Positions 1 through 45,492 of a stretch of 45,492 nt of DNA are shown one piece after another (within the stretch, counting starts at the first letter, position 1; every line of letters starts with the position of its first letter). The DNA lies in contig JAFLBG010000030.1 in assembly GCA_017303975.1 (NCBI GenBank), positions 1-45,492 of the forward strand, in the 5' to 3' direction. The stretch comes from Bacteroidota bacterium. Its GTDB lineage: Bacteria > Bacteroidota > Bacteroidia > JAFLBG01. A model generated the notes under the pieces. The model ran no database searches. It was not told the origin of the DNA and saw nothing but the letters and a program-made list of their open reading frames with translations. Made by a program: the position numbers and the translations under genes.

Positions 1-1356
1 TTTAATACAAATGTTTTGGCAAATACCTATACGCTACAAGTATTGGATAGCAATTTGTGCAGCAGTATAGCAGTCTATACAATTACAGACACTCCCGGTC
101 CGACAATAAGTTCTTTTGTTCAAGATGTAAGTTGTAATGGAGGTGCGGATGGGGTTATTCAAACTACTGTTACAGGAGGTGTTCCCCTTTATCAATACAA
201 TTGGACGCCAGCGAATGGAAATGTTTCTTCTGTATCTACTTTAGCAGCCGGTACATATACACTGCAAGTAACGGACGATATAGGTTGCACAACCTTGAGT
301 ACAATTGCAGTTACGGAACCTCCCTTGTTACAAGCATCTGTATCGGGAACAACAGCCATATGTTTTGGTAGTGCTACAGTCCTCAGTTCTACTGGTGTTG
401 GAGGAGTTTTGCCTTATGCTTATAATTGGCAGCCTGGTGCTCAAATTACCTCTACAATTACTGTTTCTCCAACTATATCAACAACATATACTTTGCAAGT
501 AACCGATGACAATGGATGCACAGCATCTGCAATACACACACTTACCGTTTACGCATTACCCCTAGTTACATATACTACAGATATTAATCAAGGCTGTCCA
601 CAATTATGTCCGGTATTTAGTATTACCAGTGGTAATACAGCCTCTTTAAATTCAATATTGTGGGATTTTGGGGATGGACAATTTGGAGCGACCGATAATA
701 GTACGCATTGTTATGATAATTCAGGATTGTATTCTACGAGTCTTATTGTTACAGATATGAATGGATGTAGTAATTCTGCTGCGATTACTAATCATATAGA
801 TGTGTATGACGAGCCTGTGGCAAACTTTGCAGCAACTCCGCAAACAACAACCATTACGGAGCCACTTGTACATTTTACCGACAACTCATCAGGGGCAATA
901 AAATGGAATTGGGTTTTTAATGATATAACAGACAATACAAACACCGAGGTAAATCCAAGTCATTTATATTCTGATACAGGAACTTTTTGTGCTTTTTTAA
1001 TTGTAGAAAATAGTTTTCAGTGTAGAGATACCATAGAGAAATGCATAACAATAACACAAGATTTTGTTTTTAATGCTCCTAATTGTTTTACCCCCAACGG
1101 AGATGGAATAAATGATTTTTTTAACGGACAAGGAATTGGAATTTCTGAATATCAGTTGTGGATAGTAGACCGTTGGGGAACTATGATTTATACCACAGGA
1201 AAAACAATTAGCCCTGAGAATGCTGTTCCTTGGAACGGCAAAGCGAATGACGGAAATAAATTAGCCCAAGAAGATGTATATGTTTGGAAGGTCCAATTGG
1301 TAGATTGGAGAGGAAAAATTCACAACTATGTGGGGCATGTAAGTTTGATTAGGTAG
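1..1356 (+). CDS. T9SS type B (gliding motility-associated C-terminal domain) surface protein, 3' part
   Basis: The reading frame is open from base 1, so the start lies outside the window; 451 codons are visible. The frame shows SprB-like repeats (cysteine after VQDVS, then GG.P.Y.YNW, then AAGTYTLQVTD) at about 110-300 and again at about 310-545. Two PKD-like domains follow (WDFGDG near 660; a second one near 815-1025). The end (about 1066-1350) is the type B sorting domain: NCFTPNGDGINDFF, then DRWGT, W.G and a final HVSLIR. In this family the domain directs export through the T9SS and attachment to or release from the surface. This is probably a large adhesin or gliding-related protein. 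It precedes porQ, a component of the same secretion system, by 58 bases, but shared transcription is not shown. Confidence 0.9.
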   Translation, partial: FNTNVLANTYTLQVLDSNLCSSIAVYTITDTPGPTISSFVQDVSCNGGADGVIQTTVTGGVPLYQYNWTPANGNVSSVSTLAAGTYTLQVTDDIGCTTLSTIAVTEPPLLQASVSGTTAICFGSATVLSSTGVGGVLPYAYNWQPGAQITSTITVSPTISTTYTLQVTDDNGCTASAIHTLTVYALPLVTYTTDINQGCPQLCPVFSITSGNTASLNSILWDFGDGQFGATDNSTHCYDNSGLYSTSLIVTDMNGCSNSAAITNHIDVYDEPVANFAATPQTTTITEPLVHFTDNSSGAIKWNWVFNDITDNTNTEVNPSHLYSDTGTFCAFLIVENSFQCRDTIEKCITITQDFVFNAPNCFTPNGDGINDFFNGQGIGISEYQLWIVDRWGTMIYTTGKTISPENAVPWNGKANDGNKLAQEDVYVWKVQLVDWRGKIHNYVGHVSLIR

Positions 1357-1414
1357 TTTTAATTAATAAGAAATACAATAAAAGTATATTATCTCCGTTT
1401 GCTATATTTGTTAC

Positions 1415-2479
1415 ATGCAAAAAAAAGCAACTATTCTTTTTCTTTTCATTTCCTCTCTGCTTTCTGCCCAAACGGGCGGCAGTGATGTGTTTCCATCATT
1501 AACGTTTCCAATATCTGCACGTTCGGCTTCTATGGGAGGAATTTCAATTGCGGTATCGGATAATGATGTGAATCAGTTGTTGCAAAGCCCGTCATTGCTG
1601 AATGCGAGTATGAGCAAAAAGCTATCGTTTAGTTTTGTGAACTATTACTCGGATGTTAAGTTTGGAAATTTTGTGTATGCACAAAAAATAGACAAGTTGA
1701 AAGGCTCTGTTGGCGCATATTTGCAGTTTTTAGATTATGGAAAATTTACCCGTGCCGATGAAACCGGTGCTGAGATTGGGCAATTTTATGCCTCCGATTA
1801 TGTGTTGGGATTGTCCTATTCAAAGCCTTTTGCTGATACCAGTTTTGTTATTGGTGCAAGCGTGAAAAGCATTTACGGTGTTTATGAAAGCTATACTTCT
1901 TTTGCCAATGCAGTAGATATTGGTGCTACCTACACAAATACAAAACATTTATTTGGGGCTACAATTTTGTTTAAAAATTGGGGCAAGCAATGGGTAGGAT
2001 TTACGCCTAATTCCGAAGAAAAATTGCCTTTCGAAGTACAAATTGGAGTGTCGAAAAAATTGGCTAAAGCTCCTTTTCGGTTTAGTTTAATTGGGCAGCA
2101 ATTGCAGAAATGGGATTTATTATATAACGACCCTGCAAATCCAGCTCCAACTGTTGATCCGCTTACTGGAGAGAAAATTGAAAAAAGTAAATTTTCTGTT
2201 TTTGGCAGTAAATTAATGTCGCATGTGGTGTTTAGTACAGAAATTCTGCTTACCAAAAATTTCTTTGTAAATATTGGTTACAATCATCTTCGCAGGCAAG
2301 AGTTAAAGCTCGATACACGACCCGGAATGGCAGGATTCTCTTTTGGTGCAGGAATAAAAATTTCAAAATTTAATATTAGCTACGGAAGAGCACAGTATCA
2401 TTTGGTTGGAGCTTCAAATCACATTTCTCTTACTACCAGACTATCTGATTTTGGTGGAAAGAAGGAAAATCCCAATTAA
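1415..2479 (+). CDS. porQ: Type IX secretion system protein PorQ
   Basis: 354 residues, the usual size for PorQ, with a signal peptide (residues 1-19, cut after LLSAQ). The mature N-terminus has the family signature PISARSASMGG followed by VSDND and Q.PSL. The rest is alternating, aromatic-rich beta strand ending in SFGAGIKISKF.ISYGRAQYH and LTTRL, as expected of an outer-membrane barrel. In characterised systems PorQ belongs to the attachment complex (PorU, V, Q, Z) that processes T9SS cargo at the cell surface. The cmk gene follows 89 bases downstream, a pairing I know from other Bacteroidota. Several genes in this window encode T9SS cargo, so PorQ fits the biology of the region. Confidence 0.9.
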   Translation: MQKKATILFLFISSLLSAQTGGSDVFPSLTFPISARSASMGGISIAVSDNDVNQLLQSPSLLNASMSKKLSFSFVNYYSDVKFGNFVYAQKIDKLKGSVGAYLQFLDYGKFTRADETGAEIGQFYASDYVLGLSYSKPFADTSFVIGASVKSIYGVYESYTSFANAVDIGATYTNTKHLFGATILFKNWGKQWVGFTPNSEEKLPFEVQIGVSKKLAKAPFRFSLIGQQLQKWDLLYNDPANPAPTVDPLTGEKIEKSKFSVFGSKLMSHVVFSTEILLTKNFFVNIGYNHLRRQELKLDTRPGMAGFSFGAGIKISKFNISYGRAQYHLVGASNHISLTTRLSDFGGKKENPN

Positions 2480-2536
2480 ATTCAATAAAATCGCCATTCC
2501 TTTTATCTTTTTTCAAAAAAAAATTTTATACTTGTT

Positions 2537-2568
2537 AAACCTTTCTAAGAAGGTTTGTTCAAAACCTT
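2537..2568 (+). other. Hairpin and repeated AACCTT in the cmk leader
   Basis: AAACCTT (2537-2543), a six-base loop and AAGGTTT (2550-2556) form a 7-bp stem just before the cmk start. A third AAAACCTT (2561-2568) touches the ATG and could pair alternatively with the right arm, leaving the start region open or closed. No U-tract follows. A regulatory role is inference only. Confidence 0.35.
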
Positions 2569-3264
2569 ATGTCGAAAATTACAATTGCAATAGACGGATA
2601 TTCATCATGTGGCAAAAGCACATTGGCAAGAGCATTAGCATCTAAATTAGGGTATTCGTATGTAGATTCAGGTGCTATGTATCGTGCAATAACACTGTAT
2701 TGTTTAAACAAAAAAATAATTGATAATAGGCGATTTGAAACGGATGATGTTGTTAAAGCATTGAGTAAGATTAAAGTTTCATTTGTTTACAATCCTGCCA
2801 CAAAAATTTCGGAAACCTACTTGAATAAAGAGAACGTAGAAAGAGAAATTCGGCAAATGGAAGTTTCTGACTACGTTAGTCCTATAAGTGCGATAAAAGA
2901 AGTACGCACCAAGATGGTTCTCTTGCAACGAGAAATGGGAAAAGACAAAGGTGTGGTAATGGATGGTAGAGATATTGGTACCAACGTTTTTCCCGAAGCG
3001 GAATTGAAAATATTTATGACTGCCGACCCAAAAGTGCGAGTACAAAGACGTTTGGACGAATTAACAGCCAAAGGCGTTCAGGTAACTGAAGAAGAGGTGA
3101 GAAGAAATTTAGAAAGCCGAGATCATGAAGATACGCATAGGAAAGAGAATCCACTCACACAAGCAAAAGATGCTATAGTGCTTGATAATACAGACTTAAA
3201 TAAAGAGCAGCAGCTGGAGTTTGTATTAAAATTGATTAGCGATTTGATGCTTACTCGAGATTAG
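2569..3264 (+). CDS. cmk: (d)CMP / cytidylate kinase
   Basis: Phosphorylates CMP and dCMP using ATP in cytosolic pyrimidine nucleotide synthesis. 231 residues, normal for the bacterial enzyme. The P-loop is GYSSCGKST (10-18), followed by the substrate motif DSGAMYRA (33-40), GRDIGT (133-138), and the lid signature R-D-H-E-D-T-H-R near 184-191 with KENPL. All key motifs are intact. The ATG at 2569 sits directly in front of SKITIAIDG, the expected N-terminus. The gene is downstream of porQ and convergent with the repeat-protein gene; only 16 bases separate the two stops. Confidence 0.96.
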   Translation: MSKITIAIDGYSSCGKSTLARALASKLGYSYVDSGAMYRAITLYCLNKKIIDNRRFETDDVVKALSKIKVSFVYNPATKISETYLNKENVEREIRQMEVSDYVSPISAIKEVRTKMVLLQREMGKDKGVVMDGRDIGTNVFPEAELKIFMTADPKVRVQRRLDELTAKGVQVTEEEVRRNLESRDHEDTHRKENPLTQAKDAIVLDNTDLNKEQQLEFVLKLISDLMLTRD

Positions 3265-3280
3265 ATTGTAAATCTTTTTA
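3263..3280 (+). terminator. Weak terminator-like hairpin after cmk
   Basis: AGATT-GTA-AATCT followed by TTTT begins at the cmk stop codon and fills the 16-base gap between two convergent genes. The stem is only 5 bp, so this is a tentative terminator. Confidence 0.3.
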
Positions 3281-6274
3281 CTACCTAGTTTCAGTTTCAA
3301 ATATTTGTTGGGTTATTGGAACACCATCTTTAAAATAATACACACCACCCCAATTCCACATTTTTTTCAAGTAAATATTTACGTTGTCGCCTTTTACAAC
3401 TACTCGTTTTATAACCTTAGAGGTTCCTTCTTGCGATTCCTCCTCTGTTACACCTTGTCCGTATTTAGCTAAAAGTTGTTTTTTAAAATCAGCTTTAGAG
3501 TCTTGCGGGCTAATTGTATTTGTAGTAATGGGAGTCGGGGGTATTGTTTTTAGCAAAAGGTCTATTTCACTTATTTTTTCTTTTGGATAGTTTTCGGAAG
3601 GTTTATTATTCGCAGCTTCTGCGTAGGTTACTCTGGCTATTTTATATTCTTTTTCTTTAAAATAGTTATCTGCTTTTGTTAGTAAATCAGTGTATTTTTT
3701 GTTTATTTCTTTAATTCTTTCAATGGCATCTAAAATTTTATTAATCTCAATTATTTTATCCTTTGGATATTTTTCATTGGGTTTAATCGCAAGCGCTTCG
3801 TTGTAATGAGATATTGCAGTTTGGTAGTTCCTGCCTTCTAATTGGTTGTTTGCCTTTGTAAGCGCATTTTGATATCTCTCTTCGAGTTCTTTTTGTAAGG
3901 CAATTTCCGCAACAATTTTGTCAATGTCATCTATTCTTTGTTTTGGGAATAATTCAGTGGTTTTTATGTCTAATGCAGACAGGTAAAAGGACTTTGCCTC
4001 TGAATATTTTTTCGCTTCAAATGCTGCGTTTGCTTGTGTAATTTGAGCTTTGTAGGCATCATCAATTTCTTTTTGTTTTCTTTGCTTTTCTTGCTCAGCA
4101 AGAATTTTTTCTATTTCAACAATTTTATCTTTTGGATATTTTTCTGCCCGTTTTAGTTCAAGAGCTTCGTTGTATAATTGTATGGCATTGGTATAGCTTT
4201 GTTCCGCAAAAGAGTTGTCGGCTTTTAAAATTGTATTGTAGTATTTTTTTTCAAGTTCTTTTGCCGCTTCTCGTTCTGCAATTATTTTTTCTATTTCGGC
4301 AATTTTGTTTTTAGGGTATTCTTCTTTCTCTTTTATCGCTTGTGCATCTGTATAGGCTACTATTGCTTTTGGGTAGTCTTTTTCTTTAAGAAGTTTGTCT
4401 CCTGTTGCAATTAATAACTGATATCTTTTTTCAACCTCTTTTTCTTTTTCAATAGCAGCAAAAATGGCTTCAATCTCTGCTATTCTATCTGTTGGGTATT
4501 TTTCAGCGGGTTTAATGGTAAGTGCAGAATTGTATAGCTGTTTGGCAATAGCATATTCTTTTTTGTCGAATGAAGTATTTGCCAGGTCAATTATTTCGGC
4601 ATATTTGGTGTTCTGTTCTTGTAGTTTAAGTTTGTCAGCTAGAATTCTATCAATTTCGATTATTTTATTTTTTGGATATGCTTCTGTTGATTTTATTGCA
4701 AGTGCATCATTATAAGTGTTTTTAGCAAGTTCATAGTCTTTTGCATTAAATGCTTTGTCTGCTTTTATAATAGTTTGCTGGTATTTAATAGTTATATTTT
4801 TTTCTGCATTTAAATCTGATATCAGCTTGTTTAGCTCAGCAATTTTATTTTGAGGTAGTTCTTCAATTGGTTTTATTTTAAGCGCATCTTCGTATAGTTT
4901 TTTAGCATCCTCATAGTTGTTTTTTTTCATTTCCTCGTTTGCCTTGTTCATTATAGCAAAGTAGGCATCGTCTGTTTCCTTCGATTTAACTTGAGACGCA
5001 ATAAGCAAATCTATTTCAGCAATTTTATTTTTCGGATATTCTTCAGTCGGTTTTATCGCTAACGCTTTTTTATAGGTTGTTTTAGCTAGCGCAAAATCTT
5101 TTTCTTTTAACGTATTATCGGCCGTAGATAGGAGCTTAGTGTATTCTTCGTCAACATCTTTGTTTTTTTTCAGGTCTTTCGTTATTCTATCAATTTCTAA
5201 AATTTTATCTTTTGGATATTTTTCGTAAGACTTTAGTTGCGAAGCTTCTTGGTACGAAGTTTTTGCTGCGGCATACTCATTTTTTTTAAAGGCTTCATCA
5301 GCTTTAGCAATAAGGTTATTGTATTGCTCAGATACATCATTCTTTTTAGATAAATTTTCTAAAATTGTTTCAATCTCTTTTATTTTATCTTTTGGATATT
5401 TTTCTTCTTTGATAGACAATGCTTCGGAGTAAGCTATTTTAGCGGAACTGTACTCCTTATCGGCAAACGCTTTATCGCCTTTAACTATCAAGCTTTTGTA
5501 GTTCTGTTCTGCAAGTGCTTTATTCTGCTGTTCTGCAAGTAACTTATCAATCTCTATAATTTTCTCGCTTGGATATTTTTCGCCTTGTTTAATAGCTATA
5601 GCTTCTATGTATAATTTTTTAGCTTCATCATAATTTTTGGTTTTAAAGGCATTGTCTGCTTTTAAAATAGTTGCAGTGTATTTTTCGTCTATTTCCTGTT
5701 GTGCATTTGCAATATTTGCGGCTTCTTTTTTTGCTTGTTCTTCTAACGCTTTCAATTGTTTTAGTGCATCCAACATGCTTTCTGTGTAAATTTTATCGAA
5801 TGAGAATTCTTCTTCTTCTGTGTTGTAAGATATTTTCGCAATCGGATTGTCCAGTACAGAGTAATCAATGTTAGGAAGCATTTCAAATAAAGACACAGTA
5901 AATTCAAATCCTCCAAATCCAAACATAGCCCTTCTATCGGGTACATTTTTGGTGGTAACAGTAAATTTTTTGGTAATAAGTCCCTTTTTTGTAATTACAA
6001 TGGTGTAATCTACGTTCCCTTTAAGCTTGAAACTAAACTTACCATTTTCGCTAGTGGTAAATTCTTGTGCAACAGTAGCTCCTTGATAGAGCTTTATTTT
6101 TGCACCTTCTAGTCGCTTCCCATCTTTTTCTACTTTTCCGCCTATCTCTAAATTAAATTCTTGCGCATAAGTTGCTGTTGCAGAAAATACTAATGCAAAG
6201 AATACGACCAGACCAAAAATGATATGTAATGATTTTCTAAACACAAATTCCCTAAGTTTTATATCAAAGTGCAT
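3281..6274 (-). CDS. Secreted repeat protein with twelve ~60-residue TPR-like units
   Basis: 997 residues. A signal peptide (hydrophobic 14-31, probable cleavage after TYAQ at 38) is followed by a carboxypeptidase-regulatory-like beta domain (about 41-108: GGKVEKDGKRLEGAKIKLY, GKFSFKL). An acidic, helical linker comes next. Twelve tandem units follow from residue 199 to about 911, each with the pattern Y..LI.KAD.AF..K.Y..AK..Y.EAL.IKP.E.YPK.KI.EID.ILA. The first half of each unit looks like a TPR hairpin and the second is a further helix. After a proline-rich spacer comes a C-terminal domain (about 930-997) with KVIKRVVVKGDNVNIYLKK and W.WGGVYYFKDG. I recognise the style from other Bacteroidota but know no function; a periplasmic or outer-membrane scaffold is plausible. 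The unit length is nearly constant (59-60, one of 63). Confidence 0.85.
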   Translation of the reverse strand: MHFDIKLREFVFRKSLHIIFGLVVFFALVFSATATYAQEFNLEIGGKVEKDGKRLEGAKIKLYQGATVAQEFTTSENGKFSFKLKGNVDYTIVITKKGLITKKFTVTTKNVPDRRAMFGFGGFEFTVSLFEMLPNIDYSVLDNPIAKISYNTEEEEFSFDKIYTESMLDALKQLKALEEQAKKEAANIANAQQEIDEKYTATILKADNAFKTKNYDEAKKLYIEAIAIKQGEKYPSEKIIEIDKLLAEQQNKALAEQNYKSLIVKGDKAFADKEYSSAKIAYSEALSIKEEKYPKDKIKEIETILENLSKKNDVSEQYNNLIAKADEAFKKNEYAAAKTSYQEASQLKSYEKYPKDKILEIDRITKDLKKNKDVDEEYTKLLSTADNTLKEKDFALAKTTYKKALAIKPTEEYPKNKIAEIDLLIASQVKSKETDDAYFAIMNKANEEMKKNNYEDAKKLYEDALKIKPIEELPQNKIAELNKLISDLNAEKNITIKYQQTIIKADKAFNAKDYELAKNTYNDALAIKSTEAYPKNKIIEIDRILADKLKLQEQNTKYAEIIDLANTSFDKKEYAIAKQLYNSALTIKPAEKYPTDRIAEIEAIFAAIEKEKEVEKRYQLLIATGDKLLKEKDYPKAIVAYTDAQAIKEKEEYPKNKIAEIEKIIAEREAAKELEKKYYNTILKADNSFAEQSYTNAIQLYNEALELKRAEKYPKDKIVEIEKILAEQEKQRKQKEIDDAYKAQITQANAAFEAKKYSEAKSFYLSALDIKTTELFPKQRIDDIDKIVAEIALQKELEERYQNALTKANNQLEGRNYQTAISHYNEALAIKPNEKYPKDKIIEINKILDAIERIKEINKKYTDLLTKADNYFKEKEYKIARVTYAEAANNKPSENYPKEKISEIDLLLKTIPPTPITTNTISPQDSKADFKKQLLAKYGQGVTEEESQEGTSKVIKRVVVKGDNVNIYLKKMWNWGGVYYFKDGVPITQQIFETETR
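3542..5680 (-). repeat. Twelve in-frame ~180-bp coding repeats
   Basis: DNA encoding the twelve helical units of the protein above. Each unit is 177-180 bases, except one of about 189 that carries an extra KQKEIDD-type insert. At DNA level, stretches encoding EKYPKDKI.EID recur (for example the minus-strand complement of attttatcttttggatattt, seen several times). The units have diverged, so they are old duplications rather than a fresh expansion. Confidence 0.8.
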
Positions 6275-6338
6275 ACCAATAGCTATAAATATCGTAAAAA
6301 ATACCTTTTTTGTATATCTTAATCCATTATTAATTTCT

Positions 6339-7475
6339 ATGGTAAGTTTTTGGGAACATAAAACCTATTTTTCAAATTTAGATGCTATTGTTGTTGGAAG
6401 TGGTATTGTGGGCTTAACAGCAGCTATACATATAAAATTAAGTAATCCCAAATTGTCTGTATTGGTTGTGGAGCGAGGGTTTTTACCTTCCGGGGCCAGC
6501 ACTAAGAATGCAGGCTTTGCTTGTTTTGGAAGTCCAAGCGAGCTGTTGGATGATATTGATAATTTTGGCGAAGACAAGGTTTTTCAGTTGGTAGAGAAGC
6601 GGTATGCCGGATTACAATATTTAATAAACCTACTAGGGAAGGAATATATTGGTTATACAGCTAATGGTGGACATGAAGTGTTTGATTCCAAACATGCGTA
6701 TGAACGATGTGCAGATAGGTTGACTTATTTGAATGGAAGACTTGATTCTATTATAGGAAAAGATGTTTTTTCTGAAAGGAATAACCTACTTAATGAATAT
6801 GGATTTGCAAATTTCTCTCATTTAATTGCCAATAAATTTGAGGCGCAAATTGATACCGGATTAATGATGGAATCCTTGATTGAAAAGGCAGTTGGGCTAG
6901 GTGTGAAAATTTTAAATGGTATTTCTATCAACTGCATACAATCTAATGATAAAGAGGTAGTGTTGGACACTGCTAATTCTAGTTTTCAGCTAAAGGCGAA
7001 AGGTGTAATTGTGGCAACGAATGGTTTTGCCAAGCAGTTAATACCCAGTCTTGCGGTTAATCCTGCCAGAGCACAGGTGTTAATTACTAAGCCAATTGAA
7101 AAATTAAAGCTGTCAGGTTCTTTCCATTTTGATGAAGGCTATTATTACTTTAGAAATGTAGGCAATAGAGTGTTACTTGGCGGAGGCCGAAATTTGGATA
7201 AAAAAGGCGAAACAACTTACGAAATGGGACTTACAGATGCCATTCAAAATAAATTAGAACAGCTTCTGCGTGATTGTATATTGCCTAAAGCAAAGTATGA
7301 GATAGATATGCGTTGGAGTGGTATTATGGGAATGGAAAGCGATAAAAGTTATATTATTAAGGCGGTCTATCCTAATGTGTTTTGTGCAGTTCGAATGGGT
7401 GGAATGGGTGTAGCCTTGGGTAGCTTAGTTGGCAATGAAGTAGCCGATCAGTTTATAAGAATGTTTAAAAATTGA
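6339..7475 (+). CDS. FAD-dependent oxidoreductase (D-amino-acid oxidase / DAO family)
   Basis: 378 residues from the ATG at 6339. That start gives a short N-terminus before the dinucleotide-binding motif VVGSGIVG (18-25) and keeps the gene clear of the divergent neighbour; an upstream in-frame start would run into that gene. ERG (45-47) ends the Rossmann strand and SGASTKNAGFACFG (51-64) is the DAO-family FAD-contact loop. Near the C-terminus come W.GIMGM and RMGGMGVALGSLVGNEVAD (352-370), the second FAD-binding part. Members oxidise amines or amino acids, but the substrate cannot be read here. There is no signal peptide, so it is probably cytosolic. It stands alone, divergent from the repeat protein. 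Confidence 0.85.
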   Translation: MVSFWEHKTYFSNLDAIVVGSGIVGLTAAIHIKLSNPKLSVLVVERGFLPSGASTKNAGFACFGSPSELLDDIDNFGEDKVFQLVEKRYAGLQYLINLLGKEYIGYTANGGHEVFDSKHAYERCADRLTYLNGRLDSIIGKDVFSERNNLLNEYGFANFSHLIANKFEAQIDTGLMMESLIEKAVGLGVKILNGISINCIQSNDKEVVLDTANSSFQLKAKGVIVATNGFAKQLIPSLAVNPARAQVLITKPIEKLKLSGSFHFDEGYYYFRNVGNRVLLGGGRNLDKKGETTYEMGLTDAIQNKLEQLLRDCILPKAKYEIDMRWSGIMGMESDKSYIIKAVYPNVFCAVRMGGMGVALGSLVGNEVADQFIRMFKN

Positions 7476-7530
7476 TTTTACTTTCCGAGGTATTTAAGCT
7501 AAATTTAGTTTCGTAATCAATAATTATTGT

Positions 7531-7707
7531 ATGCGCCACTTTAGAGAATTCATTACCTACAATACATTAATTCTTTCCTTATTCGTAGTTGGAGAAATGG
7601 TTTTGTTTGAATCTTGTACTAGAGCAAAATCTGCTTGTGGAACAAAGCGTCAAAAGAAAGCTAGGCACAAACGCATAAAGTCTAATACTACATTTATGAC
7701 TTATTAG
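7531..7707 (+). CDS. 58-residue small protein, hydrophobic N-terminus and basic C-terminus
   Basis: An ATG at 7531 opens a 58-codon frame ending TAG at 7707, in a gap otherwise free of genes. The product has a hydrophobic segment (TLILSLFVVGEMVLF, 12-26), a cysteine at 29 (ESC) and another at 35 (ACGTKR), then a strongly basic tail (KRQKKARHKRIK, 39-50). It resembles small membrane-anchored or lipoprotein-like proteins of Bacteroidota, but FESC does not fit a lipobox. Codon use is like its neighbours. It could be a real small gene or chance; the hydrophobic-then-basic layout favours a real gene. Function unknown. Confidence 0.5.
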   Translation: MRHFREFITYNTLILSLFVVGEMVLFESCTRAKSACGTKRQKKARHKRIKSNTTFMTY

Positions 7708-7795
7708 AACATAGAGTTAATCTACTTGTTTCGAGAAGTTTTTTTGGTTTAAAATGTAATGATTAACCTCTTTCGTAATTCAGATTTAAGTGTTT

Positions 7796-9208
7796 TTATG
7801 CCATTTTAGGCGTTGGCATAATCCATTCCTTCAATTTTTTTTCTAATGGGAATGTATATATGTTATTATTTATTCTCCATCTGGCAATGTTTTTCAAAAC
7901 GGGAATTTTTCTTTTAGTATAAGCTAATTGTTGGTAAAACTTAAAATTTTCTATTTCCTTAATTTTTTCATCACGTATCCATTCACTTTTTGGGGTGCTT
8001 ACGTAGTCAAAATTACTCCATTCTTCGAGTGTAGTGGCAAAATTAAAACCTTTAGCTAGTAATTCATCTGCAATTTTATTACCAGGGTATGGTTTAAAAT
8101 AAAAAATACCCATATTAAACTTACTACTCATTTTTCTTAACTCTTTAACCATATTCATGGTGGCATTCATGCTTTCTTCTTTCTCGCCAGGGAAGCCAAT
8201 TATGATACTGAAATTAATTCCAATATCATATTTAATGCATTTAGTAGCTGAATCAAAAACCTGTTCTAGTTTAATATCTTTTTGCATCCAATTCAACATT
8301 TCCTGAGAGCCAGCTTCCATTCCTATCATTACTTTTTCTAATCCCGATTTTTTACAAAGCTCCCAAACATCATCTTCTAATCTAACTCCTTGGTCGGCAC
8401 GCATAGTTCCAAACCAGGTAATGGGTAGCTTCCTCTTAATAAATTCTTCTGCTATAGCTTTAACTCTTTTACTGTTGGTGAAAAATGTTTCATCTTGAAA
8501 ATGGACATGCTCAAATTTGTATTTTTTCCAAAGTTCTTCAATTTCATTGACCATCCGTTCTGCACTAAAGCCATACCATCCTCTTTTGTACATAAATGGG
8601 TCAGCACAAAACGAACATCTAAATCTGCAGCCTTGAGAAGAAATGTAATCAATTTGTTTTCTTCCACTTAATTTCATGTAAGAAGGAACATCAATTAATT
8701 CATAATTAAAAGCAGGAAATTGATTGATATCTAGCATTACTCTTTCGTCATTAGAAATGACTTTGTTTTCTTGATTTTTAAAGCTAATTCCTTGCAATCC
8801 TTCCAAGCTAGAATGTGTCTCCAGACGTTCTAATAGTTCTTTAAAAGTAATTTCTCCTTGACCTTTTACCACGATATCTATTGCATCATCATGAAGTGTT
8901 TGCTCTGGAAATAACGATGGATGCCAGCCACCCCATACTACCGGAATTTTTGGAAATAATTTTTTTACTTCACGTGATATTTTTTGAGCGTCTTTTATTG
9001 GAGCACCCGTTAAAACAGTTGTTGCAAAGCAAATTCCATTGTTGGATAGTGCCGTTTTTATTTTTTCAAGTGGATTTTTCTCTAATCGCGCATCTATAAT
9101 TTCGATGTTGTATTTATCTGGATTTAAATAAGAGCCAACTGCTATAAGCGCTAAAGGCATTGTGTAAAACACCGCATATGGATTGTATAAAACAACTGTT
9201 TTTTTCAT
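7796..9208 (-). CDS. B12-binding-domain radical SAM protein
   Basis: 470 residues. The N-terminal ~150 residues form a cobalamin-binding-type fold, with VVWGGWHPSLFPEQTL (90-105) and VKGQGEITFKELL, typical of this class. The radical SAM domain follows with the 4Fe-4S motif CRFRCSFC (Cys 194, 198, 201). HFQDETFF, GMEAGSQEMLNWM and IIGFPGE are the usual later radical SAM landmarks. These enzymes use SAM and cobalamin, often for methylation or C-C bond chemistry in lipid or natural-product pathways; the substrate is not readable here. No signal peptide. It is the last gene of a minus-strand run and is separated from panB by 139 bases in which I see no gene. Confidence 0.85.
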   Translation of the reverse strand: MKKTVVLYNPYAVFYTMPLALIAVGSYLNPDKYNIEIIDARLEKNPLEKIKTALSNNGICFATTVLTGAPIKDAQKISREVKKLFPKIPVVWGGWHPSLFPEQTLHDDAIDIVVKGQGEITFKELLERLETHSSLEGLQGISFKNQENKVISNDERVMLDINQFPAFNYELIDVPSYMKLSGRKQIDYISSQGCRFRCSFCADPFMYKRGWYGFSAERMVNEIEELWKKYKFEHVHFQDETFFTNSKRVKAIAEEFIKRKLPITWFGTMRADQGVRLEDDVWELCKKSGLEKVMIGMEAGSQEMLNWMQKDIKLEQVFDSATKCIKYDIGINFSIIIGFPGEKEESMNATMNMVKELRKMSSKFNMGIFYFKPYPGNKIADELLAKGFNFATTLEEWSNFDYVSTPKSEWIRDEKIKEIENFKFYQQLAYTKRKIPVLKNIARWRINNNIYTFPLEKKLKEWIMPTPKMA

Positions 9209-9347
9209 TCAGTGAATTTACTTTTAGAATGTAGATGTTTTGAATTAATGATTGAAAATGAAAATAAACAGAATAATTCCAGAATGGGTTCTTTTATTTT
9301 ATTAAAAATAGGATTCGCCTTACAAGTTTATACCATTTATTTATGGT

Positions 9348-10163
9348 TTAATACTGCTCGTTTTTGTTAGGAAAATCTTTAGTTTTCACGTCTTTGATAT
9401 AATTGGAAACAGCGCCTTGTATTTGGTCGTATAGGTTTAAGTACCTGCGTAAAAAACGAGGACTGAATTCTTTGTTAATTCCTAACATGTCGTGTAACAC
9501 TAACACTTGTCCATCCACCCCGCCACCTGCACCAATTCCTATAACAGGGATAGATATTTTTTTTGCAACAGCTTCAGCTAGTTTGGCCGGAATTTTTTCT
9601 AGTACCACAGCAAAACACCCTATACTTTCAAGGATTAACGCGTCTTGTATAAGTTTTTCAGCTTCTTCGTTTTCTTGTGCACGAACAGTGTAAGTACCAA
9701 ATTTATAAATTGATTGCGGGGTAAGCCCCAAATGCCCCATTACAGGTATTCCGGCAGATAAAATGCGTGAAATAGACTCTTTTATTTCTTCTCCACCTTC
9801 TAGTTTTACAGCATGTACCCCAGATTCTTTCATAATTCGAATAGCTGAATTTAATGCTTCTTTCGAATTCCCTTGATACGAACCAAATGGTAAGTCAACT
9901 ACAATCAGTGCTCTGTCTATTGCTCTTACTACAGAAGATGCGTGGTATATCATTTGATCTAAGGTAATGGGCAATGTGGTTTCGTGCCCAGCCATTACAT
10001 TGGATGCAGAATCTCCTACAAGTATTACATCAATACCTGCACTATCTACAATTTTTGCCAAAGAATAATCGTATGATGTGAGCATTGAAATTTTTTCGCC
10101 ACTGCGTTTCATTTCTTGCAATACGTTTGTGGTTACTTTTTTTACTTCTTTATGTACTGACAT
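9348..10163 (-). CDS. panB: 3-methyl-2-oxobutanoate hydroxymethyltransferase
   Basis: First committed step of pantothenate (and so coenzyme A) synthesis: transfers a hydroxymethyl group from 5,10-methylene-tetrahydrofolate to 2-oxoisovalerate. 271 residues, normal length. Visible landmarks are [14 protein letters not shown] (27-40), the metal ligand D51 in [10 protein letters not shown]90 in [10 protein letters not shown]120 in [15 protein letters not shown] (143-150) and the catalytic Glu189 in VLEKIP. All are intact. The ATG lies 4 bases downstream of the dihydroorotase-like gene's stop, so the two are almost certainly co-transcribed. Confidence 0.96.
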
Positions 10164-10167
10164 GATT

Positions 10168-11436
10168 CTAGCTATTTAAATGCACTTGATTATTATTTAT
10201 AATCCCAATTACTTTCCCTGTTAATTTTGCTCCAATAAACGGAGTGTTTTTCGATTTCGATTTTATGTTTTTTTCTTCTACAGTCCATTCGGCTGAAGGG
10301 TCGAATAGTGTTAGGCAAGCCAATGATTTTTCTGAAATTGTTACAGGTGCTTGATTTGTTATTGCTCTTGGTTGAACAGTTATTGCATTGATTAATTGCG
10401 ATAAATTTTCTTTGCCTAAAGCGGTGTTGCTTACTGCAAATGCAGTTTCTAAACCAATCATTCCAAATGCTGCCATGTCAAATTCTACATTTTTGCTTTC
10501 TGTGTCTTCTGGAGAATGGTCGCTGGTAATGCAGTTGATTGTTCCTTCAGCAATTCCTTTTTTTAGTGCTGCTATATCTTCTTTGCTTCTTAGAGGAGGA
10601 AGCACTTTGCAGTTTGTATTGAAATCTGTAAGGTTTGAATCGTCTAACAATAAATTATAAGCATTTACAGATGCCGTTATTTTTAATTTTTTCTTTTTAG
10701 CTTCTTTAATTTGTTCCACTGATTTTTTTGTAGATATCGGACCAATATGAAGCGCAGCGTTACAGTATTCTGCAATTGCAATATTTCGTTGTACAATTAC
10801 TTCTTCTGCAAGTGCTGGTAAGCCTTTTAAACCAAGGGAGGTGCTTGTTGCACTTTCATTCATTTTGCCATCGTGTGCAATTGTACTGTCGTTGCAGTAG
10901 GTAATAATTGATCCTTTAAACAGTTGAGCATATTGTAGTGCACGAATTAGTAATCCGGAATTTTTCATAGATTTTTTGTCGTCACTAAAAGCAATAGCGC
11001 CAGATTGGTGCATGTCGTATAGTTCTGCAATGTCCTTTCCTTCCTGGTTTTCTGAAATTGAACCTATAGGCAGGATAGCTACAATTTTTCCTTTTGCTTT
11101 GTTTAATACGTATTCAATTTGAGCTTTAGAAGAAAGTGTGGGATTGGTAGATGGCATAACCGCTACATGCGTAAATCCGCCTTGTGCAGCAGATTGTATG
11201 CCGGAGTTAATATCTTCTTTGTATTCAAACCCGGGGTCGCATAAGTTAGCTTGCATATCAAACCATCCGGCTGATACGTGCAAATTTTTAGCTGAAATTA
11301 CTTTTGTGTTTTTATCAGCCTTAATACCCTTTTTTAGTTGTTCAATTACTCCGTTTTTAACGAGTATATCTACTTGTTTGCCATTAAATGGAGATTGTGC
11401 ATCAATTATGGTTGCAGATTGAATGAGTATGTTCAT
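10168..11436 (-). CDS. Dihydroorotase-like protein lacking the metal-binding histidines
   Basis: 422 residues, with the overall layout of class I dihydroorotase (amidohydrolase fold): [19 protein letters not shown] (57-75), [24 protein letters not shown] and ITSDHSPED (303-311). Active enzymes carry D-x-H-x-H near the start of the barrel; here the positions read D60, Q62, N64. The substrate-binding arginine two residues on is C66. The later metal histidines are also changed (ITYCND at 178-183; LHIGPIST at 229-236 where H is expected before the final S/T). D306 is kept. It therefore looks catalytically inactive, or it acts by another mechanism. From memory, Bacteroidota carry such paralogues and automatic annotation names them PyrC. 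A partner role with another pyrimidine enzyme is inference. Confidence 0.85.
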
Positions 11437-11499
11437 TTGTTTGATACTAAATACCTTACAAATCTATTAAATATATTGAATTTAGAAGGAATTGTAGCC

Positions 11500-12210
11500 T
11501 TATTTAGTTCCAACTTCCTGATATCGTAAAATCCCACCCCAAAGGCTCATTTGTTCTAAAACAAAGTTTTGACGACCTCTTACATAGCCCGATGGCGCTT
11601 TGATTGAAAATTTTCTTGGATTGGGCAATACAGCTGCAATAAGTGCCGATTCTGTTCTGCTAAGTTTATGGGCATCTTTTTTGAAAAAATATTTTGCAGT
11701 AGCCTGCGCACCATATACGCCATCGCCCATTTCAATTATGTTTAAATATACTTCCATGATGCGTTGCTTATTCCAACATAATTCAATAAGAAAAGTAAAA
11801 TACACTTCTAATCCTTTACGTATCCAACTTCTGCCGGGCCAAAGAAAAACGTTCTTTGCTGTTTGTTGGCTAATGGTACTTGCGCCTCTTTTTTTCTTAT
11901 GCTTCTCGTTGTGTTTCATTGCTTTTTCAATGGCTTCAAAGTCAAAGCCATTGTGCTTTAAAAAATTTTGATCTTCAGAACAAACTACGGCTAATTGCAA
12001 ATTATTAGGGATTTTGTCAAACGAAACCCAATCTTTTTTTAATCGCAGCTCTTTTCCTTCTGTAATTTGCTCAACACAACGAATAAGCATTAATGGAGTG
12101 AATGGTACCGGTACAAAGCGAAACAAAATAACGGAAAGTATGCTTAGGATGAGAAACCCAAGAAACAGTTTGAGTAAAAATTTGAATATTTTATGAAAAA
12201 ACTTTTTCAT
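11500..12210 (-). CDS. mtgA: Monofunctional biosynthetic peptidoglycan transglycosylase
   Basis: 236 residues with one N-terminal membrane anchor (about 9-34) and a GT51 domain facing the periplasm. It polymerises lipid II glycan strands. The catalytic motif [13 protein letters not shown] (78-90, Glu79) is present, then [13 protein letters not shown] (108-120), [13 protein letters not shown] and [10 protein letters not shown] (second glutamate near 160). There is no transpeptidase domain, as expected for MtgA. It sits between a membrane TPR protein gene (27-base gap) and the dihydroorotase-like gene (63-base gap). Confidence 0.94.
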
Positions 12211-12237
12211 GCTAGCAATAGGCCTGTTCCTATTAAT

Positions 12238-14109
12238 TTATTTTATTGGGGAGTGTTTTTGCTTTAATTGTGTAAAGTATATCTCTTTTTCTTTGTTCCC
12301 ATTCTTTTGGCAAGCCATGATAGCGTTGTCATATACATTTAGTGCACTTGGTTTTATTTTAAGCGCTTTTTCGTAAAACAAAATAGCATTTTTCAAGTCA
12401 CCTTTATTGTGGTAACTAGCGCCAATATTGGCAATGGCGTCAGAGTGATTTTTGTCTAAAGCTTCTACTTTAAGAAAATATTCCAGTGCTTTGTCGTAGT
12501 CTTTTGCATTAAAACTTATTACGCCCAAATTGTTTAGTGCGTTGGTGTATTTTGGATTTAGTTCCAATGTTTTTAAATACACTTCTTTTGCATTTGCAAA
12601 ATCGCCCATGCCGTAATAGCTAACTCCTAGGTTGTAGTATGCATCGGGGTCTTTGTCGTATATCTTCAATCCATTTTTAAAGTACTCAACAGATTTTCCA
12701 TAAAAAGCTGCTTTCTCTTGCGGATTAGTGCTTATTTCCGCTTGTGTCCGGTATTCACTGGCTAAGGAGAACTGTGCTCTGGCGCTATTGGGAGAAGTGA
12801 TAACACCTGATTTAAACAGTTCAAAATTGTTTTTCCAAACTTTGTTTCTAGGTATTGTAATAGAAGAATAAATTAATAGAATTGGGATAATAAGAATAAG
12901 TGTTTTGGAGCTTTTCTGAAATACATTTTTATTTATTTGGCTTACTAAAAGCGGAAATGCGAAGCAAAAAGCTAATGATGGTGCAAATAAAAATCGTTCG
13001 CCAAAGGTTGCACCAATTTTAACTGCCAAGTTGGAAACAAGAAATAGAGTCAAAAAGAAAAAAACAAAACTAAATGCCAAGAAATCCTTTTTGAAAAAAT
13101 TTACAGCGGAATAAATAATTAATCCAATGTATGTAGTTAATGATAACAAGGCTTTCCAGTCTGAAAAATTAACCAATGTAATTTGATTGTATGAATAGTC
13201 CCAACTAAGTGGGTATGGAATAAATAGCATAAATAAATATTTTCCCAAATGAACCATGTTCGTTGCAAACATTTCCATAGGTGTTTTTGCAGCCATGAGT
13301 GCGTTATTCATTACAATTATTTTTTCATTAAACGTAATGCTTGTCATAACTTGAGAACGTATAATGACGTATAGAAACATTATACCTATATATGGCAGCG
13401 AGGTTTTAATTATTTCTGCAATTGTTTTTGTAGAAAAAAAGAATAATAATATCGCTATGATAATGCCAAACATAAGCCCGGTTTCCTTACTAAAACAAGC
13501 TAATCCAAAGAATAAAATGGATAAAATGTAATTGTTTTTTTTCTGAGTTGTTAAGTACTTGAATACATAATAAAAGGAAATTACACCAAACATAAAGCTT
13601 AGCAATTCATCTCTACTCTTAATGTTTGCAACTACTTCGGTATGTATCGGATGAAATGTAAAAAGTAGCGCCCCCGTAAGAGCCATTAATGGTGTAAATT
13701 TTTCGTTGGTTAGTTTAAGGAGAAATAAAAAAACAAATACACAGGTAATGCCATAAAATACAATATTAAAAAAATGAGAAACGTGCGGATTCAAGCCGAA
13801 TAGCTGCACTTCAATCATAAAATTTAATAAGGCAATGGGACGATATTGTGCATCGTTAAACCCATTGAAGCCATGTAAAGATCCTTTGTTGAATATATCT
13901 GATAAAGCTGAAAAACCTTGTTGGATATAGGTATTCTTACGTGTGTAAATGTCGTCATCCAAGGCGTAATCATGTCCTAATGTATTTCCATAAAGTAAAA
14001 ATGCACAAATAAATAGGATGCCTGCAATTACGCTATTTTTCCATGGTAAAGTATTTGATGGAGTTGTTTTTTTTGCTGTGTTTTTTTGTACTTTCTTATT
14101 GGCAGACAT
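12238..14109 (-). CDS. Multi-pass membrane protein with C-terminal TPRs (GT-C / TMTC-like)
   Basis: I place the start at the ATG at 14109 (MSANKKVQKN, 623 residues); a second ATG 12 codons upstream (14145) is possible. About ten membrane segments cover residues 25-410. The first outside loop carries DYALDDDIYTRKN with the acidic pair typical of GT-C glycosyltransferases, and the next has FHPIHTEVVANIKSRDELLSF, the TMTC/ArnT-like region. The C-terminus holds at least three clear TPRs (DAYYNLGVSYYGMGDFANAKEVY and the following units) and ends soluble. Relatives transfer sugars, often mannose, to exported proteins from a lipid carrier; substrate unknown. A paralogue of similar design lies at 17286-19181. 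Confidence 0.8.
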   Translation of the reverse strand: MSANKKVQKNTAKKTTPSNTLPWKNSVIAGILFICAFLLYGNTLGHDYALDDDIYTRKNTYIQQGFSALSDIFNKGSLHGFNGFNDAQYRPIALLNFMIEVQLFGLNPHVSHFFNIVFYGITCVFVFLFLLKLTNEKFTPLMALTGALLFTFHPIHTEVVANIKSRDELLSFMFGVISFYYVFKYLTTQKKNNYILSILFFGLACFSKETGLMFGIIIAILLFFFSTKTIAEIIKTSLPYIGIMFLYVIIRSQVMTSITFNEKIIVMNNALMAAKTPMEMFATNMVHLGKYLFMLFIPYPLSWDYSYNQITLVNFSDWKALLSLTTYIGLIIYSAVNFFKKDFLAFSFVFFFLTLFLVSNLAVKIGATFGERFLFAPSLAFCFAFPLLVSQINKNVFQKSSKTLILIIPILLIYSSITIPRNKVWKNNFELFKSGVITSPNSARAQFSLASEYRTQAEISTNPQEKAAFYGKSVEYFKNGLKIYDKDPDAYYNLGVSYYGMGDFANAKEVYLKTLELNPKYTNALNNLGVISFNAKDYDKALEYFLKVEALDKNHSDAIANIGASYHNKGDLKNAILFYEKALKIKPSALNVYDNAIMACQKNGNKEKEIYFTQLKQKHSPIK

Positions 14110-14192
14110 GTAATCTGATATTGAATTTTGATGTAAATAAAACAACTTGTAAGCATAAAAATAAATATTTACTATGTATTTTAGTGCATCTT

Positions 14193-14813
14193 ATGGATAA
14201 AGAGATTTTAGCTACTCATACATTGCCTGTAATGGAGCGTTTTTATACGTTGCAGGGAGAAGGATTTTATTCGGGCAATGCTGCTTATTTTATAAGATTG
14301 GGTGGCTGTGATGTCGGCTGTCATTGGTGCGATGTAAAAGAAAGTTGGGATAGTAGTTTGCATCCTAACGTGGCAATTACTGATTTAGTAGAGGATGCCG
14401 TTAAATCTGGCACTAATATTGTTGTAATTACCGGAGGAGAGCCATTAATGCATGATTTAACACTTTTAACTAAACTGTTGCAAGATAAAGGACTTGTAGT
14501 CAATTTAGAAACATCCGGAGCACATGCTATTTCCGGAGTGTATAATTGGATTTGTTTATCGCCCAAGAAATTTAAACAACCATTACCTCCTTTATTTGAC
14601 AAAGCAAACGAGCTGAAAATTATAGTGTTTAATAAAGATGATTTTAAATGGGCAGAGGAAAATGCAAAACGTGTAGGTGGAAATTGTAAACTGTATTTGC
14701 AACCCGAGTGGGATAAAAAAGATAAAGTATTGCCTTTGATTATTGAGTATATTCAGCAAAATCCTAAATGGCAATTGTCTTTACAAACACATAAATATAT
14801 TAACATACCATAA
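14193..14813 (+). CDS. queE: 7-carboxy-7-deazaguanine synthase
   Basis: Radical SAM enzyme that contracts the ring of 6-carboxytetrahydropterin to make the 7-deazaguanine core of queuosine. I start at the ATG at 14193 (MDKEILATHTLPVMERFYTLQGEG), giving 206 residues; the longer frame upstream is hydrophobic and unlike the family. QGEG (21-24), the compact cluster motif C39-x3-C43-x2-C46 (CDVGCHWC), TGGEP (80-84), ETSGA (106-110) and the C-terminal LSLQTHKYINIP are all typical. No other queuosine genes are adjacent. It is divergent from the membrane TPR gene. Confidence 0.94.
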   Translation: MDKEILATHTLPVMERFYTLQGEGFYSGNAAYFIRLGGCDVGCHWCDVKESWDSSLHPNVAITDLVEDAVKSGTNIVVITGGEPLMHDLTLLTKLLQDKGLVVNLETSGAHAISGVYNWICLSPKKFKQPLPPLFDKANELKIIVFNKDDFKWAEENAKRVGGNCKLYLQPEWDKKDKVLPLIIEYIQQNPKWQLSLQTHKYINIP

Positions 14814-14821
14814 CCTTTTAA

Positions 14822-14850
14822 TTCCCTCCTTGAGGAGGGTTAGGGAGGTG
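14822..14850. repeat. CCCTCC-TTGA-GGAGGG palindrome (intergenic repeat type)
   Basis: A 6-bp GC-rich stem (14824-14829 with 14834-14839) and a second GGGAGG (14843-14848) lie in the 51-base gap between queE and the next gene. The block is far richer in G and C than its surroundings and has no T-run, so it is a poor rho-independent terminator. From memory, similar TCCCTCCTT..GGAGGGTTAGGGAGG blocks are scattered in Bacteroidota genomes. The purine-rich end may also resemble a distant ribosome site, but it is about 16 bases from the ATG. Confidence 0.55.
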
Positions 14851-14864
14851 TTATAAATCAAATT

Positions 14865-16808
14865 ATGAGAAAACTATTTTTACATTTTATACTAATTTTC
14901 TTTATAGGTAATAGTGTATTGGCGCAAATACCTCCAAAATATTCTACCACCAGCTCAAAGGCAATTAAATACTACGAAAGCGCAACAAAATATTTTGATG
15001 CTCGAGACAATGAGAAAACCATATCGGAAGCATACAAGGCAATAGAGAAGGATCCGAATTTTATGGAGCCTTATTACCTAATTGCAGATGCGTATGTAGA
15101 TAGCAGGAAACTTGATAAAGCGTTGGAGTTGTACGAAAGAAGCTTTGGTGTAAACCCCAATTACTATCCCAATGCGTATTATACTGCAGGTGCTATTGCT
15201 ATTAATATGGGACAATACGAAAAGTGCAAACTTTTTTTAGAAAAATTTTTGAAATTCCCTAATGTCAACGAAGTGTTTAAAGGTACTTCCGAAAAGTATC
15301 TTTTGGATTGCGATTTTGCTATTCAGGCAATGAGATCTCCGGTTCCTTTTAATCCAATTAATTTAGAAGGTGCTATTAATACTATCGATCACGAATATTT
15401 TCCTTCTATTACTGCCGATGGAAAAACTTTTTTGTTTACAAGAAACTTAAAAGACGCAACAGCTCCTGCGGGTTATCAAGAAGATTTTTTTGTAAGTAAG
15501 AAGAATGAATCCGGCTGGCAGCAGGCTTTGCCAATAGGAACACCTATAAACACGCTCGATAACGAAGGAGCTCCTACAATTTCGGCAGACGGGCAAATAT
15601 TGATTTTTGCTGCTTGTAACAGGCCGGATGGCGCAGGTAGTTGCGATTTGTATTTTTCTCGTAAAGTAGGAGAGAAGTGGACAAAGCCAATGAATATGGG
15701 CGCTCCAATCAACACTCGAAATTGGGAGACGCAGCCTTGTTTTTCTTCCGATGGTAAAACACTTTATTTTGTAAGAGGAACAGTTACTCGCGAAGGAATA
15801 AAAAATCAAGATATTTATGTGTGTGAACTAAAAGCAGATGGCACTTGGAGTACGCCACTTTCTCTTGGCGCCACCATCAATTCACCTGAAAGAGAAGAGT
15901 CTGTTTTTATTCACCCGGATAATCAAACGCTATACTTTGCTTCTAATGGACATCCAGGAATGGGAGGTATGGATATTTATGTTTCTCGTAAGCTTGCAGA
16001 CGGCAAGTGGTCCACACCCATTAATTTGGGTTATCCAATAAATACCTACAGTGATGAGAATAGTTTGTTGGTAGGACCCGATGGTAAGCTGGCTTATTTT
16101 GCTTCCGGAAGAGAAGGAGGGAAGGGTGGTTTAGATTTGTATCAATTTGAATTGTATGATAAAATTCGCCCCGAGAATTTAACGTATGTAAAAGGTAAGG
16201 TTTTTGATAGCAGAACAAAAAAGCCTGTTAGTGCATTGTTTGAGTTGGTTGATTTGTCAACTTCTAAAATCGTTTTAGAGTCAGAGTCAAATATGGGTAA
16301 CGGTGAATTTTTAGTTTGCTTAACCGCAAATAAAAATTATGCGTTGAATGTTTCTAAAAACGGGTATTTGTTTTACTCCGAAAATTTTTCGTTAAAGGAT
16401 GTGATGGCGGATATCAGCAAGCCTTTTCAAATGGATGTACCTTTGCAACCTATTGATACCGGCATGTCTGTTGAGTTGAAGAATGTTTTTTTTGAAACAG
16501 GGAAATTTGATTTAAAGCCTGAATCTGTTGTGGAGTTAGACAAGTTAGTAGCGTTTATGAATAGGAATAAAAATTTGAAAATTGAAATCAGCGGACATAC
16601 CGACAATGTGGGTGATAAGAAAGCGAATCAGCAATTGTCGGAGAATCGTGCTAAATCTGTATCTGAGTATTTAGTGAAAAAAGCTGTTGATTCTACTCGA
16701 ATTATTTATAAAGGATATGGAGACGCAAAACCTAAAGTAGATAACAACAGCGATAGTAATAGAGCTAAAAACCGAAGAACTGAATTTAAGATAGTATCAA
16801 AAATGTAG
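14865..16808 (+). CDS. TPR - PD40 propeller - CRD - OmpA protein (PorE-like architecture)
   Basis: 647 residues. A signal peptide ends after VLA (residue 20). TPR-like helices run from about 30 to 150 (AYKAIEKDPNFMEPYYLIADAY). A PD40/WD40-like propeller follows (about 175-430) with repeated EYFPSITADGKTFLFT, EGAPTISADGQILIFA and TQPCFSSDGKTLYFV. Next comes a carboxypeptidase-regulatory domain (about 437-525, VKGKVFDSRTKKPVSA). The C-terminus is OmpA-like and peptidoglycan-binding (about 535-647), with SGHTDNVG, NQQLSENRAKSV and NRRTEF. This is the domain order of T9SS PorE, which ties the secretion complex to peptidoglycan. Known PorE is a lipoprotein, but the cleavage region here (NSVLAQIPP) has no cysteine, so it may be a paralogue. 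Confidence 0.85.
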   Translation: MRKLFLHFILIFFIGNSVLAQIPPKYSTTSSKAIKYYESATKYFDARDNEKTISEAYKAIEKDPNFMEPYYLIADAYVDSRKLDKALELYERSFGVNPNYYPNAYYTAGAIAINMGQYEKCKLFLEKFLKFPNVNEVFKGTSEKYLLDCDFAIQAMRSPVPFNPINLEGAINTIDHEYFPSITADGKTFLFTRNLKDATAPAGYQEDFFVSKKNESGWQQALPIGTPINTLDNEGAPTISADGQILIFAACNRPDGAGSCDLYFSRKVGEKWTKPMNMGAPINTRNWETQPCFSSDGKTLYFVRGTVTREGIKNQDIYVCELKADGTWSTPLSLGATINSPEREESVFIHPDNQTLYFASNGHPGMGGMDIYVSRKLADGKWSTPINLGYPINTYSDENSLLVGPDGKLAYFASGREGGKGGLDLYQFELYDKIRPENLTYVKGKVFDSRTKKPVSALFELVDLSTSKIVLESESNMGNGEFLVCLTANKNYALNVSKNGYLFYSENFSLKDVMADISKPFQMDVPLQPIDTGMSVELKNVFFETGKFDLKPESVVELDKLVAFMNRNKNLKIEISGHTDNVGDKKANQQLSENRAKSVSEYLVKKAVDSTRIIYKGYGDAKPKVDNNSDSNRAKNRRTEFKIVSKM

Positions 16809-16810
16809 TT

Positions 16811-17284
16811 CTAAAATCCTTTTGTAAAATGATGCGTGTAGTCAATCAAAAACGTGCAGCACAGTAGTATTGAATGCAGCGCGATTATTTTTGTGTAATA
16901 TGCATTTCTGCCGGCAATATTTATAATTCCCCAAAGCGATAGTATAATAGCCAAGCACGATTGTAACCAAACCGATTTAATTAAATAATCTAAAATGGTA
17001 ATATGTGTTTTTAGTTGAGAATCTTCTTGATTAAGCGCATAAATGTTTGATGAAAACTCTCCGGTTTTTTTATTCTTTGTTGTCTTTAATTTTGTTTTGT
17101 AAATGCTTTCTTTTTTATCTACTGCCATTTTGTATGGTAGAATGTAATACCCAATATAACTGACAAATAGAACAAAGAATACAATAGTAGGATATAATCC
17201 ATACTTTCTTTTTCTATGGTTGTTTTTGTAAATAACAATGATGTTGATTGTAAGTAGTAGTAGGATGATTATAATTATTTCCAT
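16811..17284 (-). CDS. Small four-helix membrane protein of unknown function
   Basis: 157 residues. Four hydrophobic segments are visible (about 2-18, 31-50, 104-124, 130-147) with a basic and polar stretch between the second and third (KKESIYKTKLKTTKNKKTGE). No motif is recognised. Its start is one base after the stop of the upstream membrane TPR gene, so the two are translationally coupled and probably act together. It is convergent with the OmpA-family gene; the two stop codons are 2 bases apart. Confidence 0.65.
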   Translation of the reverse strand: MEIIIIILLLLTINIIVIYKNNHRKRKYGLYPTIVFFVLFVSYIGYYILPYKMAVDKKESIYKTKLKTTKNKKTGEFSSNIYALNQEDSQLKTHITILDYLIKSVWLQSCLAIILSLWGIINIAGRNAYYTKIIALHSILLCCTFLIDYTHHFTKGF

Positions 17285-17285
17285 T

Positions 17286-19181
17286 TTATTTACAGTATGT
17301 GTCTAACATTTGTTTAGCCCCGGAAAAGTTTAATTGCAATGCTTTTCCCCAATCATCACAAGCCCCTTTTAGGTCGTTTGTGTAATATTTTACAGCAGCG
17401 CGGTTGCTATATGCTTCGCTATAATTAGGATTCAGCTCAATTGCTTTATTGTAATTTTCAAGCGCAAGCGGATAGTTTTTTAAATAGTAGTAAGACACGC
17501 CTCTGTTGGAATAAGCATCGGCATAATCTGGTTTTAGTTGAATGGTTCTATCAAAATCTTTTATTGCTCCTTCGTAATCTTGTAGAGTGTATTTTACCAA
17601 TCCTCTGTTGTGTAGCCCAACAAAAAAGGTGCTGTCGTTTTCTATGGCTTTGGTGTAATCTTCAATTGCTCCCTTATAATCTTTCATATTTCTTTTGCAG
17701 GAAGCTCTATTGTTGTAGGGTAATTGATAGTTTGAGTCTAAGGCAATGGCTTTGCTATAATCTTTTATGGCAGTTTCATAGTCTTTTAAATTGTAGCTAA
17801 TGTTGCCTCTATTATTAAATGCTTCTGCAAAAGTGGAGTCGTATTTAATGCCTTCATTAAAATCTTTCATTGCCGCATCGTATTGTTTTAGCTCACTTTC
17901 AACCGCTGCTCTTACCCAATAAGGATGTGCTACTTCCGGATTTTTTTTAATTACATCCGAAAACAATACAGTAACATCTTTCCATAACATCGTTTGTTGG
18001 TAGGTAAGACCTGTAAATACAAGGAAAATAACTGCTATTACATATCCTATTATTTTTTTCTTTATAAAATGTTGATACAAGTTGCCAACAATAAAACCAA
18101 GTCCAATAAAGGGTATATACGAGTATCTATCTGCTGCAATGGTTCGCCCTATCGGAATTAATTGAATAGTAAGCGATATGGAAAACAGAAAAAATAGCAA
18201 GCCGAACAGGATTTCTTTTTTTAGAAATTTTATTTTGTAGATATACCATCCAAGTGCTATAAGTGCGAGTGCAGAAATGTAATATTCCACGGGTAATAAT
18301 CCATCTGCTTTGGCAGGGTAATAATACATTGCACATAAATTAATTGGAGCAATAAATTTTACTACATAAAAAAGAATTGCGTATGCAATAAGAAAAGGTC
18401 GGTCTGTTATAGGAAATGGAGGCCCCATGTTGGTAGCACCTGCTTCTTTTTGCGAATCGATTGCTACAACTCCAAATACAATAGAAATAAGAAGTAGCAG
18501 TACAATAGGTAAATAATTTTTTAAAGAATGTTTTTCTTTTTGCTGATACCACGTAATACAAGCTAATACCAATGGAAGAGTAATTGCTGCCGATTTGCTT
18601 AATATAGATAGTACAAAGAATAGAAGTACATAAATAAATTGTATTATTTTTTTTGTATTGAGATAGGATAAATAAAATTTAATGGAGAGTAAATAGAAAA
18701 ACGAGTAGAGTACATCTTTGCGTTCCGAAATCCACGCAACCGACTCTACATGCATTGGATGCAGCGCAAAGACCGCTGCTGTAATAATCGAAATGTTTTT
18801 TTGCTTACTTATGCTGTTTACAATTTGGAAAACTAAAAGCGTATTAAGCAAATGAAATAGCAGATTTATTGTTTTATATCCTTTCGGATTTAATTGCCAA
18901 AAATGATAGTCTAGTGCATAAGATAAAATAGTAATGGGCTGATAGTTTCCAATGTAATAATTGGTAAACATTTTTTTAATGTTCGTTGAATTTAATTGTT
19001 TGATGTCATCATTGTTTAGTACGTATTGATGGTCATCCCAATTGGTAAGAAAATTGTTTTGTAGAGAAGGGTAATAAGTGAAAAATGTAATTACTAACAA
19101 AAGACCCAACCAAACTGCACCTATTTTTTTTTGAGTACTTGGTATTTGTACAGCAGGGGATTTCTTTGTTTTGCTGCTCAT
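17286..19181 (-). CDS. Multi-pass membrane protein with six C-terminal TPRs (GT-C / TMTC-like)
   Basis: 631 residues. A basic cytosolic N-terminus is followed by about ten membrane segments (25-400). The first outside loop has NWDDHQYVLNNDDIKQLN, the acidic signature of GT-C lipid-sugar-dependent glycosyltransferases. ALHPMHVESVAWISERKDVLYSFFYLL is the most recognisable TMTC-type stretch. Residues ~425-620 carry six TPRs (AEAFNNRGNISYNLKDYETAIKDYSKAI and so on). A protein O-glycosylation role is inferred from family resemblance; substrate unknown. It is in an operon with the NlpC/P60 gene (3-base gap) and the four-helix protein (1-base gap). Confidence 0.8.
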   Translation of the reverse strand: MSSKTKKSPAVQIPSTQKKIGAVWLGLLLVITFFTYYPSLQNNFLTNWDDHQYVLNNDDIKQLNSTNIKKMFTNYYIGNYQPITILSYALDYHFWQLNPKGYKTINLLFHLLNTLLVFQIVNSISKQKNISIITAAVFALHPMHVESVAWISERKDVLYSFFYLLSIKFYLSYLNTKKIIQFIYVLLFFVLSILSKSAAITLPLVLACITWYQQKEKHSLKNYLPIVLLLLISIVFGVVAIDSQKEAGATNMGPPFPITDRPFLIAYAILFYVVKFIAPINLCAMYYYPAKADGLLPVEYYISALALIALGWYIYKIKFLKKEILFGLLFFLFSISLTIQLIPIGRTIAADRYSYIPFIGLGFIVGNLYQHFIKKKIIGYVIAVIFLVFTGLTYQQTMLWKDVTVLFSDVIKKNPEVAHPYWVRAAVESELKQYDAAMKDFNEGIKYDSTFAEAFNNRGNISYNLKDYETAIKDYSKAIALDSNYQLPYNNRASCKRNMKDYKGAIEDYTKAIENDSTFFVGLHNRGLVKYTLQDYEGAIKDFDRTIQLKPDYADAYSNRGVSYYYLKNYPLALENYNKAIELNPNYSEAYSNRAAVKYYTNDLKGACDDWGKALQLNFSGAKQMLDTYCK

Positions 19182-19184
19182 TTA

Positions 19185-19958
19185 TTAAAAAAGCCGTTTT
19201 AGTACACGCAGGTTGTGTGTATATTTTCCAAGTTCTTTGTTAAAGATACCTTGATGGTCAAGATTATCTATGCGAACATAGCCGGAAGAATGAATTATTT
19301 TATTGTTTTTTAGCAAAATGCCTACATGTGTAATTTTGCCTTCTGTATTATCAAAAAAGGCTAAGTCGCCCGGCTCTCCTTCATCTACAAAGCTTAGCGG
19401 GGTTCCTAGTTCTGCTTGTTGGTATGCATCTCTGGGCAGTTTGTATCCCGACAGTTTATATACCAATTGCGTAAAGCCAGAGCAGTCAATTCCAAAAGGA
19501 CTTTTACCGCCCCACAAATAAGGAGAATTTAAAAAAAGATAGGCATACTCAACAACTTCCTTTTTTTTAGGAGAGCTAAAATCAATTCGTTTAAAAGCGC
19601 CTTCGTATTGGTATTCGGTATCAGCAATTTTAAAATCTTTTCCTTTTACTAAAGGCAGCGAACATCCTGCTGTTATAGGCATAGATGCAATTCCGCAACT
19701 TATAGGTTGAATTAGTTCAGAAACAATAGTTAGCGGAGATTGTGCAATTTGTTCGGCTATTTCAGTAGTAATGGCAGTATGTTGTTTTTTATGAATCCAG
19801 CATTCATAGTTATCAAAGGTAATTTTTATGTGTATCCAATCTTCTTCTTCCTTAAGTACCTGGTACGTTTCTCCAAAAAGCAATTGTGTCACCATTTCGC
19901 TTTTGTGCGATGGTTCTGCTTTACAAGGAACTACAGACAGTTTACAAATTCCGAACAC
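19185..19958 (-). CDS. NlpC/P60 family cysteine peptidase with N-terminal SH3 domain
   Basis: 257 residues, starting with GTG at 19958; the next residues (FGICKLSVVPCKAEPSHKSEMVTQLLFGE) match the normal start of this Bacteroidota family. A bacterial SH3 domain covers 1-58, a linker domain 60-125, and the C40 peptidase 130-257. The nucleophile is Cys159 (FGIDCSGF), with His211 (KITHVGI) and His223 (IIHSSG) completing the site. Relatives cut the D-Glu-to-diamino-acid bond of peptidoglycan peptides. No signal peptide is visible, so it may act on recycled muropeptides in the cytosol, as related enzymes do. Confidence 0.88.
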   Translation of the reverse strand: MFGICKLSVVPCKAEPSHKSEMVTQLLFGETYQVLKEEEDWIHIKITFDNYECWIHKKQHTAITTEIAEQIAQSPLTIVSELIQPISCGIASMPITAGCSLPLVKGKDFKIADTEYQYEGAFKRIDFSSPKKKEVVEYAYLFLNSPYLWGGKSPFGIDCSGFTQLVYKLSGYKLPRDAYQQAELGTPLSFVDEGEPGDLAFFDNTEGKITHVGILLKNNKIIHSSGYVRIDNLDHQGIFNKELGKYTHNLRVLKRLF

Positions 19959-20042
19959 GTAAAAAAATTATAAATTAAAAATTGAAAATGAAGAACTGTT
20001 TTTACTAATTTTTTATGCTACATTCTTAATTTCCAATTTCAG

Positions 20043-21221
20043 TTAAACATTTTCTATAACCAATGCGCTAGCGCCACCACCACCATTACAAATACCTGCA
20101 GCACCGTATTTAGCATTGTTTTGCTTTAATACATTTAATAATGTTACAACAATTCTAGCGCCTGATGCACCAAGCGGATGTCCTAATGAAACAGCACCGC
20201 CATTTATATTTACTTTTTTAGGGTCTAGATTTAGTTCTTTATTGTTTGCAATAGATACAACGGAGAATGCTTCATTTATTTCATAAAAATCAATGTCGGA
20301 TGGTTTCAATCCTGCTTTGGCAATTGCTCTAGGCAATGCTTTTGAAGGCGCTGTTGTAAACCATTCCGGAGCTTGTTCTGCATCGGCATATCCTCTTATA
20401 ATTGCAAGCGGCTTTATTCCTAATTTGTCTGCTTTTGCTTTGCTCATTAGTATTAAGGCAGCAGCTCCATCGTTTAGCGTAGATGCATTTGCGGCAGTTA
20501 CTGTTCCGTCTTTTTGAAATACAGGTCTTAATTCCGGTAGTTTTTCAAATTTTACATTTTTATATTCTTCGTCTTCTTTTACTACAAGTGCATCTCCCTT
20601 TTTTTGCGGAATTTCTACCGCTGCAATTTCATTGGCAAATTTGCCTGCACTCCATGCTGCAGCCGAGCGTTTGTATGATTCTATGGCGTAGGCATCTTGT
20701 TCTTCTCTCGATATGTTGCATTCTTTAGCACACAACTCTGCTGCATTTCCCATATGGTAGTTGTTGTACACATCCGTCAAGCCATCTTTTACCAATCCAT
20801 CAATGATTGTTCCATTGCCAAGTCTGTATCCGTTTCTTGCGGCATCTAAATAATACGGAACTTGCGACATGTTTTCCATTCCTCCTGCAACTACTACATC
20901 ATTATCGCCAAGCATAATCGATTGAGCTCCCAACATGATTGATTTCATGCCGGACGCACATACTTTATTAATAGTGGTGCAGTGCACAGTATTCGGCAAT
21001 CCTGCGAAAATAGCAGCTTGTCTGGCAGGTGCTTGACCAACGTTGGCTTGAAGCACATTCCCCATCAATACTTCATTAACTTCTTTTGGGTCTAATTTAA
21101 TGCGCTCTAATGCTGATTTTATGGCAGCTGCGCCTAGTTTTGTTGCCGAAAGGCTTGCTAACACTCCGTTGAATGAACCTATTGGAGTTCTAACGGCTGA
21201 AACGATATATACTTCTTGCAT
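20043..21221 (-). CDS. Acetyl-CoA C-acyltransferase (thiolase)
   Basis: 392 residues, the canonical thiolase length. The nucleophile Cys88 is in NKVCASGMKS; His348 is in GHPLGASGAR and Cys378 in ICNGGGGASA, at the same positions as in well-studied biosynthetic thiolases. The enzyme condenses two acetyl-CoA to acetoacetyl-CoA, or the reverse; whether it serves degradation or synthesis cannot be told from sequence alone. It is monocistronic here, followed by an 84-base gap before the NlpC/P60 gene and divergent from the HD phosphohydrolase gene (167-base gap). Confidence 0.94.
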   Translation of the reverse strand: MQEVYIVSAVRTPIGSFNGVLASLSATKLGAAAIKSALERIKLDPKEVNEVLMGNVLQANVGQAPARQAAIFAGLPNTVHCTTINKVCASGMKSIMLGAQSIMLGDNDVVVAGGMENMSQVPYYLDAARNGYRLGNGTIIDGLVKDGLTDVYNNYHMGNAAELCAKECNISREEQDAYAIESYKRSAAAWSAGKFANEIAAVEIPQKKGDALVVKEDEEYKNVKFEKLPELRPVFQKDGTVTAANASTLNDGAAALILMSKAKADKLGIKPLAIIRGYADAEQAPEWFTTAPSKALPRAIAKAGLKPSDIDFYEINEAFSVVSIANNKELNLDPKKVNINGGAVSLGHPLGASGARIVVTLLNVLKQNNAKYGAAGICNGGGGASALVIENV

Positions 21222-21388
21222 AATGCTATAACTTTTGTGTAGTGCTAATTTAATGAATATTATGAATGTGCCTCTCTTTTTTGTATTGCTTTTTGGTATG
21301 AAAAAATGGGTGTGTCAAAAGAATTTTCAAACTAAGACCAAAACAATCAAATGAATCGTTATTTTTATATATACTACAACTCAAATTT

Positions 21389-23518
21389 GTGCTAAAAAAA
21401 CTAGTTGCATTTTTTCATTTTCTAAGGAATAAACATGCGTTTATTTACAAGTTTTTTCTGTTTTCTTTTGCCGTGTTTATTATTACCTATTCGCTTCCTA
21501 AAGAAGCTCGATTTAGGTACGAGTTGGCCAATATTAATGGTAAGCCATGGCAATATGAAAATTTAATTGCTCCATTTGATTTTTCGATTAAAAAAAACAC
21601 ACAGCAGTTGGCCGATGAGCAAGCAGATGTTAAGAAATTGGTAAAACCATTTTTTTTATACAATTCAAAAATAAAGCAACGAATTTTAGACCAATTTAGA
21701 GATAGTATTGACGAACATTGGATAGATTCTGAATTGTATAAATCGAATGATGCGAAAAGCATAATTGAATTAGAGGTTTTGTCAAAGGGTGGTTCTGTCA
21801 AGTACAATACTTACAAATTAGGAGTTGCTATAATAGATACATTGTATTCGTATGGCATTATTGAGTCAACCGAGGCTATTCAAAACAAAGGCAGTGATTT
21901 TGAAGTTCTATTGGATAGAGATGGTGTAGTTGAAGAACGTGAGTTGGGTGTATTTTACACGTTTGATAAGGCCGAAGACTTTATTGTACAAACAGCATTG
22001 AAGTCATCTAATGTAGATGCACAATTGTTGTCTCGTATGGTTGGTAATATTTTGATTCAGAATATTACGTATGACGAGAAAAGAACTAATGAATTGAGAG
22101 ATAAATTGCTTAACGAAATATCTCCAAAATACGATTTGGTTCAAAAAAATCAAAGTATTGTAAACAAAGGAGATATTGTTGATGCTAAGAAAATTCAAAT
22201 TTTAGAATCGTTGAAAATAGAGTTTGAGCAGCAAGTAGGCGGTCAAGCAGGTTATTTGGCAGTTCTTCTTGGGCAGCTTGTAATTGTAATTTCGAGCATT
22301 TCAATTTTACTTATTTTTCTTGCGCTATTTAGAAAAGATATTTTTGAGGATAATGCAAAAATTGCGTTTTTGTTATTATTGATTTCTTCAATTGCAGTTT
22401 GCACATCCTTGGTTACCGAAGGAAACAAAATAAGTATTTACATGCTCCCTTTCTGTATCGTGCCTGTAATCATCAGAGCATTTTACGACACCCGTGTGGC
22501 ATTGTTTACGCATTTGGTAACAATACTAATCATGTGCTTGTTTGCAACTTCTCAATTTGAATATTTGTTTTTACAGTTGATAGCCGGTATTATTTCCATT
22601 TTTAGTATTGTAAATATGCGTAGCCGTTCGCAAATTTTTATTGCGGCTGCATTTATTTTTGCTGCCTACGCATTGGCGTACATAGCTCTTAAGTTAATTC
22701 ACGAAGCCACTTTTATTTCGCTACAAATGAGCGATTTTACTCGATTTGGAGTAAGTGCATTGTTAACACTATTGTCATATCCGTTAATTTTTATTTTCGA
22801 AAAACTATTTGGCTTTACTTCTGATGTTTCGTTGATGGAGCTTACAGATACTAACCATCCGTTGTTGCGAGAGTTGTCTATGAAAGCGCCCGGCACATTT
22901 CAACATTCGTTGCAGGTTGCCAATTTGGCCGAAGAAATAATTTATGCTATTGGAGGTAATGCTTTGCTGGTTAGAGTTGGTGCGCTATATCATGATGTTG
23001 GTAAAACTGATATGCCACTTTTTTTTATTGAAAATCAAGCTACAGGAGTTAATCCACACGAAGATTTAAGTCACGATGAAAGTGCTGATATTATTATAAG
23101 TCATGTGGTAAAAGGAGTAGAGAAGGCAAAAAAATATAAGCTGCCCGATCAAATTATTGATTTTATTAGAACACACCACGGAACTACGTTTACTTGGTAT
23201 TTTTATAGAAATTTCAAAGAACTTAATCCCGAAACAGAAGTAGATCAAACAAAGTTTCAATATCCGGGCCCCATTCCTTTTTCGAAAGAAACTGCTGTAC
23301 TAATGATGACGGATTCTGTAGAAGCAGCCTCTAGAAGTTTGAAAACATACGATGCCGAAAGCATAAGCAATTTGGTTGAAACTGTTTTAAACAGACAGAT
23401 AGAACAGAATCAGTTTATGAATGCGAATATTACGTTTAGAGACATTACCCAAATAAAAAAGATATTCAAAAAACGCCTGATGAATATGTATCATGTGCGA
23501 GTAGAATATCCAAGATAA
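21389..23518 (+). CDS. 7TM-7TMR-HD phosphohydrolase (PgpH type, probable c-di-AMP phosphodiesterase)
   Basis: 709 residues from a GTG at 21389. One membrane helix (about 19-38) is followed by an extracytoplasmic 7TMR-HDED domain (about 50-275), then six to seven membrane helices (280-460). The cytosolic HD domain is at about 485-700. Key HD residues are seen in FQHSLQVANLAEE, ALYHDVGKTDMPLFF (His535-Asp536), HVVKGVEKA and RTHHGTTF. In Listeria and others PgpH hydrolyses cyclic di-AMP; assigning that here is by family. The small conserved gene downstream starts 15 bases after the stop, so they probably share a transcript. Confidence 0.9.
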   Translation: MLKKLVAFFHFLRNKHAFIYKFFLFSFAVFIITYSLPKEARFRYELANINGKPWQYENLIAPFDFSIKKNTQQLADEQADVKKLVKPFFLYNSKIKQRILDQFRDSIDEHWIDSELYKSNDAKSIIELEVLSKGGSVKYNTYKLGVAIIDTLYSYGIIESTEAIQNKGSDFEVLLDRDGVVEERELGVFYTFDKAEDFIVQTALKSSNVDAQLLSRMVGNILIQNITYDEKRTNELRDKLLNEISPKYDLVQKNQSIVNKGDIVDAKKIQILESLKIEFEQQVGGQAGYLAVLLGQLVIVISSISILLIFLALFRKDIFEDNAKIAFLLLLISSIAVCTSLVTEGNKISIYMLPFCIVPVIIRAFYDTRVALFTHLVTILIMCLFATSQFEYLFLQLIAGIISIFSIVNMRSRSQIFIAAAFIFAAYALAYIALKLIHEATFISLQMSDFTRFGVSALLTLLSYPLIFIFEKLFGFTSDVSLMELTDTNHPLLRELSMKAPGTFQHSLQVANLAEEIIYAIGGNALLVRVGALYHDVGKTDMPLFFIENQATGVNPHEDLSHDESADIIISHVVKGVEKAKKYKLPDQIIDFIRTHHGTTFTWYFYRNFKELNPETEVDQTKFQYPGPIPFSKETAVLMMTDSVEAASRSLKTYDAESISNLVETVLNRQIEQNQFMNANITFRDITQIKKIFKKRLMNMYHVRVEYPR

Positions 23519-23533
23519 CTTAAGTATATAATT

Positions 23534-24028
23534 ATGCACACTTCGTATTTTAATAACATGCCATCAACTGCCCGTGCTTGGGTTTATATGGCAGATAAAG
23601 AGTTTAATGAATCTGAAATTGCTGCAATAAAAGACATGTCGATAGCGTTTATAGATTCGTGGACATCGCACGGAGCTAAAATGAAAGCAGAATTGGAAGT
23701 TATTTACAATAGATTTATTGTTTTACTGCTTGACGAAACAGCTGCTGGAGCTAGTGGGTGTGGTATTGATAAGTCGGTTGCGTTTATGAAACAATTGGAA
23801 GGTAAATTCCACGTAAATTTATTTAATAGAATGTTGGTTGCCTATAAAACCGCTGATGAACAAATTAAAATAATAAATTTCAATAACCTTGCTGAATTGT
23901 CGGATGCTGCTGATTTTTCAGCTATTCAAGTATTTAACAACGCAATTACCACAAAGCAAGAATTTGAAAAATCTTGGTTGTTACCAATTGACCAAAGTTG
24001 GGTTAAGGAATATGTTGTACATGCCTAA
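23534..24028 (+). CDS. Conserved Bacteroidota protein, often mislabelled ABC transporter ATPase
   Basis: 164 residues with no Walker A, Walker B or ABC signature, so it is not an ATPase despite the database name I recall for this family. It has an N-terminal YFNNMPSTARAWVYMADKEF, a central GASGCGIDKSVAFMKQLE (the most recognisable motif, with one Cys) and a C-terminal W..P...SWV. It is soluble, with no signal peptide. It sits 15 bases after the PgpH-type gene and 10-16 bases before an outer-membrane-like gene. Function unknown. Confidence 0.75.
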   Translation: MHTSYFNNMPSTARAWVYMADKEFNESEIAAIKDMSIAFIDSWTSHGAKMKAELEVIYNRFIVLLLDETAAGASGCGIDKSVAFMKQLEGKFHVNLFNRMLVAYKTADEQIKIINFNNLAELSDAADFSAIQVFNNAITTKQEFEKSWLLPIDQSWVKEYVVHA

Positions 24029-24044
24029 TTAGATATAAGTGAAA

Positions 24045-24806
24045 ATGGATGTGAGAAAAAGTGTTTTGTTGTTTTGGGTTGTGATTAGCGGTTCTGTTGC
24101 TTTTTCGCAGTCGCTAAAAGATTCATCCATTGCATTTTCTAATGTAGCTATTTCGTTTGCGTATCAAATTCCTAAGGGCGATATGGCAGTGCGGTTTGGA
24201 AATAATATGAATGCCTCCGGGGAATATTTTTTTAAAACCAAGCAGAACTTTTTATTTGGCGCAAACCTAAATTATTTGTTTGGCAGAAATATTAAAGAAG
24301 TAGGAATGTTGGATAGCATCACAACTGTCGATGGTAATCATATTAACCTAAATGGTTCTTTTGCGGTGGTGGCTCTTTTTCAAAGAGGTTGGAATGGATT
24401 TGTATATGTGGGCAAGCAGTTTAGTTGGAAAAAAATAGCACCTAATCCTAATTCAGGTATAATGATAAAATTGGGTGTAGGTTTTTTGCAGCACCGCATT
24501 CGTATTGATGACATTGGAAATGCAACCCCATCGCTAACAAAGGAGTATCGAAATGGCTATGATAGATCTACCGGAGGTCTGGCGTTGAATCAAAGTATTG
24601 GGTATAATTATTTTAGTGCAAATAGAATAGCTAATTTCTTTTTTTCGGTAGATTTTACCGAGGGCTTTACCAAGAGTTTACGTAGTTACGATTATGATTT
24701 AAGACGCCCCGATACCGCCAAGCGTTTTGATGTATTAATTGGCTTTCGATTTGGGTGGATTGTGCCGCTGTACAAGAATGTTGCCAGCGAGTTTTATTAT
24801 TACTAA
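24045..24806 (+). CDS. Probable outer-membrane beta-barrel protein, conserved unknown
   Basis: 253 residues from the ATG at 24045; a GTG two codons earlier (24039) is also possible. The signal peptide is hydrophobic to about residue 21 (VAFSQ). The body alternates polar and aromatic residues in strand-like fashion (GEYFFKTKQNFLFGANLNYLF; RFDVLIGFRFGWIVPLY) and ends EFYYY, in keeping with an outer-membrane barrel terminus. I recall similar proteins encoded beside the previous gene in other Bacteroidota, but know no function. A hairpin with a T-run follows it, suggesting the PgpH-type transcription unit ends here. Confidence 0.7.
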   Translation: MDVRKSVLLFWVVISGSVAFSQSLKDSSIAFSNVAISFAYQIPKGDMAVRFGNNMNASGEYFFKTKQNFLFGANLNYLFGRNIKEVGMLDSITTVDGNHINLNGSFAVVALFQRGWNGFVYVGKQFSWKKIAPNPNSGIMIKLGVGFLQHRIRIDDIGNATPSLTKEYRNGYDRSTGGLALNQSIGYNYFSANRIANFFFSVDFTEGFTKSLRSYDYDLRRPDTAKRFDVLIGFRFGWIVPLYKNVASEFYYY

Positions 24807-24813
24807 ATCTACC

Positions 24814-24842
24814 TTCAAGCCTTGACTTGAACTTGTTTTTTT
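24814..24842 (+). terminator. Rho-independent terminator candidate
   Basis: TTCAAG (24814-24819), a six-base loop, CTTGAA (24826-24831), then CTTG and seven T (24836-24842). The stem is short but correctly placed 7 bases after a stop codon and before the next gene's start region. Confidence 0.55.
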
Positions 24843-24873
24843 ATCATTTTTGCCCCCTCTTAAAAAAATAAAA

Positions 24874-25872
24874 ATGGGTAAAAATAGTTTAGTAACACTT
24901 CTTGTTTTCCTTCATAGTCTTACATTTTTTTCGCAAGTAGGATTCAATAATCCCAATCCACACAAAAGTTCAATTGTAGATATAACTTCCAACGAAAGAG
25001 GATTGTTAATTCCTAGAATGAGTTCTATTCAACGTATGAACATCAATAACCCTGCAAACGGTTTATTGGTGTATGATGAGAGTCTTCAAGCATTTTGCCA
25101 ATACGATACAATTGCTAATCCTGACAAATGGATTCTTGTTAATCCATGGAGAGCCAATGCTACAAGTAATTCAGATGTAACTCTTGCTACTTCCGGTAAT
25201 GTAGGAATTGGAGTTAGCAATCCTTCCGAGAAATTGGAAGTAGCTGGTACAGTAAAAACTCAAACAGTTAGTGCAAGTACCGGTACCTACACTGGCACCG
25301 TATCGGCTGCTGCGTTTGTTGGGATGGGTGCAGTGCCTAAAGGAAGCATAATGATGTGGTATGGGGTTGTAGATTCAGTTCCTGTAGGGTGGGTAAAATG
25401 TGATGGACAAAATGGAACGCCTGACTTGCGAGGAAGGTTTGTTGTTGGTTATGATGGAAGAGCAGCTGATCCCGGCAATGGAATTTGGGATGGAAGGTAT
25501 AATCAAAAAGATGGTAGTAATAGACCTAATGGTATTGGAGGGGAGAAGACGCACACGCTTACAGTCAACGAATTGCCTAAGCATAAACATACTATCAATT
25601 CGAATGCGCAAGATAATGGTCAGGTAACAATCTCCGGAGGGGCTCATGATCATAATAGTGTTGGTAGTGATATTCTTGATAAAGACTTTGGTGATGTTAT
25701 TGCTCCAACAATGGGTAGTAATGGTTCTCTCCCTATGACTAATCCTGGCGGAGGTAGCCATTCGCACACAGTTTCTGGTAATACTGGAGATGGTGCTTCT
25801 GATGGTCTTAATGGTGTGCCGCACGAAAACCGCCCACCTTTTTATGTGTTACTTTACATCATGAAAACGTAA
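24874..25872 (+). CDS. Exported protein with phage tail-collar-like domain
   Basis: 332 residues from the ATG at 24874 (MGKNSLVTLL), which gives a clean signal peptide ending near FFSQ; a TTG eight codons upstream is less likely. Residues ~25-85 have NPNPHKSSIVDITSNERGLLIPRMSS, a common Bacteroidota exported N-terminal module. A linker (GNVGIGVSNPSEKLEVAGTVK) leads to a collar domain (about 150-332): IMMWYG.....PVGWVKCDGQNGTPDLRGRFVVGYD, LPKHKHTI, and HENRPPFYVLLYIMK. Collar domains in phage tails and fibre-like proteins trimerise. Here it is probably a surface fibre rather than phage. The next gene starts one base after this stop, so the two are coupled. Confidence 0.82.
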   Translation: MGKNSLVTLLVFLHSLTFFSQVGFNNPNPHKSSIVDITSNERGLLIPRMSSIQRMNINNPANGLLVYDESLQAFCQYDTIANPDKWILVNPWRANATSNSDVTLATSGNVGIGVSNPSEKLEVAGTVKTQTVSASTGTYTGTVSAAAFVGMGAVPKGSIMMWYGVVDSVPVGWVKCDGQNGTPDLRGRFVVGYDGRAADPGNGIWDGRYNQKDGSNRPNGIGGEKTHTLTVNELPKHKHTINSNAQDNGQVTISGGAHDHNSVGSDILDKDFGDVIAPTMGSNGSLPMTNPGGGSHSHTVSGNTGDGASDGLNGVPHENRPPFYVLLYIMKT

Positions 25873-25873
25873 G

Positions 25874-28246
25874 ATGAGTGTAAGGTTTTTTTTATTTATT
25901 GTTATTTCTTTTACTTGCATTGCTTTTATTGGTAACGCTCAGCCTGTAACAGTTACAAACAACAGCGTAACCATTACCAATAGTAACGAACGTATAACCA
26001 TTAAAGGTAGTTATACCAACTTAACCACCGGATATGTTGTAAATACAGGTACTGTAGAGGTGTCCGGAAATATTTTAAATAACTCTGTAAACGAGTTTTC
26101 CGATTCTTCGGCAGGAAAGTTTGTGTTGAACGGAAAAAACTCCTTGGTTGGAGGCAGCCATGCGCTTAACTTTTACAAGTTAGAAGTAAAAGTTTCCGAT
26201 ACCGTATTTCTTAGTGCCAACATAAAAGTGTTGGATACCGTATTTTTTAGCCGAGGGTTTATTAAACTCAATAATCAAACTGTTTATTTAGATTCAACCG
26301 GGAATTTTTATAACGAACGCGATACCTCTAGAGTATTTGGTTTAACAGGAAAAGTACAACTCGTTAAGCAACTAAGCGCTCCCGATATTACAAACAATAT
26401 TTCCGGAGTAGGGTTGCACTTGCAATCGCAAAATAATCATGGGTATGTAGTAATTGAAAGAAGCCATTCTCAGCAATTGGCAGGAGATACAAGTGTGTTT
26501 CGCTTTTTTAAAATTGCACCTCAGTTTGTAGCGCCCATAGACAGTGTGCGAGTAAAATATTTTGCAGGAGAGCGTTATAAAAACGAAACGAATTACAAAA
26601 TATTTACGTCTCTCGTAACCGGAACCGGTGCGGGAAGTTGGGTAAATAGAAATGGATTGGTTGATAATGTGGACAAAGGCGTTGGTACAAAGTTGAATTC
26701 ATTTTTATTGGACAGTGTATTTTTTACCATTGCCAATCAAAGTTGTGCAGCTGCTCCCGATATCAATGTGCAAGGCTTTCCGGTACTTACTGTAACGACC
26801 AGTGTTTATACTATTACGTGCGCAAATGATACTGCAACGGTAACGGCTTATTCTTCAGCACCTGCTGCATCAATTCACTGGAAAAATGCGCAAGGTGTTC
26901 TTTTCTCAAATCCATTGGTAACAAATGTTCAGGGGGCTTATAATGTAGAAGTAATAAATGGAATAAATGGCTGCGCAAAAGATATGTGGTTGCAGGTTAC
27001 GCAAAATAAAATACCTCCTTTGCTAAACGCATTGCAGGATTCAGCTTTTCTTACTTGTTCTTTTCCTTCGCTGCAACTTTTGGGTAGTTCTATAACTCCG
27101 CAAACTATGTTAGATTGGTACGCGAATAATTCTGTTGTTTCTGCTAATCCTGCAACTGTAAACGCCACTGGTATCTATAATCTTGTAGCCACACGAGCCG
27201 ACAATGGCTGCACTGCCACCGATTCTATTCATGTGGGGTATAAGCCAATTATTTCATTTCAAACAACGAATGATACACTGGTTTGTAAGAATGCCTCCGT
27301 AATGCTTAATGCTGCTGCTGTTGGCGCGTTGGGTGCTGTGTCTTACAGTTGGAGCACAGGCGCGGCTTCTGCAAGTATAAGTGTAAATACTGCGAATACT
27401 GCGGCATACGTAGTTTCGGCAACTGCTTCGGGTGGATGTTTTGGTAGCGATACGGTTGTTGTTTCTATTCCTTCTGATATTGTTGATTCTGCTATTACTT
27501 TTCAATCATGCGATGGAACAAGAGTTGGAACTATTCAATTGTACGCCTCCGGAGGAATTCCTCCTTACCGGTATTCCATAGACAATGGTGTAAATTACCA
27601 GAGTGTAAATACGTTTGCCGATGTGGCTTATGGAACGTACAATGTTGTTATAAAAGATTCGTTGAGTTGTTTGAAAGCTCGAACTGCTGTAGTAAACGGC
27701 TACAGTTCTTTGCCGGTTCCGCAGTTTATTGCCAGTACACATAATTTTAGTTCAGACACTATTGTGTTGGTTGATTTGAGCGTTCCGCAAGCCGATTCGG
27801 TAAAATGGATTTTGCCCGCTGCTGCACAAATTATTGGTGGCACAATGTTTAATCCAATTGTGTATATGCCCGATACTGGTGTTTTTAATTTTGGAATGAT
27901 TGGTTATTTTGCCAATTGCACCTTAGATACCAACAAAACAATACGTTTTGTACGTACAGATACTACTTTTGCTACAAAAGATAATTACAATGGGATTAAG
28001 CGTGTAGAGCTTTATCCAAATCCATCGAACGGAATTTTTACGGTGGAGGTAGAGCTCTATAAAAAACAAAATGTAACCATTCAAGCCTGGGATGCTTATG
28101 CTGTAAGGCATTTGCAAACAAGCTATTCGGAAGTTGAAACTATCTCGCTGCCCGTAAATTTATCCTTGCTTCAAAACGGAACGTATATAATTCGTGTTAT
28201 TGGCGAATATGATACACGACATCTTTATTTTATTATTAGTAGATAA
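25874..28246 (+). CDS. Large exported protein with T9SS type A sorting domain
   Basis: 790 residues with a signal peptide (cut near GNAQ, residue 22). The N-terminal part (25-300) is rich in strand and low-complexity T/N/S segments. Repeated Ig-like modules with paired cysteines follow (for example VYTITCANDTATVTAYSS, FLTCSFPSLQLLG, DTLVCKNASVMLNAAA). The last ~80 residues are the type A sorting domain: VELYPNPSNGIFTVEVEL, then W(D)A, and GTYIIRVIG before LYFIISR. The protein should cross the outer membrane by T9SS. It is coupled to the collar-domain gene and may form one surface structure with it (inference). Confidence 0.85.
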   Translation: MSVRFFLFIVISFTCIAFIGNAQPVTVTNNSVTITNSNERITIKGSYTNLTTGYVVNTGTVEVSGNILNNSVNEFSDSSAGKFVLNGKNSLVGGSHALNFYKLEVKVSDTVFLSANIKVLDTVFFSRGFIKLNNQTVYLDSTGNFYNERDTSRVFGLTGKVQLVKQLSAPDITNNISGVGLHLQSQNNHGYVVIERSHSQQLAGDTSVFRFFKIAPQFVAPIDSVRVKYFAGERYKNETNYKIFTSLVTGTGAGSWVNRNGLVDNVDKGVGTKLNSFLLDSVFFTIANQSCAAAPDINVQGFPVLTVTTSVYTITCANDTATVTAYSSAPAASIHWKNAQGVLFSNPLVTNVQGAYNVEVINGINGCAKDMWLQVTQNKIPPLLNALQDSAFLTCSFPSLQLLGSSITPQTMLDWYANNSVVSANPATVNATGIYNLVATRADNGCTATDSIHVGYKPIISFQTTNDTLVCKNASVMLNAAAVGALGAVSYSWSTGAASASISVNTANTAAYVVSATASGGCFGSDTVVVSIPSDIVDSAITFQSCDGTRVGTIQLYASGGIPPYRYSIDNGVNYQSVNTFADVAYGTYNVVIKDSLSCLKARTAVVNGYSSLPVPQFIASTHNFSSDTIVLVDLSVPQADSVKWILPAAAQIIGGTMFNPIVYMPDTGVFNFGMIGYFANCTLDTNKTIRFVRTDTTFATKDNYNGIKRVELYPNPSNGIFTVEVELYKKQNVTIQAWDAYAVRHLQTSYSEVETISLPVNLSLLQNGTYIIRVIGEYDTRHLYFIISR

Positions 28247-28352
28247 CGTTTTGTGGGCATTGCGTTCGGGCCGATTTCGAAACACTAAACTGTCTGCCAG
28301 CACAGAACTTGAATAGAAGCACAAAGCACTTACTCAAATAAGCAAAGCTTAT

Positions 28353-28383
28353 AAAAAAAAGGCACTAAGAAAATCTTAGCGCC
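28353..28383 (-). terminator. Strong rho-independent terminator of the abiE/hsdR-remnant operon
   Basis: On the minus strand GGCGCTAAGA, a 3-base loop and TCTTAGTGCC form a 10-bp stem (one G-T pair), followed directly by eight T (28360-28353). The stop codon of the hsdR-like fragment lies inside the left arm. This is the clearest terminator in the window. Confidence 0.85.
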
Positions 28384-28468
28384 TACTGGGGTTGGCTGTC
28401 CTCCAAAATCCTTCTTGCCCCAACAACTCGGTAAATGCTTTTTCTAATTTTTCTTCGGTGAATTTCAT
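28376..28468 (-). pseudogene. Truncated 5' end of a type I restriction hsdR-like gene
   Basis: A 30-codon frame starts with ATG overlapping the AbiEii stop (ATGA) and begins MKFTEEKLEKAFTELLGQ, then EGF. From memory this is the conserved N-terminus of Bacteroidota type I restriction R subunits (normally ~1000 residues), which often stand directly after an AbiEi/AbiEii pair. Here similarity stops after about 21 residues; the frame continues as WRTANPSRR and ends inside a terminator hairpin. The simple reading is that a deletion removed nearly all of hsdR and joined its start to a downstream terminator. No hsdM or hsdS is present in the window. It might instead be a tiny independent gene. Confidence 0.6.
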
Positions 28469-29454
28469 TCCTTGGGTTCAATTTTTATTGTCCAAGAAAT
28501 TGTTTTCAATCTTTCTTGAATCATTTTTAATGTTTCCAAAACGCCTTCTTCTTTGGGTAATGCTCCATAGACCAAATTTTTAAAGTCTCCGTTATAAATT
28601 GTTTTCAACTCACTCCATATATTTTCTAAGTCTTTAAAGATAAGTGCTTCATTGGGATGATAATTCAGCCATTTATTATTGTTTCTAAAACTTGCTACAT
28701 CATCATTGGCTACTTTTAAAAGCATTTCATCAAAAGCAGTTGATTGAAAGAACTTTAAGAACTCATCTTGTTTAAGTAGTTGATGCAAATCGTAGGTATG
28801 TCTTATTTTTTTCTTTAAATCATCTATTGGATTCTCGCCATAAGAAAAACGAACTAAACTCATTACTTTTTCGCAAATGGTTCTTATTGTTTCTAATGCC
28901 AGCAAGTCAAAAGGAAGTAATCCATTTTCTTTAGCAATATCAGATTGCTTATTATCCAGCATCATTTGACCAACAAATGAAACTATGCTTTTTGTCGTGT
29001 ATGGTTCGTAATATCCCAACCAAGTAGATTCCAAAATGATAACATCTCTTACTTGTCCGTAATCGCCTTTAAATTCTTTGTTGTAGGAATGTGCCGTTTT
29101 TCGATTCATCCCCATTTTATGGGTAACGCCCTCGATAGGTACTTCGGGCAATACGGCTTCTACAACTGTGCTTACTGCTTTTAATTTTGATTTTAACTTG
29201 CTGTCTGTTTCTCCTTCTCGTCTCAATACTACCAAATCAATATCTTCCGAAAAGCGTTCTATCATATTGTAACATTTGGATAGTGCTGTTCCGCCTTTAA
29301 AAACTGTGTCTTTACCAATATCATTGTCGAAAATGGTATATAAAGCATAAGTAACCCAATAGTCTTTTTCCACATATATGGCAGGGATTTTCATTTGGTC
29401 AGCCGTAAACTGAACCGCTTGTCTGAATAAGGTTTTGTTTTCGTGCAACTTCAT
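28465..29454 (-). CDS. AbiEii/AbiGii-family nucleotidyltransferase toxin
   Basis: 329 residues from the ATG at 29454, which overlaps the upstream stop as ATGA; an ATG 12 bases upstream is possible but less neat. The nucleotidyltransferase core is visible: EKDYWV (29-34), VFKGGTALSKCY (51-62) and RFSEDIDLVV (67-76, metal-binding Asp71 and Asp73). The middle has the AbiEii-type segment LLPFDLLALETIRTICEK and a helical C-terminus. Family members (type IV toxin-antitoxin systems) inhibit growth, in studied cases by modifying tRNA, and protect populations from phage. Its partner is the gene upstream; both junctions in this operon are ATGA overlaps. Confidence 0.88.
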   Translation of the reverse strand: MKLHENKTLFRQAVQFTADQMKIPAIYVEKDYWVTYALYTIFDNDIGKDTVFKGGTALSKCYNMIERFSEDIDLVVLRREGETDSKLKSKLKAVSTVVEAVLPEVPIEGVTHKMGMNRKTAHSYNKEFKGDYGQVRDVIILESTWLGYYEPYTTKSIVSFVGQMMLDNKQSDIAKENGLLPFDLLALETIRTICEKVMSLVRFSYGENPIDDLKKKIRHTYDLHQLLKQDEFLKFFQSTAFDEMLLKVANDDVASFRNNNKWLNYHPNEALIFKDLENIWSELKTIYNGDFKNLVYGALPKEEGVLETLKMIQERLKTISWTIKIEPKE

Positions 29455-30176
29455 ATTATGTTCCATTTTTCGGTGGTGGATAATGCTTTCGCTGCACCTG
29501 TTAGTTTATACTTGGTAATTGGATTCAATGACTTGAAAAGCGGTTCTGTTGCTTTGCCTTGTTGCAATTGCTCTAACAACGCCCCTAACAATGCCCTTGT
29601 AGCTGGCGGATATTTCAAAGCCAACCGAACCAGTGTATTGATTTCTTGGTCTGTAAAGTTTTTGATTATGGCTAAGAAACGTTTGCAGGATGCTTCAATA
29701 CTGGCATCAGGTATTTTTTTGATGGAGCGAATAGCATCCAGTAACTGCAACAAAGGAATATTCTGTTTGGTGATGGTGTTTTTTTGTTTTACAAAAGCAA
29801 TGGTATAGCGTTCTCTTTTAAAGTTAGGACGAACCTGATTTTTGCCTATCTGTATGGTATTGCTTACCTGTGTGGTTAAGCCCAATTGGTTGTAAATGCT
29901 GTAACCTGTGAGATAACCGGTTGTTTTTCCGTTTTCTTCCAACAAATCTTTTACTACTTGTGCCTGATTGGGTTGAAGGCTGCCAAATGGGGTATTTTCT
30001 GGTTTGTAGTATTTTCCTTTGGATAGTTTGGCAATCTTGCCCGAAGCTACCATACGATTCAGGGCTTTTATTACCGCTTCTCTTTGGTTCACCTCGATAT
30101 CAAAGTCGGCATAGGTGAATACATAGCCCTTGGGCAGTCTATCTATGGTAAATGCTATGTATTCAGATGTTTTCAT
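29451..30176 (-). CDS. AbiEi-like antitoxin / DUF6088 family regulator
   Basis: 241 residues. The N-terminus (about 1-60) is a winged-helix-like module: GYVFTYADF, QREAVIKALNRMVASGKIAKLSKGKYYKP. A central part (YLTGYSIYNQLGLTTQVSNTIQI) and a helical C-terminus (FTDQEINTLVRLALKYPPATRALLGALLEQ) follow. It precedes the AbiEii-type toxin with an ATGA overlap, the usual antitoxin-toxin order. In studied AbiE systems the antitoxin also binds inverted repeats in its own promoter, and such a repeat lies directly upstream here. Family name from memory; an antitoxin role is inferred from context and fold. Confidence 0.82.
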   Translation of the reverse strand: MKTSEYIAFTIDRLPKGYVFTYADFDIEVNQREAVIKALNRMVASGKIAKLSKGKYYKPENTPFGSLQPNQAQVVKDLLEENGKTTGYLTGYSIYNQLGLTTQVSNTIQIGKNQVRPNFKRERYTIAFVKQKNTITKQNIPLLQLLDAIRSIKKIPDASIEASCKRFLAIIKNFTDQEINTLVRLALKYPPATRALLGALLEQLQQGKATEPLFKSLNPITKYKLTGAAKALSTTEKWNII

Positions 30177-30192
30177 TCTTTTTATTGTAGTG

Positions 30193-30229
30193 CAAAGATA
30201 GTTTATTTGTCCAGTTTATTAGCAAAATA
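30193..30229 (-). promoter_or_regulatory. Promoter of the abiE pair
   Basis: On the minus strand TATCTTTG (30200-30193) is a perfect Bacteroidota -7 element (TAnnTTTG). It ends 16 bases before the ATG at 30176. A TTTTG (30227-30223) 22 bases upstream of it serves as a -33 element, one base longer than the usual 19-21 spacing. Confidence 0.7.
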
Positions 30230-30237
30230 ACTGGACA
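30208..30237. promoter_or_regulatory. Inverted repeat operator TGTCCAGTT-12-AACTGGACA
   Basis: Two perfect 9-base half-sites (30208-30216 and 30229-30237) with a 12-base spacer lie across the -33 element and the spacer of the abiE promoter. The half-site centres are 21 bases apart, two helical turns, as for a dimeric repressor. The AbiEi-like protein is the obvious candidate binder. Confidence 0.65.
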
Positions 30238-30253
30238 TTTTGAAATTCAATGA

Positions 30254-30296
30254 AGTATGGTTAACTTCGCAACGCAGTTGCGAAGTTAACCATACT
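30254..30296. repeat. Perfect 20-bp-arm inverted repeat (hairpin)
   Basis: The left arm 30254-30273 (agtatggttaacttcgcaac) pairs without mismatch with 30277-30296 across a 3-base loop. No T-run follows on either strand, so it is not a standard terminator. It lies between a broken lipoprotein gene and the abiE promoter. It could be a mobile-element remnant, a recombination or integration site, or a transcript-stabilising hairpin. Confidence 0.8.
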
Positions 30297-30324
30297 ATAA
30301 CACTCTACTTTTTATCCATAGTAT

Positions 30325-30702
30325 CTATACCTCAACTTCTTCTGTAATTTCTTCGCCAATGCCCATCATCATATTGTAATGACCAATATTTTCAGTGTGG
30401 CTAAATATGTTTTTAAAAACTTCTAAGTATTTCGTGATTGTTCCGTCTGGTGCTTCAATAAATAAATCGTCAGGTAATGTATGCGAACCACATTCTTTAT
30501 AGTTATAGATGATATCATTGGTCGTTGAATATTTCAATTTTCATTCGTAAAGTTTGTGGTTTAAGCTGTCTATAAGACTATTGAATTTTTTTGTCTCTGA
30601 TTTTCCTGTGTCGTTGTCTTGTCCGTTATAAGTACAACTTACGGTTAAAACTAAAAAAATAATTACCGTAAAAATTTTGTTGTCAAGTTTTAGTGTCGTC
30701 AT
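30325..30702 (-). pseudogene. Small lipoprotein gene interrupted by one in-frame TGA
   Basis: Reading the minus strand from the ATG at 30702 gives 53 codons: MTTLKLDNK, a hydrophobic stretch (IFTVIIFLVLTVSC) with a lipobox-like end at a cysteine, then a polar NGQDNDTGKSE segment to LNHKLYE. A TGA (30543-30541) follows, and the same frame stays open for another 71 codons (KLKYSTTNDIIYNYKECG to GEEITEEVEV) to TAG at 30327-30325. A continuous frame broken by one stop suggests a single ~125-residue lipoprotein gene with a nonsense mutation. Two small adjacent genes are the alternative; the second part would need a TTG start at 30537. Product not recognised. Confidence 0.55.
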
Positions 30703-31073
30703 TTAGTAAGTCTTATAAATTTACCCCTAACTTGTTTATACCCGAAGTTTTATATCGCAAATCTACCCAAAAATGGATGGATTGGCGAAGGTTTGTTTCG
30801 TTTATTCAACCGTAATTAGACAGTAGAAGCTTTTGAAAAAAGCGCACTATCTGTCTTGGTACGGGTAACCCCAACTTAGTATTAGTAAGGTTTCCTTACT
30901 TATTCAAACCCCTAAAAGCTTTACTAATATTTAGTTGTAGGCAGTTGTGTTTTTCAACTGTCTATTTAGGGTTCAAGGTACACAATTTTACAAATAATCA
31001 AAACGTACTATTGTTATAGACCGCAGCATATATAGGTATTTAAGCCTTTATTCATTACCAATTTTTTTATTCT
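30703..31073. other. Gene-free stretch before obgE with several short hairpins
   Basis: No credible coding frame is visible on either strand over about 370 bases. Short hairpins occur: AGTAAGG-TTT-CCTTACT (30884-30900) and CAGTTG-CAACTG (in the 30950-30970 region). I could not fold these into a known RNA class (no tRNA, SRP RNA GGAA loop, or tmRNA tag). It may hold the upstream edge of an inserted accessory segment. Confidence 0.4.
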
Positions 31074-31081
31074 TAACTTTG
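31074..31081 (+). promoter_or_regulatory. -7 promoter element of obgE
   Basis: TAACTTTG fits the Bacteroidota TAnnTTTG consensus and ends 32 bases before the obgE ATG. No good -33 TTTG is seen at the right distance. Confidence 0.5.
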
Positions 31082-31113
31082 GCTTTTGGAATAAAAAACT
31101 CGAAACTAAAGTT

Positions 31114-32118
31114 ATGGCCGATTCAAATTTTGTTGATTATGTTAAAATTTGTTGCCGTTCTGGTAATGGTGGTGCCGGGTCTATGCATTTTTTACGCTCC
31201 AAACAAACCGCTAAAGGAGGTCCGGATGGTGGAGATGGTGGTAGAGGTGGGCATATTATTATACGCGGCAATAAGCAACTTTGGACATTGTTGCATTTAA
31301 AATACCGAAAACACGTTATTGCCGAACCTGGCGAAAAAGGTGCTAGTGGCTTAAAAACGGGCGCTCAAGGCAAGGATGTAATTTTAGATGTTCCGTTGGG
31401 TACCATAGCCAAAGATTTTGAAACAGGCAATGTAGAGTTTGAAATAACCGAAGATGGACAAGAATATATTATAGCTCCCGGAGGCAGAGGAGGATTGGGG
31501 AATAATAATTTTAAAACTTCCACTCGCCAAACACCACGATTTGCCCAACCCGGAGAGCCTGGCAGGGAAGATTGGAAAATATTAGAATTGAAAGTATTGG
31601 CCGATGTTGGATTGGTGGGTTTCCCAAATGCAGGAAAATCTACATTGCTCTCTGTTGTGAGCGCTGCCAAGCCTGAAATAGCCAATTATCCGTTTACAAC
31701 TCTTGTACCTAACTTGGGAATTGTACAATACCGCGATTATAAATCGTTTGTAATGGCAGATATACCGGGTATTATAGAAGGTGCGCACGAGGGAAAAGGA
31801 TTAGGATTGCGTTTTTTGCGTCATATAGAGCGTAATTCGGTATTGTTGTTTTTAGTTCCTGCCGATGCAAAAGATATTATTAAAGAATATAATATTTTAG
31901 TAAACGAATTAGAGCAGTTTAATCCCGAATTGCTTGATAAGAAAAGGATTTTAAGTATCTCTAAATGTGATATGTTGGACGATGAGTTGATGGATGAGAT
32001 AAAAAAGGATTTGAAAAAACGATTCAAGGACAAAAAAGTTCCCATTGTTTTTTTCTCATCTCATACCCAAAAAGGATTGGTAGAGTTGAAAGATATTCTC
32101 TGGAAAGAACTTAATTAG
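31114..32118 (+). CDS. obgE: Obg-family ribosome-assembly GTPase
   Basis: 334 residues. The glycine-rich Obg fold occupies 1-158 ([35 protein letters not shown]). The G domain follows with the P-loop GFPNAGKST (about 167-175), FTTLVPNLG (switch I), [16 protein letters not shown] (G3), and SKCD at the G4 position where NKxD is the textbook form; SKxD is common in this phylum from memory. Obg proteins act in late large-subunit ribosome assembly and stress signalling. No C-terminal extension is present, as expected outside some lineages. The PAP2 gene follows after 24 bases. Confidence 0.96.
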
Positions 32119-32126
32119 ATTTTTAC

Positions 32127-32138
32127 ATAACGCGTTAT
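32127..32138. repeat. Perfect 12-base palindrome ATAACGCGTTAT
   Basis: Lies in the 24-base gap between obgE and the PAP2 gene. Short and isolated; it could bind a dimeric regulator or be chance. Confidence 0.3.
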
Positions 32139-32142
32139 TCAA

Positions 32143-32748
32143 TTGCTTACATCCCTCGAAAATATTGATACTCGGCTTTTTCTCTATTTAAATTCATTGA
32201 ATTCCGATTGGTTGGATTTGGTAATGCTTTTTTGTACACAAAAATTTACCTGGATACCCTTGTATATTCTTTTGTTTTATTGGCTTTGCAGGCTTTTAAA
32301 ATTTAATTGGAAATACATTGCCATTGTAGCCGTTTTTGTAGCACTTGCCATAACGCTTTCCGACCAACTTTCTGTTCACCTATTTAAGAATGTATTTTTA
32401 AGATTCCGCCCGTGTCATAATGCAGATATTGCTCACTTGGTTCATGTGGTAGGCAAGTGCGGTGGCGCGTACGGATTTGTGTCATCTCATGCTGCCAATA
32501 CGTTTGCTATTGCTACATTTTTATCGCTTATAGCGTTAGAGTTTTCGTATAAGAAAAAGAAGCTGTTTGTAGTGGGTATTTTTTCTTGGGCTTTGCTTGT
32601 TTCCTACAGCCGCATTTATTGCGGAGTGCATTATCCATTGGATATTGTAGGAGGAGCAATTCTTGGCAGCGGAATTGCAATTGTTGTTGTGTCGCTCTTA
32701 AAGAGAGCAACACAAAATAATACCAGCCTATTTAACAAAAATTTCTGA
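32143..32748 (+). CDS. PAP2-family membrane phosphatase
   Basis: 201 residues, starting with TTG at 32143 because an in-frame TAA at 32128 excludes anything longer. Five to six membrane helices are visible. The three PAP2 motifs are present: K.....RFRP (KNVFLRFRP), SSHAANTFA (variant of PSGH) and SYSRIYCGVHYPLDIVGG (SR...H....D). Members dephosphorylate lipid phosphates such as undecaprenyl pyrophosphate or phosphatidate. The exact substrate is unknown; undecaprenyl pyrophosphate recycling is plausible. Its 3' end overlaps the convergent T9SS cargo gene by 21 bases. Confidence 0.88.
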   Translation: MLTSLENIDTRLFLYLNSLNSDWLDLVMLFCTQKFTWIPLYILLFYWLCRLLKFNWKYIAIVAVFVALAITLSDQLSVHLFKNVFLRFRPCHNADIAHLVHVVGKCGGAYGFVSSHAANTFAIATFLSLIALEFSYKKKKLFVVGIFSWALLVSYSRIYCGVHYPLDIVGGAILGSGIAIVVVSLLKRATQNNTSLFNKNF

Positions 32749-33834
32749 AACTATCCCGTTGTTGGTTTTTGCCACTAGTAAATAATTACTTCTAGGTAGT
32801 GATGAAATAGTTAATTCAATTGCATTATTAGTATATACCAGCTCGTTTTTGTGAATGGTTTGCACCAATTGACTAGTAGCTAAGTTTACCAAATACAATT
32901 CTTCAATAGGTACATTGCCAAACGAATTGATGTAAATTTTATCCTGAGCTGGATTAGGATAAACAGTTAAGTCTTTGTTTATAGCTTGTTCTTCCATTGC
33001 TAAGAAAGCCGAACGGTATATGTCTTTATATATTACGGAGTTTACTACTTTCGAGTTTCCTGCTTTTTGAGCATTGGCTTGTAGCACCGGAATCATTCCG
33101 TTTGTGGTAAGCCATTTGTATTCGTATTGTGTTGGTCTTGGAGTTTTAGTGCCAAATCCTAGCATAATTGAAAATATACTATCTGTAATGTACATGGTGG
33201 ATTTTACACGTATGCACTGAAATGTGCCTAGTGGTGTGGTAATAGTACCCCAGCCATCTACTTCATTTACTCGTTTTTTGTGTTGTTTGTAAAACAAAAA
33301 GGTAGGTACTGTAACATCAAATACGGAAACACACGAGTCTTTATTGCCGTATGCAAGCGGAAATTGGTAGATGTAATCTATAGAGTCGTATTTGGTAGAT
33401 GTTGGAACACTATTAATTGTGGATCCAAATCCAACTTGCGAAAATTTATTGTTTTTATTTCTAAAATACCCAAAAGTATTGCTAACAGACAAACCTATTG
33501 AGTTTGTTGGAGTTGGGATTGCAACAGGCAGCGCAAAATCTGCTTTGTGATTAGGGAATGCAATAGAGTTGTTGAAGTATAATTGATAAGAAAATGGGGT
33601 AGAGGTAACACTAACAAAAGTGTCGAGCTTTTGCCTAAAAGGGGTAAGTGATGCATAATTCCAATGATAGTTTATTCCTGTAGAATCAGGTATAACTAGC
33701 GAAGGTGTTGATGCCGTACTTGTTCGTACGGTGTCGTTTACACTTGGCATATCTGTGCTGTTAATCTGTATTTGGGCAAATAGTCCGAAACTGAAATAAA
33801 GACTAAAGATGAGTAGGATGTAGTTACGTTTCAT
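32728..33834 (-). CDS. Secreted protein with T9SS type A sorting domain
   Basis: 368 residues. The signal peptide ends near LFAQ (21). The central ~260 residues are a beta-rich domain with no motif I recognise, including LPLAYGNKDSCVSVFDV and GWGTITTPLGTFQCIRVKS, a stretch I have seen in Bacteroidota T9SS cargo of unknown function. The C-terminus (about 288-368) is a type A sorting domain: LTVYPNPAQDKIYINSFG, then LYLVNLATSQLV and NYLLVAKTNNGIVSEIFVK. The gene converges with, and overlaps, the PAP2 gene. Confidence 0.82.
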   Translation of the reverse strand: MKRNYILLIFSLYFSFGLFAQIQINSTDMPSVNDTVRTSTASTPSLVIPDSTGINYHWNYASLTPFRQKLDTFVSVTSTPFSYQLYFNNSIAFPNHKADFALPVAIPTPTNSIGLSVSNTFGYFRNKNNKFSQVGFGSTINSVPTSTKYDSIDYIYQFPLAYGNKDSCVSVFDVTVPTFLFYKQHKKRVNEVDGWGTITTPLGTFQCIRVKSTMYITDSIFSIMLGFGTKTPRPTQYEYKWLTTNGMIPVLQANAQKAGNSKVVNSVIYKDIYRSAFLAMEEQAINKDLTVYPNPAQDKIYINSFGNVPIEELYLVNLATSQLVQTIHKNELVYTNNAIELTISSLPRSNYLLVAKTNNGIVSEIFVK

Positions 33835-33886
33835 TTTTGTTTTATTTATAACTAAATGTAAGCTAATTTATACTAAATGTCATATT

Positions 33887-33922
33887 TTTAAGTTAACTAA
33901 ATGATTGTTTTTGTAACTTAAA
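33887..33922. promoter_or_regulatory. Inverted repeat TTTAAGTTA-18-TAACTTAAA in a divergent promoter region
   Basis: Perfect 9-base arms (33887-33895, 33914-33922) lie in the 145-base gap between the minus-strand T9SS cargo gene and the plus-strand CRD gene. The location suits an operator acting on one or both promoters, but the arms are AT-rich and could arise by chance. Confidence 0.35.
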
Positions 33923-33979
33923 GACATAATTAAACTACTCTGTTTAAAACATTTGCGAAGAAATAAACCTGTTAGAAAT

Positions 33980-34672
33980 ATGCTGCTTAAACAAATATCT
34001 ATTATTAAAAATAATCAATCGGTAAATAGTATTTTTTGGAGTTTTATACTGTTTCTGTTTGCGGTTGGAACCTTCTCTGCGCAAACAAAACCTGCATATA
34101 CACCACTAACAAAAAAAATAATTCAATTTTCCGGTGTTGTAGTTGGTGAGGATAGTTTACGTTCCATACCATACGCAAGTTTAATTGTAAAGAATACAAG
34201 TAGAGGAACTATAAGCGATTATTTTGGTTTTTTCTCGTTAGTTGCCCAAACTCTTGATACTATTGAGTTTTCTGCGTTGGGATATAAAAAAATGCAGTTT
34301 ATTATTTCGGATACGTTGTCAAGTAATAAATATTCCATTATTCAGGTAATGCAAATGGATACAATTTTGCTCAAAGAAACTGTGGTATATCCATGGCCAA
34401 CAAAGGAACAATTTAAGCAAGCCTTTTTGCGTTTAGATCCGCCCGATACTGATTACGATAGAGCTGCAAAAAATTTAAGTTTAAACGAAATGAACAAACT
34501 CGCTCATTACACTGCCATGGATGGAAGTATGAACTATAAACAAGCCATGCAAAATCAATATGCAAAATTGTATCATGCCGGACAATTGCCTCCCAACAAT
34601 CTTCTAAATCCGGTGGCTTGGGCTAAATTTATTGATGCGTGGAGAAGAGGTGATTTTAAAAAGAAAAATTAA
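33980..34672 (+). CDS. Carboxypeptidase-regulatory-like domain protein paired with a TonB receptor
   Basis: 230 residues from the ATG at 33980; a TTG nine codons upstream is less likely because it delays the signal peptide. A signal-type hydrophobic segment (about 17-33, ending TFSAQ) is followed by a CRD beta domain (about 45-115: FSGVVVGEDSLRSIPYASLIVKN, GTISDYFGFFSL, IEFSALGYKK). After that come a conserved segment PWPTKEQFKQAFLRLDPPD and a helical, basic C-terminus. It lies 26 bases upstream of a TonB-dependent receptor and is probably co-expressed; it may be a periplasmic accessory of that receptor (inference). Confidence 0.75.
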   Translation: MLLKQISIIKNNQSVNSIFWSFILFLFAVGTFSAQTKPAYTPLTKKIIQFSGVVVGEDSLRSIPYASLIVKNTSRGTISDYFGFFSLVAQTLDTIEFSALGYKKMQFIISDTLSSNKYSIIQVMQMDTILLKETVVYPWPTKEQFKQAFLRLDPPDTDYDRAAKNLSLNEMNKLAHYTAMDGSMNYKQAMQNQYAKLYHAGQLPPNNLLNPVAWAKFIDAWRRGDFKKKN

Positions 34673-34698
34673 TAGCACTCATCCACAAATCGTCTGCA

Positions 34699-37227
34699 TT
34701 GAACTCGCATCCTAAAAAGTACGGAAATTTATACAGCATTATATTGGTATGTGCTCTTGTATTTATGCCTACTTGTTTTCTGCGTGCTCAGGCTACAGTA
34801 GTTGGAAAAGTAACCGATGCTAATAAGATGCCAATTGAAGATGTGCTAGTGTCACTACTTGGTTTATCTCAACAGCCCGTTTACACAAATTCGAATGGTG
34901 AATACAAAATTACTGTACCAAGCGAAAAGGACGTTACTCTTGTGTTCTCGAATATAAATTTTCAGCAACTGCGTTTTACAGTTAATTTAAAAAAAGGAGA
35001 AACAATTAATCTTGATAAATCATTAGCAAAAAATTCAAACACGTTAGTTGATGTTGTAATTGAGGATAAAAAATCTCGTTCCAACGGAATGGTAAGTCTC
35101 GACCCTAAGGTAGTTACGCAAATACCTAGCCCTACCGGAGATTTTAATTATATATTGTTTTCCCAAATGGGTGTAAGCAATAGAAATGAATTGAGTTCGC
35201 AATATTCGGTACGAGGTGGAAATTTTGATGAGAACTTGGTTTACGTAAACGACATAGAAGTGTATCGCCCTTTTTTAGTAAGGTCGGGGCAGCAAGAGGG
35301 ATTGAGTTTTGTAAATGCAGATATGGTTTCATCTGTATTGTTTTCGGCAGGTGGATTTGAAGCCAAGTACGGAGATAAAATGGCTTCGGTATTAGATATT
35401 AAATATAGAAGACCAAGAAAATTTGCAGGAACCGCAACCGCAGGTGTGTTGGGTGCTAATGTGCATGTAGAAGATGCAAGTAAAGATATGCGTCTTACAT
35501 GGATATTGGGCGCTCGTTATCGGGTAAATAGGTATTTGTTAGGTGGTTTAAATACCAGAGCCGATTACCAACCAAGGTTTGTGGATGTACAAAATTTTAT
35601 TACTTACGATATTACAGAAAAATGGGAACTGAATTTTTTAGGTAATTATTCCGATAACAGATACCTAATGATTCCGGAAAGTAGAACAACCTCTTTTGGC
35701 ACCATTAATCAAGCATTGCAGTTAAGTGTAGATTTTGATGGACAAGAATTGTCACATTTTAAAAGTACTACTGCGGCATTGTGTTTAGTAAATAAGCCCA
35801 ACGACAGATTAACGCTAAAATATATTACGTCTGTATTTAATACCAACGAGAATGAAACCTTTGATGTAGAAGGTGTGTATGCTATTGATGAGTTAGAAAC
35901 AGATTTCGGAAAAAAAACGTTCGGAGAGGTTAAGAATAATTTAGGTGTAGGTGGATTTTTAAATCATGGTCGAAATCAATTGTATGGAACGGTTGCTAAT
36001 GTGGAACATAAAGGCATTTACGAAAAAAATAAAAAACAATTTTTTTGGGGTGCTCGCTACCAATTCGAATCGTTTGAAGATAAATTAAGCGAATGGAAAT
36101 TGATTGATTCCGCTGGTTACTCCTTACCTCAATTGCCTTTAAATACAATAGATGTACAAGATGTTGTAAAGACAACTATTATTTTAAATAACAATAGAGT
36201 ATTAGGCTACTTTCAGTATTCGGAAAGCAAGTTGCTGAAAGATACTTCTGAACTAAGCTTTACACTTGGTATTCGGGCCAATTACTGGGATTTGAATAAT
36301 CAAACAGTGGTTAGCCCACGAGCCAATATTTCGTATAAGCCTAATTGGAAAAAGGATGTGTTGTTCCGGTTCTCTACCGGATATTATTACCAACCTCCCT
36401 TTTACAGAGAGTTGCGCGATTTGTACGGAAAAATTAATCCGGATTTAAAAGCACAACAATCTATTCATTTTCTGTTGGGCACAGATATTAACTTTAAAGC
36501 ATGGAAACGTCCGTTTAAGTTTGTAACCGAAGCGTATTATAAAGATTTAAAAAACTTAGTTCCCTATGAAGTAGATAATGTGCGGATTAGATATTATGCG
36601 AAAAACAATGCAGTTGGCTATGTAGGAGGAATTGACTTTAAAGTAAATGGAGAGTTTATTAAAGGTATTGAGTCGTGGGCTACGCTTTCTATTATGCAAA
36701 CCAAAGAGAATATTTTAGACGATTATTATTACGTGTATTACAATAAAAATGGAGAAAGAATTGTAAGCGGCTATACGTTGGATAGAACTCCCGCAGATAG
36801 TATTCGCAAGGAGCCGGGTTATATTCCTCGTCCCACAGACCAACGTGTAAGTTTCAGTATTTTTTTTCAAGATTATTTGCCCAAGTTACCCGATTGCAAA
36901 ATGCACTTGAATTTATTGTTTGGTACACCATTGCCATTTGGCCCACCAAGCTTTGAGCGATACAAAGACACCTTGAGAATGCCACCGTACCGAAGAGTTG
37001 ATATTGGCTTTTCTTATCAAATCATAAAAGAAAGTAAACCGCTTCCCAAAGGCCATCCGTTTGGTTACATTAAATCTTTGTGGGTAGGAGCAGAGGTTTT
37101 CAATTTATTAAATGTAGATAATGTGGTGTCTTATTTATGGTTGAAAGATATTCGTAATAGACAATATGCAATACCGAATTACCTTACCCAACGATTAATA
37201 AATTTGCGATTTATAGCTAAGTTTTAG
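34699..37227 (+). CDS. TonB-dependent outer-membrane receptor
   Basis: 842 residues. TTG start at 34699: an in-frame stop lies just upstream and the next ATG would destroy the signal peptide (ending LRAQ, about 31). A CRD-like domain (about 32-110: VVGKVTDANKMPIEDVLVSL) precedes the plug (about 135-235: SQYSVRGGNFDENLVYVNDIEVYRP, DMVSSVLFSAGGFEAKYGDKMASVLDI). The remainder is a ~22-strand barrel (PRANISYKPNWKKDVLFRFSTGYYYQPPFYRE) ending LINLRFIAKF. It imports a siderophore, vitamin, or sugar or peptide fragment using TonB energy; no SusD partner is adjacent, so a polysaccharide role is unlikely. Confidence 0.9.
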   Translation: MNSHPKKYGNLYSIILVCALVFMPTCFLRAQATVVGKVTDANKMPIEDVLVSLLGLSQQPVYTNSNGEYKITVPSEKDVTLVFSNINFQQLRFTVNLKKGETINLDKSLAKNSNTLVDVVIEDKKSRSNGMVSLDPKVVTQIPSPTGDFNYILFSQMGVSNRNELSSQYSVRGGNFDENLVYVNDIEVYRPFLVRSGQQEGLSFVNADMVSSVLFSAGGFEAKYGDKMASVLDIKYRRPRKFAGTATAGVLGANVHVEDASKDMRLTWILGARYRVNRYLLGGLNTRADYQPRFVDVQNFITYDITEKWELNFLGNYSDNRYLMIPESRTTSFGTINQALQLSVDFDGQELSHFKSTTAALCLVNKPNDRLTLKYITSVFNTNENETFDVEGVYAIDELETDFGKKTFGEVKNNLGVGGFLNHGRNQLYGTVANVEHKGIYEKNKKQFFWGARYQFESFEDKLSEWKLIDSAGYSLPQLPLNTIDVQDVVKTTIILNNNRVLGYFQYSESKLLKDTSELSFTLGIRANYWDLNNQTVVSPRANISYKPNWKKDVLFRFSTGYYYQPPFYRELRDLYGKINPDLKAQQSIHFLLGTDINFKAWKRPFKFVTEAYYKDLKNLVPYEVDNVRIRYYAKNNAVGYVGGIDFKVNGEFIKGIESWATLSIMQTKENILDDYYYVYYNKNGERIVSGYTLDRTPADSIRKEPGYIPRPTDQRVSFSIFFQDYLPKLPDCKMHLNLLFGTPLPFGPPSFERYKDTLRMPPYRRVDIGFSYQIIKESKPLPKGHPFGYIKSLWVGAEVFNLLNVDNVVSYLWLKDIRNRQYAIPNYLTQRLINLRFIAKF

Positions 37228-37239
37228 AAACTAGTATTC

Positions 37240-37345
37240 TAAAGTATTTTCAGTTTCTGTGACATTGCACCCCAAGTCTTCGATACGCGGGACTGGCCAG
37301 TGCGCGGTCATATTGTGCTTGTCGAAATATGTCTGATGAAAGTTT
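37240..37345 (-). repeat. GC-rich REP-like intergenic repeat
   Basis: A stretch with much higher G+C than its surroundings includes the palindrome-like gcgggactggccagtgcgc and tcatattgtgcttgtcgaaa. On the minus strand it reads ...FRQAQYDRALASPAYRRLG, a peptide-like remnant typical of REP sequences (TTCGACAAGC..AATATGA) known from many bacteria. The same features are recognisable, in decayed form, on the other side of the SpoIIE gene (38881-38990). Confidence 0.5.
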
Positions 37346-37451
37346 AAAATAAATTCACGCAAATATTCAATTACATCAATTAGAGGATAAGTTAAATTTT
37401 GAACAAATTCATTTACACTATTTTTTATCCAAAATAGATAGTAGAATGAAT

Positions 37452-38831
37452 TTAAAAACGAATACCAATTACAGCTATATCGTCTGTTTGCTGGTTTTTT
37501 CCAATCCAATTGTTAATCGTATCCTTTAACCCGTTTTTCTGTTTAGTCGTAGTTTCGTGCGATATAGAAAGCAGCGTTTCTCGAAATCTTTTTATCATAA
37601 ATTTTTTATTATTCACACCCCCAAACTGATCTATATAGCCATCTGTGAATAAATAGACCATATCGCCTTCTATGTAGTTCATTTGTATTTCTTCGAATTT
37701 TTTTTCCTCTTCTCGTAACCCGCCTAATGTATGTTTACTGCCTTTAAGTTCTTGTATTTGCTTTTCTCTTATAAAAATGGCAGGTCTTTTTGCACTGGTG
37801 TATATAAATTCTTTTTGTGCTTTGTTTACTTTAAGCAAGGCTAAATCCATTCCATCGTGTACGTAATCATTTTTTAATTTTTGTTGTTTTAGTGTAGTTG
37901 AAATTCGTTTGTCCAACTCAGTCATTATTTGCGAGGGGCTATATATTTTATTTTCGGTTACAATTTGTGTTAATAGATTGCTGCCAATAACAGTCATCAG
38001 CGCTCCCGGCACACCGTGTCCGGTGCAATCTCCACAAACAATAATATAGTTGTCTTTGTCAATTTCATGAAACCAATAAAAATCGCCACTCACAATATCT
38101 CTTGGTTGATAAAGTATAAAAGATTGAGGGATACATTTTGCTATATTTTCTTCGTTTGGAAGGACAGCGTGTTGAATTCTACTAGCATAGGTAATTGATG
38201 AAACAATTTCTTCTTTTTGTATTTCTAATTTTTTCTTTTGATTGCTAATAAGTCCCTCCGCAGAAATACGATTGTTTATTAAAACTATTATAATATATAT
38301 ATTTAATAGGAATGGAAAAACAATAAAGCCAGAGGCTGTTGGAAGTACTTGATTGGAAGGAATTCCAAGGTTTAAAAATGAAATTTGATTTTCGTTAAAA
38401 GGGATACATCCAATAAATAGTAAGGAGATAAATAAGACAATGGCTACCCCCCACTTTTTTCCGAGTACGAAAAATGTGTATAAAATAAGAAGCATACTCC
38501 ATAAACCTGCTTGAATTTCAAAATAACCATTCTGGCAAATTAAACTCCCCGCAGACATGATGCTATCCATAATAACGAATGTAATTCCTAAAACTTTGAG
38601 AGGTACATTTGTTTTAAAAAGAACATAAATAACCGTTAACGAAATAACTTCAAAAATATTAAATCCGAGATGGTACCAAAAGCCATTTATGTATAACTGA
38701 ATTATAAAAGGTATTGCCAATAAGGACATGAAAAAAGTGAAATCGAAAACAAGATGGATTTTAGCTTTTTCAAATACATCTTCCGTTTGGTTAAGACGGT
38801 CTGAAATGAAGTATGCTTTTAATTTTTTCAT
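37452..38831 (-). CDS. Membrane-anchored SpoIIE-type PP2C protein phosphatase
   Basis: 459 residues. Six to seven membrane helices (about 28-205) form an N-terminal sensor-like part, followed by a coiled-coil stretch (KKKLEIQKEEIVSSITYASRIQHAVLP) and the PP2C domain (about 245-459). Metal and catalytic motifs are intact: DIVSGDFYWF, CGDCTGHGVPGALMT, MDLALL, LFTDGYIDQFGG and QQTDDIAV. Such proteins dephosphorylate serine or threonine, typically anti-sigma-factor antagonists. No partner anti-sigma gene is nearby. The start overlaps the upstream small frame as ATGA. Confidence 0.88.
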   Translation of the reverse strand: MKKLKAYFISDRLNQTEDVFEKAKIHLVFDFTFFMSLLAIPFIIQLYINGFWYHLGFNIFEVISLTVIYVLFKTNVPLKVLGITFVIMDSIMSAGSLICQNGYFEIQAGLWSMLLILYTFFVLGKKWGVAIVLFISLLFIGCIPFNENQISFLNLGIPSNQVLPTASGFIVFPFLLNIYIIIVLINNRISAEGLISNQKKKLEIQKEEIVSSITYASRIQHAVLPNEENIAKCIPQSFILYQPRDIVSGDFYWFHEIDKDNYIIVCGDCTGHGVPGALMTVIGSNLLTQIVTENKIYSPSQIMTELDKRISTTLKQQKLKNDYVHDGMDLALLKVNKAQKEFIYTSAKRPAIFIREKQIQELKGSKHTLGGLREEEKKFEEIQMNYIEGDMVYLFTDGYIDQFGGVNNKKFMIKRFRETLLSISHETTTKQKNGLKDTINNWIGKNQQTDDIAVIGIRF

Positions 38832-39010
38832 TTGTTTTGATAGTTAGCTGAAATCAGACCAATATAATAATTGGAATGTTTTTCAGTTTCTGTAAAATTT
38901 TCTCCCAAAATCTTCGACATGGAGATAGCTAGTGAAGCAGATAACCATAGCGCATAATCATATTGAGATTGTAGAAAAATGTGTGTAGTATATTTTAAAG
39001 CAAATTTCAT
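38828..39010 (-). CDS. Possible 60-residue small protein, ATGA-coupled to the phosphatase
   Basis: From the ATG at 39010 a 60-codon frame (MKFALKYTTHIFLQSQYDYALW to ISANYQNK) ends at a TGA overlapping the phosphatase ATG. The coupling favours a real gene. Against it, part of the frame (IFLQSQYDYAL) aligns with decayed REP-like sequence found at 37240-37345. A TTG start 14 codons upstream (39052) is also open. No recognised domain. Confidence 0.35.
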   Translation of the reverse strand: MKFALKYTTHIFLQSQYDYALWLSASLAISMSKILGENFTETEKHSNYYIGLISANYQNK

Positions 39011-39105
39011 TGTTTCAAGGTTATTCGCTTTTTTGCATATTGGAAAACCCAATTAGCAAATTCTATTAAAGAAAGCATATAATCAATCTGAAAATAGCAA
39101 ATAAA

Positions 39106-40470
39106 TTATTTTCTCAATCTTGGGTCAAGAGCGTCTGTTAATCCTTCGCCAACTAAATTGTATAAGGTAACGGTTAAGAAAATAGCAAATCCCGGAAAAA
39201 TAGCTAACCACCATGCTGTAGGCGATTGACGAGCAGCAGCTAACAACGAGCCCCAAGTTAATGTTTCGGCAGGAACTCCAATTCCTAAAAACGAAAGAGA
39301 TGATTCTATCAAAATAGCAGATGCTATTCCGAATGCAATGGTAATAAGTACAGGCGCTATAGCATTTGGAATTGCATGCCTAAAAATAATTCTGAATTCG
39401 GAAAAACCAAGTGCGTTAGCCGCTTCAATATATTCTAAATTGCGTACACGAAGTAGCTCGGCACGTATAAAACGTGCAATACCCATCCACGATGTAAGCC
39501 CAATTATAGCCATAATTATCATAAGAGAGGGTTTTGCAATGGCTACTATTGATATAATTAAAAACATGGTAGGTATAGATACTTTTATTTCTATTAATCG
39601 CGATACCAAAATATCTACAGGGATGGTAATTTTTTTCTTGAAAAATGGAATAAATTTTAATACCCAGGTAAAAAAGTTAGCCGTAAGCATGAACAATGCA
39701 ATTATTGCCAAGCTGATTAATAGTTCTTTAAAGAAGATGCCAAATGAAACCCCTATTGCATCTTTTAAAATATAGCCCCTGGATCCAAATGCATAAAATA
39801 GTGCAAATACAAAAAACAATAGATTTAGAAACAAACGTGCTCTCGAAACTTTTAGTCGCTCATCTCCAAAATATCCAGCCATTGCGCCCATCATAATTCC
39901 TATGATAGATGCAATTCCCATCGATACAACGCCTACTATAAGCGCAATTCTTGTTCCGTGAATCATTCCTGCAAATATATCGTGCCCAAGCTCGTCTGTG
40001 CCCATCCAATGACGCCAACGAGTAGATGGAACATTTTGTACAGCCAATGGACTAACAGAGTGTATATTGTTGTCGTCTAAATTTTTAGGTAGATAAGGAA
40101 TCGGAGGAAATATAACCCATTCGTATTCTAGTTTTTTCCATTCAATATTTTGAAATTCTTTTTGCCATTCCGATACGCCCATATCTACTGCGTAGGATTT
40201 TAAAACAGGGAAATAAGTTTGTCCGTTTATTTTAGCTACTAATGGTTTTTCGTTAGCAATAAAATCGGCAAATAGGGCTATGATAGCCATCAATAGAATA
40301 ATTCGTAACGAAAAGAAAGCCAATTTGTTTTTTTTAAACTGTTTCTTTACGTTCGACCAAAAACTTTCGTTCTGAATTAATTTAGAGTCATTTGATTGCA
40401 GCGCAAAAGCTTCATCTGCCTTTCGGAATGGATTTTTTAAAAACGAAAATATATTTGTAATAACGCTCAT
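39106..40470 (-). CDS. Peptide-type ABC transporter permease, OppC/DppC-like, enlarged
   Basis: 454 residues; usual OppC is about 300. The N-terminus is cytosolic and TM1 (about 49-71) is followed by a ~75-residue extra segment (75-150) facing the periplasm. The OppC-type sequence then resumes: HWMGTDELGHDIFAGMIHGTR (154-174). A further membrane-spanning insert (about 212-275) divides the permease domain. The coupling helix motif EAANALGFSEFRIIFRHAIPNA (349-370) and the WGSLLAAARQ..TAWWLAIFPG end are conserved. It forms the inner-membrane channel with the OppB-like protein; the stop of oppB and this start share one base (TAATG). Confidence 0.9.
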   Translation of the reverse strand: MSVITNIFSFLKNPFRKADEAFALQSNDSKLIQNESFWSNVKKQFKKNKLAFFSLRIILLMAIIALFADFIANEKPLVAKINGQTYFPVLKSYAVDMGVSEWQKEFQNIEWKKLEYEWVIFPPIPYLPKNLDDNNIHSVSPLAVQNVPSTRWRHWMGTDELGHDIFAGMIHGTRIALIVGVVSMGIASIIGIMMGAMAGYFGDERLKVSRARLFLNLLFFVFALFYAFGSRGYILKDAIGVSFGIFFKELLISLAIIALFMLTANFFTWVLKFIPFFKKKITIPVDILVSRLIEIKVSIPTMFLIISIVAIAKPSLMIIMAIIGLTSWMGIARFIRAELLRVRNLEYIEAANALGFSEFRIIFRHAIPNAIAPVLITIAFGIASAILIESSLSFLGIGVPAETLTWGSLLAAARQSPTAWWLAIFPGFAIFLTVTLYNLVGEGLTDALDPRLRK

Positions 40471-41963
40471 TATTTCTTTTTTGAAAACGATATTCTAGGA
40501 TCTACAACTGCATACATAATGTCTGCTACCAAATTTCCAATCAATGTTAAAATTGCCGTAAACAAAAGAGTTGTAAAAATAATAGGGTAGTTTCTTGCTA
40601 CAATAGCCTCGTAGCTAACTTTTCCCATTCCCGGAATTGAAAACAGGTATTCAATTGTAAATGCACCAGAAATAACAGCCGGGAAAATATTGGCAAACAT
40701 AGTAACCATTGGTATTAACGAGTTTCTGAAACCATGTTTCCAAATTACTGTTTTTTCGTCTAGCCCTTTGGCTCTAGCTGTTCTAATGTAATCTTGTCCA
40801 ATAATATTTAGCATTCCTCCCCGCATTTGTCTAGATAAAAAAGCTAATGATGCGTATGTCCAACAAAAAAGAGGGAGTGCCATTCTATACAAGGTTTCAC
40901 TAAAAACATATCCAAATGGGGCATCATCCGGTATTGGCTCCGCTCCGGGCGATGGAAACCAAGAAAGATAATCTCCGCCACATAAGTAAATAATTAAAAT
41001 AGTACCAATCCAAAAAACGGGCAGCGAGTACAACATAAACAAAACGGTAGTGATAATTCGTTCGGATGTTTTCCCTTTATCTATTGCAGATTTTACACCT
41101 AGTGGAATTGCGATTAAATAAGCTAAAACAATAGAAGCTAAACTCAATCCCATAGTCCAGCTTAGTGCATCCCAAATTACTGTAGAAACAGGTCTCTTAT
41201 CTTGATAAGAAGTTCCAAAATCGCCTCTTACAAATCCTTTGCAGGTATATTCTACCTGGCTGTCATCTACCCAAGGTAAGGACGAAAGCCAAGGTTTGTC
41301 GCCAAACATCCAATTGTGGTATTGATTTTTTATACCGTAAAAAATAAGTTTTGGTATATACTTTCGATTTTTATTTTGTTTATGAATCATTTCATGATAG
41401 GCCGTAACAAGCGAGTTGTAGTGCCCAATAATATTCATAAACGTTGGTGTTTCAGAAAAAATAAAATCGAGATTGGAAATTACGGTTTCTATCTTTTTTT
41501 CATCATAATTATCATACAACGTAGCTACGTATCCTTTTGCTCTATTCAATGCATCAGCATTCTCTTCTGTTTTAGGATGGTCGAATAGTACAAATTCTAA
41601 TTTTCTAATTCGATGATAATACTCAGATACGTTGTCCCATTTTCCATAGGTGAACGATAATCGCTCCAATGTACTTCTATGATTGGCTTTTGGGAATTTA
41701 TACAACGTGTCCGGGTACGTTGCGTTGGTAAACGAAAAATAGAACAGCGGTAAGTCGAACCCAAGTTGATGTCTTAAGTTTGTATATGCCTTTTCTCCTG
41801 CAATTTTTTCAGATGATTGTCCTTCTCCGCCACCGCTGCCTTTGTTTAACATCGTGTCAACGGGGTCTCCGGGTGCATTTATGCTTATCGTAAACGTTAC
41901 TAACGAAATTACTAGTAGCGTTGGTATAAAAATTAATATTCGTTTAAGAATATATGTTAGCAT
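40470..41963 (-). CDS. Peptide-type ABC transporter permease, OppB/DppB-like, enlarged
   Basis: 497 residues; usual OppB is about 310. Residues 1-30 are the typical first helix (YILKRILIFIPTLLVISLVTF, then NAPGDPVD). An extra ~170-residue periplasmic section (about 70-240) interrupts the standard fold before GFVRGDFGTSYQDKRPV (243-259). The remaining helices are canonical, with the coupling motif YIRTARAKGLDEKTVIWKHGFRNSLIP and the final NLVADIMYAVVDPRI. The added section could help the SBP or substrate dock. It lies between the SBP gene (20-base gap) and the oppC-like gene. Confidence 0.9.
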   Translation of the reverse strand: MLTYILKRILIFIPTLLVISLVTFTISINAPGDPVDTMLNKGSGGGEGQSSEKIAGEKAYTNLRHQLGFDLPLFYFSFTNATYPDTLYKFPKANHRSTLERLSFTYGKWDNVSEYYHRIRKLEFVLFDHPKTEENADALNRAKGYVATLYDNYDEKKIETVISNLDFIFSETPTFMNIIGHYNSLVTAYHEMIHKQNKNRKYIPKLIFYGIKNQYHNWMFGDKPWLSSLPWVDDSQVEYTCKGFVRGDFGTSYQDKRPVSTVIWDALSWTMGLSLASIVLAYLIAIPLGVKSAIDKGKTSERIITTVLFMLYSLPVFWIGTILIIYLCGGDYLSWFPSPGAEPIPDDAPFGYVFSETLYRMALPLFCWTYASLAFLSRQMRGGMLNIIGQDYIRTARAKGLDEKTVIWKHGFRNSLIPMVTMFANIFPAVISGAFTIEYLFSIPGMGKVSYEAIVARNYPIIFTTLLFTAILTLIGNLVADIMYAVVDPRISFSKKK

Positions 41964-41983
41964 AAACTATGCGTCTGGTATAA

Positions 41984-43741
41984 TTAATTAGCCGGTGCTG
42001 TAAGCTTGAAACTAGCGGGGAAATATCCCGGACGCATAACAGAAGCTTCAGCATTGGTAAACTTTTTATGTATTGCAATACGTTCGGTGGGTGCAAACAA
42101 AAATATGTAAGGCACTTCTTCGTGCAATATGGCCTGAAACTCTTTATTCAATTCTGCTCTTTTGTTTTCATCTAGCTCAACACGTATAGCGTCAATTAAC
42201 TGATCGGCTTTTGCATTGTTAAAGCTTACATAGTTTGAACCTTCGTTTAAAGCAGACTCACTATGAAATATTTGTTTAAAATCGTTAGGACTAGGAGAGC
42301 TGATCCAAGCTCCAAAGTATATTTCGAAATTGTGTTTTTTCTGATTGTCGAGGTAAACCGACCAATCTTGCTGACCAACATTTACTTTAATACCAACTTT
42401 GCGGGCTTCTTCCTGAAACATAAGTGCAATTTGCTTTCTCATGTCGTTGCCGGAATTGGTACTAAAATCAATAGCAAATTCTGTCTTTTCTCCGTTAATT
42501 ACTTTATCAATTGTTCCGTCTCCGTTGGTATCTTTCCAGCCTGCTTCTTCTAACAATTGTTTAGCTTTTTCAGTGTTAAATTGGTAGGGTTTAATTTCTG
42601 AATTATAATCTCTTGTTTTTGAAGGATGCACCGGACCTATAACGGGTTGAGCCAATCCGTAATACACAGTTTTTATATATTTTTCTACATCCGCAAGATG
42701 TGCAAGTGCTTGACGAACTTTTTTGTCTTTTAGTTTTGGCGATTGTGCATTTAAGCCAATGTAGGTATATTGTAAGCTAGATGGTTGATAGGAATTAAAA
42801 TTTTCTTTGTATTTCTCTGATGCAGGCAACTCTACAAAATCTTTTGGTTTTATTCCTTTCATTACATCAATATTCCCTGCTTTTAGGGCAACAATGGATG
42901 ATGTTTGGTCATTTATAGTTACATAAATTAATTTGTCGGCAAAAGCTTCAAAAGAAGCAATTTTGTCAGCATATTTATCGCCCCACCAATCTTTTTTCTT
43001 TTCTAAAACCACACGTTGTCCGGTTGTCCATTCTGTTAATTTATACGGACCACTACCTACAATAACTTCTTTTTCACGCATGTATTTTTCCGAGTTGAAC
43101 GCCTCCGCAAACTCTTTCATTTTAGGCTCTTCTGCTAATTTTTCTCCGCCCGCAATAATTTGAGGCAATGTATATTCTTTCAATAATCCTTTAGGGTCGT
43201 AGTTATATTCCGGCAAAATATCAGCACTTCCTATTACAGATTCTGCTAAAAAGTAAACTGTATCACAAACGAAGGTTATTTTTTTAGGGTCTTCTGTGTA
43301 AAGTTGAATGTCTTTTACAAATTCAAAATAAGGTTTGGTATGAGTATTGTTTACCTTAGGATGCTTTAGAACTTTCATTGTAAACTCTAAATCTTTTGCA
43401 GTAATTGGGGTTCCGTTATCCCAAACCGCATCTTGGCGAATTTTAAAAGTTAACTTCATTCCACCATTTTCTGTTTTTTCAATGTCGGGGCGAGCTTCGG
43501 CTACTAATGCATCATATTCCAATGTCTTGTAGTTTATGCGAATAAGTGATTGAAATAGCTGCCATTGAATTTCCGAGGCCCCTGCATCAGAGGAGTTCAT
43601 TGGGTTTAGCATTTCCGGGTCAGACAGTTGGTGAACCTTTACTTCCGATTTAGTTTTAGGTTTGTAACCCGAGCTGCAAGATGCGATAAACAATGCTATA
43701 GATAGTAAGGCAAATACTGCGTAATTTCTGCTATTTCTCAT
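41984..43741 (-). CDS. Peptide-type ABC transporter substrate-binding lipoprotein (SBP_bac_5)
   Basis: 585 residues. The lipobox FIASC puts the lipidated cysteine at position 22. The mature protein has the family-5 signature: KLTFKIRQDAVWDNGTPITAKDLEFTMKVLKHP (about 100-130), GSGPYKLTEW, IGLNAQSPKLKDKKVRQALAHL, and late EAGWKDTNGDGTIDK, which includes a DxNxDGxxD calcium-like loop. It binds oligopeptides or related ligands in the periplasm and delivers them to the two permeases encoded next. A full promoter lies upstream. No ATPase genes are present in the cluster. Confidence 0.92.
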   Translation of the reverse strand: MRNSRNYAVFALLSIALFIASCSSGYKPKTKSEVKVHQLSDPEMLNPMNSSDAGASEIQWQLFQSLIRINYKTLEYDALVAEARPDIEKTENGGMKLTFKIRQDAVWDNGTPITAKDLEFTMKVLKHPKVNNTHTKPYFEFVKDIQLYTEDPKKITFVCDTVYFLAESVIGSADILPEYNYDPKGLLKEYTLPQIIAGGEKLAEEPKMKEFAEAFNSEKYMREKEVIVGSGPYKLTEWTTGQRVVLEKKKDWWGDKYADKIASFEAFADKLIYVTINDQTSSIVALKAGNIDVMKGIKPKDFVELPASEKYKENFNSYQPSSLQYTYIGLNAQSPKLKDKKVRQALAHLADVEKYIKTVYYGLAQPVIGPVHPSKTRDYNSEIKPYQFNTEKAKQLLEEAGWKDTNGDGTIDKVINGEKTEFAIDFSTNSGNDMRKQIALMFQEEARKVGIKVNVGQQDWSVYLDNQKKHNFEIYFGAWISSPSPNDFKQIFHSESALNEGSNYVSFNNAKADQLIDAIRVELDENKRAELNKEFQAILHEEVPYIFLFAPTERIAIHKKFTNAEASVMRPGYFPASFKLTAPAN

Positions 43742-43769
43742 ATGTACTCAATGCTAGTTTTGTAACATG

Positions 43770-43804
43770 CAAACCTAATTTATTTATCCAAATAACCCAA
43801 AAAA
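43770..43804 (-). promoter_or_regulatory. Complete Bacteroidota promoter of the opp operon
   Basis: On the minus strand TTTTTTG (43804-43798) is followed by a 20-base spacer and TAGGTTTG (43777-43770), matching the -33 TTTG / 19-21 / -7 TAnnTTTG consensus exactly. It ends 28 bases before the oppA start. Confidence 0.8.
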
Positions 43805-43962
43805 TAATGTTAAATTTTGGTGTTGAACGTAATGTAGGTTAAATCAAAATATTTTCTATTTATTTACGTTGTACCTAACCGTGTTGTCAAGTGTAATTTT
43901 GTAATAATTTGTTAAGACCCGCTTTTTCTTGTATTGAGTAAAAGCTATATATTTACCCTTAA

Positions 43963-45492
43963 ATGTTGAAAAAGAGCCTAGTTTTATTTTTATTAACAGT
44001 AAATTTTGCTGTTTTTGCCCAAACAGAAGTTGAACTTGATTTACAAGCAAATCCTACCTTAATTGGTTTTAAGGCACCTTCTTATAAAATGCAATCTGCA
44101 CCAGATACGCTGTCCTTACCTTTTATAGATGATTTTTCGTACGATAGTTATTATCCATCTGCAGAAAAATGGTTTTCGGTAAGTACTTTTGTAAATAGAT
44201 TTTATCCTAAGGCACCACCAACTATTGGAGTTGCTACATTTGATGGGTTAAACTATAAAGGCTATCCATATAATTTTAGTGCATCTTCTAATTCTTCGAA
44301 TTTTGCAGATACATTATTGTCTAAATACATACGATTAAATACAGCGGTAACTCCGGCCGATTCGGTTTATTTTAGCTTTTTTTACCAAGCAAAAGGGTGG
44401 GGGAATGAACCGGAAGTTGGTGATTCGTTGGTGTTAGAGTTTAAGAAGAATGGAGCAGCGTGGGTTAAGGTGTGGGGAAGAAAAGGGTATACTCCCAATT
44501 TAGTTTCTGATACCGGTTTTCATTTGGTGCATATTCCTGTAATCGACAGTAGTTATTTTAAAGATAATTTCCAGTTTAGATTCAGAAATAAGGCTACGCT
44601 TTCTGGTGCACTAGATCATTGGCATGTAGATTATATTTATTTGAATAAAAATCGTTCTGTAAACGACACAGTTTTTACTGACATATCATTTACCTACAAC
44701 CCCGGTAGCTTTTTGAGGAATTATACTGCTATGCCTTGGCAGCAATATACCAGTGCAGATATGAAAGATTCTCTTGTAGTATTTATGAGGAATAATTCGT
44801 CTTCGGCAATAAACATAGGTTATACAGACTCTGTAGTTTCCAATACCAATAGTTTAATTGATTTTTATAATGCCGGCAATTGTAATGTCAATCCATTTGT
44901 TTCTGCCGGGTATGCTTCTTGTTTAACTCATCAATACCCTCAAGTTGGATTTTCTTTCCCTACACTTACTGATTCTGCTTTGTTTACTGCTAATCACAGA
45001 ATTTACCCAAGCTCGTTTGATCAAATTGCCGAGAATAATTTTGTACAATACAAGCAGAAATTTTATAATTATTTTGCACATGATGATGGTACTGCAGAAT
45101 CGGGTTATGGGCTAACAACCGGAGGTGCAAAATTGGGCTATCGTTTTGCACTTAATTTTTCTGATACGCTGCGTGCAGTAAGGTTATTTTTTAATCCAAT
45201 ATTAAATGCTGCAAATGGATTTCCTTTTCGTTTGGCTATTTGGGATGACAACGGAGGTCTTCCTAATAATTTAGTATATAAAGATAGTATTGTGTACCCG
45301 AAGTATAGCAGTGATTACAACGAGTTTGTTACGTATTTAATTACAAACCCGGCTTTGGTGTTGTCCGCAGGAACTTATTATATAGGTATAATTCAAACAA
45401 CTGCTAATTTGCTAAACATAGGGTTGGATAAGAATATTAATTCCCAATCACAAACATTTTATATGACATCCGGTTTTTGGCAGCAATCTACT
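43963..45492 (+). CDS. Large exported protein, 5' part (probable T9SS cargo)
   Basis: An ATG at 43963 opens a frame still open at the end of the window (510 codons). A signal peptide (KKSLVLFLLTVNFAVFAQ, cut near residue 20) is followed by LPFIDDFSYDSYYPSAEKWF, a motif I associate with lectin- or jelly-roll-like openings of large Bacteroidota secreted proteins. FRNKATLSGALDHWHVDYIYL is a typical beta-jelly-roll strand pair, and a second domain near the end (LRAVRLFFNPILN..PFRLAIWDDNGGLPNN) resembles another such module. Any C-terminal sorting domain would lie outside the window. Divergent from the opp operon with a 221-base gap. Confidence 0.82.
   Translation, partial: MLKKSLVLFLLTVNFAVFAQTEVELDLQANPTLIGFKAPSYKMQSAPDTLSLPFIDDFSYDSYYPSAEKWFSVSTFVNRFYPKAPPTIGVATFDGLNYKGYPYNFSASSNSSNFADTLLSKYIRLNTAVTPADSVYFSFFYQAKGWGNEPEVGDSLVLEFKKNGAAWVKVWGRKGYTPNLVSDTGFHLVHIPVIDSSYFKDNFQFRFRNKATLSGALDHWHVDYIYLNKNRSVNDTVFTDISFTYNPGSFLRNYTAMPWQQYTSADMKDSLVVFMRNNSSSAINIGYTDSVVSNTNSLIDFYNAGNCNVNPFVSAGYASCLTHQYPQVGFSFPTLTDSALFTANHRIYPSSFDQIAENNFVQYKQKFYNYFAHDDGTAESGYGLTTGGAKLGYRFALNFSDTLRAVRLFFNPILNAANGFPFRLAIWDDNGGLPNNLVYKDSIVYPKYSSDYNEFVTYLITNPALVLSAGTYYIGIIQTTANLLNIGLDKNINSQSQTFYMTSGFWQQST

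Follow-up and report, generated by a model that had tools for sequence, protein, structure and literature searches.

An hsdR relic behind a stand-alone AbiE pair probably records its departure from a type I restriction operon

Type I restriction-modification (RM) operons are known to carry embedded accessory genes, among them PrrC/RloC-like ABC ATPases, RhuM, and Fic/Doc toxins (PMC3710099). Toxin-antitoxin cassettes and attC arrays without an integrase are likewise known, and the origin of new integron cassettes is among the outstanding questions of that field (PMC8618304). The locus described here lies in a 45,492-nucleotide contig of a Bacteroidota bacterium (JAFLBG010000030.1), which is called the window below. 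Its central gene pair resembles AbiE, a type IV toxin-antitoxin and abortive-infection system, in the order abiEi-abiEii, the overlap of the two genes, their membership in the DUF6088/AbiEi and AbiEii nucleotidyltransferase families, and an inverted-repeat operator; it differs in carrying a 63-nt relic of hsdR and in having RM-operon remnants on either side. The operons that we regard as its source resemble type I operons with embedded toxins, with hsdM, hsdS, and AAA_13 and RhuM modules placed before hsdR, but differ in that the start of hsdR is duplicated between modules. Finally, the AbiE unit of two relatives runs, like an integron gene cassette, into an attC with covarying arms; unlike such cassettes, the window unit has only half an attC, its genome has no IntI above cut-off, and the donor operon can still be recognized at both of its ends, an unusual trait in a cassette.

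The window encodes an intact AbiE-pair nucleotidyltransferase toxin of 333 aa, AbiEii (28465-29466, minus strand; PF08843, 7e-24; PADLOC AbiEii, 1e-103), and, in an adjacent and overlapping gene, the 241-aa antitoxin/regulator AbiEi of the DUF6088 family (29451-30176, minus strand; PF19570, 1.5e-11; PADLOC AbiEi, 3e-60). Family searches identified both as intact members. The span given in the original prediction ended at 29454, which is the second methionine of AbiEii; the gene begins at 29466, or else at that methionine. The consensus of the Bacteroidota -7 promoter element is TAnnTTTG, and such an element, TATCTTTG, can be read upstream of abiEi (30193-30200, minus strand). An inverted repeat, TGTCCAG..CTGGACA (30208-30237, minus strand), is predicted to be the probable AbiEi operator and coincides with the upstream boundary at which AbiE loci commonly cease to be similar. 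On the other side, the pair is followed by an intrinsic terminator (28352-28384, minus strand), an 11-bp hairpin (28384-28360) and a T run with a folding energy of -15.6 kcal/mol (z -5.6). Because promoter element, operator, and terminator frame it, the pair is self-contained, and it is the sole working unit left at the locus. Its predicted role is that of an independent type IV module serving addiction or abortive infection, in which AbiEi would both repress and neutralize and AbiEii would be the nucleotidyltransferase toxin.

Overlapping the abiEii stop as ATGA is a 30-codon frame, MKFTEEKLEKAFTELLGQEGFWRTANPSRR followed by a stop codon (28376-28468, minus strand), that begins at the hsdR start codon. 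The original prediction had noted the overlap, had read the peptide as an HsdR N terminus cut short near 28400-28405, and had placed its end within the terminator, all of which our analysis bears out. Residues 1 to 21 are identical to the N termini of HsdR at six loci (L035, L056, L152, L153, L155, and L039); at the DNA level, resemblance to hsdR extends as far as 28406, near the expected junction; and the stop codon lies in the 3' half of the hairpin (28360-28384), with the T run after it. The hsdR stub thus comprises the first 63 nt of the gene (28406-28468, minus strand), and full-length hsdR stands in the same place at L035, L045, L070, L073, and others. Where the intact hsdR of L070 reads CCCCATCATTTGGGC, the window has a 15-nt non-hsdR tail, TGGAGGACAGCCAAC (28391-28405, minus strand). 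Measured against a 63-nt consensus built from 27 hsdR starts, the stub has one synonymous change, and in itself it shows no sign of decay; its substitution ratio (p 0.19) has no power to separate relaxed from constrained evolution. By itself the 30-residue peptide matched nothing in Pfam or NCBIfam because it is too short.

In other Bacteroidota, at many of the 80 loci surveyed below, a complete HsdR of ~1070 aa follows AbiEii at the same ATGA and begins with MKFTEEKLEKAFTELLGQEGF or close to it. The full HsdR of L045 (1071 aa) has HSDR_N from residue 3, SWI2_SNF2, and T1RH-like_C, and it also matches the solved EcoR124 HsdR. The window frame has the HsdR-homologous N terminus; it stops after 30 codons, and the nuclease and SWI2/SNF2 motor domains are absent. 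Judged by sequence, the frame is not an HsdR; it is what remains of the 5' end of a type I hsdR gene.

An operon of the order hsdM-hsdS-abiE-hsdR, expected at the outset in related genomes, was found intact at L045 and L055 (Aquiflexum), where hsdM, hsdS, an AAA ATPase gene, RhuM, abiEi, abiEii, and hsdR all run in one direction; abiEi-abiEii-hsdR with the same ATGA is intact at L035, L045, L055, L065, L070, and L073. The upstream side of the window pair also retains operon sequence, a C-terminal remnant of ~55 codons of an AAA_13/PDC-S06 protein (30325-30489, minus strand), an accessory gene of the type I RM operon whose full copy occupies 3858-6143 of L055, within the intact operon. The AAA_13 remnant likewise precedes abiEi at L028, L030, and L031, and L031 has the PDC-S06 C terminus. 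A near-perfect hairpin of 43 nt (30254-30296, minus strand; z -10.7), the arms of which stay complementary despite changes in L028 and L031, gave only chance matches in Rfam and is likely the terminator of the lost upstream gene. The open reading frame list shows no hsdM or hsdS around the window pair, the genome's other HSDR_N genes lying elsewhere, and our survey yielded no present-day operon in which AAA_13 immediately precedes this AbiE, hence no donor.

Relatives were collected by scanning 84,980 genomes with an alignment of the window AbiEii and one 65% relative, which gave 80 loci, nearly all from Bacteroidota; none was found in viral_contigs or in phages. The same 63-nt stub, cut at the same base, follows a stand-alone AbiE at five other distinct loci from different orders, namely, in a Flavobacteriales metagenome-assembled genome (MAG) (L028/L029), Dyadobacter (L030), a Bacteroidia MAG (L031), Pedobacter (L032), and a Bacteroidetes MAG (L036). 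The sequences after the stub are related as well: the window tail is identical at 13 of 15 positions to that of L030 (CGCAGGACAGCCAAC) and related to those of L031, L032, L028, and L036 (the last two reading TGCAGAATAGTCAAC). Since the same cut and a related foreign tail recur at stand-alone loci elsewhere, the truncation is older than the window locus and travelled with AbiE; together with the AAA_13 remnant upstream, this argues that a pre-formed operon fragment moved horizontally. The original prediction of an RM locus that lost its effector while keeping its toxin-antitoxin pair therefore holds for the type I origin of the truncated hsdR and for AbiE as the part retained, but not for the place of the deletion, which did not occur at this locus. 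On the AbiEii tree, the same-stub rows require 2 changes versus 6.8 when shuffled, of which the starred branches force only one; L033, L038, and L040, near relatives next to the window on that tree, have no recognizable stub, so stub losses must be assumed.

Other stand-alone AbiE loci are cut at other points (~36 nt in L170, 37 nt in L046, 48 nt in L034, and a longer piece in L037), and L071 has the 63-nt cut but an unrelated tail. On the Emticicia oligotrophica plasmid pEMTOL03, which has rep and parA, the gene after AbiE is an hsdR shortened to 108 aa (L187 13004-13330) that matches HSDR_N and is annotated "type I restriction endonuclease," with an internal hsdR piece after it. There hsdR is broken by an internal deletion, an independent case of AbiE outliving hsdR. 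Given the several cut points and this plasmid, hsdR has been lost behind a surviving AbiE several times. The survey also contained an AbiEii 64% identical to that of the window in the betaproteobacterium Pelistega suis (L106), which suggests transfer between phyla; a related AbiE pair immediately 5' of BREX genes on a plasmid of Runella sp. SP2 (L188); and, in genome G030 (L006 1501-1854), an AbiEii relative that stops after 117 codons next to a whole AbiEi.

We consider it very probable that the stub is what is left of the 5' end of hsdR, attached to an intact AbiE pair that escaped from a type I operon and then spread horizontally among Bacteroidota. We infer the following order of events. 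In the source operon, AbiE would have been an accessory module, the end of its toxin gene overlapping hsdR through ATGA and probably translationally coupled to it. A fragment consisting of the AAA_13 3' end, abiEi, abiEii, and the first 63 nt of hsdR would have been severed and fused to a cassette-type tail, and horizontal spread through Bacteroidota would have followed, with the fragment next to attC as an integron-type cassette in some hosts at least. The stub would then be a tag of the origin of stand-alone AbiE, making traffic between RM operons and free defense modules visible at the nucleotide level. The operon remnants on both sides of AbiE would equally be expected if a complete type I operon had decayed in place, with deletion of hsdM, hsdS, and the greater part of hsdR and with addiction preserving AbiE, and pEMTOL03, with its internally deleted hsdR behind AbiE, is an example of such decay; however, the cut point and related tail that the window shares with five other loci in different orders place the truncation before the window locus, and decay in place is improbable here. 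Less probable again is a working role for the stub, as a short gene or as a coupling leader needed by AbiE, for instance a coupled terminator-proximal peptide. Stub frames in intact operons do overlap the start codon of the next module (L045 7846 and 8134, L070 8523, and L088 10990), but three of the six distinct stand-alone copies have lost the start codon (AGG, ATA, or AAA in L030, L032, and L036), no gene follows the stub at these loci, and tail lengths differ. The 30-codon gene is accordingly not conserved intact in relatives, and with its start codon gone in three of them, the stub is debris and not a conserved gene; L030 also has an internal stop within AbiEii. A chance or low-complexity match to the HsdR N terminus, to which the failure of the short peptide alone to match any library might seem to point, is refuted by the 21/21 identity shared with six full HsdR proteins that occupy the same place in the operon and by the single synonymous difference from the consensus of 27 hsdR starts, and deserves practically no credence.

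Beyond the terminator, the left half of an attC-like site is absent and the right half (..GAAATCGGCCCGAACGCAATGCCCACAAAACGTTATC; 28246-28330, minus strand) remains, with 75.9% identity to the L036 attC along 83 nt. This half is up to 88% identical to attC-like copies in the same genome, which has several such sites, and its right end, GTTATC (28244-28250), overlaps the stop codon of a convergent gene for a T9SS-sorted protein (25874-28246). The stub tail continues directly into a complete 134-nt attC with paired R''/R' and L''/L' arms at L030 and L031; across nine copies, the 20 arm pairs are 96% paired versus 30-44% in slid controls, and 13 of the 20 have changed on both sides. At L031 and L071, AbiE lies within gene arrays separated by direct repeats. 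We conclude that the AbiE unit was an integron-type cassette at some stage, which may have been mobilized by attC, and that the window copy, having lost half of its attC, is probably fixed. An IntI-type integrase above cut-off was not found in the window's genome (best single match to TIGR02249, 110.9 bits versus a cut-off of 265), and the tyrosine integrase on its contig C6 appears to lack the IntI-specific patch. An attC adjoining the stub bears on how new integron cassettes form, the question raised in PMC8618304. Sites resembling attC also occur across the tyrosine-integrase region of contig C6 (L165 and L166), a possible cassette array.

Upstream of hsdR, between accessory modules, the start of the gene recurs as additional copies of 26-63 nt or more, mostly from the ATG, at 14 of 31 loci. 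This is not a population frequency, since AbiE served in part to select the loci; of the 13 selected by HsdR alone, 2 have copies. L045 has four with the genuine start counted in, L067 also has four, and L055, L057, L070, and L156 have three each. The control search took each 63-nt window of hsdR in turn and compared it with the 11 kb upstream at the 31 loci. Only scattered chance-level matches came from windows other than the first, which yielded 20 copies distributed over 14 loci (E values as low as 5e-24); with two exceptions, which align from base 2 or 3, these begin at base 1 of the ATG. The modules before the copies, in differing orders, are AbiE, RhuM, an AlbA/RecG-like fragment (HATPase_c_4), a RAYT-like gene, and a 23S rRNA IVP protein; the RAYT-like gene has no Pfam match, and we presume its identity from a motif. 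With hsdR itself counted as a copy, an ATGA overlap joins the copy to the gene before it in 20 of 36 cases, and several stubs end overlapping the start codon of the next module. A DNA search with the stub also led to L179, which has a stub, a transposase-like gene, and hsdR, with no AbiE seen. An upper limit of 63 nt on stub length was considered but abandoned, as the stub at L156 10041 continues to ~40 codons. A stub was most similar to the hsdR of its own locus in 10 of 21 cases (mean relative rank 0.22; the rows are not independent), so in-place duplication explains only part of the pattern, and import seems to occur too.

It is quite possible, and we advance it tentatively, that the first 26-63 (or more) nt of hsdR are a recurrent exchange point for accessory defense modules in Bacteroidota type I operons, each exchange leaving a copy of the hsdR start and regenerating full hsdR downstream, and that one module-plus-stub unit became an integron-type cassette. 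In our reading, modules would insert at the hsdR 5' end and be translated by coupling to the stub, and the full gene would be regenerated because its loss would cost restriction; candidate routes are homology-assisted illegitimate recombination, recombination between existing stubs, or some other process. If so, modules behave as cassettes with a gene-start junction, and the AbiE unit is a rare traceable record of cassette birth. The duplicated starts suggest how type I operons may gain accessory toxins without loss of restriction. A literature search, with most subscription journals outside its scope, found no description of hsdR-start copies or of an hsdR-tagged AbiE cassette. Three loci also have HsdR frames of 1281-1294 aa (L055 10999-14883, L052 5988, and L067 12713) with an in-frame insert of ~215 residues, which L052 and L067 appear to contain, judging by their length; in L055 the insert matches Y1_Tnp (IS200-like/RAYT-type transposase, 2.6e-6) within T1R_D3-like, and the reading frame stays open.
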